Assembly (NCBI GenBank): GCA_027923505.1
Contig: BROI01000021.1
Location: 605,209-669,208, forward strand
From: Mayamaea pseudoterrestris
Lineage: Eukaryota > Bacillariophyta > Bacillariophyceae > Sellaphorales > Sellaphoraceae
DNA length: 64,000 nucleotides
Direction: 5' to 3'
Positions 1 to 64,000 of this stretch are shown here, one piece after another. The notes beneath the pieces were generated by a model that ran no database searches, had not been told where the DNA came from, and saw only the letters and a list, made by a program, of their open reading frames with translations. Made by a program: the position numbers and the translations under genes. Within the stretch, counting starts at the first letter, position 1; each line of letters starts with the position of its first letter.

Positions 1-987
1 AAATCTTCCGCAAGTGACTGGGCTTCCACACGTGAAAATGTGTTCCGGCCGAGATGGCATAGTCAGACTCCAAATCAAAGCTAACCCGTCCGACTGCAAT
101 TCTCCAGTACGAGGAGTCATTGAAGAAGACGATGTTTCATTGAAAGATACCGATGAAACTGCCGTGGACCCCATGAAAGCGTTGCCACCAGTCGTGGAAG
201 TGGGCATTTGATGGGTCGAGAGGAACAAGTCTCGATGCAGCAGTGACCAATCAATGTCCGTGACATCGCGGCCAGGTGTCCAGTTGGCGCATTCAAAAAT
301 TTGCCGCGAAGATATGAAACGACTTTCGTCCGATGACTTCTGTTCCTTATTGCGATCAGACGCTCCAACATAATCAGCAAGCAAGTCGTCCATCATGGGT
401 GCTCCAAGCATGCGTTCAACTTTCTTTGACGCAGTATTAATAAAAGACACAAAAGCTTCGGAAGCCACATCCTTTCTGACGGATTCGATGGGCAAAACAA
501 CAGGCTGTCGCTCCAGTTCGTCAGCTTCTGCTGCCTCCGATGCACCATTACGCTGATCGACATGTTGCTTCTCCGAGCGCTCTACCGCTTCTTCTTCCTC
601 AACATCTGGAATATCTATAAATTCATCAGGCACCGTTTGCGTTGATATTGTAAAAACTTCAATCTGCTTTTGGAGAGTCGCTTGCGGAGTCGTCGCAATG
701 TTGGTTAGTTGAGGTGAAGCGTCAGCTTTTTCGCGATTCGCACTCTCAGTGGATGTAGCTCGAGGAGACGCTTGCTGAACTTGACCAGGTTCTTCACCTG
801 ACGCGGAAAGCATACCAGCAGCAGAAGCGCTCAGCAAGCCATCAATATATTCATCCAAGTTCGCTGCCGGTTTTTGTTTGCTTGTATCTTCGTCTCGTAA
901 ATTGCGCCGCTTCTTCAGATCTTCCAGTCGTCTCCTCTTTTCGTCCAGAGCGGCCGCTCGTTGCGCGCGAGTAGGAGCGTCAGCCAT
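1..987 (-). CDS. Cytoplasmic dynein intermediate chain, N-terminal part (cut by window edge)
   Basis: An uninterrupted frame of 329 codons runs from the ATG at 985-987 to base 1 and off the window. The first about 35 residues are a basic/acidic helix (RAQRAAALDEKRRRLEDLKK), as in the dynein intermediate-chain N-terminus that binds dynactin p150. A low-complexity acidic linker follows. Then comes a segment with FINTASKKVERML and DDLLADYVG, the conserved stretch before the WD40 propeller of DYNC1I. The first blades show DIDWSL and DGLALIWSL. In the family this chain links dynein heavy chain to light chains and dynactin for minus-end transport. The C-terminal propeller lies outside the window. 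No intron is needed in the visible part. Assignment rests on motif recognition. Confidence 0.82.
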   Translation of the reverse strand, partial: MADAPTRAQRAAALDEKRRRLEDLKKRRNLRDEDTSKQKPAANLDEYIDGLLSASAAGMLSASGEEPGQVQQASPRATSTESANREKADASPQLTNIATTPQATLQKQIEVFTISTQTVPDEFIDIPDVEEEEAVERSEKQHVDQRNGASEAAEADELERQPVVLPIESVRKDVASEAFVSFINTASKKVERMLGAPMMDDLLADYVGASDRNKEQKSSDESRFISSRQIFECANWTPGRDVTDIDWSLLHRDLFLSTHQMPTSTTGGNAFMGSTAVSSVSFNETSSSSMTPRTGELQSDGLALIWSLTMPSRPEHIFTCGSPVTCGRF

Positions 988-1489
988 TGTCTCTAACAGG
1001 AGAGTCGTAGATTTAACTCTGCTAGCTACCTACGGCATTCGAAGGATGCGCGCCGCTCGTTCATCATTGTGGTCGGCGCGATGATCCGAGCAACTCTGGG
1101 GGGTGAGTGCTCGTGATTGAAGTGTTGAACCACGCCCCCGTACCGAAAATAGTTTATGTACTTGCAACCAAGTCAAACCCGAAGACTGAAAGGTTCTGCA
1201 ACTCGTACCTGAGCTTATAATTTTTTTGTTGACAAGGTTTACAGCGACAAGAAAATGTATTTAACGCTTCAGTTACTAATGGTGTCATCTTTCTGCCCTC
1301 CAAACAACCAACACTGGCAAAGGATAGCGCAAGTAGCCGACAGCTTTTGCGCGGAGCTACAAATGTTGTTGTTCAAAAGCAAGCAACAGTCTACGAGTCA
1401 AATGTGCACACATGGACACTGCTCAAGCACCTTTTTTGCGGAGTGGCAATCGAAACACCATCCAAACACAAGAGCATAAGTATTTGTAG
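988..1489. other. Intergenic, dynein 5' side to rhomboid 3' end
   Basis: About 500 bp between the divergent start of the dynein chain and the end of the rhomboid gene. Only short unsupported frames occur. It should hold the dynein promoter and the rhomboid 3' UTR; I see no recognisable element. Confidence 0.5.
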
Positions 1490-2550
1490 CTACACCATCT
1501 CCGACGCTCGCTCCCCAGCCGCAAGTAGCAGCGGATCTGAAAGAGTTTCATCGTTTGTGTCGCGTTCGTCGCCGATATGATATTGTGGCTGTTCTGCGCA
1601 CATTTGAATGTTGGCATTCGCAACGCTACCTCGTCCAAATATTATAACCTTGACTGATTCCATGGCATGAACAACGCATCGCACCGTTGTCCGTCCGCAG
1701 TTGCATTGTAGTTGGGGAAAATTGACGGAACTGCGTGTCAACGTTAGACCGCTGGGCGTGGCAGCAAATTGTGGTAGGCGTGCCAACCATTGGAGGCACC
1801 GCCACTGGTCCATATTCCTGAGCGTATCCTCGCTTGGTAAAACAAGCACGTCAAATATGCCATACAACTGAAAGTGCCCAGATATCATACCCGAAAGATG
1901 CCCCAAAAGCGACAAATTGGGCATGAATAGCTGTAGAACGACGAGTCTGCGGCGAACATATAGAACACAAGAAAAGACGAATAAGATGCTAAACCATTCA
2001 CTTTTGCCGACGTCAACACATGGAATAGCAATACCATCACTCACAATACCCATGGATATAACCAAGATGGGACGTTAACGAAACCAAACAATGTCCTGTC
2101 TCCTCCAGCTCCCACCAAACTCGTTTCCAAGACCAACATGTGGAAGAGAACACCAGAGAATCCAGCGGCCTGTTGATACATGAGGGCATTATATGCAAAT
2201 ACGTCCGATGCAATAAGTGCCACAAGCAGATATATAAGGCTGGTGAACAGAATAGCCACTAACACTGACAAAAAATGGCGTATCGTCCCGAGCTCTCGCT
2301 CCAGCAGGCTGCTTAATGCCAATGTCGACACCATGTTCATGGTAATATGCAGCAGACCCCCATGATAGAGCGCACTTGTCATGATTCTGTAGTACTCGTG
2401 CAGAACGATGACGTTGTGAGGGCACATGGTTACTCGTTGGAGTGGTGGAGCATTGGCAATCGCCTGGACGAGATACAAAACGCAGCATAGGACGATGACA
2501 CCAAACGTCGTCGGCGGTAGTCTGCTCGATATTTCGTTGAAGCGGGACAT
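1490..2550 (-). CDS. Rhomboid family intramembrane serine protease (RHBDD1-like)
   Basis: Two exons, 2550-2045 and 1946-1490, joined by a 98-bp intron with a consensus GTGAGT donor and CGCAG acceptor, give 320 residues. Exon 1 has hydrophobic segments at about 15-30 and 93-113, the HITMNMVS segment typical of rhomboids and the catalytic-Ser motif GFSG (Ser132). Exon 2 supplies the partner His in LLGHLSG (His185). The junction reads PWVLLVVLQLFMPN, matching the layout of RHBDD1-type rhomboids. The family cleaves membrane proteins inside the bilayer, and RHBDD1 relatives act in the ER. The last about 110 residues are soluble and unassigned. The frame through the intron is closed, so splicing is required. 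Confidence 0.85.
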
Positions 2551-3085
2551 TGTGTGCTTAAGCGAGTGGCCATGCAGTGTGTCACAAATCGTGCCGATGA
2601 CTCGACACTACCAGACGAGCCTGGTCTCAATTAAGTGCCATCAGGCACCCACCAACAATCCGGTCCTGGTCGCTCATTGTAAGCAAAGCACTGGTGGGCC
2701 AGCTATTCGCCAAGTGAGGTGCCAAGCTCCCACCAATTCTCCGAGTGGCGGTCGCCTGATCTTCATGCTAATCTGGTTTGCTACCGTAAGTTAGGTGCCA
2801 AGCTCCCGCCAACTGTCCATGTTATTAATGCCAGTCACCGGTATATAGGTTGGTACTGTAAGGTATAGCGGCATAAGTTCCCCATGTTTATCGCGTCCGT
2901 GGCGACCATGTCTGACCGGCAATACAATAATGCGACATGACGAGAAACGTCGCGTGCGCTTCCGCATTCGGGCGCGCCAGAATTCTGCTGCCCCTCTGTC
3001 AGTTCCATCACCGCACTTTTGAAGCGTCAACTATTCCGACAATCTAATCTGCTTTTGCATATCTGTGTTTATCACGATCATAATC
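2551..3085. other. Divergent promoter region with degenerate direct repeats
   Basis: Separates the rhomboid start (2550) from the protease start (3086). It carries a short repeated block, described separately, and a CACCGGTATA element near 2836. No coding frame is supported. Confidence 0.5.
2632..2820. repeat. Degenerate about 77-bp direct repeat
   Basis: The string AGGTGCCAAGCTCCC occurs at about 2717 and again at about 2793, followed each time by RCCAAYTSTCC. A weaker copy starts near 2634 (AAGTGCCATCAGGCACCCAC). CTGGT-GCT-GTAAG is repeated upstream of the second and third copies. It lies wholly in the intergenic space. Confidence 0.5.
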
Positions 3086-4585
<1,500 letters not shown>

Positions 4586-4884
4586 GGGGAGTTGCCTCTG
4601 GCATGCAATACATAATTATAACAGTTGCTTTACAGTTTTTAAGGTAGTATAGGTCAGCAGCAGTGTCTATTGTACTTTGTCATCTCTTGCTGTTGGATAT
4701 TAACCGGGTAGAGACTACTGGGTGACCCCGACTCGTTGAGACATTGGATGGCCACTATAGACTCGTTGTCAGAGCGTACGGAGGCCTTGATACACTAAAC
4801 TCGTCGGGTTGCTATTTACGGACGGTGCAGAATTCACGGTCAATGACCAATTCGCTTGGCACCAGGAACTCCTGATCAATTCCA

Positions 4885-6147
4885 CTATCTCACTGCCTGC
4901 ATGGTTCGTTCATAGACGTAAACACCTCGTATACTCCAATACGCCTCCTCCAAATCTTTTGGATTCGATCTGATGTATTCGTTGCAAGCTGCTATAGGGT
5001 CGTTTTCGTCGTCGGTCGAAAGTGCTGGACAGTCCATGAGAAATCTGTTCCCAGCCACGTTTCCGCAAAATGCCAAATTAAAAATGACACGGTGATTTAG
5101 AAAGTGATCGGCGGAGCAGCCAGTATCTTTTCCAATCGCAAAATATGCGTACGGAGTGTTCCAAGTCGTTGGATCCGGCTCGACTCGTTCCGGTTCATTT
5201 ATAACGCTCGTCGTCATGGCATCCTTCAAATTCGCAGGTATTTCGTCCTGCGCCCAGACCCAAGACTTGATGTAGCGGTACGCTGGATCCCATTCCAACG
5301 CATATACACCACCACCATTCCTATTGAAACCCTCTCCAATTGTATCATTGCGTGACTCGGCCACGACACATCCTTGGTTGCCCCACTGGTGCGCCGCCAT
5401 GCTCCAGCAATTGTCGGCGGGAACGCTCGTATTATCGTCCAAGACTCCTGTCCACGTGTCTGGAATTCCACTCGCACGATCCCACACTCCAGTATGAGTC
5501 CAGGTTGGTACATGGGCGTACATGCTGCAAGATTCGGATGTATGAAGGGCCGTCTTGGCCGTGGACAGTGTATTGACTCCTTCGACAATGTCAATCTCGC
5601 CATGAATAGGCCACTGACCGTTGTCATCATCCGATAGCCAAAAAGCTGGCCATACTCCGCAACCTGCTGGTATGTGGGTAACATCAAGAATAAACAGTCC
5701 TCGTTTGAAGCGTCGCTTGCCTTCAAGTCGAAGGGATTCTCTGGGTCCTTCGGCGGTGGGTGCGGATTTCATTATAACTTCATCAGTCGTTTTATTTACT
5801 TGCACCAATTCCAATTCCTGGGCGCGCCGTTGAGCGACGTAATGGTTGTATCCAGCAGAGCCCAGTGTGTCGGCGCCCTCGTAGAAGTTGTAGTGGGAGA
5901 GAAAATGATCGCCGACTTGTCGCTCAATGAGCATGTACGGTCCAGTCGGTGCTTGCTTTAAGAAGCCATTCCAGAATAATCTGTCACGGCCATATATAGC
6001 AGTTAGTGTTACCACTGTGAATAGAAGTGCGACGACAATGACAACTGGCCGACGTTGCGCGACAAAGTGGGAAGAATCGTCGCCATCGCCGTCGCCACCG
6101 AACGAAAATCCATTCATAAGCGGAGTATCTTCTCGAGGCGGCATCAT
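4885..6147 (-). CDS. Membrane-anchored glycoside hydrolase family 16 protein (beta-glucanase-like)
   Basis: A single exon of 420 residues starts at the ATG at 6147 (ATGATG). A short cytosolic N-terminus precedes one hydrophobic anchor at residues 34-52, suggesting a type II membrane protein with a lumenal or extracellular catalytic domain. WPAFWLSDDD and HGEIDIVEG give the GH16 ExDxxE signature: Glu184, Asp186 and Glu189. GH16 enzymes hydrolyse or transglycosylate beta-1,3 and related glucans by a retaining mechanism. In a stramenopile storing chrysolaminarin, a role in beta-glucan or wall polysaccharide remodelling is plausible but inferred. Start-to-start distance to the divergent helicase gene is about 200 bp. 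Confidence 0.85.
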   Translation of the reverse strand: MMPPREDTPLMNGFSFGGDGDGDDSSHFVAQRRPVVIVVALLFTVVTLTAIYGRDRLFWNGFLKQAPTGPYMLIERQVGDHFLSHYNFYEGADTLGSAGYNHYVAQRRAQELELVQVNKTTDEVIMKSAPTAEGPRESLRLEGKRRFKRGLFILDVTHIPAGCGVWPAFWLSDDDNGQWPIHGEIDIVEGVNTLSTAKTALHTSESCSMYAHVPTWTHTGVWDRASGIPDTWTGVLDDNTSVPADNCWSMAAHQWGNQGCVVAESRNDTIGEGFNRNGGGVYALEWDPAYRYIKSWVWAQDEIPANLKDAMTTSVINEPERVEPDPTTWNTPYAYFAIGKDTGCSADHFLNHRVIFNLAFCGNVAGNRFLMDCPALSTDDENDPIAACNEYIRSNPKDLEEAYWSIRGVYVYERTMQAVR

Positions 6148-6344
6148 TTAGAAGCCGTTGATGGTCCAGATGAGCGATTTGTAGGACCCAAACGTCGACG
6201 ACGAAGAAACGGTAATGAGGAAACGGATGATGGATGAGATGAAAACGTACGTGTCGAATCAGTAACGGTGCGATTAGGCGTGACTGCCGGTCACACTGTC
6301 AAGACCAACCATTCCTTCAACTCGGCAACGCAGCGGCTTTCACC

Positions 6345-8129
6345 ATGGCGAGCCTCTACGGACAACGCAAGCGAAAGCGCAAGGTCGAATGTGATGTTAA
6401 CATCGAGGACGAGAAACCGCCATCTTGCGAGGAAACGTTTACATTGAGTGAAATCGAAAATGCCAAGGAGAAGGAAAAGGAACAAGACGACACGTCTCGC
6501 CAACCATCATTAGCAGGTTTAACAGAAGACATTTCGCTTCCATCCTGGGCTACTCTTGAAGATTTGGGTTTATCGTCGCCTCTGGTTGCAATCTGTCGGC
6601 AGCTAGGATTCAAGCGACCGACTCCGGTGCAGCGAGCCATCATACCCTTTTTGCTGCAAAACGATTCGGCGCATGTACTGGCGCTAGCTGCAACTGGCAC
6701 CGGCAAAACAGCCAGTTTTGTCCTGCCCATTATTCATCGCTTGGTGACAGATCCCTACGGAATTTATGCCGTAGTGCTCACTCCAACCCGAGAACTTGCG
6801 AAACAGATCCACCAGCAAGTCATTGCGTTGGGGAGTGCCTACAACATCAAGTCTGCGTTGGTCGTTGGTGGACTCGACTCTGTCCGGCAATCCACTGAAC
6901 TCGACCAGCGGCCACACTTTTGTGTCGCTACGGTTGGACGTCTGGCGCAGCTACTCAGAGGTCCGCAGCCGCCCAAACTGAGGAACGTTCGATACATGGT
7001 ACTGGACGAGGCGGACCGACTCCTTGCAACAAACAGTGGATTTGAACGAGATGTAGCCGAGCTATTGCTGCATTGTACGACGGAGCCTGTTCCTAACAAT
7101 GCAACGGATGGATCAATTGTGGCGTCTGCACGAAAGAGGCGAACGAGTCAATGCCAGACGCTGTTGTTTTCGGCAACCATGACGAAAAGTTTGCAAGCGG
7201 TTGAAGAAATGGCTGGAGCTGGTCTTGGTCGATTGCCGCTACGTAAATTTGTCATTCCATTACATCATGATGTTGATGATTCGAGGAATATGAAATTATG
7301 TGTATCGACAATCACGCAAGGTGCAGAGCAGCCAGGGAACTCCGACGCTTCTTCGGACCCGACGCCAAAGATACCATCGGGTTTAAAGCAAGAGTACGTC
7401 TTCATGCCGTCGCGCGTACGCGATGCGTACCTACTCGTCGTTATCCGTACATTCATGGCTAATGCAGGAAGGCGGTTGAAACAGGAGTTCCCTCGACGCC
7501 ATAAGGTTAACGATGTTAATGATGACGACGACAGTGAGGGAGGAAAAGCACGATCGGCCATTGTTTTCGTGTCAACTTGTGAGCGGGCTGGGTTCGTCTC
7601 TGGTCTTTTGAGCAATCTTGGAATTGATAATGTCGCACTTCATTCATTGCTTTCTCAAAATCGGCGAATGGCTGCTCTCGGGAAATTCAAGTCTCAAAGA
7701 GCGCGAGTTCTAGTCGCCACAGATGTTGCTTCTCGAGGTTTGGATATTCCAGCTGTAGATTTGGTCATCAACTCAGAGCTTCCTCGCTCTCCAGTTGCCT
7801 ACGTGCATCGCGTGGGCCGCACTGCTCGGGCGGGACGCAGAGGAAGAGCTATAAGTCTAGTCGCCGAGTCCGACATTGGCTTGGTTCACGCTGCTGAGCG
7901 GATCTCTGGTCGAGCATTGGAAAAGTGTGCAGAAGTGACCGACGAGGCTGCGGTGAAGGTTCTCGGACCGGTCACTAAAGCAGCTCGACTGACGCGAATT
8001 AAGTTGGACGAAGTCGGGTTCGATGAACTAGTGCATAAGTTTAAAGAGCGCAAAGCTAGAGACAAGAAGGAAAAAGAGCGTATAGAACGATGTCTTAAAA
8101 GAATGGAAAAGGCAAGTCTCGGTGACTGA
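6345..8129 (+). CDS. DEAD-box RNA helicase, DDX49/Dbp8 type
   Basis: A single exon of 594 residues. A basic acidic-mixed N-tail precedes a Q motif (FKRPTPVQ, about 89-96), motif I ATGTGKT (116-122), Ia PTRELA (147-152), motif II DEAD (221-224), motif III SAT, and motif VI HRVGRTARAG near the end of the second RecA lobe. The Ib segment reads TVGR where TPGR is usual. The stretch DPYGIYAVVLTPTREL and the linker to motif II most resemble Dbp8/DDX49, which acts with Esf2 in 40S pre-rRNA processing in the nucleolus. The C-terminus is a Lys/Glu-rich helix. An acidic insert separates the two lobes. It ends 64 bp before the convergent nuclease gene. Confidence 0.85.
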   Translation: MASLYGQRKRKRKVECDVNIEDEKPPSCEETFTLSEIENAKEKEKEQDDTSRQPSLAGLTEDISLPSWATLEDLGLSSPLVAICRQLGFKRPTPVQRAIIPFLLQNDSAHVLALAATGTGKTASFVLPIIHRLVTDPYGIYAVVLTPTRELAKQIHQQVIALGSAYNIKSALVVGGLDSVRQSTELDQRPHFCVATVGRLAQLLRGPQPPKLRNVRYMVLDEADRLLATNSGFERDVAELLLHCTTEPVPNNATDGSIVASARKRRTSQCQTLLFSATMTKSLQAVEEMAGAGLGRLPLRKFVIPLHHDVDDSRNMKLCVSTITQGAEQPGNSDASSDPTPKIPSGLKQEYVFMPSRVRDAYLLVVIRTFMANAGRRLKQEFPRRHKVNDVNDDDDSEGGKARSAIVFVSTCERAGFVSGLLSNLGIDNVALHSLLSQNRRMAALGKFKSQRARVLVATDVASRGLDIPAVDLVINSELPRSPVAYVHRVGRTARAGRRGRAISLVAESDIGLVHAAERISGRALEKCAEVTDEAAVKVLGPVTKAARLTRIKLDEVGFDELVHKFKERKARDKKEKERIERCLKRMEKASLGD

Positions 8130-8193
8130 CGTTCAGATGATGAAATAGAAGAAAGAATTTTCTATCTAGCGGCATTGATAAATGTCTTCAGCT

Positions 8194-10320
8194 TTATGTA
8201 GTATGTGTGCGACGTGAAACCAACGGAGTGATCTTGATGTCCAATACTCCCATACGACAATAAAGTGGGTTATTCTGTGCCGATGATTCCTGGATTGGCA
8301 AATGTGCGGGTTCTCTCGAATTAGCGCAACGAATAAAGGGTGAACCATCATTATCGTCCTCGAATTGGATCCTTCGAGAGGTAGCAACTTCCTTTGCCGA
8401 GATCTCGAGCTGTGAGCCATCAATCTTGCCCGGCGGCTCGTTCGGAATGCTAGACGCCTCCTTTTTCATAGCGCAAAAGCTTCCAATAGGCCAGCCCATC
8501 AAGCGGGCTACGTCATCACTAATCTGGATCGTAGAAGTGTGTCGGCGGAGTCTTTTACGGTGAAGTCTAGCTAGCGCATGTGGGTCGGGGCGAACAGACT
8601 GAAAGAATCCCTGTCGCTTTTTTGATGTCCTCGTTAAAGCTTTCTTAGGTGCGTCGGATTTTTCATCGCCATCCTCTTGCCCGCCAAAGATACTTTGTAA
8701 AAACTTTTGGCGTCGACGTTGCTCCGCGTCGCCTTGTTTTGTCCGCTCCTTTTTATCTTCGGTGTAATTGGAAAAGAGCCGGGGGAGAACGTCACGAAAA
8801 CGCGCATCGAACAATGCTCGCTGCTCAATAGATAAATATTCAAAGCCATCAATGTCTACGCCTTCAGCGTCTGTTACTGTGGATGAAACTTTCCAAGCAA
8901 CTTCATAGCATGGCACCTGATTGCGCACAATCATTTTGTGGATTCTTTGCGGGACGGGTAGTTCTCGTGCTCTTCGATACCCGTTTGAAGACAGCGGCAC
9001 CGATACGAGAAAGAGCTCACGTCGGGAAAGAAGTCGCGCAACATTGTCAATGACAAAATTCCGACTGGCTTCAAGCGCACGTCCCTTGATAATAATTCGC
9101 CACGAAGCAAGATCGCGGAGTCGAGGGGGCGACATTTCTAAAGTTTCCGAAGTCACTTTCATCAATGACAAAGGAAGTTGATTGTCATTCGGTCGCAAGT
9201 AGTTATGGATCGCTCGCGTCGGGTCAAATGGTGGGTCCAGTTCGAGTGCCTTCCTTCGAAGTAAGTCTCGGAATTTGTCATCAGCTGAGAGTTCAAGGCA
9301 AGGCTCCCCTGCACTTGTACCACATTCCTCACACCCGTGTTTATTATGATTGAGCCTTGTTCCATTGTGACTGCAACGGGAGCAACAGCGCTCTTCGGTC
9401 TTATTGGCTTTGCTTTGCTTATATTTACCTCCACAAACTGCCACCCGAGACCAGGACAACAATTCATTCATGGCAGCTGTCTCTGCTGAAAGCGGAAAAT
9501 CGAGCTGACATTTCCGAAGAAATCGCAATGCCTTGACCGACCCGACATTGTCCATACCGCATCCAACCATATCGCTTCCGGTTAAAATTGCAAAAGTAAT
9601 CAAATCATTTCGACTGAGTGGTAGCGTTAATTTGTTGCTAACCGCATCATTTCCGTTGTCGGTACTGTCAATGCTCGCGTGTAGATCTTTTGAGTCGTAG
9701 CGCATAACCTTGCCATTCTCTAGATTCTCGAGCGAGAAATTTGTATACACTGTTGTCGCTCCAAATAGCAGGCAGTCACCATCATTTGATATCACTCCAT
9801 CGACAATTCCCCTCATGTTCAGCAATGCACAAAGTGCTTCGCCTTCAGCCTTGGCTCGGACAACTGGAACTCCTAAAAGCTCCAGAAGTTGTTGACACTC
9901 ACTGCATGCCTTCCAGAAGGCAGTTCCACGCCGTCGCTTATGAAACTTATCATCTTCGCCGTGATCCCCGCGTATTCGTCGCTTTCCTTCGATGACACAG
10001 ACGAGCTTGGTTCCTAGGGACAACAACTTTATCGTCCGAGAGAAAACAAGGTGCAGATGTGGATTGCTATGATTTTCCTTGATTGCATGAGATGTCAGTG
10101 CTTCACATATCCAAATGGACAAATCTATGGCTAAAGCCATCCGTCGCTTGTTGGGAGTGTCGGAGGCTTTGATCTGTCCGACATAGCGCGAGGCCAAAGA
10201 ACGCGGCGGCTGGAGTCGTTGTCCGTTGTCAAATGGAATCCACTGCGCGATTTCGTTTGCCCCAACGGCTTTTCCGCATCTTGCCTTGTCCAAAACTTTC
10301 CAAAGAGATGCGACAGTCAT
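8194..10320 (-). CDS. RAD2/XPG-family nuclease, GEN1/SEND1-like
   Basis: A single exon of 708 residues. The ATG at 10320 gives an N-terminus MTVASLWKVLD, equivalent to the MGVxxLW start of GEN1/FEN nucleases; an upstream GTG-initiated extension is rejected. XPG-N acidic residue Asp66 sits in MALAIDLSIW. The XPG-I block shows AKAEGEALCALL and ISNDGDCLLFG. The helix-hairpin-helix region follows (LTGSDMVGCGMDNVG). A Cys insert (CSRC, about 14 residues, CEEC) resembles the Cys-His motif I recall in plant GEN/SEND1 proteins. The family resolves Holliday junctions or cuts 5' flaps in the nucleus. The C-terminal about 250 residues are charged and unassigned. Length is near human GEN1 (908) but shorter. 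Confidence 0.78.
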   Translation of the reverse strand: MTVASLWKVLDKARCGKAVGANEIAQWIPFDNGQRLQPPRSLASRYVGQIKASDTPNKRRMALAIDLSIWICEALTSHAIKENHSNPHLHLVFSRTIKLLSLGTKLVCVIEGKRRIRGDHGEDDKFHKRRRGTAFWKACSECQQLLELLGVPVVRAKAEGEALCALLNMRGIVDGVISNDGDCLLFGATTVYTNFSLENLENGKVMRYDSKDLHASIDSTDNGNDAVSNKLTLPLSRNDLITFAILTGSDMVGCGMDNVGSVKALRFLRKCQLDFPLSAETAAMNELLSWSRVAVCGGKYKQSKANKTEERCCSRCSHNGTRLNHNKHGCEECGTSAGEPCLELSADDKFRDLLRRKALELDPPFDPTRAIHNYLRPNDNQLPLSLMKVTSETLEMSPPRLRDLASWRIIIKGRALEASRNFVIDNVARLLSRRELFLVSVPLSSNGYRRARELPVPQRIHKMIVRNQVPCYEVAWKVSSTVTDAEGVDIDGFEYLSIEQRALFDARFRDVLPRLFSNYTEDKKERTKQGDAEQRRRQKFLQSIFGGQEDGDEKSDAPKKALTRTSKKRQGFFQSVRPDPHALARLHRKRLRRHTSTIQISDDVARLMGWPIGSFCAMKKEASSIPNEPPGKIDGSQLEISAKEVATSRRIQFEDDNDGSPFIRCANSREPAHLPIQESSAQNNPLYCRMGVLDIKITPLVSRRTHTT

Positions 10321-10733
10321 GTTAATAACGGGAGAGGCTGACAAAGACAAGAAAGATCCAATCAGTACGTTGATTATGGTCACATTCGCGCGAGATGTCG
10401 GGGTCGTTTTCTCATGGCCGACTCGCTCGCCAGGCGCGCGCCCAGCCTGAGTAGCTATCCCCTACGAGCCAAAGCTGCTAATCAGAAGAAAAATGGTGCA
10501 TTGATATGAAATAAATATTGGACCACACCGATCGTAAATTTATTTGCATGATGCGTATATTGAGCGGTACGTCAGCCAGACATAAAACAACGGTGCACTA
10601 TCGGCACTGATTACTTAAGAGATAAAGATGCGGTAAATTGTCGACTTCTGCAACGTAACATGCCTAACATGACACGCGATACAGCCAAGGGACATGAACG
10701 TACAAGCTTGTTCGCATAATGTATTATAGCCAT
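10321..10733. other. Intergenic, upstream of nuclease / downstream of ENTH protein
   Basis: 413 bp between the start of the nuclease gene and the stop of the ENTH/ANTH gene, both on the minus strand. AT-rich centre, no supported frame. Presumed nuclease promoter and 3' UTR of the ENTH gene. Confidence 0.5.
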
Positions 10734-12488
10734 TTAGAATTCCTCGTCATCATAGTATTCCTCGTCGTCGTATTCATATTCATCGGCAAGGGCAGCAGCA
10801 TTTTCTTCCGCCGCAGCATCCTTTTCCACTGGTGATAGAGCAGCAGGTTTCATCGATTCTCCATCCACAAGTCTAGCGACGTCGCTCTCGTCATTATCGA
10901 CTTCCTTATCAACCACTACGCTCTCTCCTCCCCCCAAAGATGCTTCAGTCTCTGCAGTACGTTCTTCTAAATTTAATCCTTTTTCCAATACATCTCTTGA
11001 GACCGTGGTGCCCATCCGCGAAGGTAGGAACAAGCCAAATGCATCCAACTTTGGTGACGTCTTCTTCACCATGGAGCGCGTCTGGGGAAGAAGATCATCC
11101 TTGTAGAATGCGCACCATTTCTTAAGCAGAACTGGATCCGCTCCCTTGATATCGTCTTCTTTGAGCGCGCGGTTCAGCGCTACGGCAGTGGCGCTTGTCA
11201 GGGCAATTAGATCCGACGCGACCCGCTCAACGGCAAGGGCAGTATTTTCGCACTCTTCGCCGTCCTTTAGCTGACAAGCAACGCCCGCCTTGAGCAAAAT
11301 CTCTGCTGCACCCAAATGCTCTTGTCTCAAGTTGGTGGATGTGATTGGCTTGGGTGGTTTTTTCTTGTCCACCTTGGGCAGCGTTCCTATTTCATCGAAC
11401 ATGCCACCAAAGCACTGCGCTCGCATGATAACATAGTGTGCATACCGCGACAAGAACGCGCGAAATTTGATATTCTCTGCATTTGTGTCACCAGCAAGTA
11501 GCTGCTTGGAATTGAAATATTTGTCTTTGCGCTTTAAGTCGCGCATCCGCCTCAATTCGCGAAGCCGCGCCTTCAAGGCTGGTGCATGATCAGGTGCACC
11601 ATCACTGGAAAATCTATGAAGGATATATAACGCCTTGAGTGTGGTTCGCCAATCCTTCTCCGCCATTTTTGCCCAAAGCTTTCGCAAGACGGCATCGTAA
11701 ATATCGTAGCGCGAGCTTATCTGGTACGTGACGCCCACCAGCCGCTCCACATGTTTTCCCTTTACGGGCGTGTCGTCTGGACGAGTTGACTTTAGCATGA
11801 CTTGTTCAAGTTCTGAGCTAGTAAGTCCTTTTATGTCTCTGTAAAGATTGGAGGATAGACTCGAGGTTGACTCCTTGGCCGTTTTGATGGAATTGATTGC
11901 AGCCGCCTTGAGCTTTTCTGGATCTGGTAGCGAGTTACGGAGTGCAGCAATCCCTCTCGTGAAAGCTGCAGGCTGTGGAGGGCCTCTTCCGTACGGAACG
12001 ACTGCACCCGGCGGACGGCGACCGGCTTTGCCAGGAGGAACCCTACGCGCCGGAGGACCGTTTCTCGATGGTGGCTGACGATAATCCGTTTCGTAGTCGT
12101 CATACTCTTCCTCCTCGACAAACCGAGACTTTGGAGCACGTCTTTTCGATACTACAGTGTTTCGCGCTGTCCGAGATGATGGTTGCGTAGGCCGGCGGCG
12201 GCTTTTCGTGTCGACGTAATCAAGTGTATCATCGTCATCCATGATTAACTCTTCCTCGTCCTCGTCATCAGCTACTAAACTGAGACCTTCGTCCAAAAAC
12301 TCCTCATTGTCCTCCTCCTCTTGCATTATTTCTCTTGATCGCCTTGAAAGTGGTCCTCTTTTAGCAGTTGCAGCTGATCCCGATGATCGACCCACTGACG
12401 TTGTTGCTCGGGTCGGGCGCCTGGGCGCCTTTGCATCAACTGTCACTACGAGCAGAACCATCAGAAACGCCGCTATAATGGACTTCAT
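10734..12488 (-). CDS. ENTH/ANTH-domain protein with N-terminal signal peptide
   Basis: A single exon of 584 residues. Residues 1-19 are a clear signal peptide ending VTVDA, followed by a basic, hydroxylated stretch (KAPRRPTRATTSVGR) that looks like a transit-peptide-like region. Residues 55-130 alternate acidic and basic low complexity. An ENTH/ANTH fold is predicted at about 210-360: SSELEQVMLKSTRPDDTPVK, then KDWRTTLKALYILHRF and a second helix set. Cytosolic ENTH/ANTH proteins bind phosphoinositides and clathrin in vesicle formation and have no signal peptide. The residue after the predicted cleavage is Lys, not Phe, which in diatoms fits the periplastidial compartment rather than the stroma. 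The C-terminus is strongly acidic (DDEEYYDDEEF). Location is inference. Confidence 0.8.
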   Translation of the reverse strand: MKSIIAAFLMVLLVVTVDAKAPRRPTRATTSVGRSSGSAATAKRGPLSRRSREIMQEEEDNEEFLDEGLSLVADDEDEEELIMDDDDTLDYVDTKSRRRPTQPSSRTARNTVVSKRRAPKSRFVEEEEYDDYETDYRQPPSRNGPPARRVPPGKAGRRPPGAVVPYGRGPPQPAAFTRGIAALRNSLPDPEKLKAAAINSIKTAKESTSSLSSNLYRDIKGLTSSELEQVMLKSTRPDDTPVKGKHVERLVGVTYQISSRYDIYDAVLRKLWAKMAEKDWRTTLKALYILHRFSSDGAPDHAPALKARLRELRRMRDLKRKDKYFNSKQLLAGDTNAENIKFRAFLSRYAHYVIMRAQCFGGMFDEIGTLPKVDKKKPPKPITSTNLRQEHLGAAEILLKAGVACQLKDGEECENTALAVERVASDLIALTSATAVALNRALKEDDIKGADPVLLKKWCAFYKDDLLPQTRSMVKKTSPKLDAFGLFLPSRMGTTVSRDVLEKGLNLEERTAETEASLGGGESVVVDKEVDNDESDVARLVDGESMKPAALSPVEKDAAAEENAAALADEYEYDDEEYYDDEEF

Positions 12489-12720
12489 TCTCAGACAAGT
12501 GATGTTTGTAGTGTCGCGTTTACTGATGCTCCAGGAAAGGACTGATTCGAGAGGCAGGTCAACCTACCGTCGACGAGGAAGGAACGAATGATTGCTGCTC
12601 GATGGAGCGATGCGGTTTTTGCCGCGTGGACGGACACCAACCATTCCCGTCAAGTCACTGAGTCACGATTCACCATTCATCGCGATCTTGCGCCTCGCTC
12701 ATTCTTTTCTACTTTCTACC
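12489..12720. promoter_or_regulatory. Divergent promoter, ENTH protein / AK6
   Basis: The 232 bp between the two start codons must contain both promoters. No TATA box or other element is obvious. Confidence 0.4.
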
Positions 12721-13434
12721 ATGGCTGACGACGCGAGCGATAACTCCCGGAAACGACCAAATCTCCTCATTACAGGAACGCCAGGTGTTGGAAAGACAAC
12801 TTTGGCGTCGGAAATCGCGGTGAGTGACTTTGAATTGGTTGGTTGATCGGCACTTGAAGCTGCTGCTTCTCGCTTGCGTCGTCGTCACCTGACATGATGT
12901 CTCAGCAAACGTCGTCTCCTTGCCATTTGCAACAACTTTGATTATAAGGAACGGCTGCATATGAAGCATATCAACGTCGGCGCGCTCATCGAGGAGAATA
13001 AGTGCTATAGTGGCAAAGACGAGGAGCTTGATACCAAGATTCTCGACGAAGACAAACTACTGGATATAATGGAACCGCTCATTCAACAAGCAGCAGATGA
13101 AGAGATTGGACTTGTGGCTGATTTTCATGTCTGCGAAATGTTTCCGGAGCGATGGTTCGACCTTGTCTTGGTGCTACGAGCCACTACCGAAGTCTTGTTT
13201 GATCGATTGACTGCGCGTGGATACAAGGATCGAAAGCGAAACGAAAATATGGAGTCAGAAATTATGCAAGTTGTTTTGGAAGACGCGAAGGAAGCTTACG
13301 ATCCAATCATTGTACACGAAATACCGTCCAATACGCTAGATGATATGGAGAGTGCCATTCGTCGTGTGCAAGAGTGGTCGACGCAGTGGCTCAACGATCA
13401 CGGACAGGAAATTACAAGTCTTACGGCAACCTAA
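12721..13434 (+). CDS. AK6: Adenylate kinase 6 / Fap7 (hCINAP) homologue
   Basis: Exon 1 at 12721-12819 and exon 2 at 12949-13434 give 194 residues. The 129-bp intron has a GTGAGT donor and a TTATAAG acceptor chosen because it keeps the spacing between the P-loop and INVG exactly as in human AK6. Walker A is GTPGVGKTT (19-27). INVGALIEE, the ILDEDKLLD segment, DFHVCEMFPERWFDLV and the LID-type RLTARGY all match the family. AK6/Fap7 binds uS11 (Rps14) and supports the last 18S rRNA cleavage besides having adenylate kinase and ATPase activity in the nucleus. It ends 38 bp from the convergent NAA15 gene. Confidence 0.92.
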
Positions 13435-13472
13435 ACCACACGCGTTATTTAACTAAACTGACAGCATCTGTC

Positions 13473-16308
13473 TTACTCAAAAGTAGGAAGCAAAGGAAAT
13501 TGAGCCTTGACAGCTGCAATCCACATTTTCGTAGCCTGCTCAGCGCCAGACCCCAATGACTTTAGTACCGATAACGCCTCGCTACAAGTGTCAACGGAGA
13601 CCCCTCTCGACTTGATGCCACAGTCGACAATTAAGGCACAAGCGTCGACGACTGAACCTGCTTTCGTTTCCACCAAAGCCTTAGCAATAGCAACACGTAA
13701 CGGAAGAGCAGTTAGCTCATCGGTCGACGCCGCTTTTGCTGCCTCCTGGATGAACACCACTAAATCTTTATCATTTAGCAAAGTTGGAGCGGCTTCATCC
13801 ACAAATGCTTGAGACTGATCTGACAAATTCCCAAAAAATGGTCTTTTTACAAAGAAATCGACTGTCCGAGTGAAGAGAGCAGCATTGGCTGGATCTATTG
13901 ACCGCGCCTTGTAGAGAGACTGCAGTGACATCATCACTTTCTTTCGTCGAATTGCTACATCGTACCGAGCGATCCACGAGTCGATATTCCTTGGAGCACT
14001 ATAAACGAGGACTGCAGAAAGCTTAGAAGCCTCCAAAAGTGGATCTTTTGCAAGTAAATCCTTGCCAAGCGGATCAATTTCTATAAACGACGTTGCCTCC
14101 GTTTTCGCAGAAGGTGCTTTTGCGTGATTCCCATTCGCCTCGCTGATTTCATGCACGTCAGCTTCTACCTTTACCGACGCCTTTTTCTTTTTGCGCGCAA
14201 TCGCCTTGGCCTTTTTACGCTCGGCGGAAGTCATTAGGGAGTAGTCGGGTTCATCGCTTTCGGAAATGATGGGTCGGTCGTATAAAACAAGGTATATATG
14301 AATCGTCCCTAATGCAGCCTTGACGTAGTATTCTTGTCCAAAAAGGGAGTCTTCAAAGCGAAGCATGTCCACATACGAACGAAACGTCACCTTTTTCAAA
14401 CAATAGCCATGGAAATCAAATTGATCGTCGCGTATATCTTCAAAGTGTTTCAAAACAGCGGCTGCACAAAACAAAACGTATGAGAAAAGAAATTTGTCGA
14501 TCGCTTGCGACTAATATCCATATTCTTACCATACTTTTTTAAACTCCGCCCCATGTCTTGTTTTTTAAAGCAGCATGCTGCCATCTCCAGCTCATACCAA
14601 GAGCATTGCATCTCAAAAAGATTTTGCTCCGAATTGCCTTCGTGCTTGGCGAACAGCGAGATGATTTTCATTGCTTCCTCTTCCATACCGGCAAGTAGCA
14701 TGTAACGAGTCGTCTCGTTATTCATATATCGATCTTGTTTGTCAAGTTCGCGGCCCTTTTCGATACATTCGACAGCTCCACTACAATCTCCCGACTTGTA
14801 AAGTATTCGAGCTTTCAGAAGGTAAACATCGACTGCATCGGGTGTATGTTCTATACATTTATTTAGCAAGATCACAGCATCGACATATTCTGCCACCAAT
14901 TCATGCAGTCCAGCTCGAAGATACCAAGCCCACAAGATTGTGGTCTGTGGCTCTTCGTCGGCGTCCGACTCTGCGAACTTAGATGAAGCAGCGAGCGAAG
15001 AAATGAAACCATCAACAACGTCAGTGTACACCTTATACAATGAGTGCAAACGTAAATCGACCGGATCGTTTGGCCGTAGTAAAGAATCATCCCTCTCGAT
15101 CCATAAAAATGAATGTAGCTCATGACACAGCGAGGGAACACCTTGAGATAGGTGTTTTCTACAAAGCTGGTCAACCGCAAATCGAAATGCTTCGCCGTCA
15201 AGAAAAGTAATGGGAATTTGCTTCGCGGCATACGAATCGGGATATCTCACTTGTAGGTCCAACTCGTAAGCTTCTCGTAATACCTTTTTCTGGTTGCCTG
15301 TCAATGGGACCATTGACGCCAGCGTTTGAGACCCCCGCAAACCAAGCACTTTATCGCACAAGTCTGCGTCAACATCTAGAAGGATACACATGTACATAGA
15401 GTGGATGCGATAGTCTTCGGTCATTCCGCGATCAAACATGGCCATGACAGCTTCCCTTCCGCGCGCAAAGTCCCGCAACTTTATTGAATACTCTGCTTTA
15501 GAAAACAGCCAAGCCCCTCGATCGACAACAGTTTCCTCACAAACATCAAGATGATGTAGTGCCTCATCGTAGTTGTTCGGCATCTCTGCCAATATACGGT
15601 TCTTATACATGGCAAGCTCGCTCGACTCTATACAACGACCAAGTTCTTCGGATCCCTCGTTCAGTGTTCGTAGATACGTGTCAATCACTTCAATTGCTCC
15701 TGTCAATTCTCCCGTCTGGTGTTTGGCTAGAGCCAATGCCATCCAATGAATTTTTAAGCTCGGCCGAAGCTGTAGAATCGTCGCTCGCGTTTCTTCAAAG
15801 CCAATCAGGTCGCGCATCTGGATCTGAAGCATAGAAAGGTCTCTTAAGATATTAAGGTTACTATTGTCAATGCGAAGTGCTCGTTTGTAGGCTTTTATTG
15901 CTTCATTATAGTTGCGCTCATTTCGATGCAAGAGACCGAAGACGTGCCAACACATGTGGGAACTGTAGAGGGTTCGAGGCAATGCCATTCAAATATGAGA
16001 CTACAATACTTCAAAAAGCGCGATCCATAACCATGACATATGACTTACTTCATGTCATTCATCAGACCTTCTTTAACGCATGCTTGTGCTTCGCCTCCTT
16101 TGCCCGTGCTGCTCAAAGTCAAACCCTTCATTGCAAGTGTCTCTCCATGTTTTGGAAACTTTTTTAGTATCGCGTCAGCCTGTTTTAGTGCCTTCTTATA
16201 TTGTTTCGTATCAAAGTGCTTTTGTAGAGTTCGAAACATGTCTTGCTCTTTCTTTGGTAGTGGGCGCCCAGCACCAGCCTGTGGATTGTTGTCGAGTACG
16301 GGAGCCAT
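13473..16308 (-). CDS. NAA15: NatA complex auxiliary subunit NAA15 (TPR scaffold)
   Basis: Three exons, 16308-16049, 15962-14530 and 14461-13473, give 893 residues, near human NAA15 (866). Introns have GTAAGT/CTACAG and GTAAGA/GTGCAG borders, and phases agree. The N-terminus has PLPKKEQDMF and GETLAMKGLTLSSTGK, then SHMCWHVFGLL and LRDLSMLQIQMRD, the hallmark first TPRs. After the second splice DDQFDFHGYC and FRSYVDMLR are conserved. A Lys-rich stretch (AERKKAKAIARKKKK) matches the basic segment that binds the catalytic subunit and ribosome. NAA15 anchors NAA10 at the exit tunnel for co-translational N-terminal acetylation. Confidence 0.93.
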
Positions 16309-16592
16309 GGTCTACAATGGACGGCGACCGGACAGCAAACGTCGCGGCAGTCGTATCAACGATCGTATTCAAAACAATGCAATCTATTCGCTTGGTCCCG
16401 CTAAAGTTACGACGAAAGACTGTTGCGTTGCGAGAAGGGTAGGTTACTGCACCCTGCCGTTGTCGATCCACATTTTCGCGTAGGATGGAAAAGAAAGGCG
16501 GCTTGGACGGTCGCGACATCGCAGCAAGGCGCGGTCCCGCACGTCGGAGGCCAGACGAGTACCGTTCAGACGCTAAATATATCTGACAACGA
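16309..16592. promoter_or_regulatory. Divergent promoter, NAA15 / LYR protein
   Basis: 284 bp between start codons. A GTACCGTTC element lies about 35 bp upstream of the LYR start. No other element is recognised. Confidence 0.35.
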
Positions 16593-16895
16593 ATGAACCG
16601 CTCGCACAAAGTGATTGTAGATCAATACACTATGTCGACCGCCCAAACGCGAGCGAAGGCTCTATCTTTATACAGACAGCTACTCAGAGGAGCTCAAAAG
16701 ATGCCAACTCCCAATCGACGTAATTTCGTTCTCAAGAAAACGCGGACAGAGTTCAAGGCCAATTTAAACTTGACATCACCCGACGACATCGCGTTCTGCA
16801 TTCGACTTGCGGACACGAATCTTGATACAGTTTTAATACAGGCCGAGCACCTGTCACGACTAATGAAAGATATAAACTATCATGCAGATATATAG
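16593..16895 (+). CDS. LYR-motif (complex1_LYR) small protein
   Basis: A 100-residue single-exon protein. It has ALSLYRQLLR, the LYR tripeptide followed by a basic helix, then RRNFVLKKTRTEF, the conserved downstream Arg/Phe segment of the LYR superfamily. Such proteins are mitochondrial assembly factors or subunits that bind acyl-ACP (ISD11, LYRM, SDHAF1/3). The set of residues does not let me choose a subfamily. The first ATG (16593) is used. A second ATG at 16632 (MSTAQTRAK) would give an 87-residue form with an N-terminus more like LYRM4. It is followed 35 bp later by the convergent UAP stop. Confidence 0.75.
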   Translation: MNRSHKVIVDQYTMSTAQTRAKALSLYRQLLRGAQKMPTPNRRNFVLKKTRTEFKANLNLTSPDDIAFCIRLADTNLDTVLIQAEHLSRLMKDINYHADI

Positions 16896-16930
16896 ACTTG
16901 ACAGGGTTATAAAGCGCTCGTCGTGACACT

Positions 16931-18481
16931 TTATAAAACGAACGGCATAGATATTGCCTTGTCTTGGTACTCGTCCAAACCTTCACCTGCATAACTTATC
17001 GCCGGCGAAATTTCGCTAATAGCGGCTTCGTCTCCAATCAAATTTGCTCCTGCTTTGCGTAACCAGTCTTTGGCGACGTTTGAGATCATTGCACGCGCCG
17101 TGTCAGGACTATCCGACAAAGCACCAGCTGCGTTTTTGACAGGTGCAAACTCCTCGTTCCGTTCAACCTCCCACACAATCATTCTCTTTGATAATGGGAA
17201 TACATCAAAGATGAATGTTTCTAGCTTAACTCCGTTGATATCTGACGGCGTAACAGTCTCCCTTCCATTCCAAAACGGTATCTTCTTTCGAGCAATGTGG
17301 TATAGAGCACCCATGTTCGGCAGTATCACATCCTGAACAAAGTCGAGCGTGTAAAAGTGGTTGCAGATGTTTCCCGCACCGTAAATCAGCTTGCCCGTGT
17401 CGTCCATTTGAGAAGCCACCTCGTCGGTCATTTCCGAATACTCTACAATGCGCGACTTGCCATTGTGTAATGCAACGACACCAACCTTTTCGTATGGATC
17501 TGCCTTCCATACCACCTTGTTTCCGCAATCAGCCTGTTGCTGAATGCAGTAACCAACAAAGACTGGATCAGCAGGTTTCACTAAAGCGTTATCGATGCTG
17601 AAAACATGCAAGAACTCTATCCCACGCGCTCGCATGTTAGCGACCGCACCGGAGGATTGCAGAGAAGTGTAGAGGCCACCGTTGCCATCTGGAGCCATGC
17701 TAACACGTGAGGCAGTTTCCATAATGATCTTTCCCTCCTCCGTTAAGCATGGAAGCATGCCTTGCTGGAAGAGAAAGACATTATCGACGCCAAGTTCAAA
17801 AAAGTTGTTTGCCGTGAAATAATCGAGAGTCATTTGATGGTTCGCTGGGGACGTCATGATGTACAACGGCAACGTCAAAGCATTGCACAAACTAGTAACT
17901 TTTCGGATACGTTCGGCGATGAGCTGGAAGAGTGTTCGGCCGGAGGGCAGCCCAATGTCATACATTCCTTTTGGACCATCAAACCCAAGTCGCGTACCCT
18001 GAATTCAAAGAGTAGGTAAGAGATGATCCGCGAGTGATGATAAGATCTATCAGTCTGTGTCTTACTTGTCCGCCAGCCAGGACCTTAGTATAGGAAAAAT
18101 GTGTGTTAAGTGTGAGCTTGTATCTTCGCAAATAATCTTTAACGACGTTCGTATCATACATTACATACATACCAGGGCTGCAACCTTGTGGTTTCTGATT
18201 GCTTCCATTCCAGTCAAACGAGACGTCAGCCTCGTTTCTTCATCCGTCGCCCTTCCAATCGGTCCATAAAAGGGTTCAAAACTATCGGACTGTTTCGCCG
18301 ACAACTCCTGGGTTGCCGCCGCATTAAGAATTACGGCAAGCTTTTCCACATTAATTTCATTTAGCTGCTTTAAAAGTTTCAATTTGTCTTCCTCTTTTAT
18401 TGTGTCGACGTACTTGAGAACTTGGTCTTGTTTGGCCCTTTGATAGCGCTCGCGCACGGTTGCAAGGTCCGCCATGGTCAT
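16931..18481 (-). CDS. UAP1: UDP-N-acetylglucosamine pyrophosphorylase, with 18-nt microexon
   Basis: Exons 18481-18173, 18083-18066 and 17998-16931 give 464 residues. The nucleotide-binding signature is split over three exons: KVAAL, then the microexon VLAGGQ, then GTRLGFDGPKG. Introns are GTATGT...TAAG and GTAAG...TTCAG, both phase 0, so skipping would keep the frame but remove the motif. Downstream are TSPANHQMTLDYF, GNGGLYTSL, the uridine-binding region, and EYSEMTDE. UAP joins UTP and GlcNAc-1-phosphate to make UDP-GlcNAc for chitin, N-glycans and GPI anchors. Start choice between 18481 and 18475 (both ATG) is open. Length is close to the family norm (about 480-520). Confidence 0.93.
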
Positions 18482-18831
18482 TGTCACCAAAAAATTTATC
18501 GCGAATAGTTTCGGTCTTCGTGTCCTACCGTGACAAGTGTACTGTTTGGACGATACTACGTTTTGACATTGCAGCAGTTTCGTGATGTGACGCACTTTTC
18601 CGATGACGTATGAGGCGCAGTTGAATTTGTCGCATGAGCATTCCGCCGCTTCCAGACGCTTGCACCGCCGCGCCACCTTGCTGTCGCGAGTCTACCTAGC
18701 AGTTGCTTGCCCAATAGGAGCAGGATAGGCTACACCAGCCTCTCGACCAAAGTTTCGTGCTAGCTAACTATTTTGTTTTCCATACGGTGCATACGAACCT
18801 TCAGCGAAGCGTTCATGAGCGTTACAGTTTC

Positions 18832-21781
18832 ATGCCAACAACTTACGCGAGAATTTTAAGGGCATCATTCGAAGCAACGAACCTCGAGTCACTCACACTT
18901 GGCATGCGAGAGAGTCTTGTCGTGCTGCATACGTCTATCGATCGTGTGAGCTTGATGAAAGAAGGTCGCATTAAGAATATGGAAGCAGGAGAGCAAAGTA
19001 AAAGGGGTGTTAAACGGCCCAATAGCATTGCGTCCATTATCAACGAACAACCCGTAGTCGCCGACGATACCGACATTGACAAAAGTGGAGTAATAGAAGA
19101 CGGCAGTTTGACTCAGCAAGCGCAATCCACTCATTCATCGAGTACCAACACAATTTCGGATGATGCGCAAAGCGCTAGTGCGGCACGAGACGAACTGGAG
19201 GATAGGTCTCTCGGTGGGTCGCCGGGCCATCACCTCGCTACAACAACGTGTGATGGAAGTAATGCCATGAGCCAGGATGAGCTGGACGAATATTCGTCTC
19301 ATATGCCACTGCATCGGTCGGGTTCAGAGCATGAAGCGTTGGAACTAGAGGCAGCGCTTCGCTTTCATCATAATAGACGCGTGCTGTTATCACGATTAGA
19401 TGACACTGTTACCACTGGAAGACTGTGCATGGTACGGAATATCGATTACTCTGATCATAGAGGATTTGTTAAAAGGCAATTGAAACACTCACGTCTCCGT
19501 TTTCGCTCAGATCAATCTTGCTCGCCGCAACCTTTCTCCGGCCGAAGCACCTTTAATCGCCACCGCGATACAGGCCAATCCACAGCTGACGGAACTTAAA
19601 CTATGCTACAATTTATTGGGAGACGCAGGTGCACACATAATAGCTACAGCTTTGCGAAACAATGCTGGACAGCCTCATGGGACCTTGTTAACACTGGACC
19701 TTGGTTTTAATGAAATTGGAGACGTTGGCTGCGACGCAATTGCCGTTGCTGGTGTCACTGGCAACTATATAATGCGGTCATTGTACTTGACTGGGAACAA
19801 AATAAAAAAGAATGGCGCATTATCGCTAGCGCGCGCAATTTTGCATGGAACTGGCCTTACGTCGCTATATCTATCGGCGAATACCATTGGTTCGACAGGC
19901 ATGACCGCGATTGCCCTTGCAGTCGCGAGGAACGATGAACGGTTAGCTAGTCCGGAAGCGTACGCCATTTCCACTGAAGCCCCTTCCAGACGAATGGAAA
20001 ATCTGCATCTCAGCGCTACCTTGGCAAATCAAGATGGGTTTGAAGCAATAGCTGGTTTAGTGCTATCAACTGCATCGCTGAAAGCACTTTGCCTTTCTGG
20101 CAACAACATTGACGATCATGACATGGTTCTTTTGTCGCATGCGCTGGCACAGAACAAGTCCATTCCGCTTGAATCAATCCGTTTGGGTTACAACCATATT
20201 ACCTGTCAAGGAGTCGAGTGCTTCATGAACGCCATATGGGGGTCTTCAACATTACGAGAAGTTATGCTGAATCACAACAAGCTGCAAGATCGTGGTGCAC
20301 AGTTGTGCGCGGTGGTACTTACGTCAATATCTCTCCGAATCCTGGATTTATCGTTCAACCGAGTGACTACTGTCGGTATAAAGGCGATTATGAAGAACTT
20401 ATCTGAGAACGCCACACTTCACTCGCTCAGCCTCTGTGGCATTCCAATTGATTTAAACGCGTCAAAAGCGGTTTCTTATGCGCTGGCGTATAACAGCTCA
20501 TTGCGAGAACTGTATCTTGACAATTGTTCGACCGGATATTCATCTCAGCGGCACATAGTGGCTGGTGTCGTCTCTAATAGACGTTCTTCGCTATCAGTTT
20601 TGACCGGCTTTGCGGTTGGCCGTAAGTACTGGTGGCTTTTCGTCATTTGGGTTGATAAAAATGTCTCACGTGTAATTTTCTTGCTTTGGAAGCCGTTGCG
20701 ATGACGCTTGGTATGCCACAACTGCCTAGTGGGTGGACGAACGCTCAAGTTTTGAGATTTTTTCAAACCATGTGGAAACAATGGCTGCTCAAATCTGGAC
20801 GAGGGGCTGCACTCACCGACGAACAAGTGGTCCGGGGACCAGCGCCGCCGGCTGCTGTTGCGGCCGCGGCAAAAATAGCTCTCGCCGCGATAGGATCGTC
20901 GGATGCCAACTTCCCGAGGGTTGAACGCGATAAGTTAATGACTGAACGGCCTCCGATAGATGCTGCGCGATCATCGCTAATGGAACGGACAAGTTCTGGG
21001 TCGTTAGCTGTGCCAGAGTTTGCCGATGATTTGAATGGAAATATTGATGAGTGGCTAGACCGTAAATGGCAGAAAGACCTTTATGCTGAGTCGCCTTTTC
21101 CGTCAGCTAATACGAGCAACCCTTTGGAGAACACTGAAAGACGGGAACGAAATTTACAATGGCTCCGAAATCAGTTCCGTTCTCTCAATGAAGTAGGTCG
21201 ACTTCCTTTTAATAATGCAGACCTTTGGCAGCTTCACCAATACTATTTTTCTCCGCCGTTTGCTGCCAATCTTGAGAGCGTCAATGGTTCGAACTGCTCA
21301 AATACTATTGCGAACGATCCATCGCCACGCAATATACATCCTAAGGAGGGCGATCATTACATGGGCAGGTCGGTCTCCTTTCAGACGCTAAAAAATGCAT
21401 TCGCCGGCTCGAGCCTCACCCCGAATGTGCATAAGCGACCGCAAGGCGATGCGGATGTTGATAACTGCCCCGCTCCGAAAAAAGCAAAGAGTCTGAGTAA
21501 GCCTCGAATAGGCTACTATCCTCGAATAATGGTACGGGCGTGTCTTTTTTGGCGTGATGTCTGTGAGCCACCTTTCTCACCTGCAATTCCTTGCCATTCA
21601 GGCTAAAATACAATCGCTTGGCACTAAGCCTATGGAACAATCGCTTTCCTTACTAAGACAGCTCCGATATATGGAGAATATTATCTTTATTGGCAAGGAT
21701 CCTTACGCCGAGCTTGAGGACTCGAATTCTGAAGAACAGACCCACGCTGATGTTGAAATGATCTTGCTTGATTTGCTATGA
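18832..21781 (+). CDS. Leucine-rich-repeat (RNI-type) protein with unassigned C-terminal region
   Basis: Four exons, 18832-19431, 19511-20621, 20693-21531 and 21602-21781, give 909 residues if the ATG at 18832 is used; the ATG at 18955 is equally possible. All introns are 70-79 bp with GTACGG or GTAAGT donors and the phases agree. Residues 60-200 are polar and likely disordered. From exon 2 onward, about nine ribonuclease-inhibitor-type LRRs follow (LTLDLGFNEIGDVGCDAIA, LYLTGNKIKKNGALSLA, LDLSFNRVTTVGIKAI). Exons 3-4 carry a helical, Trp-containing region (VLRFFQTMWKQWLL) and a basic patch that might be nuclear. LRR proteins of this kind are numerous in diatoms; binding partner unknown. Confidence 0.78.
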
Positions 21782-22252
21782 TACTGACAGCCACTTGACG
21801 GATTATTAAATGACAAAAATATGTTATTACTAACTTCCAACGTTTGCAGGCACGAAGCTGGATGTCGTCGGGTAGTAAAAAGGGTGCATGAATCTACTGG
21901 TAGGCAGCCATTGCGTAACTCTTGCCCAACCTGTCACGCCATCTATTGAGCCGGATGCCTTACAATACTTATCTAGAACAGTACTCGCAGGCATACGTCC
22001 TACAATCCCAAGTGTTGTTCCATGATCTCGTCCTATGGACCTACTAAGCGACGAGCCGAGGCTAACTGGGAACCAGGCACACAGCTCACGAAGCTCCATG
22101 TAGTCTTGATGATGCGTAACTAAGCTATAAAGTTTGCTACAAAGTACAAACGTATCTTTAAATGCTAAAAAGATTTCTTAGTAGTAAATGGACGTAGCCA
22201 GATGAATTGATCAAACGATTGTACAGCGACAAATATGTATATGTTTGCAAAG
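21782..22252. other. Intergenic between convergent genes, with one weak 89-codon frame
   Basis: 471 bp. An ATG-to-stop frame of 89 codons lies at 22099-21830 on the minus strand (starts MELRELCAW). I recognise no family, and it sits between two 3' ends, so I do not call it a gene. Confidence 0.4.
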
Positions 22253-25200
22253 TTACAGGCCCGATAGGTAACCGGCTGCGGCGACTGCCTTTGGCTTGGA
22301 GCCGAAGGGAGAGTAAGATTTTGGTGCCGTCTTGGACGAAGCATGGGAGCTTGTTGCTTGCGCGGCGGAATATGTGCTCTCATTTCCGATCGAGCTGCTG
22401 TTGGAAGCGGGGGTGCGTTTTGTTGGCGCCGAGACAGAGACACTGGATTTCATCGCTTCAGCAGTTTTTAATGCAGAGAGATACGATGATCCAGTTAAAG
22501 CAGCTTTTGGTTTGCCTCCCATGAATGGCGCATAACTGGCGCGCTTCAAATTAGATCCCGCGCCCAAATTTGACATGAAACTTGATCCAGGGATGGTGGA
22601 CACTAGCTTGGCGGGTGACGCAGTGAATGAAGTATCACTTGATGGCAAAGGAGAGGCATTCTTTAAGGCTGACAGGTATGAAGATCCATTGTCCACAGCC
22701 TTGGGCTTGACACCTTGGAACGGAGCATAGCTTGCCTTCTTGCCAGCACTTGCGCTTCCACCGAGGCTTGCCATGTAGTTGGCAGGGGCTGCAGAAGATG
22801 CGGCGGAGCCTTCAACCGGAGCAGGACTTGAGGCAGAGGATGGAGCAGCTCCAGTCAAATTTGACAAGTATCCAGTCTGCTGGGCGGCCTTGGGCTTGAC
22901 ACCTTGGAACGGAGCATAGCTTGCCTTCTTGCCAGCACTTGCGCTTCCGCCGAGGCTTGCCATGTAGTTGGCAGGGGCTGCAGAAGATGCGGCGGAGCCT
23001 TCAACTGGAGCATGACTTGAGGCGGAGGAAGATGGAGCAGCTCCAGCCAAATTGGACAAGTATCCAGTCTGCTGGGCGGCCTTAGGCTTGACACCTTGGA
23101 ACGGAGCATAGCTTGCCTTCTTGCCAGCACTTGCGCTTCCACCGAGGCTTGCCATGTAGTTGGCAGGGGCTGCGGAGCCTTCAACCGGAGCAGGACTTGA
23201 GGCAGAGGATGGAGCAGCTCCAGTCAAATTTGACAAGTATCCAGTCTGCTGGGCGGCCTTGGGCTTGACACCTTGGAACGGAGCATAGCTTGCCTTCTTG
23301 CCAGCACTTGCGCTTCCGCCAAGGCTTGCCATGTAGTTGGCAGGGGCTGCAGAAGATGCGGCGGAGCCTTCAACCGGAGCAGGACTTGAGGCAGAGGAAG
23401 AGGATGGAGCAGCTCCAGTCAAATTTGACAAGTATCCAGTCTGCTGGGCGGCCTTGGGCTTGACACCTTGGAACGGAGCATAGCTTGCCTTCTTGCCAGC
23501 ACTTGTGCTTCCACCAAGGCTTGCCATGTAGTTGACAGGGGCTGCAGGAGATGCGGAGCCTTCAACCGGAGAAGGACTTGAGGCAGAGGAGGAGGAGGAG
23601 GATGGAGCAGTTCCAGTCAAATTTGACAAGTATCCAGTCTGCTGGGCGGCCTTGGGCTTGACACCCTGGAACGGAGCATAGCTTGCCTTCTTGCCAGCAC
23701 TTGCGCTTCCACCAAGGCTTGCCATGTAGTTGGCAGGGGCTGCAGAAGATGCGGCGGAGCCTTCAACCGGAGCAGGACTTGAGGCAGAGGAAGAGGATGG
23801 AGCAGCTCCAGTCAAATTTGACAAGTATCCAGTCTGCTGGGCGGCCTTGGGCTTGACACCTTGGAACGGAGCATAGCTTGCCTTCTTGCCAGCACTAATG
23901 CTTCCACCAAGGCTTGCCATGTAGTTGGCAGGGGCTGCAGAAGATGCGGCAGAGCCTTCAACTGGAGCAGGACTTGAGGCAGAGGAAGAGGATGGAGCAG
24001 CTCCAGTCAAATTTGACAAGTATCCAGTCTGCTGGGCGGCCTTGGGCTTGACACCTTGGAACGGAGCATAGCTTGCCTTCTTGCCAGCACTTGCGCTTCC
24101 ACCAAGGCTTGCCATGTAGTTGGCAGGGGCTGCAGGAGATGCGGAGCCTTCAACCGGAGAAGGACTTGAGGCAGAGGAAGAGGATGGAGCAGCTCCAGTC
24201 AAATTTGACAAGTATCCAGTCTGCTGGGCGGCCTTGGGCTTGACACCTTGGAACGGAGCATAGCTTGCCTTCTTGCCAGCACTTGCGCTTCCACCAAGGC
24301 TTGCCATGTAGTTGGCAGGGGCTGCAGGAGATGCGGAGCCTTCAACCGGAGAAGGACTTGAGGCAGAAGAGGAGGAGGAAGAGGATGGAGCAGCTCCAGT
24401 CAAATTTGACAAGTATCCAGTCTGCTGGGCGGCCTTGGGCTTGACACCTTGGAACGGAGCATAGCTTGCCTTCTTGCCAGCACTTGCGCTTCCGCCGAGG
24501 CTTGCCATGTAGTTGGCAGGGGCTGCAGAAGATGCGGCGGAGCCTTCAACTGGAGCATGACTTGAGGCGGAGGAAGATGGAGCAGCTCCAGCCAAATTGG
24601 ACAAGTATCCAGTCTGCTGGGCAGCCTTGGGCTTGACACCTTGGAACGGAGCATAGCTTGCCTTCTTGCCGGCACTTGTATTTCCACCGAGACTTGCCAT
24701 GTAGTTGGCAGGGGCAGCTGAGGACGCCGACAAAGTTTCAGTTGACGGAGCTGGACTTGATGCGATGGGTGAAGCAGAACTCAAGCTAGCAAAATATCCG
24801 GACTCTTGTACGACCTTTGGCTTGGGGTTGAACCCAGAATAACTTGGCTTCTTCATGACACTCGAGCCTCCAAGTGACGACATGTAATTAGCTGGCGCAG
24901 ATGATGTCGAGGCGGAGGTTTTTTGGACTGGACTGGATTCCTTGGCCGCTGGTTTACTTGTAACTCCGTTTAAATGCGCAAAGTACCCACTAGTTTCGAC
25001 TGCTTTAGGCTTTGAGTTAAAGCCTGAATAGCTTGGTTTCTTCATAGCCGAGTTGCCTCCTAGTGATTTGAGGTATTCCGCTGGGGCAGCTGTCAATGCT
25101 GCTGCCGCGTGTGAAGTCGTCGAAGCAGCCGGAGCAACCGGAGTGTAGGAAGGCGCTGCTGGTGTAGCCTTGTTCAAGGCGGACAAGTAGGATGGTCCAT

Positions 25201-25697
25201 CCTCAACTACCTTGGGCTTGCCCTTGAAGGGTGCGAAGCGAGCCGGCTTGGTGTATCCTGACGAAGCTCCGAGTGCAGCCCTTCGTTAAAACGAACGTGA
25301 ATTATTATTGTGTAAGATGTTATTTCTGTGTGTGTCATTGATGCAAGTATTGCCATTCGGTCCGCCAAACTTACATATAGTCGGCCGATGATGGATTCGA
25401 TGCCTTGGATTCTGCCGACTCAAAAACTGTTGGCGCCGAAGGTGCGTATGTGATTCCTGGTTGCTGTTGATCTCCAAGCACTGGCTGCGTCTTTAGTACT
25501 CCATTGTCGAGATTGCTCAGGTAGTTCCCGAGTCCAGCATCGACAGCTTGTGGCTTGGACCCTCCTGACGGTGCGTACGATGCTGGGCGAGGAGCCGACT
25601 GAGCGCCGCTGAGAGAGCTGAGGTAGGAGCTGAATCCAGCCGAAGCTCGTCCAGCTTCGAAGGCGAGAAAGATAAGGGCGCCGTGAGAGATCTTCAT
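22253..25697 (-). CDS. Secreted or plastid-routed repeat protein with about eleven near-identical 65-residue units
   Basis: Exon 1 (25697-25375) and exon 2 (25280-22253), with a GTAAG donor and AACGAAG acceptor, give 1116 residues. A signal peptide ends GRASA and is followed by GFSSYLSSLSG. The rest is built from units with a fixed pattern: NYMASLGGSASAGKKASYAP, then FQGVKPKAAQQTGYLSNL, then a Ser/Pro/Ala linker of variable length. Ten full units plus one terminal variant are almost identical; about six diverged units flank them at both ends. Each unit is basic (four Lys), with spaced Tyr/Phe and no Cys or Trp. No enzyme domain is visible. I do not recognise the family; disordered and multivalent is inference. 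It is transcribed divergently from a second YLSSL-containing gene. Confidence 0.85.
22700..24720. repeat. Coding minisatellite, about 195-bp unit, eleven copies
   Basis: On the plus strand CTTGGAACGGAGCATAGC recurs every 180-200 bp from about 22713 to about 24639. Spacing varies by multiples of three through AGG/AGA codon slippage in the Ser linker (for example GAGGAGGAGGAGGA near 23588). Near identity at third codon positions points to recent expansion or gene-conversion homogenisation. Confidence 0.92.
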
Positions 25698-26251
25698 GGT
25701 CCTCTTGTATGTTGCTGTAGATAAAAATCCGTCGCGAGGTGATGGAACGAAACGAAAATGTGTGATGCCGATTTCGACGCTTGATGTGCGGTGTCTTCCG
25801 CCCACCGCGCTTTCATTGGCGGCAGGCCAAACGCACGTCACTCTTGTTCACGTTCGTCAATCACCGTCATGCAAGTCATTTCTGGTGCACGTCAGAGATA
25901 CTTCTATACCGATCTGGAGTAAGCCATCACGGGCTGTACAGTGCTATGATCGCCAATTCAATAGCCTCCTCACGAGACGAAGGGCCAAAATTGGGATCGC
26001 GGAGGGAGCAAACCCTTGGTCTATATCATGAAAACTCGGAGATGACTCGGATGCGTGGCCATAGATGAGGTACGTACTTCGATGTCACCAACAGCCCACA
26101 GAGCTGGCCAATGGCCACCTCGAGCGAGGCTGACGCATGCGTCATCGAGGAGCCTCCCACCAGCCTCCCCCCACAGACACACAAATCGAAAACGAGCCAT
26201 CAACCAATTCGTCTCATTAACCAATCCACCCGATTTACCAACAACTACAAC
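25698..26251. promoter_or_regulatory. Divergent promoter between two secreted YLSSL-type genes
   Basis: 554 bp separating the start codons of the repeat protein and of the two-repeat plastid-type protein. An AGGTACGTACTT string lies at about 26068. No supported coding frame. Confidence 0.4.
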
Positions 26252-27434
26252 ATGAAGATCACCGGTGCTTTCCTCCTCCTCGCCTCTGGCGCCACTGCCT
26301 TCCAGCCTCTTGCAAGCAAGGGTAACAGCCGCGTCTCTCCCGTCTTTTCCTACCTGTCCAGCTTGGGCCAGGTTTCTCCCCTTGGCAGCACTCCGCAGAA
26401 CAACGACATTGCCACCCGAGGAAGCGACGTTAGCATCACCAAGAATGATTTCTTTGCTAGACGCGCTGATGAAGACCGCACGGTACGTTCAGTGACTTTT
26501 TGATGGACAAATGTCTTGTTCTTTGATGGATTTGTCGATGCGAGAAACCGCCGAGTTTTTCAACGAACACATGACTCATTTCTTCCCATTGATCTTACAG
26601 AGACGCTTGGAGGATCGCCTCAACCAACTCGAACGCGAGAACATTCAGGGCCCCAAGATTCGTTCTGGAGGCAAACCAGCTCCAGGTCGCTACATGGCAA
26701 GTGATCTCAACCCCGCCGCCATCATCTCCGACCGATCGGCCAATGTCAAAGTCCAAGGAGGTTCGCTCAAGACATGGTCGTATGCTAGTCCCATGGTCGA
26801 GCGCATTCACGTTGTTCTCAAGACGGAGGGCCGACCGCTTGACGCTGATGTTGCCTTGTGGCAGGGACCAGACAACACCCCGCACAAGATGCGCATTTAT
26901 GTGGAGGACGGCGCCGAGCGCCCATTCAGTGCAGTCATCGAGACACCAAGAGGGCCCAATACTGTTTCTATCCGAAACACTGGCCAGCTCGAATTTCCCC
27001 TGAACGCTCATGTCTTGGCTGAAGTCGACGGATCCAACAGCGACTTACCAGCTGCTAAGTCCAACGACCTCAAGACGGAAGCCATGACTATTCAGGGAGG
27101 AGCTCTTCGAACATACCCATTCGATCCAACTGTCGACAGCGTCGCTGTCCTCTTAAAAACTGACGGACGTCCACTTAATGCACGCATTGAGTTGCTCCAG
27201 GGTCCTAATAACAACAAGCAAGTCGTCGAGATCTACACCGAAGATGGGCTTGACCGCCCCTTCTTCATGATCATTGAGACACCAGGAAGCGGAAATGTTG
27301 TTCGCGTCGTTAACTCTGCAACTGTCGAGTTCCCCTTGACGGCTTGGGTTGAAGCACACAAGATTGGAACCTCATCGTCTCCACTGGAGCCAGTCATTGG
27401 CGGCGATGATGATGGCTTCATCCGCCAGTGGTAA
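26252..27434 (+). CDS. Plastid-targeted protein with two homologous about 90-residue domains
   Basis: Exon 1 (26252-26482) and exon 2 (26601-27434), with a GTACGT donor and CTTACAG acceptor at phase 0, give 354 residues. The pre-sequence MKITGAFLLLASGATA is followed by Phe17 (ATA|FQPL), an ASAFAP-type signal with a hydroxylated, basic transit segment. After a coiled stretch (RRLEDRLNQLEREN), two internally homologous domains occupy about 126-217 and 239-328. Each has QGGxLxTxxx, LKTxGRPLxAxxxLxQGPxN, an EDGxxRPF motif and a terminal EFPLxAxV. The fold is probably all-beta. I recall similar uncharacterised sequences in diatoms but no function. SYLSSLG near residue 35 is shared with the divergent neighbour. 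Confidence 0.85.
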
Positions 27435-27852
27435 ACATTGTTATAATTGCGCATGACGAGGACGCAACAAATGGTCGACCAGGACATGACCACTGCATAT
27501 GTCATTGCGGGACTTTTCGATCTCTCGCGTGTACTGTGTGTATGGAGTATGAATATATATACGTGTAACGGCAAATTAGTAAACAAGACATTTTGATCTT
27601 TATCATTCTATATCAGATTAGATGCTGCATAGTACAAAATTTCGTCCTTTTTAGTTGTCATGTATGTAGTATCGACTGACATTGAAGAAGTATCAAAGCT
27701 AAACGTCAACTCAGAACCTCTAGAAGGTCGGAGCGGTTTTCGATGATAACCATCGAATCCTTGGAAGTGCAGCCCGGACGAAAGCGCAATCGAATGTTTC
27801 TCGCAGCCGCAATTCCAAGAAGTTTGATATTCATCTCCAAAGCATCACCATC
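27435..27852. other. Intergenic, 3' UTR and NDK promoter
   Basis: 418 bp between two plus-strand genes. The AT-rich stretch at 27540-27700 fits a 3' UTR and polyadenylation region. Nothing else recognised. Confidence 0.4.
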
Positions 27853-28549
27853 ATGGAGCGCACTTGTAAGTGAAGTGGTTTGACGAAGAGGTGCTAGACG
27901 ATGCTGCATGCAAAAGCTCTCACACATTGGTTTGATTCGTTCGAAGACATTATGATCAAGCCCGATGGCGTCCAACGTGCCCTTGTTGGCGAAATCATTA
28001 AGCGATTTGAAGCCAAAGGATTTAAACTTGTTGCCATGAAATTGACATCGCCAGGAAAAGAACACTTGGAAAAGCATTACGAAGACTTGAAGGACAAGAA
28101 GTTCTTTCCTGGCTTGATCGAATACATGACTAGCGGACCTGTTGTCGCCATGGTTTGGTAAGTTTACGACGAATGCATGCATCGCTTTACCGTGCCGTAA
28201 TAATCGCCTTACTCAATGACTCCCTATTGTTACAACAGGGAGGGACGCAATGTCGTTGCTGAAGGCCGAAAAATGCTGGGCGCAACCATGCCTTCGGAAT
28301 CGGCGATGGGAACAATTCGTGGAGATTTCTGGTAAGTCGTATTTTCCGTATTTTCATAATTTGTGCGTTGGCTAGACTGTACTCAGAATATTGCCTGTCA
28401 TCGTCCTTCGCTGCAGCATTGAAGTCGGTCGCAATATTTGCCATGGATCTGACGCCGTCGATTCGGCCAACAAGGAAATCACCCTTTGGTTTCCTGAGGG
28501 CGTTTCCGAGTGGAATTCGTGTGCGTCAAGCTGGGTTTACGAAGAGTAA
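27853..28549 (+). CDS. Nucleoside diphosphate kinase, with 13-nt first coding exon
   Basis: Four exons, 27853-27865, 27947-28157, 28239-28331 and 28417-28549, give 149 residues, the normal NDK length. The first exon holds only ATGGAGCGCACTT; joined to exon 2 it yields [15 protein letters not shown], the conserved NDK start. GTAAGT donors and AG acceptors are used throughout. Catalytic His115 lies in [26 protein letters not shown] and GDFCIEVGRN are also typical. The enzyme transfers the gamma-phosphate among nucleotides through phosphohistidine. No targeting sequence is seen, so it is probably cytosolic. Confidence 0.95.
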
Positions 28550-29545
28550 GCGAGATTGAATTGCACGTAAGATTACAATTGTGTTATGGATAACGGTTTA
28601 AGCTACACATTGTATATGTTACCACAAATCCCCGCCTCTTTCGGCGGGTTTGGAGAGTCAGTCTGCTCGTAGTGCTGACTTGGACACCGTCTCAAACAGC
28701 TCAAGTAGGCCTGACCCCAAACATAACCCTTCTCTCACCTTGCTTGCTCGCCTTCCGTGCTACTTGTATGAGCGCTGTTTTTGGTAAGATCGGTTATAGG
28801 CAGCCACCCTAAACTCATGTATATGAAAACAAACCAGGCGCAATCGATCCAAGTACGTACTACTACTGGATAGTGCACCGGTAGGAGACTGTAGAAGTAA
28901 TTATACTTTGAGCGTACGTCGTATGTTTGATATTACATGCGAGTACAATAAGAAAGGGACTTGGAGAAGACAGAAGGCAGGTACTTGTCCAGGCTATGGA
29001 ATGCATTTCAGCCATGCTTTGGTGCAAGAATGAGAGCAATGACAAGCTATGGCCATGGAGGTTCGAAATCTTCCGCGCCTATAAACATCGTCTTTTTGGT
29101 GGCGACAGGCAGATTGTTAGCTAACCATCGAATCGGAGTACTGTACCAGTGGTTCGGTGATGATGTTTGACTCATCACAACATTGTTTCTCCGACAATGT
29201 TCTTCCACGACTTCGCAATGAGCCAGCCATGCCTGGAATGACGTCAAGTACTATCTCGGCCATAGTTTACCGAGATTCGCCGACTAGAAACAGTCTTGTC
29301 TACTCGTAATTCTCCTGTTTGGCAGCCAATAGAATCACTTTACATTTGGAAGTACGTATGCCGATCGCGTGCCTGTTAAGTATTACTTGAAGCACTAGTA
29401 AGCAGGTCGTGGACGAATCGTGAAAGTGTATGAAGTGTGTCACTGCGGGTCGACTCATAAACTAAAAAGCTGGCAGGTTTAAACCACAGCGAAGCCACCA
29501 TTTCGATACGCACTTCAAACCTACTGAGCACTCGAAGCACCAGCT
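28550..29545. other. About 1 kb intergenic region with two small inverted repeats
   Basis: Contains CCCGCC-TCTTTC-GGCGGG at about 28632-28649, an 18-nt hairpin just downstream of NDK, and AACATTGT/ACAATGTT (29179-29186 and 29194-29201). Also contains GTACGTAC (28855) and GTACTGTACC (about 29138). No supported gene. Confidence 0.5.
28632..28649. other. Short GC-rich inverted repeat
   Basis: Six perfect base pairs with a six-base loop, about 85 bp past the NDK stop codon, so probably within its 3' UTR. Not the histone stem-loop consensus. Role unknown. Confidence 0.45.
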
Positions 29546-30698
29546 ATGATGGCTTACAACCGACCGGCTCATGATGATCCTTTTTATACTAGAAGACAAT
29601 TCAACGATCAAGCCCAACAGCAGCAACAACAAGGATTGCGATTACCGCCTGGTTTGCCTTCATCCTTGCCGTTGCACCAAACTCCACACATCGGGCAAGT
29701 TCCCCAGCAGCAGCACCCGCAGCCGATGAATGCAGCTAGTCTCGCTGCCGCAGCTGCTGGAGCAGCTTCTCCCGGCTCTCTAGAATCTCGCTTGATGATG
29801 CGACGTCTCATGATTCGACGTGCGGCCCAGCAAGCCCAAGATATGCAGAGTCTTCATAATGCGCTTATGGCTGAGGCGAACGCAAAAGCTATGCAGCAGC
29901 AACTTCATCAGCAGCAGCAGCAGCAGCACAACTCATTTATGCGCCAGGGTCCGGCATACATGGATCCGTATCAACATTCTCCGGTTCCTGGCCTCGACCT
30001 TCTTCGGTCGGTTTCGCAGTACGCTCAGCAGCAGAACCAGCAGCGCACACAGCTCGGTCTGCCATCCATTGGACAGTTGGATCATGCAAGCTTTCTTTCT
30101 CCGTCACCAAATCAACCTCCGGCGCGACTTGCGGCAGTTGACTTTTCAATGTTGCCGCGCGCGCCATTTTCGCGCGACGTTTCCGTCACCATGCAGAAGG
30201 ACCCCATGTCGCCGTCGAACAATACTATTTACAGTCCTTCACCTGCGGCGGATGCTCCTAGGAATACAATCAAGTTGTTCGTCGATGACATACAAGAGTG
30301 GGACGTTTTATGTGGGCGAGGCGGGCGGTCAAACCGTAAGTTAATAGTCAACAGTCAACATGAATGTGGGCACGTGTTGCAAAAAAGTGTTGCCTCCGTC
30401 AATATGCTCACATCTACCGTGATTGGCAACAGACCACTCTGGTAACAAGCGATATCGCCATGTCGTATCGGAGATGAAGGCATCGTACCGCACCACGGAA
30501 GCCAAGGCTCGCAAGACGGATTTGTCGAGAGCCATTGTCGAGCATGTGTGCCAGTACGGCGGACGCTTTTTGAAAAAAGACTCCACCACCAACCGGTACT
30601 ACGTCTTAACCAAGGCGGAGGCGAGGAAGAAGACAAGCCAAGCGCTTCGTGAGACGAAAGAACTTAAATGGACTGGAAATAACAGTAACGATGGGTAA
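29546..30698 (+). CDS. DUF6824-domain protein with Gln-rich N-terminus
   Basis: Exon 1 (29546-30335) and exon 2 (30433-30698), with GTAAGT...CAACAG borders, give 351 residues. The first about 230 residues are Gln/Pro/Ala rich, with Gln runs encoded by CAG/CAA, and resemble transcription-factor activation regions. The C-terminal domain starts at DVLCGRGGRSNHHSGNKRYR (the splice falls inside this motif) and goes on through the SRAIVEHV and GGRFLKKD segments to YYVLTKAEARKKTSQALRE. This matches DUF6824, a domain expanded in diatoms and thought to be nuclear. Molecular function is not established. Splicing restores the NHH-GNKxYR signature exactly, so the exon model is secure. Confidence 0.9.
29607..29930 (+). 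repeat. CAG/CAA tracts coding polyglutamine
   Basis: Two tracts (about 29607-29630 and about 29899-29928) within exon 1 of the DUF6824 gene; the second contains six successive CAG codons. Prone to length variation. Confidence 0.8.
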
Positions 30699-30819
30699 AT
30701 GTTGGGTAGGGCCAACCGATTAGTGCGCAGACGACGACGCGTTAAGAAGGCCATGTCATGCATAATTCAAGTCAGTGAGTTTATGCCTAAAACTTTTCAA
30801 TGTAACCTCATAATGCGAA

Positions 30820-31902
30820 TTACAACCGACGAACGCGCACGGCGACAACTTTGCCATCCTGCAGACTGTAGTTGTACATGTTCGACAGTGGACCTGAATC
30901 GTTCACTTGGCTGGTGAATGCTAGACGGCCGTGAACGTCTCTCGTTGGCCCGGCCACGAGCGGAAAAACATCAACAATATGATCCGCTAGCTCTGACAAT
31001 GAGTTTTCAAAGAATGATGTTGTCATCGACGTGGACTGCTGAACCAAGCCACCCGCACCAAAAGGCTTGATCAAATCAGATGCATCCATATTTGAATCAC
31101 AGCCGCAACGCATGTATAACCCAGTCGACGAAGTAATCGCACGACACTGCAGCGATAACAGAAAACGGTACGCTAAATCATTGCCAACAATAGATGCAAG
31201 GGTCGAGACATCATCCACAACGATCCAAGAACTTCCACCGATATTAGCACGCATCCATTGAAGTACATCATGATAAAGACCATTCAAAAATTGCTCAAGA
31301 GAATAAGCGACATCATCAGTTGGCTTTAACTCGTCTGTCTCGTCCAAAAAGTGATTGCCAAGTTCGACCGTCAGACTACGAATGCGCAAAGACTCATCGT
31401 CATCGTTACCCAGAACGCCATGGGCAGCATCACCCATATTGTGTGGTTTCTCCTCCCATCCTAGTTTTTTGAACGATCGCACCACCAATGATTCCGTCAC
31501 AGGCCCGCCTTGAAGCCACAAAACCTTTTCGTTGGCACGCAACGCTTGAAGTGCGAGATGATATCCGACAAATCGTCCGTCGCTTTCCACTGTATCGCAC
31601 ACTACAACAGTCGAAGGATTGTTAATAGTCCATGGGACTATGTCGATCAAGGCAGGGGAGACTGCTGATGCAACCATGTTAGATATCGTCGACCGCAGCA
31701 CTGATGGGCAGCCAAATTGTTCGTCGCCGGGTGGAAAGTAACCGATACCGGTACGACCTTCTTTATGCCGTTGCGACACCAAGGTTGAACAATATTTAAC
31801 CCGATCCCTTGCTGCGGGAATGAAACGATCCCTCGGGCGAATCAAAACGATCAACAATCTCCGGTGCGTCAACCGTTGCAGGCTGCTACTGTACCGGTAC
31901 AT
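30820..31902 (-). CDS. ELP6: Elongator complex protein 6
   Basis: A single exon; 360 residues from the ATG at 31902, or 285 from the ATG at 31677, which is closer to the usual Elp6 length (about 266). It has a RecA-like fold without Walker motifs. VESDGRFVGYHLALQALRAN corresponds to the first strand-helix, SWIVVDDVSTLASIVG to the central strand, and VDVFPLVAGPTRDVHGRLAF to the diagnostic C-terminal segment, ending NYSLQDGKVVAVRV. Elp4-5-6 form a hexameric ring binding tRNA within Elongator, needed for wobble uridine modification. A GTACCGGTAC palindrome overlaps the upstream start codon region. Start remains uncertain. Confidence 0.85.
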   Translation of the reverse strand: MYRYSSSLQRLTHRRLLIVLIRPRDRFIPAARDRVKYCSTLVSQRHKEGRTGIGYFPPGDEQFGCPSVLRSTISNMVASAVSPALIDIVPWTINNPSTVVVCDTVESDGRFVGYHLALQALRANEKVLWLQGGPVTESLVVRSFKKLGWEEKPHNMGDAAHGVLGNDDDESLRIRSLTVELGNHFLDETDELKPTDDVAYSLEQFLNGLYHDVLQWMRANIGGSSWIVVDDVSTLASIVGNDLAYRFLLSLQCRAITSSTGLYMRCGCDSNMDASDLIKPFGAGGLVQQSTSMTTSFFENSLSELADHIVDVFPLVAGPTRDVHGRLAFTSQVNDSGPLSNMYNYSLQDGKVVAVRVRRL

Positions 31903-32053
31903 ACTTGACCATTGCACCTCTGCATGCGTCGACCCAAGGCTCGAGATCTTTGCTTGAAAGAGTTCGAACACGACTCCAGGCCTCGTTGCGATTGTCTCTT
32001 GAGCTCACACTTTGCCCTGCACTACGGTAGACAAAAGCGTTCCAACTGCAACA
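31903..32053. promoter_or_regulatory. Divergent promoter, ELP6 / TPR-like gene
   Basis: 150 bp between start codons (376 bp if ELP6 starts at 31677). The GTACCGGTAC palindrome at 31891-31900 adjoins it. Confidence 0.35.
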
Positions 32054-33016
32054 ATGCGAGCTTCCACCCTGCTCCTTCTCGTTTCGCTTGACACCATGGC
32101 TGCCCTGGTCGTTGGCCTCGCCATCATCACGCCAACCGCGGCATTCTCGGCCACTTTCAGTATTCCCGTAACAAGGCCAAAGCATTCCATGGCATTGCAC
32201 GCACGAACTCGCTCTAGAGGTGCGAATGAAGATCAAGGTGCGGAAGGCATGGATCAAGTACGTCAGAAGCTCGAGGCCCTCCTACTATCATCCGACACTG
32301 CATTGACTCGACAAGAGTCAACTAACAGCAACAAGGCCATGGCGCAATCCGGTATGCTTCGAGACAAGACAATGGTACTGCAGCAGGATCCCATTGACTT
32401 TCACACGGATTTGTCGACGCAGCCTCCATTGACAAGCATTGATCGAGAGCGACGAACAGCAGAAATTCAACTACTGGCCAACTTGGAATCTGGCGACGAA
32501 GGTCTCTCGGACTTGTGGGCGCATTGGTTCCAGGAGCGTGGTGCGGCAGCTGCGGCTCGGTTACTGCGAGCCGAGGAATTGACTGGACAAGGACCTAAAT
32601 CATGGAACGAGGCGGAGCGAGTGCTGCGCGACTTGATTAAGGACTATGGGGTGTACTGGGCAGAGCCAGTTAATAGACTTGCTACCCTCTACTACATGCA
32701 AGGCAAGCTTCGCGAGAGTGAATCATTGAGCAAGATTGTTCTCAAAGTCAAGCCATGGCACTTTGGTGCACTTTCAGGCATTGTCATGGTTTGCGCTGGT
32801 CTTCGGGATGCCGAGTCTGCTCGGATGTGGGCGGCTCGACGAATGCCTACGTTTGCACCAAAAGGACCCAATCGACGACGAACCAAGTGGGTGGAACGGT
32901 CTGTCCGGGAAGCAGAGAACTTTCTTGCTGACGCAGAGATGCGTTTAACCAAATCGTTTGGCAAGCCAGATCAGCGACGCGAGCTGCAGCTACACGACGA
33001 GGACGCCTGGCAATGA
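32054..33016 (+). CDS. Plastid-targeted TPR-like protein
   Basis: A single exon of 320 residues from the ATG at 32054; a TTG-initiated extension upstream is rejected. The pre-sequence is hydrophobic and ends TPTAA|FSATF (cleavage before Phe31), an ASAFAP-like bipartite plastid signal, followed by a Ser/Arg-rich transit segment. The mature part has helical pairs of TPR type: AEIQLLANLESGDEGLSDLW, WNEAERVLRDLIKDYG, PVNRLATLYYMQGKLRESE and KPWHFGALSGIVMVCAGL. The C-terminus is basic (PKGPNRRRTKWVERSVRE). I recognise no specific orthologue. TPR proteins usually act as protein-binding scaffolds; a role in plastid assembly is only inferred. Confidence 0.75.
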   Translation: MRASTLLLLVSLDTMAALVVGLAIITPTAAFSATFSIPVTRPKHSMALHARTRSRGANEDQGAEGMDQVRQKLEALLLSSDTALTRQESTNSNKAMAQSGMLRDKTMVLQQDPIDFHTDLSTQPPLTSIDRERRTAEIQLLANLESGDEGLSDLWAHWFQERGAAAAARLLRAEELTGQGPKSWNEAERVLRDLIKDYGVYWAEPVNRLATLYYMQGKLRESESLSKIVLKVKPWHFGALSGIVMVCAGLRDAESARMWAARRMPTFAPKGPNRRRTKWVERSVREAENFLADAEMRLTKSFGKPDQRRELQLHDEDAWQ

Positions 33017-33205
33017 ACATTTTTAATTCCATACTTATTGCATCACCATGTACTCTTGTCATGTCATGCATATGTACTGGGGGTTCTGCCATTCTCGAAA
33101 CGCCTCAAAATGAAGCCGGGCATTGTACAGTCTACTCGTCGCTACAATAGCATTTCCATGTTTCACATCATTTACTAGTTTCCGTATACAATTTTACTTT
33201 CAAGA

Positions 33206-33946
33206 TTAAACACCCTTCCAGTAGATGACAGTATTCCTTCCTTCAAACGGTAGTTGAGTACATTGAAACCGAACATCTTTATCTAAAAGGTACTGACAAA
33301 ATGCTTCCACCGTGCGCACCGGAATAAGTTCGCCATTTTGGTGCACCATGCGCTGCGGAAAGATGTTTGGAAATACACAGCAAGGAACCACGACAAAGGT
33401 CTTTTTGTACTTTAACGCAACATTCACAATAGCTTCGGTGGCTCCGTCGGCGTGCAATCCAACGATTAGACTGGATGCTTCGACGGCGTGATGCAGTTCT
33501 GGGTGTTGTTGTAGCATGGCTTCGTCGAAATAAGCAACCATTTGTGAAAACTGTTTGTCAAACAGTTTTTCCAGAAATTCTGGTTCCTTCTGTTGCAATC
33601 GCTGCTGCCATTTGAGAGGAATCTTGTTCAAAACGGACGATAGGAAGCAAGCAAGTGGATCGGATGGCCTCGGGTCCACCATAATGACCTTCTTGCTGTG
33701 GCAGACGCACAGACGAGCAGCAACTTCACCCTTGCCTCCAGCAATATCTAGTATTGGTCGATCGTCGGCAATTTCGTTTGGAAACATTTGAAGCAACCAT
33801 TTGACGAAGAGTTTTGAACGGGCTTGATTCCGTGCTCCGTGTCGTTTCCGGTCGGGATTGTTGATTCGTCTGCGTTCCTTGTAATTCAGAGCTGGCTTCG
33901 ATTCATGCTTCAGATCTTCCTCGCTTGTTTTTCCAGGCTCGTCCAT
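33206..33946 (-). CDS. SAM-dependent methyltransferase-like protein
   Basis: A single exon of 246 residues. After a basic N-terminus (YKERRRINNPDRKRHGARNQ) comes DIAGGKGEVAARL, a glycine-rich motif I for S-adenosylmethionine binding, then VIMVDPRPSD for the acidic motif II. SSLIVGLHADGATEA and VVVPCCVFPNIFP form the later core strands; the PCC motif recalls METTL25-type and related methyltransferases. Substrate cannot be read from the sequence. No targeting signal is visible. Confidence 0.7.
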   Translation of the reverse strand: MDEPGKTSEEDLKHESKPALNYKERRRINNPDRKRHGARNQARSKLFVKWLLQMFPNEIADDRPILDIAGGKGEVAARLCVCHSKKVIMVDPRPSDPLACFLSSVLNKIPLKWQQRLQQKEPEFLEKLFDKQFSQMVAYFDEAMLQQHPELHHAVEASSLIVGLHADGATEAIVNVALKYKKTFVVVPCCVFPNIFPQRMVHQNGELIPVRTVEAFCQYLLDKDVRFQCTQLPFEGRNTVIYWKGV

Positions 33947-34325
33947 GGTCTATTGGATGGCAGTACAGTTTCGTGATTTCGATGAATGCAGACTTGCATG
34001 AGAGCAGAACGTAAAGTAAAACGGATGATGAATGAGAGACGAGGGAGACGATTGCGACGAGCCATCATGAGTACCGGTGAGTCATGGAATTTCAAAATTT
34101 TGTCAATGCTCGCGAGAACCGTCAAACGTCGGAACCATTGTTCTGTTGCTGACTTCAAAGTTGATCCGGTCAGAGTTGCCTGTTGTTTAATACATAAAGC
34201 CCCGTTGTTGCAGCATCCTGTGAGCGAAGAATACCTGCTTTACCGGTGCACATTGTTAGCTTCAGCCAGTTGCCAGTCGCCAAGAACGTATCGTTTGGAT
34301 CTTCACCTTTTCGAAACCACACATC
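33947..34325. other. Divergent promoter region, methyltransferase / Rheb-like gene
   Basis: 379 bp. Contains GTACCGGTGA (34071-34080) and TACCGGTG (34241-34248). A short ATGAGTACCG followed by GTGAGT at 34068-34083 looks like a first exon and donor, but none of the acceptors I tried joins it in frame to the GTPase. Confidence 0.4.
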
Positions 34326-34919
34326 ATGAGCAATTCTACAATTACTGGAAGGGATGGCTCAGTTGCTCTCGTACATCGCAAGCTAGCAGTCCTTGGATTC
34401 AGAGCTGTTGGAAAGAGCAGCTTGGCCAATAGTTTTGTCACTGGCACTTTTTCCGAAGCCTACGACCCCACGATTGAATGCACACTCCACAAAACGATTC
34501 GATTCAGAAAGGTTCATTTTGCAACTGATATTGTCGATACGGCCGGTATGGACGAGTTTTCTCGTCTTTCGCGAAATGCCAGTCTTGGATGTCATGGATA
34601 TGTTCTCGTCTTCAACATTACATCACGCAACAGCTTTGATCGCATCGTCATGGTCAATGACTTTCTACTGACAACGCTTGGGGACGCACCCGACGTTCCT
34701 CGAGTACTCGTTGGAAGTATGAGAGACTTGGACGCTCATCGACAAGTGTCAGAGCTTGAAGCACAAACACTGGCGGACAAGTGGGCGGTGCCTTATCTAG
34801 AATGCAGCGCCAAATCGGGTCACAACGTTGCCGAAGTATTTCATGCTCTTTTGAGGGAGATTGAGAAGGATGATGGTCTGTTGAAAGAGACAAATGATGG
34901 AGGATGTATACTTTTATGA
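34326..34919 (+). CDS. Rheb-like small GTPase with degenerate G4 and CAAX box
   Basis: A single exon of 197 residues. G1 is GFRAVGKSS, G2 YDPTIE, and G3 DTAGMDEFSRL, with Met in place of the catalytic Gln of Ras. G4 is SMRD where NKxD normally selects guanine. G5 is ECSAKSG. It ends CILL, a CAAX box whose final Leu favours geranylgeranylation. The spacing and KLAVLGFRAVGKSSL resemble Rheb, which activates TORC1 at endolysosomal membranes and also has an atypical P-loop. With Asn and Lys of G4 both lost, nucleotide specificity could be altered. Rheb versus other Ras-like assignment is moderately sure. Confidence 0.8.
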   Translation: MSNSTITGRDGSVALVHRKLAVLGFRAVGKSSLANSFVTGTFSEAYDPTIECTLHKTIRFRKVHFATDIVDTAGMDEFSRLSRNASLGCHGYVLVFNITSRNSFDRIVMVNDFLLTTLGDAPDVPRVLVGSMRDLDAHRQVSELEAQTLADKWAVPYLECSAKSGHNVAEVFHALLREIEKDDGLLKETNDGGCILL

Positions 34920-35062
34920 AGTCATATAAACTGCTGCGGTACTGAGAGGACCTCAAGCGCTCACTCGCGGTAATGGTCGCCGTACTCGGTTCATATTATT
35001 TAGCGGCGTAAAATTAATCGTAGTTACACTTAGTACCAACATGACATACGCATTGCGTGTAG

Positions 35063-38000
35063 CTATTGGTAGATGGCAGACGCGGCGACAGCTCTGTGGA
35101 AAGCTTTCGACAAGATTGAATTCCCGACTTCATCATCCAATACCTCGCCACCGCGTCCAGAGACGTGCCCAGCCACCATTGCAATGAATAGCAAGCCCGG
35201 GATCTGCAATGGCATATTTGCACTACGTCTCAGCAAAACGAGGACAACGTCAAAGAGTTTGCCTACATTGCCACTTTCATTCTGTGCCCCACATGTCCTT
35301 AAAGCATTCGTGAAATGTTCGACGAGTCCGCTGGCCGTTCTACCACCACCTGACAAACTCGGGAGATCCGAAAGGCGTACACCTGTGACTAACCTTGTGA
35401 ACTGAGGTTTAGAACAAAGGTCGAGACCCGTTGTCGAGTCTCCAACGACTAGTATGGCCAGAGCAGCCGCCTTCCTCCATTGTTCTTGTTTAAAAACTAA
35501 TTTGATGAGGTAATGTCCGACCATACAAGCGCCATTGTCAATTGTCGCCTCATATACTTGTGTACAGTCATTTCCGCACACATAACTTGCCTTGCTGTTC
35601 ACCTTTGCGTCCGTAGTTCGTGGCTGTGAGCGTCCCAACATGCCGCAAAAAATCGGAGAGCGGCCACTATTAGTAAAATTGGTCGACATGCTGTCATCGT
35701 CATCTGACGAGTCAGTTTCTACGAATGGCTGGCTATCCACATCTTCCAACTTGAGCGCATATCTGAATACATCGCAGAGGACGAATTGTTCTTCCGATAC
35801 AACGTCAAACCCGGTGTGACCGAACGACTCGAAGTAAACCTCTATAGCATCTAGACAGTGACCAAGAATTAAGTGGCAATTGTGTTGCAAAGTTTCAGTA
35901 TCATGCAGTAGAGGCAGGGAAGACGACGCAGCAAGAATCGATCCATAGTCTAGCGACATCTCATATAAGTCAAGAAGTGTATCGCCGTCGTGGGAATCCC
36001 TCTCAGTAAGCGAATTTGGCAAAGGAAAAAGCGCATTCAAATATCTCGGCTCAAGCTGCCGGCCGATTTCAATAAATACAGCAGCAAATTGTAGTGGTGT
36101 TATCGTATAGCGAGCAAATTCAACAATTGTGGCGAACACAGACTCCGTAATGCGGCAAGCCTCCTGTCGCTCCGTGATATCACCAATTTCCTCGACAAGT
36201 CGAGTAAGAAGTAGCTGCAGTGACTTGAAGGCAATATCTTGGTAAGTACTTGATTGTATACGTTTTTCTAGTCGCCAATAAAAAGGCTCCATCTCCGCTT
36301 GGATCTTACTCATTGTTCCCAGATTATCAAGCACCTGCGAATAGTATGATGGTAGGAATGCGGGAAACGACAAGATAAACGCGCTGGGTACCAATACTTC
36401 GTGTCCGAGAAAGTCCGATCTGAATTTGTCTCGCTCAAAATCTTCTCCGAGCTCTTGATGAAACTTGAGCACAGCTTGACCACACCCGAGCATGCACCCA
36501 TATTCCGACATCGGTGCAGCGGCTAGCATAAGATTTTTCGATGGTTCAGATGTAGATTGGTGCAGCCATGTCGTCGCCTTGCCCGCAGGCGTAGTATAGC
36601 CAAGTATGAGACGCCTTGGACGGACGAAGTTTCGACAATTATTCGTGACTCCGACTTCAATGGGATTCAGTAGTCTTTCATTGTTTGCAGCAACATAGGT
36701 AACTGGAACAAACCACGACACGAAAGAACCGTCTGTGAGTTCGAGCAACCATACCATAACATCTAAGCTAATCGTAGTAATGTTCAATTTCTGCTTTTGT
36801 AGGTAATCAGCTCTCCAAACGTTGACCACCTCACACGCAGTTTTATCCGCTCTGGTGGCAAGAATCGACCCAACAGCTACTATGCTGCCGTGATTTACAC
36901 ATATAGCGTCCAAACCCTGTGCAGGAGACCGGCGAGCAGCAATGGTAGCGATACCGATATGTGCTTGGTCCTGTCTTGATTGTGTGCTGATCTCAAGGTT
37001 AAACCCGAAAAACCCGCTGCTTAATAACAAATCGGCTGGTGTCCCGATTTCGTTGGCAGCAGCACAGCGGGCTAGCACGAAATATGTTAATGCGTCTTTG
37101 TATGGGTCATTCGCTAGCAATGGCTCAACGACAAGCTGGAGTTGGTAGATTTGAAAAGATGTGACTGCAGAGTCATCGGAGAGCAAGACAATCGCTCTCC
37201 TAGTACCATTATTTTGCGTAGTGTCAGGTTGCGACAGGATATCCAGCGACGCCGGATGAAAGTTATTCGGCAGCGGCACGCCCCATCTATATTTCCTCAT
37301 TGCAGATGCTGGAAAAAGAAGCTGATGATCCAAATCAAGTATATTCGGTGACCAACACGACAGGTAGCGCCCAGCGCCGTCACCCTCGCGGACTTCAATG
37401 ACCACAATAATCAGATCTTCCCTTATAATGCCTTCGCCCGAGCATCTCGTATGTCCTTCCCACCAAGTGAGCGCAAGAACAGTAAATCGCCCTTCCTCTG
37501 ACACCTTCCCAAACCTACGCCACCGTCTCGGCGTCCTGCTACGGACATGTTCGATCGACGGCGACGGAGCACATGCGTTCTCAACGTTATCGCTTCTAAT
37601 GTCACAGGTACAGAAACCGCGCAATGAAGCCACTGCCACCCAGCGTCCCCACTTGCTTCCAATGGCAGCAAGACGTAACGCTCCGTGTGATTGTATATAA
37701 TCGGCTGGTATTGCCGACTCACGCCATTCCATCTCAAAGTCGCGCTTTGCCGACGAGCAGCTGATGTTTGGGTATGACAATGAAGTTGCTGCTAAAAGTA
37801 AGTTGTTGCTTTTCCAAAAATTGTTTTTCCCATTCGCAACAAGAATGCTTGATCGTGGAGATAAGTGCGCAACGATGTAAATGTCGGCTCGAAACGTTGC
37901 ATTCAATCTGAAACATGAAGATGTATGAACAAGCTTGGCCGCGCCAGATGCATCTCTACAGAGCTTTGCAACCGAAAAACTTGATGCTTGATTAACCACA

Positions 38001-39394
38001 TTTGATGCAATGATGACACTTTCAACATTTGAACGCCAGTTCCACACGCAAGCGAATGAAAGACGGCCTATAAGTCCAGATACTTCATTGCAGGCAACAA
38101 GGTCACCCGAAACGATAAGGCCTTCACTAACAGGGTCGTATTGCAAAGTGATTCGGCTACAACAGGTATCCGAAGCATTTTCCACTTTGTTAGTTTCATC
38201 AACCACAAACCCCGCATGGCGATTCTCTTGTAAACGCTGAGCCGTCAACTCCCATACCGCAATCGGCTTCGCGCCATCATTGGCAACAGCATAACATTCG
38301 ACAGATGACGTGGTATCTTGACTTCTTACAATTGCCAGATACGACCCACATAGCCATTCCGAGCATATAAATGACTGTCCAGGTATTCGATGGAGCAATT
38401 GAATAGCAACCGAGACACATCGACGCTCGGACCTTAGAGGTGAAGATGCATGACACTCCATCATCATCGCCTCATCACCTCCACGCATTGCAGTTAAATG
38501 TGTCGAAAAGATAGCCACAATCCCATCCGCACAAAGTGCTGCAAGTTTGCCCGTGGATCCATCGATCCCATCATCCCATTCAGTGCAATGCTTCAACTGT
38601 CGCACTTCTCGAGTCAAAGCACTCCACATTTTCCCATTCTCGTTCACGTGCTGTGGATGATACAGTAGCCCAGTCACGGTGAGAGGTTGATATGAAAATC
38701 CCAAGATGGTTCCGTCTTGGCAGGCTACGAAGAGAATTGACGGGCCTCCTTCAAACCTCCGACATGACATTGTAGCATCTTCGATAGCTGTAATTTGACA
38801 ATCATTCCCAAGAATAGTTCCGCTGTTTAAGACCTGGTGGTTGCCAGCAACTAGATGGCGATTTTTCGGGAATTGTGAGTGCGCATATATGTAAGACGGC
38901 AATAGCGGCCGCTTCCTCGTCATGTGCAGAACGTCGTATAAGTGAAATACGACGAGCGTTCCACCAGAAGCCAGATACGGCGAAGGGACAAGACAAGACA
39001 AATAATTGCAGTCGGAAGAAAAAAGCAAGGACAGTTCCATTTTTTCGGACAAGCGCTCGGCGTTGTCGCTCGAAGGCCGAATAGTTGGCTCGGCAGCCGC
39101 ATGATCATCGGATGGTGCGAAAGTTATCTGGCAAATTGTTTCCGCATATTGCTCCGTTAGCGGCTCCGATGCAGGAGAAATTCTGACGCTTAGCTCGATG
39201 CAGCTTTTTTCTAAATTTACTTGTACTGTTGCAACCGCTCTTAAGGTTTGATCCGCGCTCAGTGCAAGAGCAACTCCAAGTCTGGCAGGGTGAATAGTTG
39301 GTTCAATCGAACTATCATCGCATTGATGTTCTTTAAGCTTCCATAGCAGATACGACGAAGATGAGGATTTTCCAACTGCAATAGCGAGGCTCAT
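35063..39394 (-). CDS. Large beta-propeller/helical protein, RIC1-like (Rab6 GEF subunit)
   Basis: One uninterrupted exon of 1443 residues, near the size of RIC1 (about 1420). The N-terminal two thirds are beta-rich and propeller-like (GPSILFVACQDGTILGFS, GKLAALCADGIVAIF). The middle has the arrangement ALRLAAIGSKWGRWVAVAS, RWRRFGKVSEEGRFTVLAL, WWE, then GRYLSCWSP, similar to the central segment of RIC1 where the second propeller ends. The C-terminal third is helical, with LLDLYEMSLDYGSILAASS resembling the RIC1 domain. RIC1-RGP1 activates Rab6/Ypt6 at the Golgi. Assignment is by remembered pattern only; a nucleoporin-like or other propeller-solenoid protein is the main alternative. Confidence 0.55.
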   Translation of the reverse strand: MSLAIAVGKSSSSSYLLWKLKEHQCDDSSIEPTIHPARLGVALALSADQTLRAVATVQVNLEKSCIELSVRISPASEPLTEQYAETICQITFAPSDDHAAAEPTIRPSSDNAERLSEKMELSLLFSSDCNYLSCLVPSPYLASGGTLVVFHLYDVLHMTRKRPLLPSYIYAHSQFPKNRHLVAGNHQVLNSGTILGNDCQITAIEDATMSCRRFEGGPSILFVACQDGTILGFSYQPLTVTGLLYHPQHVNENGKMWSALTREVRQLKHCTEWDDGIDGSTGKLAALCADGIVAIFSTHLTAMRGGDEAMMMECHASSPLRSERRCVSVAIQLLHRIPGQSFICSEWLCGSYLAIVRSQDTTSSVECYAVANDGAKPIAVWELTAQRLQENRHAGFVVDETNKVENASDTCCSRITLQYDPVSEGLIVSGDLVACNEVSGLIGRLSFACVWNWRSNVESVIIASNVVNQASSFSVAKLCRDASGAAKLVHTSSCFRLNATFRADIYIVAHLSPRSSILVANGKNNFWKSNNLLLAATSLSYPNISCSSAKRDFEMEWRESAIPADYIQSHGALRLAAIGSKWGRWVAVASLRGFCTCDIRSDNVENACAPSPSIEHVRSRTPRRWRRFGKVSEEGRFTVLALTWWEGHTRCSGEGIIREDLIIVVIEVREGDGAGRYLSCWSPNILDLDHQLLFPASAMRKYRWGVPLPNNFHPASLDILSQPDTTQNNGTRRAIVLLSDDSAVTSFQIYQLQLVVEPLLANDPYKDALTYFVLARCAAANEIGTPADLLLSSGFFGFNLEISTQSRQDQAHIGIATIAARRSPAQGLDAICVNHGSIVAVGSILATRADKTACEVVNVWRADYLQKQKLNITTISLDVMVWLLELTDGSFVSWFVPVTYVAANNERLLNPIEVGVTNNCRNFVRPRRLILGYTTPAGKATTWLHQSTSEPSKNLMLAAAPMSEYGCMLGCGQAVLKFHQELGEDFERDKFRSDFLGHEVLVPSAFILSFPAFLPSYYSQVLDNLGTMSKIQAEMEPFYWRLEKRIQSSTYQDIAFKSLQLLLTRLVEEIGDITERQEACRITESVFATIVEFARYTITPLQFAAVFIEIGRQLEPRYLNALFPLPNSLTERDSHDGDTLLDLYEMSLDYGSILAASSSLPLLHDTETLQHNCHLILGHCLDAIEVYFESFGHTGFDVVSEEQFVLCDVFRYALKLEDVDSQPFVETDSSDDDDSMSTNFTNSGRSPIFCGMLGRSQPRTTDAKVNSKASYVCGNDCTQVYEATIDNGACMVGHYLIKLVFKQEQWRKAAALAILVVGDSTTGLDLCSKPQFTRLVTGVRLSDLPSLSGGGRTASGLVEHFTNALRTCGAQNESGNVGKLFDVVLVLLRRSANMPLQIPGLLFIAMVAGHVSGRGGEVLDDEVGNSILSKAFHRAVAASAIYQ

Positions 39395-39587
39395 AAGTGG
39401 CTAACTGCGCTGCAAAGGAAGTGCCATTAGACAATTTGATTCACAACTTTTCGCACTGAACCTTTGCCATGGTGGATCGTGTGGGTGGTCACTTCTGGAA
39501 ACGTCGCATCGTTACAAAATAGTGTCGTAGCGTCACTGCAGATCGAAACGCCTTCATTCGCACTTTCCGTGAGGCAGAAAATAGAAA

Positions 39588-42500
39588 ATGACCATGGCCG
39601 ACCGGAACGAAGCCTCTCCCGTTCGTTTGACAGCTCAGGACGAGCGACGCATCATTTCCAAACGTCAACAACGAGGCGAGTGCGTCGCTTGTGGAACTAA
39701 ACTATATCGTATCAACTTGCTCGGCAAGAAGACTCCATTGAAAACGGTCACGAAGGATGGTGCTTGCGTGACTTGTTTCGATGAAGCAACTATTGGCAAA
39801 GTTCCAAGAATTTTGGAGGTGCTCCATCGAAGAACTGTGGAAATGGACGACAGTCAAACCATGATATCGGGCTTGACGCTCCCAGTTGATCTTGCTTTAG
39901 GTGCGCGAATGATTGAAGCTCGCGCGCAACAACCAGTAGTCATTCACCCAGTAAATCAAAAAGAGGAGATTTCTAGCGCTTTTCATGTAGTATCGGACCC
40001 ATCTCCTGGCTCCATGGTTTATGGAGAAGGAAGATGCAGAGAGCATGACCAAGTTGACCACGCCTTAAAAAACCGACGTGGTAGCAAGGGTTTTATGCCG
40101 CCGACGAGTCTGCTTCAACAAACGACCTTGGCAGCCGTCCGACGAAAAGAACGACTTTATGGACCTGACGCGGCACAAATCATATGGGAACCAGCGACCA
40201 AGCTTGATATTTGTGATGAAGAATCTTCAGCGTCCACCACTCCCGATCCCATGCCCAACAGCTTCAAAGACCGAAGAATGGAAGAGCATGTATTTGGTAG
40301 CAAACTGACAAATTCTGCGGGCCCACGATCTACGGAATCGCCCCATCTTCTTGAAAATTTCGAAGAGCCTCAAGAAATCTATCTTGGTTTGAAAGAATTA
40401 GAAAGAAGCAAAGAAGTAGGTGATGAGACAGCTACATCCATTACTTCGAGTCGTGAGCAGCATTCGGCCGAGCCCGGGACTATGCGGTCGCTTGAGCAAG
40501 ACTGCACCAGCATCCGGGATTCTCAGTCTCATCAGCTTAGCAAAGATGAAAGTATCAGAAGCACTGCGTCATCACCTCCATACTTTAAGATGTCATCGCA
40601 GCGATTGCAAGCAAATTCAGTTGAAAATCTCGTTCGAACTCTTTCATCCGCCTCCACGCAGGACCGCACCAGCCGTGTTGCCGCGTTGAAGGGAATTTCC
40701 GACATGATACTTGAGCAAGGATCCGACGCGCAACGGGCACTCGCACAGTGCAGGGGATTGGAAACTATTGCTGCCATCATTTGGTCCGATATTTGCGACG
40801 ACATTCTGCAGGAAGCGGCCTTGACGGTGCTTTTTGCGCTCGTCGCATCGTCGGACGGTGCATCGCTAGCCACTGTTTGGGTCGGCGACGCAGCCCAGGA
40901 CTGTCTGGATGCTATACTTGTGTCCATGCGGACGCTCATCGGCAATGAAACGATTCAAAGCATTGGATGTAAAGTACTTGGCTGCCTAGCCAAAGCGTCT
41001 ATTGAAAACGATGGCCTTAATGATGGAAGTTTCTCGGGGGCAATATGGACCGTCCTTAATGCTCTGCAGGAGCACGAGCAGAGCTTGGATGTTCAAGAGC
41101 GCGGTATTCGCGCTTTATGCAACTATTGTGAACATTCTAAGAATTCTGAAGCCAACAAAGAAACGGCAGCGAAAAGCCCACTCGAGAATGGCGAACACGG
41201 CGCAGATGTTTTTGTGAAGAGTTTACGCCTCTCTGCATCTTCACCGACGTTGTGTGAGTGCGTCTGTAAACTATATTACATCCTATCGACGGGTACGGAT
41301 ACTATCCACCTGCTCGCTCCGATTGAATGCGCTTTGAAAGCTATGCTGTCTATCTTGTGGGAGTACCGCGTGAAGACTGGCGCTACCTCACTACTTGAAG
41401 CTGGTCTTGGCGCAGTAGCCAACATACTGACACACGAAGGCACCCGCGAAGCGATTAATAATGGCAAGGTTTTACGCCTCTCCTTTGACGTGATTAACCT
41501 GCAAAGGTTAAACCAGTCCGTCGTGACGGCCGCATATCGACTTGTGACAATCTTGTGCCCAGGCAGCACGGATGGCGCTCATGTCGAAACGGAGCACCTC
41601 ATCCATGTTTACGATGCCATGCTTTGCTCTCCAACTTCTACGAAGGTTAAAGTTGCTGCGTTACATACATTACTCTGTCTTGGAGAGAGCTCTGATATCT
41701 TGACGGATTTGCTGCTTGAGCCAATCCTCTACGCGAAACTAATGCAGGTTCGACCTATTCTTGTCGAAGCCGACACCGAGGCGATGGCTTGCCAGCTTAT
41801 AGCTCGCCTTTTTCAAAGTCAACTCCCCAGCAATCGTCCCGTCGTCTCTGATATGGTGGCCTATGTTCTCTCAGCCATATTGCGGCATCAAACCTCCCGG
41901 GAACTAGCGGAAGCAGCAACCAGTGCACTTGATACGGCCATTGCCCAACACGGCTCAAGCATCTTCTGTGTCCATGAGCTACTGGGTGCTGTTCTGGACG
42001 TCATGGAAAGACATGAGTTGTCCGGACCGATACAGACGAGCTGCTGCTGTATCATCTCGGTGGTTTTGTCGTCGTCGTTCATTAAATCTGAGCAAGTCTA
42101 TGCATATCGCCGAAAATGTCTTATCCGATTGGTAGCGGCTTTACGGACTCTACCGTCTGAATTTTCTGTCGTGCATCCTGCTTGTGAAGCCTTGAACTCG
42201 CTAGTTGCTTCTTCCTCGTATGAAATGAGATCTACGTTTTTTGCGGATGGCAGCCTTGCAACTGTCTTGACGAGTATTTTGGCGATGTATCCAGCATTAC
42301 TGGCCCAAATTGCACGTGTACTCGCAGCCGTTGCAGATAGCATTTCCAGTGATTCAGTTTTGAGTGAAGCCCACAGTGAGATCATTCAAGTCATGCGGAT
42401 GGGTGCTCTAGACGCATACTCTATGTACAACAGTGTTTTGTTTTTGTTTCGCGTTGTCGAAGCCCGCCCAGCGCAAATTGCAATCGCGTCTGATGCCATT

Positions 42501-42722
42501 GTCATCGTACTAGATGCAATGACCTCGCATCACGACGAAGCTAATGATTTCCTAATGGAGGCTTGTCGCTATTTAACGATCATGTCTGACGACCCGAGCT
42601 CCAGACAAAAGATCCTCAATTGCGGCGGAGTTGGCGTGATTGTCACCGTTTTGGACAATGCGAAGGAAAAACGTTTGCAACGAGCCGCGCTGACCGCTTT
42701 CAATAAACTCGCATTGATCTAA
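39588..42722 (+). CDS. Armadillo-repeat protein with N-terminal CxxC zinc-like motif
   Basis: A single exon of 1044 residues. Near residue 30, CVACGTKLYRI, about 20 residues and then GACVTCF form a four-Cys motif with PLK between; I recall variants of this CxxCG...CxxC module in many diatom predicted proteins. Residues 90-350 are polar and probably disordered. From about 350 to the end the protein is an all-helical ARM/HEAT solenoid (SRVAALKGISDMI, LQEAALTVLFALVASSDG, ERGIRALCNYCEHS, LQRAALTAFNKLALI). No catalytic motif. Likely a scaffold; partner unknown. Confidence 0.75.
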   Translation: MTMADRNEASPVRLTAQDERRIISKRQQRGECVACGTKLYRINLLGKKTPLKTVTKDGACVTCFDEATIGKVPRILEVLHRRTVEMDDSQTMISGLTLPVDLALGARMIEARAQQPVVIHPVNQKEEISSAFHVVSDPSPGSMVYGEGRCREHDQVDHALKNRRGSKGFMPPTSLLQQTTLAAVRRKERLYGPDAAQIIWEPATKLDICDEESSASTTPDPMPNSFKDRRMEEHVFGSKLTNSAGPRSTESPHLLENFEEPQEIYLGLKELERSKEVGDETATSITSSREQHSAEPGTMRSLEQDCTSIRDSQSHQLSKDESIRSTASSPPYFKMSSQRLQANSVENLVRTLSSASTQDRTSRVAALKGISDMILEQGSDAQRALAQCRGLETIAAIIWSDICDDILQEAALTVLFALVASSDGASLATVWVGDAAQDCLDAILVSMRTLIGNETIQSIGCKVLGCLAKASIENDGLNDGSFSGAIWTVLNALQEHEQSLDVQERGIRALCNYCEHSKNSEANKETAAKSPLENGEHGADVFVKSLRLSASSPTLCECVCKLYYILSTGTDTIHLLAPIECALKAMLSILWEYRVKTGATSLLEAGLGAVANILTHEGTREAINNGKVLRLSFDVINLQRLNQSVVTAAYRLVTILCPGSTDGAHVETEHLIHVYDAMLCSPTSTKVKVAALHTLLCLGESSDILTDLLLEPILYAKLMQVRPILVEADTEAMACQLIARLFQSQLPSNRPVVSDMVAYVLSAILRHQTSRELAEAATSALDTAIAQHGSSIFCVHELLGAVLDVMERHELSGPIQTSCCCIISVVLSSSFIKSEQVYAYRRKCLIRLVAALRTLPSEFSVVHPACEALNSLVASSSYEMRSTFFADGSLATVLTSILAMYPALLAQIARVLAAVADSISSDSVLSEAHSEIIQVMRMGALDAYSMYNSVLFLFRVVEARPAQIAIASDAIVIVLDAMTSHHDEANDFLMEACRYLTIMSDDPSSRQKILNCGGVGVIVTVLDNAKEKRLQRAALTAFNKLALI

Positions 42723-43037
42723 AATATTTTCTTACTTATTCTTTTGCGTCTACTAAATGTTTCCCGCTGCAAGATATCTATTATACATATCATACAAGGT
42801 ATGTACTGTACATACGTACGGTAAGCAAGGTTAGCCGAGCGCGGGCGACAGCGGTGCGACAAAGTGACTTTCGGAATGTGTCGTGAGTCATCCGTTTCCA
42901 CTCACGGATGACTCGTCGCGTTGATGTGAGACATTTTCGAGATCAAAGTCATGACAAGTGCATTTTGACAGTGAGAAACTGAACTGGATGATAGTATTTG
43001 GTGTTTCTGCTACGAAAGTAATTGCATTAGATATAGC
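42723..43037. other. Intergenic, 3' UTR and promoter
   Basis: 315 bp between two plus-strand genes. TGTACTGTACATACGTACGG at about 42802-42821 is a dense run of TAC/GTA palindromes. The inverted pair GTCATCCGTTTCCACT/ACGGATGAC lies near 42885-42911. Confidence 0.4.
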
Positions 43038-44654
43038 ATGAGAACGGCAGACGACGACACTGTAATGAAAGCGAGCAACAATGTTGTACAGTCACCCACT
43101 TTAGCAACTCGCCAGGATCTCGCCAATGCAACATTCAACCTCACGTCACAGCGATCAGTGAACTTTGAAGATAGTATGGAAGGCAGTGTCGAACTAAATG
43201 ACAGCGGATTTTACGTTTCCAACAGTAGTGCAAATGTTGGATCACCGAGGTCGCCTCGTCCAACCAACAAGCCTCCAGTCAAGTCTAGACCAGGACCCAC
43301 CCAAAGTCAGCTCATGGCTGCAAGTGATCGTCCTGGTTTGGGCGCAAACACGAGTGGATCGTTTCAGAATGCATCGTTTCGAACTGAACCTTCGCGAAGG
43401 GACAACAGTCGCAACAATCTACTGCAATCCATGCGCAGTGCACAAGGTCTCAAACCCAGTGTTCACCTGCGCAAGTATTCAGTGGGAGGGATGCGATATT
43501 CATCGGAGAAGCGACAAATTGCCGGAATGCTGATGCTCTTCGGGCTTGCATGCGTCTTTCAACCACTTTACTCGACAGCTACTTTAATTGGGACCAATGG
43601 AACGACGCACTTGGTTGGAGTAGACTTTGCAATTCTTTTTGGTGATGTTTGCATCATATTACTTGGCATAATGGCTGTTGGGATTGGCTTGGCCGAGTTT
43701 GTCGTCGAATCAGGAGATGAGAAGTATACGACTGCTCTTCTTTTATGGGTACAGACTGGCTTTGTTTGGGTCATTTCTTCCATGACATCCGTCGGTCGAA
43801 TAGCTGTTGGATCCATCGGTTTTATTCCCGAAGCGTACAATCCTTCGGTGCTTATAAACCGATTTCTTGGTGCCATGGGTATCATTGCGATTGCATCTTA
43901 TGGCTTTGCTATGATTGGATCGGTCGCATTTATGGGATTCTCTCTGTATGCGTTCCAAATCATGAAACCGCAAGAGCGCGATCGAGACTACTACGTGTCG
44001 CGAGCAGCAATTTACAGTGGCGCATTGTTCCTTGCCGGTTTGAGCCAGTTTCTTATGGGCATTTTCATTATTGAGGTCTATGGTAAGCGCTGAACTCTTC
44101 TCTGTTATGCTTGGCGGCTTATCTGTAAGCAGTGACTTACATCATGTCCTGTTGTACTTGCTCTGAGAGGAATGACGCTCGAATCTGGACCAATACAGGT
44201 CGGTTTCTTTCTAATCAATCTGCCTCTTGTTACGACGCTTATTGGAGTGATACAGACAGCCAGCGGGCTGTGGGGATTTCTTAGAGCATTTGGTTTGTTT
44301 GTTAAAAGTAGATCGGACAATCGTTTTCAGCTTGCCATGGGAGTTGTTTGGGTGGCTCAGTTGATTCTGCAGTGCATAGTACAATCGGCTTACTTACCTG
44401 AAAGTAAAGGTGCTGGATTTGCTGCTTCAGTGGCTGGCTTATCGTTTGCTCTTAATGTCATGCCATTTTACTTGGATTACAAGGTACGAATGACGTTGAA
44501 GCGAGTGAAGCCAGCTTATTTTGGGCTGGTCGATGATGACGAAATAGCAGTGGATAACGACGCGGAAATTAAGATTTCGATTCGCAGGAAGAGCAGCATC
44601 GCCGAGTCGCCCAACCCATTTAAGCCACGGTCCGGAGCAGTCGAATCAGCATGA
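43038..44654 (+). CDS. Multi-pass membrane protein, unassigned
   Basis: Exon 1 (43038-44082) and exon 2 (44170-44654) give 509 residues. The donor is GTAAGC. The acceptor is CTGAGAG: a cut two bases earlier would give an immediate stop, so the exact site is fixed. The first 155 residues are polar, Ser/Asn/Pro rich and cytosolic-looking. About eight hydrophobic segments follow at roughly 161-180, 196-222, 232-250, 273-309 (two), 323-345 and three in exon 2. The tail is acidic then Ser/Arg rich. I recognise no family. A transporter or tetraspan-like organisation is possible; nothing in the sequence decides. Confidence 0.75.
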
Positions 44655-44778
44655 TTTGTTCGATTTTCGGATCCTAGTGGGCGATTGACCTTAACCTACA
44701 CTGATGTTAACAAATTGGTGGGCCGCCAACAAGGATGACGAGCAATACCGACAGGTCAAAATTCTTAAATATCGTTTT

Positions 44779-47232
44779 TTATAAATCCAGATCGCCAGCA
44801 CTCATGTAGTCGGCTTGCGTCGTTATAAATAGACGCCGGGGACCCACTGCATCACCCATTAGAATCCCCAATGTCTGATCGGCAAGAGCAGCATCGTCGG
44901 CGGTCACTCTTAGCAGTTTTCTCGTCATGGGGTCCATGGTAGTGTCCCAGAGCTGTCCTGGCATCATCTCGCCAAGCCCTTTGAACCGCTGTATCGATAC
45001 TTTCCCAGACGATATAGCATTGTCCACTTCTTGCGGGCCGCTCAAGGCAAGCAGCATAACAATGACTTCGTCTCGTTCTTTGTCGTCAAAAGCGTACACT
45101 TCCTTTCTTGTCCGTCCACTTCCAGTTGACACTTTGTATAGAGGCGGCTGCGCGATGAAAACGTGCCCTCGTTCAATAAGCTCTTTCTGATAACGGTAAA
45201 AGAAAGTCAAGAGTAACACCCGAATATGGGCACCATCAACGTCTGCGTCAGTCATGATGATAACCTTGCCGTAGCGAATCGATTTGGAATCGAAGTCGGC
45301 ACCCTTGACACCCAAGCCCAACGCTGAAATTAAACCTTGCAGCTCATTGTTTTGATAGATGCGCTCAGCTGCTGCCCGCTCAATATTTAAAATCTTGCCA
45401 CGAAGGGGAAGAATTGCCTGCGTCCTTCGGTCGCGTCCTTGCTTGGCAGATCCGGCTGCTGAGTCTCCTTCAACGATAAATATTTCCGATTCATCAATGT
45501 CACGCGAGGCACAGTCTGAGAGTTTACCAGGAAGGATGGCCGATGTCAATAGCGTCTTTCTCCGAACCATATCTCGCGCAGCTTTTGCCGCCGCAGCAGC
45601 TTTTGCTGCACTCGTTGCCTTTTCATATATTGCGTCTAGCAGTTCGGGACGGAAGTCAAAAAGGGTGGTGAGTTCCATCGTAACGACCGAGTCGACGGCG
45701 GGACGAACTTCTGGATTACCAAGGCGTCCCTTAGTTTGTCCCTCGAATTCTGGATCGGCCACAGAGACAGATATAATAGCTGTAAGGCCTTCTCTGATAA
45801 ATTCGCCGGGTATGTTCCCAGACGCTTCTTTGGACTTGCTGAGCCGTTTAGCAGTTTGATTTATAGTTCTCGTCAAACAAGCTTTAAGTCCTTCCACGTG
45901 GGAGCCACCATCGCGGGTTCGTATATTGTTGCAAAAAGAGAGTATAGATTCGGTGTACATGTCTGACGACCATCGAAGGGCGACCGAAACGCCAACAGAA
46001 GGTCTACCGTCACTAGCAGGGCTCGTGCCAGTGATGAAAATGGTGGATTCGTCAATCGATAAAATGCCAGTTAATGGATCAGACGGAAGGTCTACTACAG
46101 TCCCCGCTGTTTTGGATCTTTTCACTTTCGTTATCTTCGAGGATTTTGTAAATAAGGGGGTCTTGGACTGACATAAAAGCTCCACGTATTCAATCAGTCC
46201 GCCGGCGTGATAGAAGACCTTCAGCCTATTCTTCACCTTAGGCATGATTCGTTCATCCTTTAGCGTAAGAACTAAACCGGGATTGAGATAGGCGATCTCG
46301 TCCATTCGACTTCGCAAACGACTTGATTCAAAAGTGATACAAGGCATTCCATCCACCCCTTTAAAAACGAGCATATCAGGCAAGAATGTGACAATCGTCC
46401 CAGACTCACGCGCCGATAAGAGACCATTTAACAATTCAAGGTTTTCTTTTCGTTGTAAAAGATCAATTCGATCATCATCGTCAATCGAAATGCTATCGAG
46501 TCGCTCAAGTTCTTCCGCTACATCTGGATCCATAATTCCTGCCGGCTGTTTCGCGTCAACTTGCAGACTCTCCACGGGAACTCCTCGTCGGAAGCGCATG
46601 CTATATCGGGTCCCAAGTCGATCTACAGCGACGCTAACGCGGTCACTGAGCGCATTAACGACACTAATACCAACGCCGTGAAGACCCCCCGACGTTTTGT
46701 ATCCACTGTCCGATTCTTGATTATTGAACTTTCCGCCCGCGTGCAAAACAGTCAGTACAGTCTCTAATGAACTTTTTTGCGTCACTGGATGAATACTCGT
46801 TGGAATCCCTCTTCCATCATCCATGACCGTCACGGATCCATCCTGGTGAATGGTAGTGCATACAATCTTGGCGTGGCCGGCCAAGGCTTCGTCGACCGAA
46901 TTGTCTACGACTTCCCAGACCAAATGATGCAAGCCATCCGGTCCAGTCGAGCCAATATACATGCCGGGTCTTTTGCGGACAGGGTCTAGACCTTCTAAAA
47001 CAGTAATTTGGTCGGCATCGTATGCTCCATTTATTTGGTCTTGCTGACTGAGAGTGTTAATGCTGCTTGAGATGGTGCTTGCTGCCATGCACCTTCGAGA
47101 TTGTCGAGTGAACGATGGTCCATCGCCGAACAAACTGTGTTTCGAAACAGTTTGATAATGCAACTGAAATCCAATGGCACAGCTATGGAACAAAAACACT
47201 ATTTGCCACAAATGCTTGCTTGGAACACTCAT
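44779..47232 (-). CDS. gyrB: DNA gyrase subunit B, plastid-targeted
   Basis: A single exon. From the ATG at 47232 it is 817 residues; an earlier ATG at 47346 would mask the signal. The chosen N-terminus has a hydrophobic core and CAIG|FQLHY, an ASAFAP-like plastid pre-sequence. The GHKL ATPase has [21 protein letters not shown] and GGLHGVG. The TOPRIM domain has [19 protein letters not shown] and [12 protein letters not shown]. The end has [20 protein letters not shown]. With GyrA it introduces negative supercoils by double-strand passage; eukaryotic copies serve organelle DNA. The long insert of enterobacterial GyrB is absent. GyrA is not in this window. Confidence 0.93.
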
Positions 47233-47461
47233 GGTAGCGTCAAATATGCGAACTTGCCCCGGCGATGAAAATGAAGGGTTGTCCATGGCGACGACGAAAA
47301 GAAACATCATAACCAAGCGGCAATGAATGTGATAAATGACTGTCATTTATACAGTACGCATATCTTTTGTGAGGCTCCTACCGGTACTCATCCCGAGGCC
47401 AATCATTTATTTCGCGATTCATAATGTATGTATTCGTGTCGATAGGCACTACGTAGGCACC
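47233..47461. promoter_or_regulatory. Divergent promoter, GyrB / PUM3
   Basis: About 230 bp between the chosen starts. Two ATGs face each other at 47336 (plus) and 47346 (minus) over the sequence ATGACTGTCAT; both open into the respective genes but lack family similarity. TACCGGTA lies at 47379-47386 and TACAGTAC at 47349-47356. Confidence 0.45.
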
Positions 47462-49279
47462 ATGGCAGCTACGAAGGCGAGAGAAATGAGCAACACTAAC
47501 AAGCGCAAGTCCGACGAGACGTTAGGATTTAAAAAGGGAAAAGGAAAGGCTAATTCGGCCTTTAAAAAGCCAAAGAACCAAGAGACACGAGACGACGGAC
47601 ATCGGCACGCCCGCAAGCATGCCGACGCGGTGGAGCAAGCAAAGCGGATTTGGAACCAACTTCGCTTGAAGACAAATACCCCAGAGCAGAATCAAGAGTG
47701 CATGGATCAGTTGATGCCCCTCATTCGAGGCAAGGCCGCCCAAGTCGCCTTGCAACACGATGGCAGTCGGTGCGTGCAAGCCTGCGTGCAGTTTGGTACA
47801 CTTACAGAACGCAAGGACATTTTGACCGAGTTTATTCAAGCTGGCATGCCAGACTTGTCCAAGAATCAGTATGCATGCTTTGCGGTTCTCAAAATTATCA
47901 AGTACTGTCACGTTGATGAAGATTCGGCCACCAGAATACTAAAGACATTCAAGGGACACGTTGCAAAACTAGCTGTTCATGCCGTTGCCTCGCGCGTCAT
48001 GGACTCAATATTTACCAATTTTTCATCCAAGCAAACGATAATGCTCCGACAAGAGTTCTACGGACCGCAGTTCGCCCTCTTTGCGGTTGACAGTGGCGAT
48101 AAGAAACCCCCGACACTCATGACATGCTTGACTGAGGCTCCCACTAAAAAGGAACAGACTCTTGATTTTGTCCGCAGTATCATCAACAAGGGCATGGCCA
48201 AGACACTGTACGGATTGCGATACTTTCAGGAACTATGTGCTGAGTATGTTGCCGTCGTTGATCCCACTGAAGTACGACAAATGGCCACGATGGCGGCGGA
48301 TCATTCCATTCACTTGTTGTCGTCCAAGCAGGGGACGCGCGTCGTGGCAGCACTCGTGGCCTATGGAACGGCCAAGGATCGCAAGCGAATTCTTAAGTCG
48401 CTCAAGGGATATACACGCGCTGGTTTGACGCATCCTGATACCTACTTGGCAATTCTAAGGCTGGTGCAGTTGACGGATGACACCGTGTCGATCCAAAAGA
48501 ACCTGTTGAACGAGCTCATTGTCTTGCCTGACAAGACGACGTTAGACGAAAAGGTAGCGTCAAGGTGTGCCGCCGCCAAAGAAGAGTCAGCGACCAGAGA
48601 GTCGCCGCTGCTCGAGCTTGCTTTGCATAAGAATGCGTCCAAACTATTGCTTTTGCTTCTCATGCCGGCTGGCAATGCTCGTGACAAGATATTAGATCCG
48701 TACGAATCTTCAATCTTGTTTCTGAATCCAATGGTGACGGAGAACGGAAAGGAAATGCCTACATCGAAAAAGGATGCAGAAGTTCGAAGAAAAGAGTTGC
48801 TGGATTTTATGGAGGAATATTTGATCGCTTTGGGCGCCGAACATGCCAAAGAGTTGCTTCTTTCTTTATCTGGCTCGCTCGTTTTGAGGGAAGTCTACGC
48901 AACCTTTCGTTCCGAAAGCGTCGTTACTGCTATAGTGGATGCATGCGAGGCAGCGCTTGACGCTCAAAGCGCGAACGAGGATAACCAGCTTTTTGACGAC
49001 AAAGTTGGTCATCACTCGATTCGCAGTCTTTTGCAGGTAGATGTTCTCTCCGCTGATAGCCCATTGGGTGTTGCGTTTCTGAAGCGCTTGGGCAACCGAT
49101 TGATGGAGATTGCGTCGACTAGCCGTGGTGCGTTTGTCTTGGCGGCGCTCTGCAAAATTCCTGCCATCAGGAGCCTTGCACTATCAAAAGTAAAGATGTC
49201 GATCCAGGCGCTTGCAAAACAATCGAAGGAAGCTACTAACAAGGCAGGGTACGAAGCTTTGCTAAAAGAAATCTCGTAA
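47462..49279 (+). CDS. PUM3: Pumilio-family nucleolar protein PUM3/Puf6
   Basis: A single exon of 605 residues from the ATG at 47462. The Lys-rich N-terminal tail (nuclear/nucleolar) is followed by AKRIWNQLR and then PUF-like repeats: DGSRCVQACVQFG, YACFAVLKIIKYC, VASRVMDSIF, YFQELCAEYV, QGTRVVAALVAYG. The C-terminal CPL region contains LLLLLLMPAGNARDKILDP and ALHKNASKLL. PUM3/Puf6 binds structured nucleic acid without base selectivity and takes part in 60S assembly (ITS2 processing). It ends 23 bp before the convergent SET gene stop. Confidence 0.88.
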   Translation: MAATKAREMSNTNKRKSDETLGFKKGKGKANSAFKKPKNQETRDDGHRHARKHADAVEQAKRIWNQLRLKTNTPEQNQECMDQLMPLIRGKAAQVALQHDGSRCVQACVQFGTLTERKDILTEFIQAGMPDLSKNQYACFAVLKIIKYCHVDEDSATRILKTFKGHVAKLAVHAVASRVMDSIFTNFSSKQTIMLRQEFYGPQFALFAVDSGDKKPPTLMTCLTEAPTKKEQTLDFVRSIINKGMAKTLYGLRYFQELCAEYVAVVDPTEVRQMATMAADHSIHLLSSKQGTRVVAALVAYGTAKDRKRILKSLKGYTRAGLTHPDTYLAILRLVQLTDDTVSIQKNLLNELIVLPDKTTLDEKVASRCAAAKEESATRESPLLELALHKNASKLLLLLLMPAGNARDKILDPYESSILFLNPMVTENGKEMPTSKKDAEVRRKELLDFMEEYLIALGAEHAKELLLSLSGSLVLREVYATFRSESVVTAIVDACEAALDAQSANEDNQLFDDKVGHHSIRSLLQVDVLSADSPLGVAFLKRLGNRLMEIASTSRGAFVLAALCKIPAIRSLALSKVKMSIQALAKQSKEATNKAGYEALLKEIS

Positions 49280-49302
49280 TATTATGTTAAATGCAGATTT
49301 TA

Positions 49303-50581
49303 TTATAATGCATAATGAGGTTGGGTTTGATGCGCAACGGCCCAGTCGCGTAGGCCAGACGAGCACATACTCAGGACTCGATGCTGGTACCACCGTAGCG
49401 ATTTCGCTAAATGGTTACTTAGCAGTGAAGCTGCAGACTCATCGTCCTGTTCATCGTCTAGTGGGCTAAGCAGCAGCTGAAACGAAACGTCCGCGAGTCG
49501 GCTGGCCAAGCAAATGGCAATTTCAGGTGTCAGCACCGTCTCGTTGGAAAAGTGGTGAGGGTTATCAAGTAAGAATGCAGCCACCATGCCTTCTGGTATT
49601 GACGACGGACCAACTTCGTACCGGACTCCGTCAAGATAGACTTCCGCACTGGCTGAGTCGTCCTTCGAACTAAATTCTGGAACAAAGCCGTATGATGCCA
49701 AACACTTGGCGGCAGGTTGAGCTGACGCACCGTAGTCGATAAATACTTGTTCACTCGATTCAAGATTTGATAGTGCTCTCACCACCAACGCACTATTTTC
49801 AAGTATAAATTCCGCATTAGGAACATTCGAATGATTAATCATGTCAAAAACAGGAACCAAGCATCGCACAGCGTGGCCATCGTCCAAGATAAGTCTACAA
49901 GACCGCGTTTGCACAACATCCAAAGCGTACTGCACTTGCCCCTTTGTGTATGTGGATGGGCTTGAATGTAGTAACACATCTTCCACAGCTTGAGCGCGAG
50001 CAAAAAGGCCGAGTCGACATGGAGCTCCAACGCTGTTGAACTAGCAAACGTGACAAGATCCGAACTCCAATTGACAGGTAGACTAGCGGCGAGCAATTCT
50101 GGATCTGGAAGGAGGTGAGAATACAGTTCAAAGCTCGAGTCTTGAGCTGCTTGGCGCTCTAAAAACGCAGCAGCTAATCGAGGAGCCCATTGATTTGAGA
50201 AAAAGAATCAGCAGCATTAATGTCTGGTGCCATTGGCGAAACATCATCACGTAAACAATGGCTGGATAGTGGAATCTTAAAAATCGTGTCTCCTTTCACA
50301 ATCGACTGGGCTACATGGACACCACGAACGCCAGTCGCCGAAGTTTGCAGATATGTGGGATTCCCTGGAAGTATACCAATCTCATGGCAAAGATCTTCGT
50401 ATATAATGGCGTCCCTATCCGTCTGTTCCTCAATGCAGGAGTGCGTCCTCAGCTTCCGAGGAATGTAGGTGTCCGTTTGTCCATGGCAAAGCCGCAAATC
50501 TCTCGTTACCTTCGTTCCAGACACAATAAATGCAGTACTTGACGAGGCCTGTAGCAAGGCAAAGGCTAGAAAGCTCCTCAT
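49303..50581 (-). pseudogene. Plastid-type SET methyltransferase (Rubisco LSMT-like) with two frame breaks
   Basis: The start at 50581 gives a signal peptide and SSSTA|FIVS plastid motif, then the SET-family opening with GVRGVHVAQSIVKGD and IFKIPLSSHCL. The frame then ends at 50174. Conserved sequence continues in a second frame (QWAPRLAAAFLERQ, LYSHLLPDPELLAASLP) and then a third (RAQAVEDV, CLVPVFDMINHSNVPNAEF, VFIDYG) to the stop at 49303. Both jumps fall at runs of five A on the plus strand (50200-50204 and 50002-50006) and each is one base short. An intron using C|GTGATG...TTAG could bridge the first break but would delete conserved residues. LSMT-like enzymes methylate Lys in Rubisco or aldolase. 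It may be a true pseudogene or an assembly error. Confidence 0.75.
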
Positions 50582-50784
50582 GATGGACGAAAGTGCTGCA
50601 GCTGATGATAGCTGTGGCGATCTTCAAAAAAGCGGCAATTATAGTGATGTCGTACCGGTTCAGAAGCTTGTCGATCTTGAAAACTCGACGCAGTGCAGAG
50701 TGCATTGACCATGAGAAGATTTTGGTTGGAGTCGGCAATTCTCCTTGTAAATCGTACAGTTACTATATACTTGCACACGTCAAG

Positions 50785-53700
50785 ATGAAACAGAAGTCAG
50801 TGGAATCCTTCAAGCAATGGACATCACAACTTTCATGGAACAATTTGAAAGAGCTCCTTCATTTCGATTTCGATGAAACAGAGCAGCGACTCTTCCTGAT
50901 AATGGTCGAGCTGCAAGCGCCACCACCCACCCCAATTCACCCGAGAGCTATTAATTTTAACAAATGTCAAGCGAAAGCATCTGATGGACGAGATCCAGTA
51001 GCCAAGAGACGAAAGGATAATCAACATAGACAGCGATGGTTTAAGTACCTCAAGGACGATCGAGGTAGAACGATTGTGCAAGCGAGAAATTTCGAAGGCG
51101 AGGCATCGGGGCGCTGCCATCAACGATTGACTATGGGGTGCACGCGAGAGCAAATCGAAATGGACACTGCCTTACAAGCAGGTACTGTGGTTCATATATT
51201 GAGGAATGGACGATACAGCTGCTCGTACAACACGGACCAGCTCTGCCTCGGCTGCAACACAGAAACTGGCATTACAAAGAAACGCCTCGTTTTCAGAATG
51301 TTAAAGGTTGCATCGCGAGGTAAATTTGCGTCCGACTCACCGACAACAAATACCACATGGCTGCAGCCAACAGAGAACTGGTTCTCTTTGAGCAAATACT
51401 TGGCATGTCGCTTTGAATTTTCTCTATGGAAAGCGTTCTGGGGCACTAAACCAATAAACACACACGGTGAAGTCTTTTCTGCTTTCAATCACATGACCGA
51501 AGACACTGTCTGGTTGGTCATATATCGAGTTGTCGGGGCAGCATTGAAGGAAAATGTGCTGGTTGAAGTAAAAACGTCGAGGATCATTGATAGCTTTTTA
51601 TGGCGGCTCTTGGAATGTTGCCCACGTAATGGCATTTGTAGAAGTACTTCACGCCCGTGTGCCCGACGATGCTTGAAAAATTTACACGAACTGACCTTAG
51701 AAGACATGGCTGATGCTCACATGGTGGAACTGAAACGGTCGATATCCAGAAACGTTCATGAGCTCCTCACATCGCTTGTGGCCGAGTCACTGCTTGCTGA
51801 GCTTGAACAGGATTCAATGTCTAAAGTTGACTCCAATCAGAATGGGCACAAAAAGAAATGCCGAAAAAAGAATTGTCATCGAAAGAGTAAAAGTGTGGGA
51901 GGTGTGAGCAGCAGTAAGATGACGAAAAGTTTGTCAGTTCTTATGGAAAATGACCATGACGATGCTGACTCGTTGCAGCAGGAGCTCTCCTTTCCAGATA
52001 ATAAGACGTCGTCACGCGAGCGTCATCGTAACACTATATTTGTTCTCTCTATTGTTGAGGAGATAGTCGAAAATGCTTGTCGAAAGGTCGGTCTACCTGA
52101 TAATTCTACCTCGAGCCCTCGCTGCGAACATTCTACTGCGCCCCTCTTAAGGAAGTTCGACCTTTTAGTTGACGATACCATGGTTCCGGTGACAGGTGTT
52201 GCCTTATCACAACATTCCGTGCTGCTGCCGACTAATCAGCCAATGGTTGCGACGGAGCAGCAGTTTTTGGCAACGACACCAACGTCCGGAATACTAGGTG
52301 CCTCTCCAATTCGAAAGCTCTCTCACGAAAATCCCGCTGCTGTTGTGAACGCCAGTGGTATGGTCTGGGACGTAAGTGATGCGGCACTCGACGATTGGGG
52401 ACGTGTTCAAGGCTTTGCATCTCGAGAGCAGAGTATTTTTACAGAGCTTTTTCCGAGTCTTGACCAAGTTGCGTCTAACTCCAGGATACGAGTTCCAACT
52501 CTTGACTTTGTTGGATTTGAGCCGCAGCTAACGCAAGCCGAGAAACAGAGTTTTGAGCCTTTGACGAAAGCAAGGTTAGATGGTCTTTCACTTAAAGTGG
52601 GAGAGGAGTCTGGTAAGGGTAGTCGAGTGGATAAATCGGGCAAGGCTGTGGACATAATTGTGCCTTCAAAGCCGCATTTATCTCGGTCACTATCTTCCTC
52701 AACTGGTGCGGAAACGCCAGCAGTTGTCACGGCAACTAATATGCGACCTTTGCATGCTACTAGGTCGCGTGACGATGTCCGAACTCTAGCGGTCGCTACT
52801 GCGTCAATGGGCGAGACAGTGGCTGTCAAGGTATCGCGCAGTGTTAGTTACCGCTCTGGTATTACTCGGCCAATAAAATCAAGAGACGATCATGATATTC
52901 AGCGACAACGCAGGCCGGCTGATGCCCTCTCAAGCTATCGCTTTGTGATGGTGAAAGATGCTGTAATGAAAGCGCGAGACGACCATGACATCAGAGAGAC
53001 CATTCCTCTTGTCCACAAGGCAGGAGTACCATCCGGGGGCGTACCTACTTATCGCTACCGCCTTTCAAGTCGCTCTTTGATGCCCGGAATGTGTACCACC
53101 ACTGCAGGGTCGACAACATCGCCTAGACCTCCAAGCCATGTTAACTTTGACAATTCACGCGAAGCAAGAGATTTGTGCGCCAGGAGCGAAACACTTGAAG
53201 CTGGAGTTGACATGGACCATTGGCTGGATCGCCCTGACACAAGCATTGACGATGGCGATAATAACACGACGACAAAAGATGAAACGACTACCATCACATC
53301 AGCACCGACTCATCATGAATCTGATGAAACGACGCGATTGCGAGAAGAGCGCAATGCGTATCGGGACATGTGTTTAACCCTTGAAGCAGAAGTCGCAAAG
53401 TTAACTAATTTGCTTGCGACACAGAGGGTGTCGTCAACACCAGCCGCCAGTGTTTCAGGCGGTCCATTCCAACCGAATCTTGCTGAGCCTGTATTCGACC
53501 CAGAGTCGGTGGCTCATGGTTTCGTATCAACTAGAGCTAGAACGCTGGCTGCAATGAGTGATGCAGGATTTCGAGCAGAGCACGAGTCGATGGCGAGTGA
53601 AGAGTCTGTAGCCTTGAGACGTCATGGATTTGGCATGACGGAATCAGATTGGTCTATAGACCAAACGAGTGCGGCACTACAATCTACGCAGTTTCATTTT

Positions 53701-55020
53701 CCTTCATCTGTTAATCAAACAAGGGAATACAATGAACCATTACGTCGAAATGGAATGCAATCGCGACTGGCTTTAGATATCTGGCAGTTTGTCGACGCTA
53801 CACATGCGCAGCTTCGCAAGCAGAGTCAGTTACGCCAAAATGCTGTTGAACGCATGATGCGATTAGTCAACACGTTGTGGCCGCGAGCACAAGTAAAACT
53901 GTATGGGAGTCATGTAACTGGCGTTTGTTTGCCATCATCAGACGTTGACTTCATCATCTGTTTGCCAGCGGTGCACAAAAATGATGTTGCTGTGGCGCCT
54001 GGTGTATTGGAAGGCCGCAACGCCATCAACGAAAGCTCACAGAAAATTTTATACCGAAAGTTAAAGGCCGAGCCTTGGATCGACCCTCGCTCGATAAAGT
54101 TGATAGAGCGCACATTAGTTCCTGTGATTAAAGTTTCTACGAAAGAGGCGAAAGGCAGAGCACTTCAGCTAGATATAACATTTGATGCACCCGGGCATCA
54201 TGGCCTTGAGGCTGTCGAATTGGTGACTCAGATTATAAAGGAACTACCAACAATTCAAGCTCTGGTGCTTGTACTGAAGCAATTTTTGTTGACCAAGAGC
54301 CTTTTGACGGCGTATACTGGTGGTTTGTCATCGTACTGCTTGTTCTTAATGGTTGCGCGATTCCTCCAGGAACAACCTTCGGTCTTTGTCGACGTTGGGG
54401 CCCTTTTGATATCCTTTCTGGACTTTTTTGGCAATTTCTTTGATCCTCGGACGACAGGACTTAGCATTCGACGACGGGAGTACTTTGCGCGTCCAAGTTA
54501 CTCGTCATCTCGCTTGCAACCCAGAACTATACCATCGGTTCCTACTCCGACGCCCCCGTCATGGCAAACACCTACCTACATTAGTCATCCTGCCGCAAAC
54601 ACTCAGTTTTACCGAAGAAATAGCTTCAGCGATAAAGGAAATGCTGAGGCTGTTGGTCATGGGCCCTTAATGATGGCAAGGCCCCACCAGCTTCATCATG
54701 GATTGTCACGACAGTCTCCATCACCTCACATGTACCTCCAAGATGGCGCGCTGACGAATAATACTGGCAGCAACTTTGAGCACAGAGTCTCGTATAACTT
54801 TGATCCACTGTGGGTGGAAGATCCATTGAACGAAAGCAATAATGTTGGTCGTAACGCATTTCGATACCTGCAAGTCCAGCGGGCCTTCTCCGACGCTCAC
54901 CGCGCATTGGTTGCTGCACTTGAGTGGGAGATGCCATCGGCGACTGATCTGGAAAATGACTCCGAGTACCCTTTGCTCAAGTGCTTACTACAAAGCGAAG
55001 ATATGGTGTTTAATCTTTAG
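50785..55020 (+). CDS. Non-canonical poly(A) polymerase / nucleotidyltransferase, TRF4 (PAPD5/7) type, with about 1000-residue N-terminal extension
   Basis: A single exon; 1411 residues from the ATG at 50785 (an in-frame ATG at 50605 also exists, only 23 bp from the divergent SET start). The catalytic domain lies at about 990-1230: LDIWQFVDATHAQL, YGSHVTGVCLPSSDVDF (GS plus first two Asp), LQLDITFD (third Asp), then the PAP-associated region with LKQFLLTKSLLTAYTGGLSS and FFDPRTTGLSI. TRF4 enzymes add short 3' tails to nuclear RNAs for exosome decay. The N-terminal region has a basic KKCRKKNCHRKSK patch, a coiled coil before the catalytic core, and no recognised fold. The large extension is unusual beside yeast Trf4 (584 residues). 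Confidence 0.85.
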   Translation: MKQKSVESFKQWTSQLSWNNLKELLHFDFDETEQRLFLIMVELQAPPPTPIHPRAINFNKCQAKASDGRDPVAKRRKDNQHRQRWFKYLKDDRGRTIVQARNFEGEASGRCHQRLTMGCTREQIEMDTALQAGTVVHILRNGRYSCSYNTDQLCLGCNTETGITKKRLVFRMLKVASRGKFASDSPTTNTTWLQPTENWFSLSKYLACRFEFSLWKAFWGTKPINTHGEVFSAFNHMTEDTVWLVIYRVVGAALKENVLVEVKTSRIIDSFLWRLLECCPRNGICRSTSRPCARRCLKNLHELTLEDMADAHMVELKRSISRNVHELLTSLVAESLLAELEQDSMSKVDSNQNGHKKKCRKKNCHRKSKSVGGVSSSKMTKSLSVLMENDHDDADSLQQELSFPDNKTSSRERHRNTIFVLSIVEEIVENACRKVGLPDNSTSSPRCEHSTAPLLRKFDLLVDDTMVPVTGVALSQHSVLLPTNQPMVATEQQFLATTPTSGILGASPIRKLSHENPAAVVNASGMVWDVSDAALDDWGRVQGFASREQSIFTELFPSLDQVASNSRIRVPTLDFVGFEPQLTQAEKQSFEPLTKARLDGLSLKVGEESGKGSRVDKSGKAVDIIVPSKPHLSRSLSSSTGAETPAVVTATNMRPLHATRSRDDVRTLAVATASMGETVAVKVSRSVSYRSGITRPIKSRDDHDIQRQRRPADALSSYRFVMVKDAVMKARDDHDIRETIPLVHKAGVPSGGVPTYRYRLSSRSLMPGMCTTTAGSTTSPRPPSHVNFDNSREARDLCARSETLEAGVDMDHWLDRPDTSIDDGDNNTTTKDETTTITSAPTHHESDETTRLREERNAYRDMCLTLEAEVAKLTNLLATQRVSSTPAASVSGGPFQPNLAEPVFDPESVAHGFVSTRARTLAAMSDAGFRAEHESMASEESVALRRHGFGMTESDWSIDQTSAALQSTQFHFPSSVNQTREYNEPLRRNGMQSRLALDIWQFVDATHAQLRKQSQLRQNAVERMMRLVNTLWPRAQVKLYGSHVTGVCLPSSDVDFIICLPAVHKNDVAVAPGVLEGRNAINESSQKILYRKLKAEPWIDPRSIKLIERTLVPVIKVSTKEAKGRALQLDITFDAPGHHGLEAVELVTQIIKELPTIQALVLVLKQFLLTKSLLTAYTGGLSSYCLFLMVARFLQEQPSVFVDVGALLISFLDFFGNFFDPRTTGLSIRRREYFARPSYSSSRLQPRTIPSVPTPTPPSWQTPTYISHPAANTQFYRRNSFSDKGNAEAVGHGPLMMARPHQLHHGLSRQSPSPHMYLQDGALTNNTGSNFEHRVSYNFDPLWVEDPLNESNNVGRNAFRYLQVQRAFSDAHRALVAALEWEMPSATDLENDSEYPLLKCLLQSEDMVFNL

Positions 55021-55051
55021 CGTTATGTTTAATGGTTTGTTACGCATCAAC

Positions 55052-56146
55052 TTAAAAATATTTTGTCCCAAAGACCTCCTTGTCGTGCTGCTTTTTCCTC
55101 TCGTCTCTCGTCGTGATAGTAATGGAGTTGTCCGCGTTGATGTTTGGTCTATCCAGCCTGTTGGCATATGGCGGCTCTAAAACGGCACGCTGGGCGTCAG
55201 TCAAATCGTCGTATATAGCAACTGGCCAAGCCCCACCTTCATGACCAAAGTAAGATCTTCCATATGCATTCGTAGCGGGGCTGAATCTGTACAGGCAGAC
55301 GCGGCGCTGTTGGTCGCGCTGCCAAGGCAACGCCCCATGAATCGTTCCTTCACTAAAAAGTACCACATCCCCAGCCTTGGTCACTGGCTGACGAATAAAC
55401 TCGGCATACAGTTCTCCATTCACCATTCCCTTGGGCATTTTAAAGTTTGATTTGTGACTCCCCGGGACGATGCAAAAACCGCCGTCGTCTTGATTGTGGT
55501 CTGTTAAAACGAGGCTGCAGCCAAGCAAGGCAGTGCGAATGGTGCCTTGATGACACGCGTACGCCAAGTGCGGATTGTACTCGCCCGACACGCAATCAAT
55601 CGTTCCTCCATGCAGTTGAAAGCCTTCCGCGCCCTTGTCCTGTGCAATAATGAAGGGAAGATGGTCCATCCTATAGCCCTTGCCCAAAATGCCGTGAAAC
55701 AATGGGACGAGTCGCGCATGCGCCAAGACTTCCTTGAACACTTGCGAGTCTAATCCCCATTCTAACACTTTGCCCAAATCCTTTCGTCCAGGTCCAGTCC
55801 CATAGAAGTTTGTTCCAGCCACCGCGTTGCGAAGTGCACCGTCGGTTCGCTCAACAAACTCATGCGAATGCCTGTCAATAGCAGCATTGGCTTGTTGGAC
55901 CTGCTCCGGCGCGAAGACATTGCGCACCACAAGATATCCATTCAAGTCAAAGAGATAGCGCTCATCGTCCGTCATTTCGATGGGATCTGCTGGACCGTCT
56001 CCACTAACCAAGGTATTCATTCCGATTATGGGCGTGCCACGAAAGGTTCGCCTAAGGTAATGCCAGTAATACGGAGACGACGAGTGAAAAGCGCGACTGA
56101 AAGAGAATGAAGTAAGAAGCACCATGCAAGAGTAGACTCGGCGCAT
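55052..56146 (-). CDS. Phytanoyl-CoA dioxygenase (PhyH) family protein
   Basis: A single exon of 364 residues. The N-terminus has a short hydrophobic signal ending SFSRA|FHSSS, again a Phe-type plastid/secretory junction. MTDDERYLFDLNGYLVVRNV is the typical PhyH opening. FQLHGGTIDCV occupies the place of the HxD iron ligands but reads H-G-G, with Asp three residues further, so the metal site may differ. GGFCIVPGSHKSNF and FSEGTIHGALPW...R supply the second His and the 2-oxoglutarate Arg. PhyH enzymes are Fe(II)/2-oxoglutarate oxygenases; substrate unknown. It ends 31 bp from the convergent TRF4 stop. Confidence 0.85.
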   Translation of the reverse strand: MRRVYSCMVLLTSFSFSRAFHSSSPYYWHYLRRTFRGTPIIGMNTLVSGDGPADPIEMTDDERYLFDLNGYLVVRNVFAPEQVQQANAAIDRHSHEFVERTDGALRNAVAGTNFYGTGPGRKDLGKVLEWGLDSQVFKEVLAHARLVPLFHGILGKGYRMDHLPFIIAQDKGAEGFQLHGGTIDCVSGEYNPHLAYACHQGTIRTALLGCSLVLTDHNQDDGGFCIVPGSHKSNFKMPKGMVNGELYAEFIRQPVTKAGDVVLFSEGTIHGALPWQRDQQRRVCLYRFSPATNAYGRSYFGHEGGAWPVAIYDDLTDAQRAVLEPPYANRLDRPNINADNSITITTRDERKKQHDKEVFGTKYF

Positions 56147-56559
56147 TGGGGTTGTAATGAAGAATTAAATGGTCTATGGGGAAGGTGCGGAATATAGAAA
56201 CGGAAGTAGTCGTCAGCCACCAATTGGCCTCTATCGAATGCCGTCTCGTTAGCAGCTTCTCACTGACTTGCTTTACAAGTAAGGTGAGCTTCGTGGAAGT
56301 ACTGTACTTGGTCAACAGCCATGGCGATTATCATGCCATGGTGATAATATATTTCTACGATGGCGAGAGGACGTGCTCGTTGTGAGTCAGTCGGTCGGAT
56401 TGGAGTGTCGCATCGCAAGCGACTTCCTCGTCACACGCCAAGCGTCACGCGCTCGCTGGATGGACCCAACCGGCACCTTTTTTGCTCTTCACCTTCACTA
56501 CATACAGTACCTCCAGACCACTTCTGCTCTAGCCTATGTGCTGTCAATAGCGTGTAAAC
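56147..56559. promoter_or_regulatory. Divergent promoter region, PhyH / Fes1
   Basis: 413 bp. AGTACTGTACT palindrome near 56298-56308 and CATGGCGATTATCATGCCATGG, an imperfect inverted repeat, near 56320-56341. ACAGTACC lies at about 56506. No supported frame. Confidence 0.4.
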
Positions 56560-57570
56560 ATGACTTCATCTACTGCAAACCCTTGGGCTTGGCTTGGTCT
56601 CTTGAAATGGTCACTCACGTATTCCGACGGAACGAGACCGACCGATCTGTCGCCCATGGCACAGGAAGACCGAGAATTTCTCGACAAGGTCATGCGAGAA
56701 GGCATCATTGACGAGAATCAACGCATGAAAGAGATTCTCCAATTGGTAGCACAACGAATGGAAAAGTGGAAGGAGATAGACGGGGCTGACATAACGGAAG
56801 AACAGGAAGAAGGCCTCGAAATGTTGTTGCTCGAGCTGCGTGACATTGTAGAGCAGATTGATTACGCTCGAGCATTCGCGGCACTCAAGGGCGTTGCATT
56901 CTTGTTGGGATGCATTCAAGAACCTAAAGTCCCTGTATCGACACGGGCCGAATGCTGTGGAATTATCGCAACAATGGCTCAGCACAACCCGCCAGTGCAA
57001 AAGGAAATGTTGGAGGCTGGAGCTTTGAAAACTCTGAGTGACTTGTTCTTCACCAATGACCAGGAGGACGCTTTTCAGGCACGCTTGATACAGGCCATGT
57101 CGGCCATTGTCCGTCAGAACAACCTCGCAGAGACAGTATTTTGCAAGCTGGAGCAGTCGGTTCCTTTGTTCGAGTCGGCATTACGCAAAGGAGGAAGTCT
57201 AGTCGTGCAGAAGCGTGCCATGTTCTTTCTGTCGGCATTATTGGCTTCCGACGAGTCTGATAGTCAGCGAACAAGTGAATTTGCATCTGTCCTTGCGCTT
57301 GTGGAGGCTGAATACATGGCAACGTTTGTGTCGCCGGATACCCGAGAGTTGTCATTATCGTTGATGCTGCAGTTGATAGAACGCGATTTAATTTTTGTTG
57401 ATGAACGGCGAAAGAATGATCTGGCTGCGCTTGGAGTGGACCGCATTCATGCTTTACGCAACATGGATTGTGACGAAGCATTGCACACTCATGCAGCTAT
57501 TGAATTGGAACTATGGGAGCAACTGTTATCGTTGCTAGCAACAGTTAGCATAATGCCTGCCGCACCATAG
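56560..57570 (+). CDS. Hsp70 nucleotide-exchange factor, Fes1/HspBP1 family
   Basis: A single exon of 336 residues. WAWLGLLKWSLTYSDGT at the N-terminus is the Fes1 opening helix. DREFLDKVMREGIIDENQRM follows, then four to five armadillo-like repeats (ARAFAALKGVAFLLGCIQE, RAECCGIIATMAQHNPPVQ, GALKTLSDLFF, ARLIQAMSAIVRQN). The family embraces lobe II of the Hsp70 ATPase domain to release ADP in the cytosol. No targeting sequence is apparent. Its stop lies 78 bp from the convergent eS24 stop. Confidence 0.9.
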   Translation: MTSSTANPWAWLGLLKWSLTYSDGTRPTDLSPMAQEDREFLDKVMREGIIDENQRMKEILQLVAQRMEKWKEIDGADITEEQEEGLEMLLLELRDIVEQIDYARAFAALKGVAFLLGCIQEPKVPVSTRAECCGIIATMAQHNPPVQKEMLEAGALKTLSDLFFTNDQEDAFQARLIQAMSAIVRQNNLAETVFCKLEQSVPLFESALRKGGSLVVQKRAMFFLSALLASDESDSQRTSEFASVLALVEAEYMATFVSPDTRELSLSLMLQLIERDLIFVDERRKNDLAALGVDRIHALRNMDCDEALHTHAAIELELWEQLLSLLATVSIMPAAP

Positions 57571-57648
57571 TATATATACCAAAGAACTACACTCATCAAA
57601 GCAATAGGAATATCTACCGTTATATCCAGTGTGCGAAGGAATGGTAGT

Positions 57649-58139
57649 TTAATCATCGCCAGCAGCGCGCTTGGCCTTGTGCTTGGCAATGCTTGCGCCA
57701 GTACCACGAATCTTCTTGCCTTTGTTCTTTGCCTCCTTCATTGCTTTTCTGGAGTACTCCTTCTTCTCCAAAACTCCCTTGCGAATTAGTCTATGCTTGG
57801 GCTCGAACTTCCGCATGGCGTCCTCCGAATCATAGATCAAGCAAAAGCCAGTGCTGCGGCCACCACCAAATTTGGTTCGGAAGCCAAAGAGAACAGTCAA
57901 TTTAGGATCAGCCTTGTACATGCCTCCGACGACATCTTGCAGCTCAGTCTTGGGAACATTAGGGCGTCCAGGATGAATGATATCAACAATGAACTGCAGA
58001 AGAAACGCGCAAGGAAGAAGTGAGATAATCATTCTCGCGAATATCAGCAGTTCCATTCGTCGAAAAAGAAGCGTACCTGCTTTCGCGAGAGCAGAGGATT
58101 CTTCTTAAATTTACGCGTCTTTACTACAACGGCACTCAT
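57649..58139 (-). CDS. RPS24: 40S ribosomal protein eS24
   Basis: Exon 1 (58139-58077) and exon 2 (57993-57649), with GTACGC...CTGCAG borders in phase 0, give 135 residues, the normal length. The sequence begins with VVVKTRKFKKNPLLSRKQ and goes on after the intron with FIVDIIHPG, FGFRTKFGGGRSTGF, CLIYDSEDAMRKFEP and KHRLIRKG. The basic tail ends AKHKAKRAAGDD. eS24 binds 18S rRNA and is needed for its early processing. An intron just after the first about 20 codons is common in ribosomal protein genes. Confidence 0.95.
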
Positions 58140-59238
58140 GGTGAACGACTGAGCCAAAGACAGATCAAACGATGCAAGCGGGCACTAAGCAGAGTCACGT
58201 TGTCCTTGGATTTCGTAGGTTCGCGGTGAAAGTTAGTAACGCGGTAAGTTTATTGATCGTGCGACAGAATGACGTTTTCATATGTTTGTTTGGCGATTCG
58301 TGCCGTCCGTCACACAGTCAGCACAGTCACACATTTGTACCGACGAAACATTCGATGCAGGTACTCGTATCTTCCGGTACATGCCGTTCATTGTAGTCCA
58401 TCCATCAAACGCTTTGTCGCCTACGACAACACCGAACCCTTCCGAACGTCGAAACCGATCATGATGGGGAGAAAAGTTTGCAGCGAGCATTCATAATTCA
58501 TATTCGTCAGTCGTCTCCGACCACAACATGCTATCCTTTCAATTGGCGTGATGGAGCTCGTTATTCTGTTATCCTGGACATTGGATATATTATCATTCAA
58601 GCTAAATTAAATCACGCACTCTGACGGGGGTAAGATTCAGAGCAATTTTCATATCAACCCAAAGAATAAGCAACAAACCATGAACCATGATCGAGCAGTA
58701 GTCAGCAATCGTTACGTTACTTTAAAATTGACGACTTCTTTGTAGTCCAATAATGGTGTTTCTTGGCGGTCAGACGAATACCGCTAGTCAAAATGCTGTA
58801 CCGGATCGCCTTTGCTAGATTGGCTAAAGGCTCGTTTAGTCAGCCATGACTACCGGTACAAGTAGCTTTCGAGCATCGATACTACGGTACTGTACGCCTA
58901 AACCATATCAAACCTTACGAACAAAGGAAGTTTGATAACTCATGAACCCGCAGATAGAGCAGTGCATGATATGGTCGTGGTCAACCCCTCGGAAGAGGCG
59001 TCATGTCGGCTATTCGCAGCACAGATTTTCCAAGCAATATGTTGCCCAATAATCACTAGTCTGCATCAACTCCCTTCTCTTGCACAAATAGATTCAACTC
59101 AACTGTGGTCGATAGTGACGAAAGTCTTACAATACCGTCATCGCGGCATTAGACAGTAAGCTAAGTTTATCTAGCAAAGCTATTCCAGAGTGTCTCGGTT
59201 TTGACATGTTGCTAGTAAACTCTAACACATAGCAACGC
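58140..59238. other. 1.1-kb intergenic region
   Basis: Holds the eS24 promoter. TACCGGTA lies at 58851-58858 and GGTACTGTACG at about 58886-58896. Only short unsupported frames. It marks the passage from intact genes on the left to broken genes on the right. Confidence 0.5.
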
Positions 59239-60290
59239 TTACTTACTGGCAACTGCGATTGGCTGTCTTCTTCTTTGGTGCCGCTGTTGATGCCTTGGAA
59301 GCGAGCGAGAGTAAGCAAATGTTCCAACAATGGCGATAGCCGATCCAAGGACAGTGTTTCGTTCCATGGCTTCGTGAAAACAACGGCCGAGAAGAACAAT
59401 GATAATGACGCGTTTGGCTGTATTTAATACAGAACGATACAGCGCCAACCTGTGCAGTAAAGCCAAAGCCAAACTCGTTGTAGATGTAGAAGCAAAGCCA
59501 CTAAGCACAATGTTGTAGACAAGCGTATAAGTCCCATGCTTTGCGACGGCAGCGTTCCACTCGGCCGGCAAAGTTGACATTTCCGTGATGGCGACCATGG
59601 GGACCGTGCATATAAAGGAAATGATATTCGTGACAGCATACACCTGTTTGGGCCGTTTGTTAGGAGGATTGATGGGCGAAAGGACCATCATTGATCTTGG
59701 AACTGATCGTTATTTGCCCACATTGGCGGCATCCATGTTCTTATTTTTTTTGTCACCCTTGAGTGCCTTGGTGACAGATCCTCCAAGCTTTCCCTTTAAA
59801 GCAGCCGCCAACGTTGCCGCCATAGAAGCATATGCAAAAGCAGTGTAGTTGATGTTCACTCCCTTGCCTTCTGACAGATGCGAGTTTACAATCTCCGACA
59901 ATGGGCAGCAACATGAGGTGCGCAAGCATCGGGCTTGATATCGGCAGGCGGAATACATAACTCCAACAACCGCAGCAAATACAGGCTCATGCCGACAAGA
60001 AAAACTGACGGCACCGACAGCCGACGCCAGACGGACCCAGCATGCGCCAAAGCCGCAAAAGCCCGATGGGAATGCACGAGGCAATGTCCTGCGCTGTCAA
60101 ACTGAGCCTCCAGTGACTCCACATGACGAGTGACCAGACGATACCAACCACTAACTACAGCGGCAAGAAACCACGCATGAAGCTTACTACGCCTTCTTTG
60201 TTAAAATGTGTTGCAGAATCGTGTTGTCGGTACGCCAAGCCCACCAAGAGGAGCGCCGAAGGAGGAATGTTGTTGCCACCAACAAATACG
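59239..60290 (-). pseudogene. Triose-phosphate/phosphate-translocator family copy with many frameshifts
   Basis: Read on the minus strand, successive fragments in shifting frames reproduce a plastid phosphate translocator (drug/metabolite transporter superfamily): ILTKKA near 60190, LVVGIVWSLVMW near 60140-60100, ASCIPIGLL near 60075, SAVGAVSF near 60020, EPVFAAVVGVM near 59970, LMLLPIVGD near 59905, then NYTAFAYASMAATLAAALKG. A good intron (59721-59644, GTGGGC...AAACAG) joins MDAAN to VYAVTNIISF. Two further breaks of opposite sign near 59498 and 59433 enclose FYIYNEFGFGF before SVLNTAKRVIIIV and GSAIAIVGTFAYS. At least six indels and an in-frame stop (60187) argue against function, unless the sequence here is inaccurate. 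Confidence 0.75.
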
Positions 60291-60319
60291 GACACAGATG
60301 ACGATACGCAACACAAATA

Positions 60320-60807
60320 ATAAGTCGGCTACATCTATATATTGATGTCGTCCGTTGGCCGTTGATCATTGCCGAAGAAATGTTTCTGTAGCAAATAAAC
60401 ATTCCATAAACGCTCTTCCGCGACGACGTGTCATCACGCATTTATTTATGCACTTACAAGCTTGAGATCTGATTAGCTAATGACGCAGATAGACAATTTA
60501 TAATGTGTTAGCCAGCTTATCAAAATCAGCGCGGCAGTTGAACTGTGCAGACAGATCAAAGCAACCGACGGCACCCGTGGCGGCCACGCACCACATCTGT
60601 TGGCGCAGATAACCCGTCCGTCGTTTTGCTAGTCACAGTGTATTGACAATGCAATACATTATCGGCGCAAAACTGGAGAAATACTCGTACTTACAGTTAG
60701 CATATAGAGGAATATACTGCAATGCGTACAGCATTAGCAGGAAGAAAGCGTAATTCAGATTAACGTCGCCGTCGCCAAATGTCACCACTGAATATCACGA
60801 ACGCGAT
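60320..60807. other. Non-coding stretch between two broken genes
   Basis: About 490 bp with no frame I can relate to a protein. A small GTGGC-G-GCCAC palindrome occurs near 60577. Confidence 0.4.
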
Positions 60808-61200
60808 CTAGAGCGCCGCGCTGTCCATCATGAACGAATCAAGAAAGTCTTGTTCCATTTCGCCAAACTCGCTCTGCAACATACGCTCATATACAGCACT
60901 GTAATAAATTCGACGGCCAAAATTGAGCTTAGTAAATGTGCTGCTAGACATCGCGGAAGATTCACCTAACTCCCGCATGTATAAGTAGTCCCGGATTTTC
61001 CCTCATTATCCATCTCCTCATCGTTATCGTGCCACGTGAGAGCTACGGACTGCTTTAGTCTCTGAAAATCTTCGTCTTCAAAGCTCCAGATGGTCCGACA
61101 ATGCAATTCGATCCATAATATTACTGAAATGGGCATCCTTAATCAACAGCAGCTCTACAGGTTGATCAACATTATCATTTCTGGGATTATCACAGTTTAT
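60808..61200 (-). pseudogene. Unrecognised gene remnant in three frames
   Basis: On the minus strand a 61-codon segment from 60993 to the stop at 60808 looks coding (RDYLYMRELGESSAMSS, NFGRRIYYSAVYERMLQSEF, then MEQDFLDSFMM). Just upstream in another frame is EDEDFQRLKQSVALTWHDND, and before that DNPRNDNVDQPVELLLIKDA in a third frame, ending at a stop within SDHLEL. Polar, helical composition; family not recognised. Two single-base frame changes in about 390 bp suggest decay or base-calling errors. Confidence 0.45.
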
Positions 61201-61529
61201 CCAAATCCAAAGCGAGTCTTCCAAAGAAGTACCATCTCATCCTTTGCTGGCGATGACTCATTTCACTCAGCAACTTTCATGTCCAGCCGCAACGATTTTT
61301 AGATTGTCTGACTGTTGCTAAATGAAAATTGACCTGATTTGGCCCAGTTGATAGTAGTTGAGTCATGTTTCGTCCTGCGTCAATGAAAAGAGCCTCATTG
61401 CTCGAGCTGTACGTCGCCTTTGCGTCTCGTTTGCTCCCGCGGCGCATTCTCACCTTTCCGCTGTTAGATTAACGTGCTGTTGCCGATCGTCAACATGCAA
61501 CAAGTTACGTCAAATCATACGGCTATCGT

Positions 61530-63860
61530 AAATGTATTGCATGCCATTCTATCAAAGTGACGATTTGGAAAATCGTTTTCACCAAAGCGCAGATGGCATG
61601 TGGCAAACAAGGACGCATCCACCGTCGCGTTCAAGGAAGTGCCGTCAATCCATGATGATTTCAAAGTTTGCTCCACCAGATCATCCCCGTAAGAGACTAT
61701 GGCGGCGGCCCAGTTGTTGTAAAAGTTGATGAGCGCGGCGAGCCAGTTGCACGCCGTAAAAACAGGAGCGAAAGGCACCATCGTCACCAGCAGTCGTATC
61801 AACCGCTTGAGACAATGCTGATAGTAGTACTTTCCCCATTTCTTGGCTTCAACTCTAAAACCTATCCAGCACCAAGAGTCAACTGCCACGATGCAAGCGT
61901 CATATATCCAGCAGCAGATATCGCTTCCAATGCCATCCATATCGTCGCTACCAGGATCATTCGTGAAAGTTGAATGCAAATAGTTTCAACAACTCATTAG
62001 CGCAGCCCCGGTGGTGCGCTCTTTGCATAGTCGGATTATGATAACGTCCGAGTGGCGTCGGAGATTCAGTTCAAAACGGTGATCGGTAGTCGACGCCATG
62101 CGCGTCAATCGATCCGCTTCCTGCGCAAGACTCGAAGACTCCTTTTGGCTGTGTCGATTCGGACGACGATTGCAATTGCTTCCCTGACTGTAAATCGCGA
62201 GTCGTCGTTGAAACACCCGAAGTTGCGAGGAAGAGGACCATGTCGATTGACAAATGTATCGTCGCCAAGGCTCTTGTAATACAGATCCCAGCAGGAAGAT
62301 AGTGATGAAAGGGCATTGCTCTTATGGAAAATGTAACAATGTTAAAGAGAATTGTGAGAGAAGGCTTCGGTCGAAAGCTGTTCGAAACGAAGCGCGGCAA
62401 GATTCATGGTGCGGCGCGCCACAAAACCAGATGAAGACTTTAATTGACGAATATGACGTCATTGCCACGTAGATCGTATTGCCCGGTCTGTGCGCCAAGC
62501 GTCATCACAGGCGCACAGGCGCACAGGCTCACACACCGCCAACTTTCCACCTGGAATGTACAGTACCTATTCTGTCACCATGACTGATTTGGAAAGCGAC
62601 GAAAGCTCATTGGAAGACATGAACTACACAAGACTCCCTTTGCGAACGACTAGGGGAAAAGAAACAACTCGAAGACGAAGACACTCGCTTAGATTTGTGC
62701 ATCGCCGAAAACAATGAGCGCTTGGGCAACGATCACGGCTCACCGACCAGTGGAGCATAAAGATATGAACGAAGATCGATATGGTCTCAGAAGTTGCTCC
62801 AATCAAACACTAAAGCTGTAAATAGAGAACTCGAAGGCCTTTGCGGACTATACATCATAATGCTCTTGCCGATGACGAGCTCAAGGCATATAGAAGCCAT
62901 TCAGACATGTCAACATGAGCGATACGGGAAACGGAACGATGATTCAATATGATCCGGCGCGAGCGACGAATGACACCGCTATTTGTGACAACGGACGAGG
63001 CGATTGCCGCACTACAGCAACAATCAACCAACATGCAGCAGGAGACCAGCATGGGATATTGATGGTTTAACGCGAAAGAAATGACATGGCTGCGCCGATT
63101 GGATGATGTACTTGCTGAAGGCGAGGGGTAAGCCCTTATTGCTCTTGCAAGTCGGTCGACTCGCCGAGGTCGTCCAGGCGACCGACGACAGCAGGGCGGG
63201 CTTGAAAGTGTCTGTTCGTGGCTTTTGTTCGGCGCTTAGTCTACTTCAGAAAATCAACTTGCCGAAGCGTCAAAACAAGCACTGATAGAAATTATTCAAA
63301 TGGACTGCTTCCCTTCAAATTGCTGGTTCAAGTCATGGCCTGGCATTGCTCGACGTTCACCGTGTGATCGATCTCATTCAAAACACACCGACGAGAAAGA
63401 GAATAAGCTGCGTTGACTTTATATGCAATGTTAGTGGACTCGAGCATTTGCTATCACTGACAGCGGACTCGCGTGATGGAAAGATAAGTCTCGATCCAGC
63501 CATTGCAATGATGATCACGACAACTCTTTTTGCGATTGTCATTAGATGAGTTGATACTTGACTTCCAGTCGAACACATCCACAACATTCTCTTGACCCTG
63601 ACGAGTGGAATGAAGGAAATGGATGGAGCAGCTATGGCGTTGATCAAGACGACTGCCGAGGTATTTCGAAATGACACCGTTGGACAGGTGCTCAACACGA
63701 ATTATCCGATGCACAGGGCATCCACCAGTCAGCGCGATGATCGAGCTCACACCAGTCTCCACCGGCTTGCTGAAGGTTCATCTGCTTGCCAAAGCGTTTG
63801 AGTGTTCTATTATTCCCGAGTGGCGCACCCATCGGGTCTGAAACACCGGCCAACCTTTTG
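61530..63860 (+). pseudogene. Scattered coding-like fragments, unassigned
   Basis: Plus-strand pieces in changing frames read like a degraded, mostly helical protein: GGGPVVVKVDERGEPVARR (about 61698), CVDSDDDCNCFPDCKSRVVV (about 62145), DLESDESSLEDMNYTRL (about 62586), ERLGEKKQLEDEDTRLDL (about 62646), TTDEAIAALQQQSTNMQQE (about 62986), EMTWLRRLDDVLAEGEG (about 63079), ENQLAEASKQALIEIIQ (about 63249), LTLTSGMKEMDGAAMALIKT (about 63594). None is longer than about 75 codons and stops separate them. I cannot name a family, and whether they belong to one former gene is inference. Confidence 0.35.
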
Positions 63861-64000
63861 ACAAAACGTGGGACAAAATCTGAATCGCGTCCGATAAGAA
63901 GAGTTGTCGGTTCTGTCTGTGGCCTGACTGTCATTGACATTTTGCGAAGACACCGGCGATCTGCGACGATTACGCTGCCTGCGCGCTTCTCCTTCTTGCT
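63692..64000 (-). other. Open frame running off the right edge, unassigned
   Basis: 103 codons without a stop from the window edge to 63692, containing TTLLIGRDSDFVPRFVKRL. It overlaps the plus-strand fragments in antisense and matches no family I know. Could be the end of a gene beyond the window or chance. Confidence 0.2.

Follow-up and report, generated by a model that had tools for sequence, protein, structure and literature searches.

What a signal-peptide-bearing protein built of tandem repeats might do in a diatom is the question raised by the window, a stretch of 64,000 nucleotides of the Mayamaea pseudoterrestris genome (contig BROI01000021.1, here C21). Silicon transporters are encoded in the genome, and the light-harvesting family is matched 53 times when each exon is counted separately, so the genome belongs to a photosynthetic diatom; at C1:2970661-2974680 three silicon-transporter matches follow one another in a single frame of 1445 aa. 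No match to the Rubisco small subunit was found in the assembly, as expected if this subunit is plastid-encoded.

The repeat gene, its product and its presequence

The gene is located on the reverse strand and consists of two exons, with the start codon at 25697 and the stop codon at 22253, which agrees with the extent given in a previous sequence-only reading of the same DNA. Exon 1 (25375..25697, strand -) codes for the signal peptide, the first YLSSL and the first diverged unit, and is followed by a 94-nt GT-AG intron (25281..25374, strand -) and by exon 2 (22253..25280, strand -), which codes for 11 near-identical and five diverged units and ends with AGYLSGL before the stop codon. The product of this gene model is 1116 aa long. 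Tandem Repeats Finder detected a single array of near-identical units at 22698..24715 (strand -) with a period of 192-195 bp (393 bp is also given) and 92-93% matches, and the number of units counted before, 11 plus six, is confirmed by a total of 17 basic blocks, with 11 cores being near-identical.

Judged from its sequence, the conserved element of the unit consists of two YLxxL motifs, spaced by about 32 residues, on either side of the basic block KKASYAPF..KPK. The pattern Y[LM]xx[LMIV] occurs at 31 sites of the repeat protein, against a mean of 0.6 and a maximum of 3 in 300 shuffles. Members of the family have in common the first motif, [NDG]Y[LM]xx[LMI], the basic block, in which SYAP, SYSG or NYSG is found, and the second motif, YLxx[LV], and each unit is followed by a flexible linker of Ser, Pro and Ala. 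Within a unit the two motifs are, with few exceptions, 31-33 residues apart both in the window array and in the related proteins P0124-P0126 described below; across linkers the distances are more variable, being 27-35 residues in the former and 22-48 in the latter. The basic and aromatic block, previously described as recurring about every 60 residues, is thus real but represents one part of a larger unit, and the regular spacing is that of about 32 residues, with two YLxxL motifs per unit.

The protein is composed of 20.6% Ser, 20.5% Ala and 6.9% Lys, with 82 K+R residues versus 28 D+E, and there is no tryptophan in the whole 1116-aa sequence. Exon 2 (window:22256-25186, strand -) matched no Pfam family at E <= 1. 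A comparison of 10 equal-length cores out of the 11 near-identical ones revealed purifying selection, with a pN/pS of 0.09 and 124 synonymous versus 39 nonsynonymous pairwise differences; selection thus maintains the amino-acid sequence even though the copies are close. Disorder, for which a prediction had been proposed earlier, is indeed predicted for exon 2 by AlphaFold, which gave a mean pLDDT of 36.6, values below 50 for 966 of 977 residues and no helix from a thin alignment of six sequences.

The signal peptide, MKISHGALIFLAFEAGRASAG (25635..25697, strand -), was recognized by eye as a stretch of 21 residues with a probable cut before FSSYLSSL. The likely orthologue P0001 (777 aa, 45% identity to the window protein) begins with MKISAAALLFLAFEAPAAYGFSSYLSSLSG and reads AAYG|FSSYLSSL, where the cut is probably located before FSSY, so the window protein is more likely to be cut at ASAG|F than at ASA|GF, the junction favoured previously. 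In PMC4329603, phenylalanine at position +1 is described as common in, and crucial for, diatom plastid import, and ASAFind is described as classing proteins with a +1 residue other than F, W, Y or L as not plastid. By this rule the window protein would pass with the cut ASAG|F, having phenylalanine at +1, and would fail with ASA|GF. The earlier idea of plastid routing is thereby retained in so far as the presequence appears to fit import if cut at ASAG|F, a junction read by eye, and lost for the junction with which it was proposed. The phenylalanine is preceded by A, G, S or T in the tabulated family members (read by eye in the window protein, P0001 and the relative on C1), including PVVG|F in P0124 and PAVG|F in P0126. 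The start of the C1 relative is uncertain, as the annotated protein opens 18 residues ahead of MYFLL.

These features bear on the possibility that the protein is secreted and associated with the cell wall or with silica, as its signal peptide and its Ser- and Ala-rich composition with Lys blocks would allow. Silaffin-like screens require a signal peptide along with a minimum of 10% Lys and of 18% Ser, and the window protein has 20.6% Ser but just 6.9% Lys. Taken together with the +1 phenylalanine in the likely orthologue and the other relatives and with the linkage to shell genes described below, this weakens the silica or wall alternative, put forward earlier as well, to the point where we regard it as very improbable.

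Pyrenoid-shell genes near members of the repeat family

The best clue to the role of the repeat protein is its divergent neighbour, which is absent from the sequence-only reading. The two start codons are separated by an intergenic region of 554 bp (25698..26251), which may serve as a shared promoter. Exon 1 of the neighbour (26252..26482, strand +) codes for a signal peptide with the junction ATA|FQPL and for a loose N-terminal tail, in which the motif SYLSSLG (26348..26368, strand +) is comparable to the initial SYLSSLSG of the repeat protein. It is followed by a phase-0 intron (26483..26600, strand +), the acceptor of which was picked from six in-frame candidates so as to retain the conserved coiled coil, and by exon 2 (26601..27434, strand +), coding for this coiled coil and a duplicated shell domain. 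The 354-aa product matches the Pfam family PF25192 DiatomPyrShell with an E-value of 6.4e-90 and PDB entry 8wqp ('Diatom the pyrenoid shell protein') with an E-value of 3.1e-100, and is hereafter referred to as PyShell; the repeat protein differs from it in having no shell domain. Prokaryote genome contigs scanned with the shell exon yielded no relative.

Searches of the genome with the unit resulted in four stand-alone genes, namely the window gene on C21 and one each on C1 (MPSEU_000014600, a 1272-aa ORF annotated as 1256 aa), C33 (2006 aa) and C26 (more than 2200 aa). Shell matches number 19 and were grouped by eye into 12 loci. Three of the four unit genes have a shell locus no more than 10 kb away: on C21 there are 554 bp between the starts of the two genes, on C26 the nearest shell match is about 2.6 kb away, and on C33 the distance is 6.3 kb to the start of a fusion gene (see below) and 9.0 kb to the shell match. 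The C1 relative, at 375 kb, is far from the only shell match on its contig, at 2,884 kb. Regions this near to shell loci make up 0.7-0.9% of the genome, and with this limit, which was chosen after the data were seen, the chance of finding at least three of four genes is 1.3e-6 (from a share of 0.69%), or 3.1e-6 if gene length is allowed for. With a limit of 5 kb two of the four qualify (chance 2e-4), and when a protein with WSP repeats (see below), which a distance of about 36 kb separates from a shell gene, is added as the fifth, the result is three of five (chance 8e-6). All these probabilities serve as a guide only, since the C33 and C26 genes may share a duplication history.

Several further observations were made at these loci. 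The shell gene copy at C1:2884185-2884624 is broken by stops. Two shell loci on C9 (853-863 kb and 824-834 kb), about 29 kb apart, have flanking ORFs that are alike in their first 60 residues and are probably the result of a segmental duplication. The repeat-family protein starting at C26:63722 (strand +) has a C-terminal part that resembles by eye a flavin/NAD oxidoreductase and has no Pfam match. No Pfam family was found for the C26 relative, the C-terminal region of the C33 relative, P0124 or P0126, and the C1 relative gave matches below the cut-off only. An EF-hand in the C33 relative (E 7.8e-11 for the whole protein) was taken as spurious, as it covers 16 residues and no stretch is significant on its own. 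On C33 there is also a domain of about 175 residues (C33:235804-236334, strand -) that matches no Pfam family and has no significant counterpart in the PDB, the best PDB match of the C33 C-terminal region having an E-value of 0.25; at E <= 1 this domain is matched 11 times in the genome, nine times with values below 1e-3.

Outside this genome, P0124-P0126 have the same architecture as the window protein (E 1e-14 to 1e-9) and all end with SSYLSSL, and when P0124 is used as the query, the window gene is the top match in the genome (E 2.2e-6). P0123 seems to be a weaker relative with irregular units. The source labels of the outside relatives (jgi, lgn) suggest metagenomes. The protein searches scored the approximately 8,000 candidates sharing most words, and more relatives may exist; viral contigs scanned with P0126 contained none.

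The distribution of the family leaves some room for a scaffold of the plastid that has no connection with the pyrenoid, acting for instance at thylakoids or plastoglobules, with the shell neighbourhood being due to chance or duplication history. It would be in keeping with the position of the C1 relative away from shell genes and with the relative fused to the by-eye flavin oxidoreductase without a Pfam match. However, three shell loci as well as the predicted fusion and the shared motif described in the next section would all have to be coincidence, which makes such a scaffold distinctly unlikely.

A predicted fusion and a motif shared with shell N-termini

At C33:229497-226698 a degenerate unit and a shell domain are joined in a predicted protein of 907 aa, according to a gene model alone. 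The first exon codes for a presequence with the junction SEA|FGSYLDQL and for the degenerate unit DYFSSM...PKKSYGP...GFLSGL, and the 76-nt intron is in phase 0, so the predicted fusion gene and the shell gene of the window each have a phase-0 intron ahead of the same coiled coil. An ORF at C26:46-50 kb likewise combines a presequence with one unit-like stretch, GYLGSI...PKAIYAP...GFLDQL, just upstream of a shell exon, with an in-frame stop in between, and the two may be separate genes.

The motif itself, YLxxL or a close form, is present in the N-termini encoded at six shell loci (C21, C13, C26:61 kb, C2:1165 kb, C2:1944 kb, where it reads YLSDI, and C33) and is not found in those of two others (C2:1167 kb and C19), in a tally over the 12 loci that leaves out the two on C9, C1 and C26:49 kb. 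Among the 60 shell proteins with a full N-terminus from the best 120 of 3089 shell matches, at least two of which (P0011 and P0019) belong to the M. pseudoterrestris genome itself, [YF][LM][SDTAGNR]x[LM] occurs in 12 N-termini, against 0.99 in 1000 shuffles (maximum 5). Alternative forms gave 8 of 60 versus 0.27 for the YLSx[LI] type and 13 of 60 versus 2.4 for Y[LM]xx[LMI] in shuffled sequences; the letters of the motif were chosen after the list had been seen, and the 60 sequences are related to each other. Most of the N-termini have no motif, from 47 to 52 of the 60 depending on the form (48 with the main one). Two shell-domain proteins, P0004 and P0005, come from records labelled Aureococcus anophagefferens, which are possibly mis-assigned.

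In the full-length AlphaFold model of the shell protein P0003, residues 21-34 and 37-67 have pLDDT values below 50 and the motif (33-37) is located at the break between these two stretches, a placement in the model that would be expected if the tail is loose and the motif a short linear one.

The genomic evidence suggests that shell and repeat protein belong to the same assembly, and it is from the shell-gene neighbourhood, the predicted fusion and the shared short motif that the original guess of a pyrenoid role gains support. The likeness to pyrenoid linkers drawn in the sequence-only reading persists with regard to multivalence and predicted disorder, and a link to the pyrenoid shell is added; the motif, though, is YLxxL and the genomic link is not to Rubisco.

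Shell connector or Rubisco linker

The window protein is basic, composed of tandem repeats and predicted to be disordered, which is the design feature of the EPYC1/PYCO1 type of linker. EPYC1 of Chlamydomonas is similar in all three respects and has a unit of about 60 residues, like that of the window protein, from which it is set apart by a motif other than the YLxxL/basic block; the linkage to a shell gene has no counterpart in Chlamydomonas either. SAGA1 and SAGA2 are examples of Chlamydomonas pyrenoid proteins with the EPYC1-type sticker. Such use of one short motif by several pyrenoid proteins, as presented in PMC10288592, resembles what is seen here, with another motif and in another lineage. 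The Chlamydomonas pyrenoid is surrounded by a starch sheath, and known pyrenoid linkers share no sequence homology, according to a 2026 review (PMC13159521).

PYCO1 of Phaeodactylum, which is also a diatom, is a disordered, basic tandem-repeat protein that carries aromatic stickers and has a presequence for the plastid (PMC10288592). Instead of its motifs the window protein has YLxxL pairs and KKxSYAPx..KPK. Membership in PYCO1 through KWSPRGGS or EWxSMN, the motifs given in the same text, was ruled out, as the window protein has no tryptophan, and the GTGYNP repeat is absent from its translation by reading. The previous remark that the motif is not one recognized from either linker holds for PYCO1. 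No match at E <= 10 came from PDB searches with X-separated PYCO1 motif strings, an insensitive type of query, or with the profile of the family. DYLSxM loosely resembles EWxSMN with a different spacing, which is a lead only; variants of this helix, which binds the Rubisco large subunit, occur in other proteins according to Oh et al. (PMC10288592).

In spite of these differences the protein might be a pyrenoid-matrix Rubisco linker, the counterpart of PYCO1 or EPYC1, with YLxxL or the basic block binding Rubisco directly, and the link to the shell would then come down to co-regulation and to a tag by which shell proteins bind Rubisco. The repeated, basic (82 K+R versus 28 D+E) and presumably disordered chain is as in EPYC1, and YLxxL and YLxxM are found in a separate protein with WSP repeats as well. 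That second protein (C26:9290-13729, strand +; 1479 aa) has a presequence with the junction SSVG|F, five motifs of the YLxxL/YLxxM type, 14 PGxxW sites, six of which read WSPG, a BTB_2 domain and a C-terminal domain common to the repeat proteins of C33 and C26. Its WSPGGG recalls KWSPRGGS of PYCO1, and on this likeness it is a candidate PYCO1 counterpart. The WSP-repeat protein may therefore suit the linker role better than the window protein, which has none of KWSPRGGS, GTGYNP and EWxSMN, and we consider the latter unlikely to be the Rubisco linker. If the WSP-repeat protein is the Rubisco linker in this diatom, the window protein is more likely a shell connector.

It is quite reasonable to suggest, and we hold it to be rather probable, that the window gene codes for a plastid-imported, disordered and multivalent scaffold of the diatom pyrenoid, the stickers of which link the shell lattice to the matrix. 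What has been computed is the unit, the constraint on it, the predicted disorder, the presequence pattern, the shell neighbour, the motif shared with shell proteins and the predicted fusion. The scaffold would be a long soluble chain bearing tens of weak motifs; once imported into the plastid, it would bind many copies of its partner and thus condense or act as a tether, the repeats acting as stickers that join the lattice of pyrenoid-shell protein to the matrix inside; some shell proteins, carrying one motif on the N-terminal tail, would join the same network. We infer here the location in the pyrenoid, the binding partner, the condensation and the side faced by the motif. The partner fitting YLxxL could be the shell lattice, or else Rubisco, in which case shell and scaffold would both grip the matrix. 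Shell proteins can form a lattice alone, and this was counted against the scaffold.

A broader and more tentative proposal, which we find possible though on balance doubtful, is that YLxxL with its flanking block is a general sticker of the diatom pyrenoid, by which one motif assembles both the shell and the Rubisco matrix. It would be present in one copy in many shell proteins, in a few copies in the PYCO1-like WSP-repeat protein and in up to about 31 copies in the scaffolds. The idea is the same as that of the shared sticker in Chlamydomonas, with an unrelated motif and with the shell included. No description of the YLxxL-repeat family was found in titles and opening lines of abstracts on diatom linkers and shells; the family may already be listed in the two 2024 Cell papers on the diatom pyrenoid or in the Mayamaea genome paper.

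As much as 20% of global CO2 fixation is attributed to diatoms, and no PYCO1 relatives were found by BLAST in other sequenced algae by Oh et al., as stated in PMC10288592. The findings bear on how Rubisco is condensed in diatoms that have no PYCO1 relative and on how the protein shell of the diatom pyrenoid joins the Rubisco matrix, and the motif, the gene family and the predicted fusion make the question testable with short peptides.
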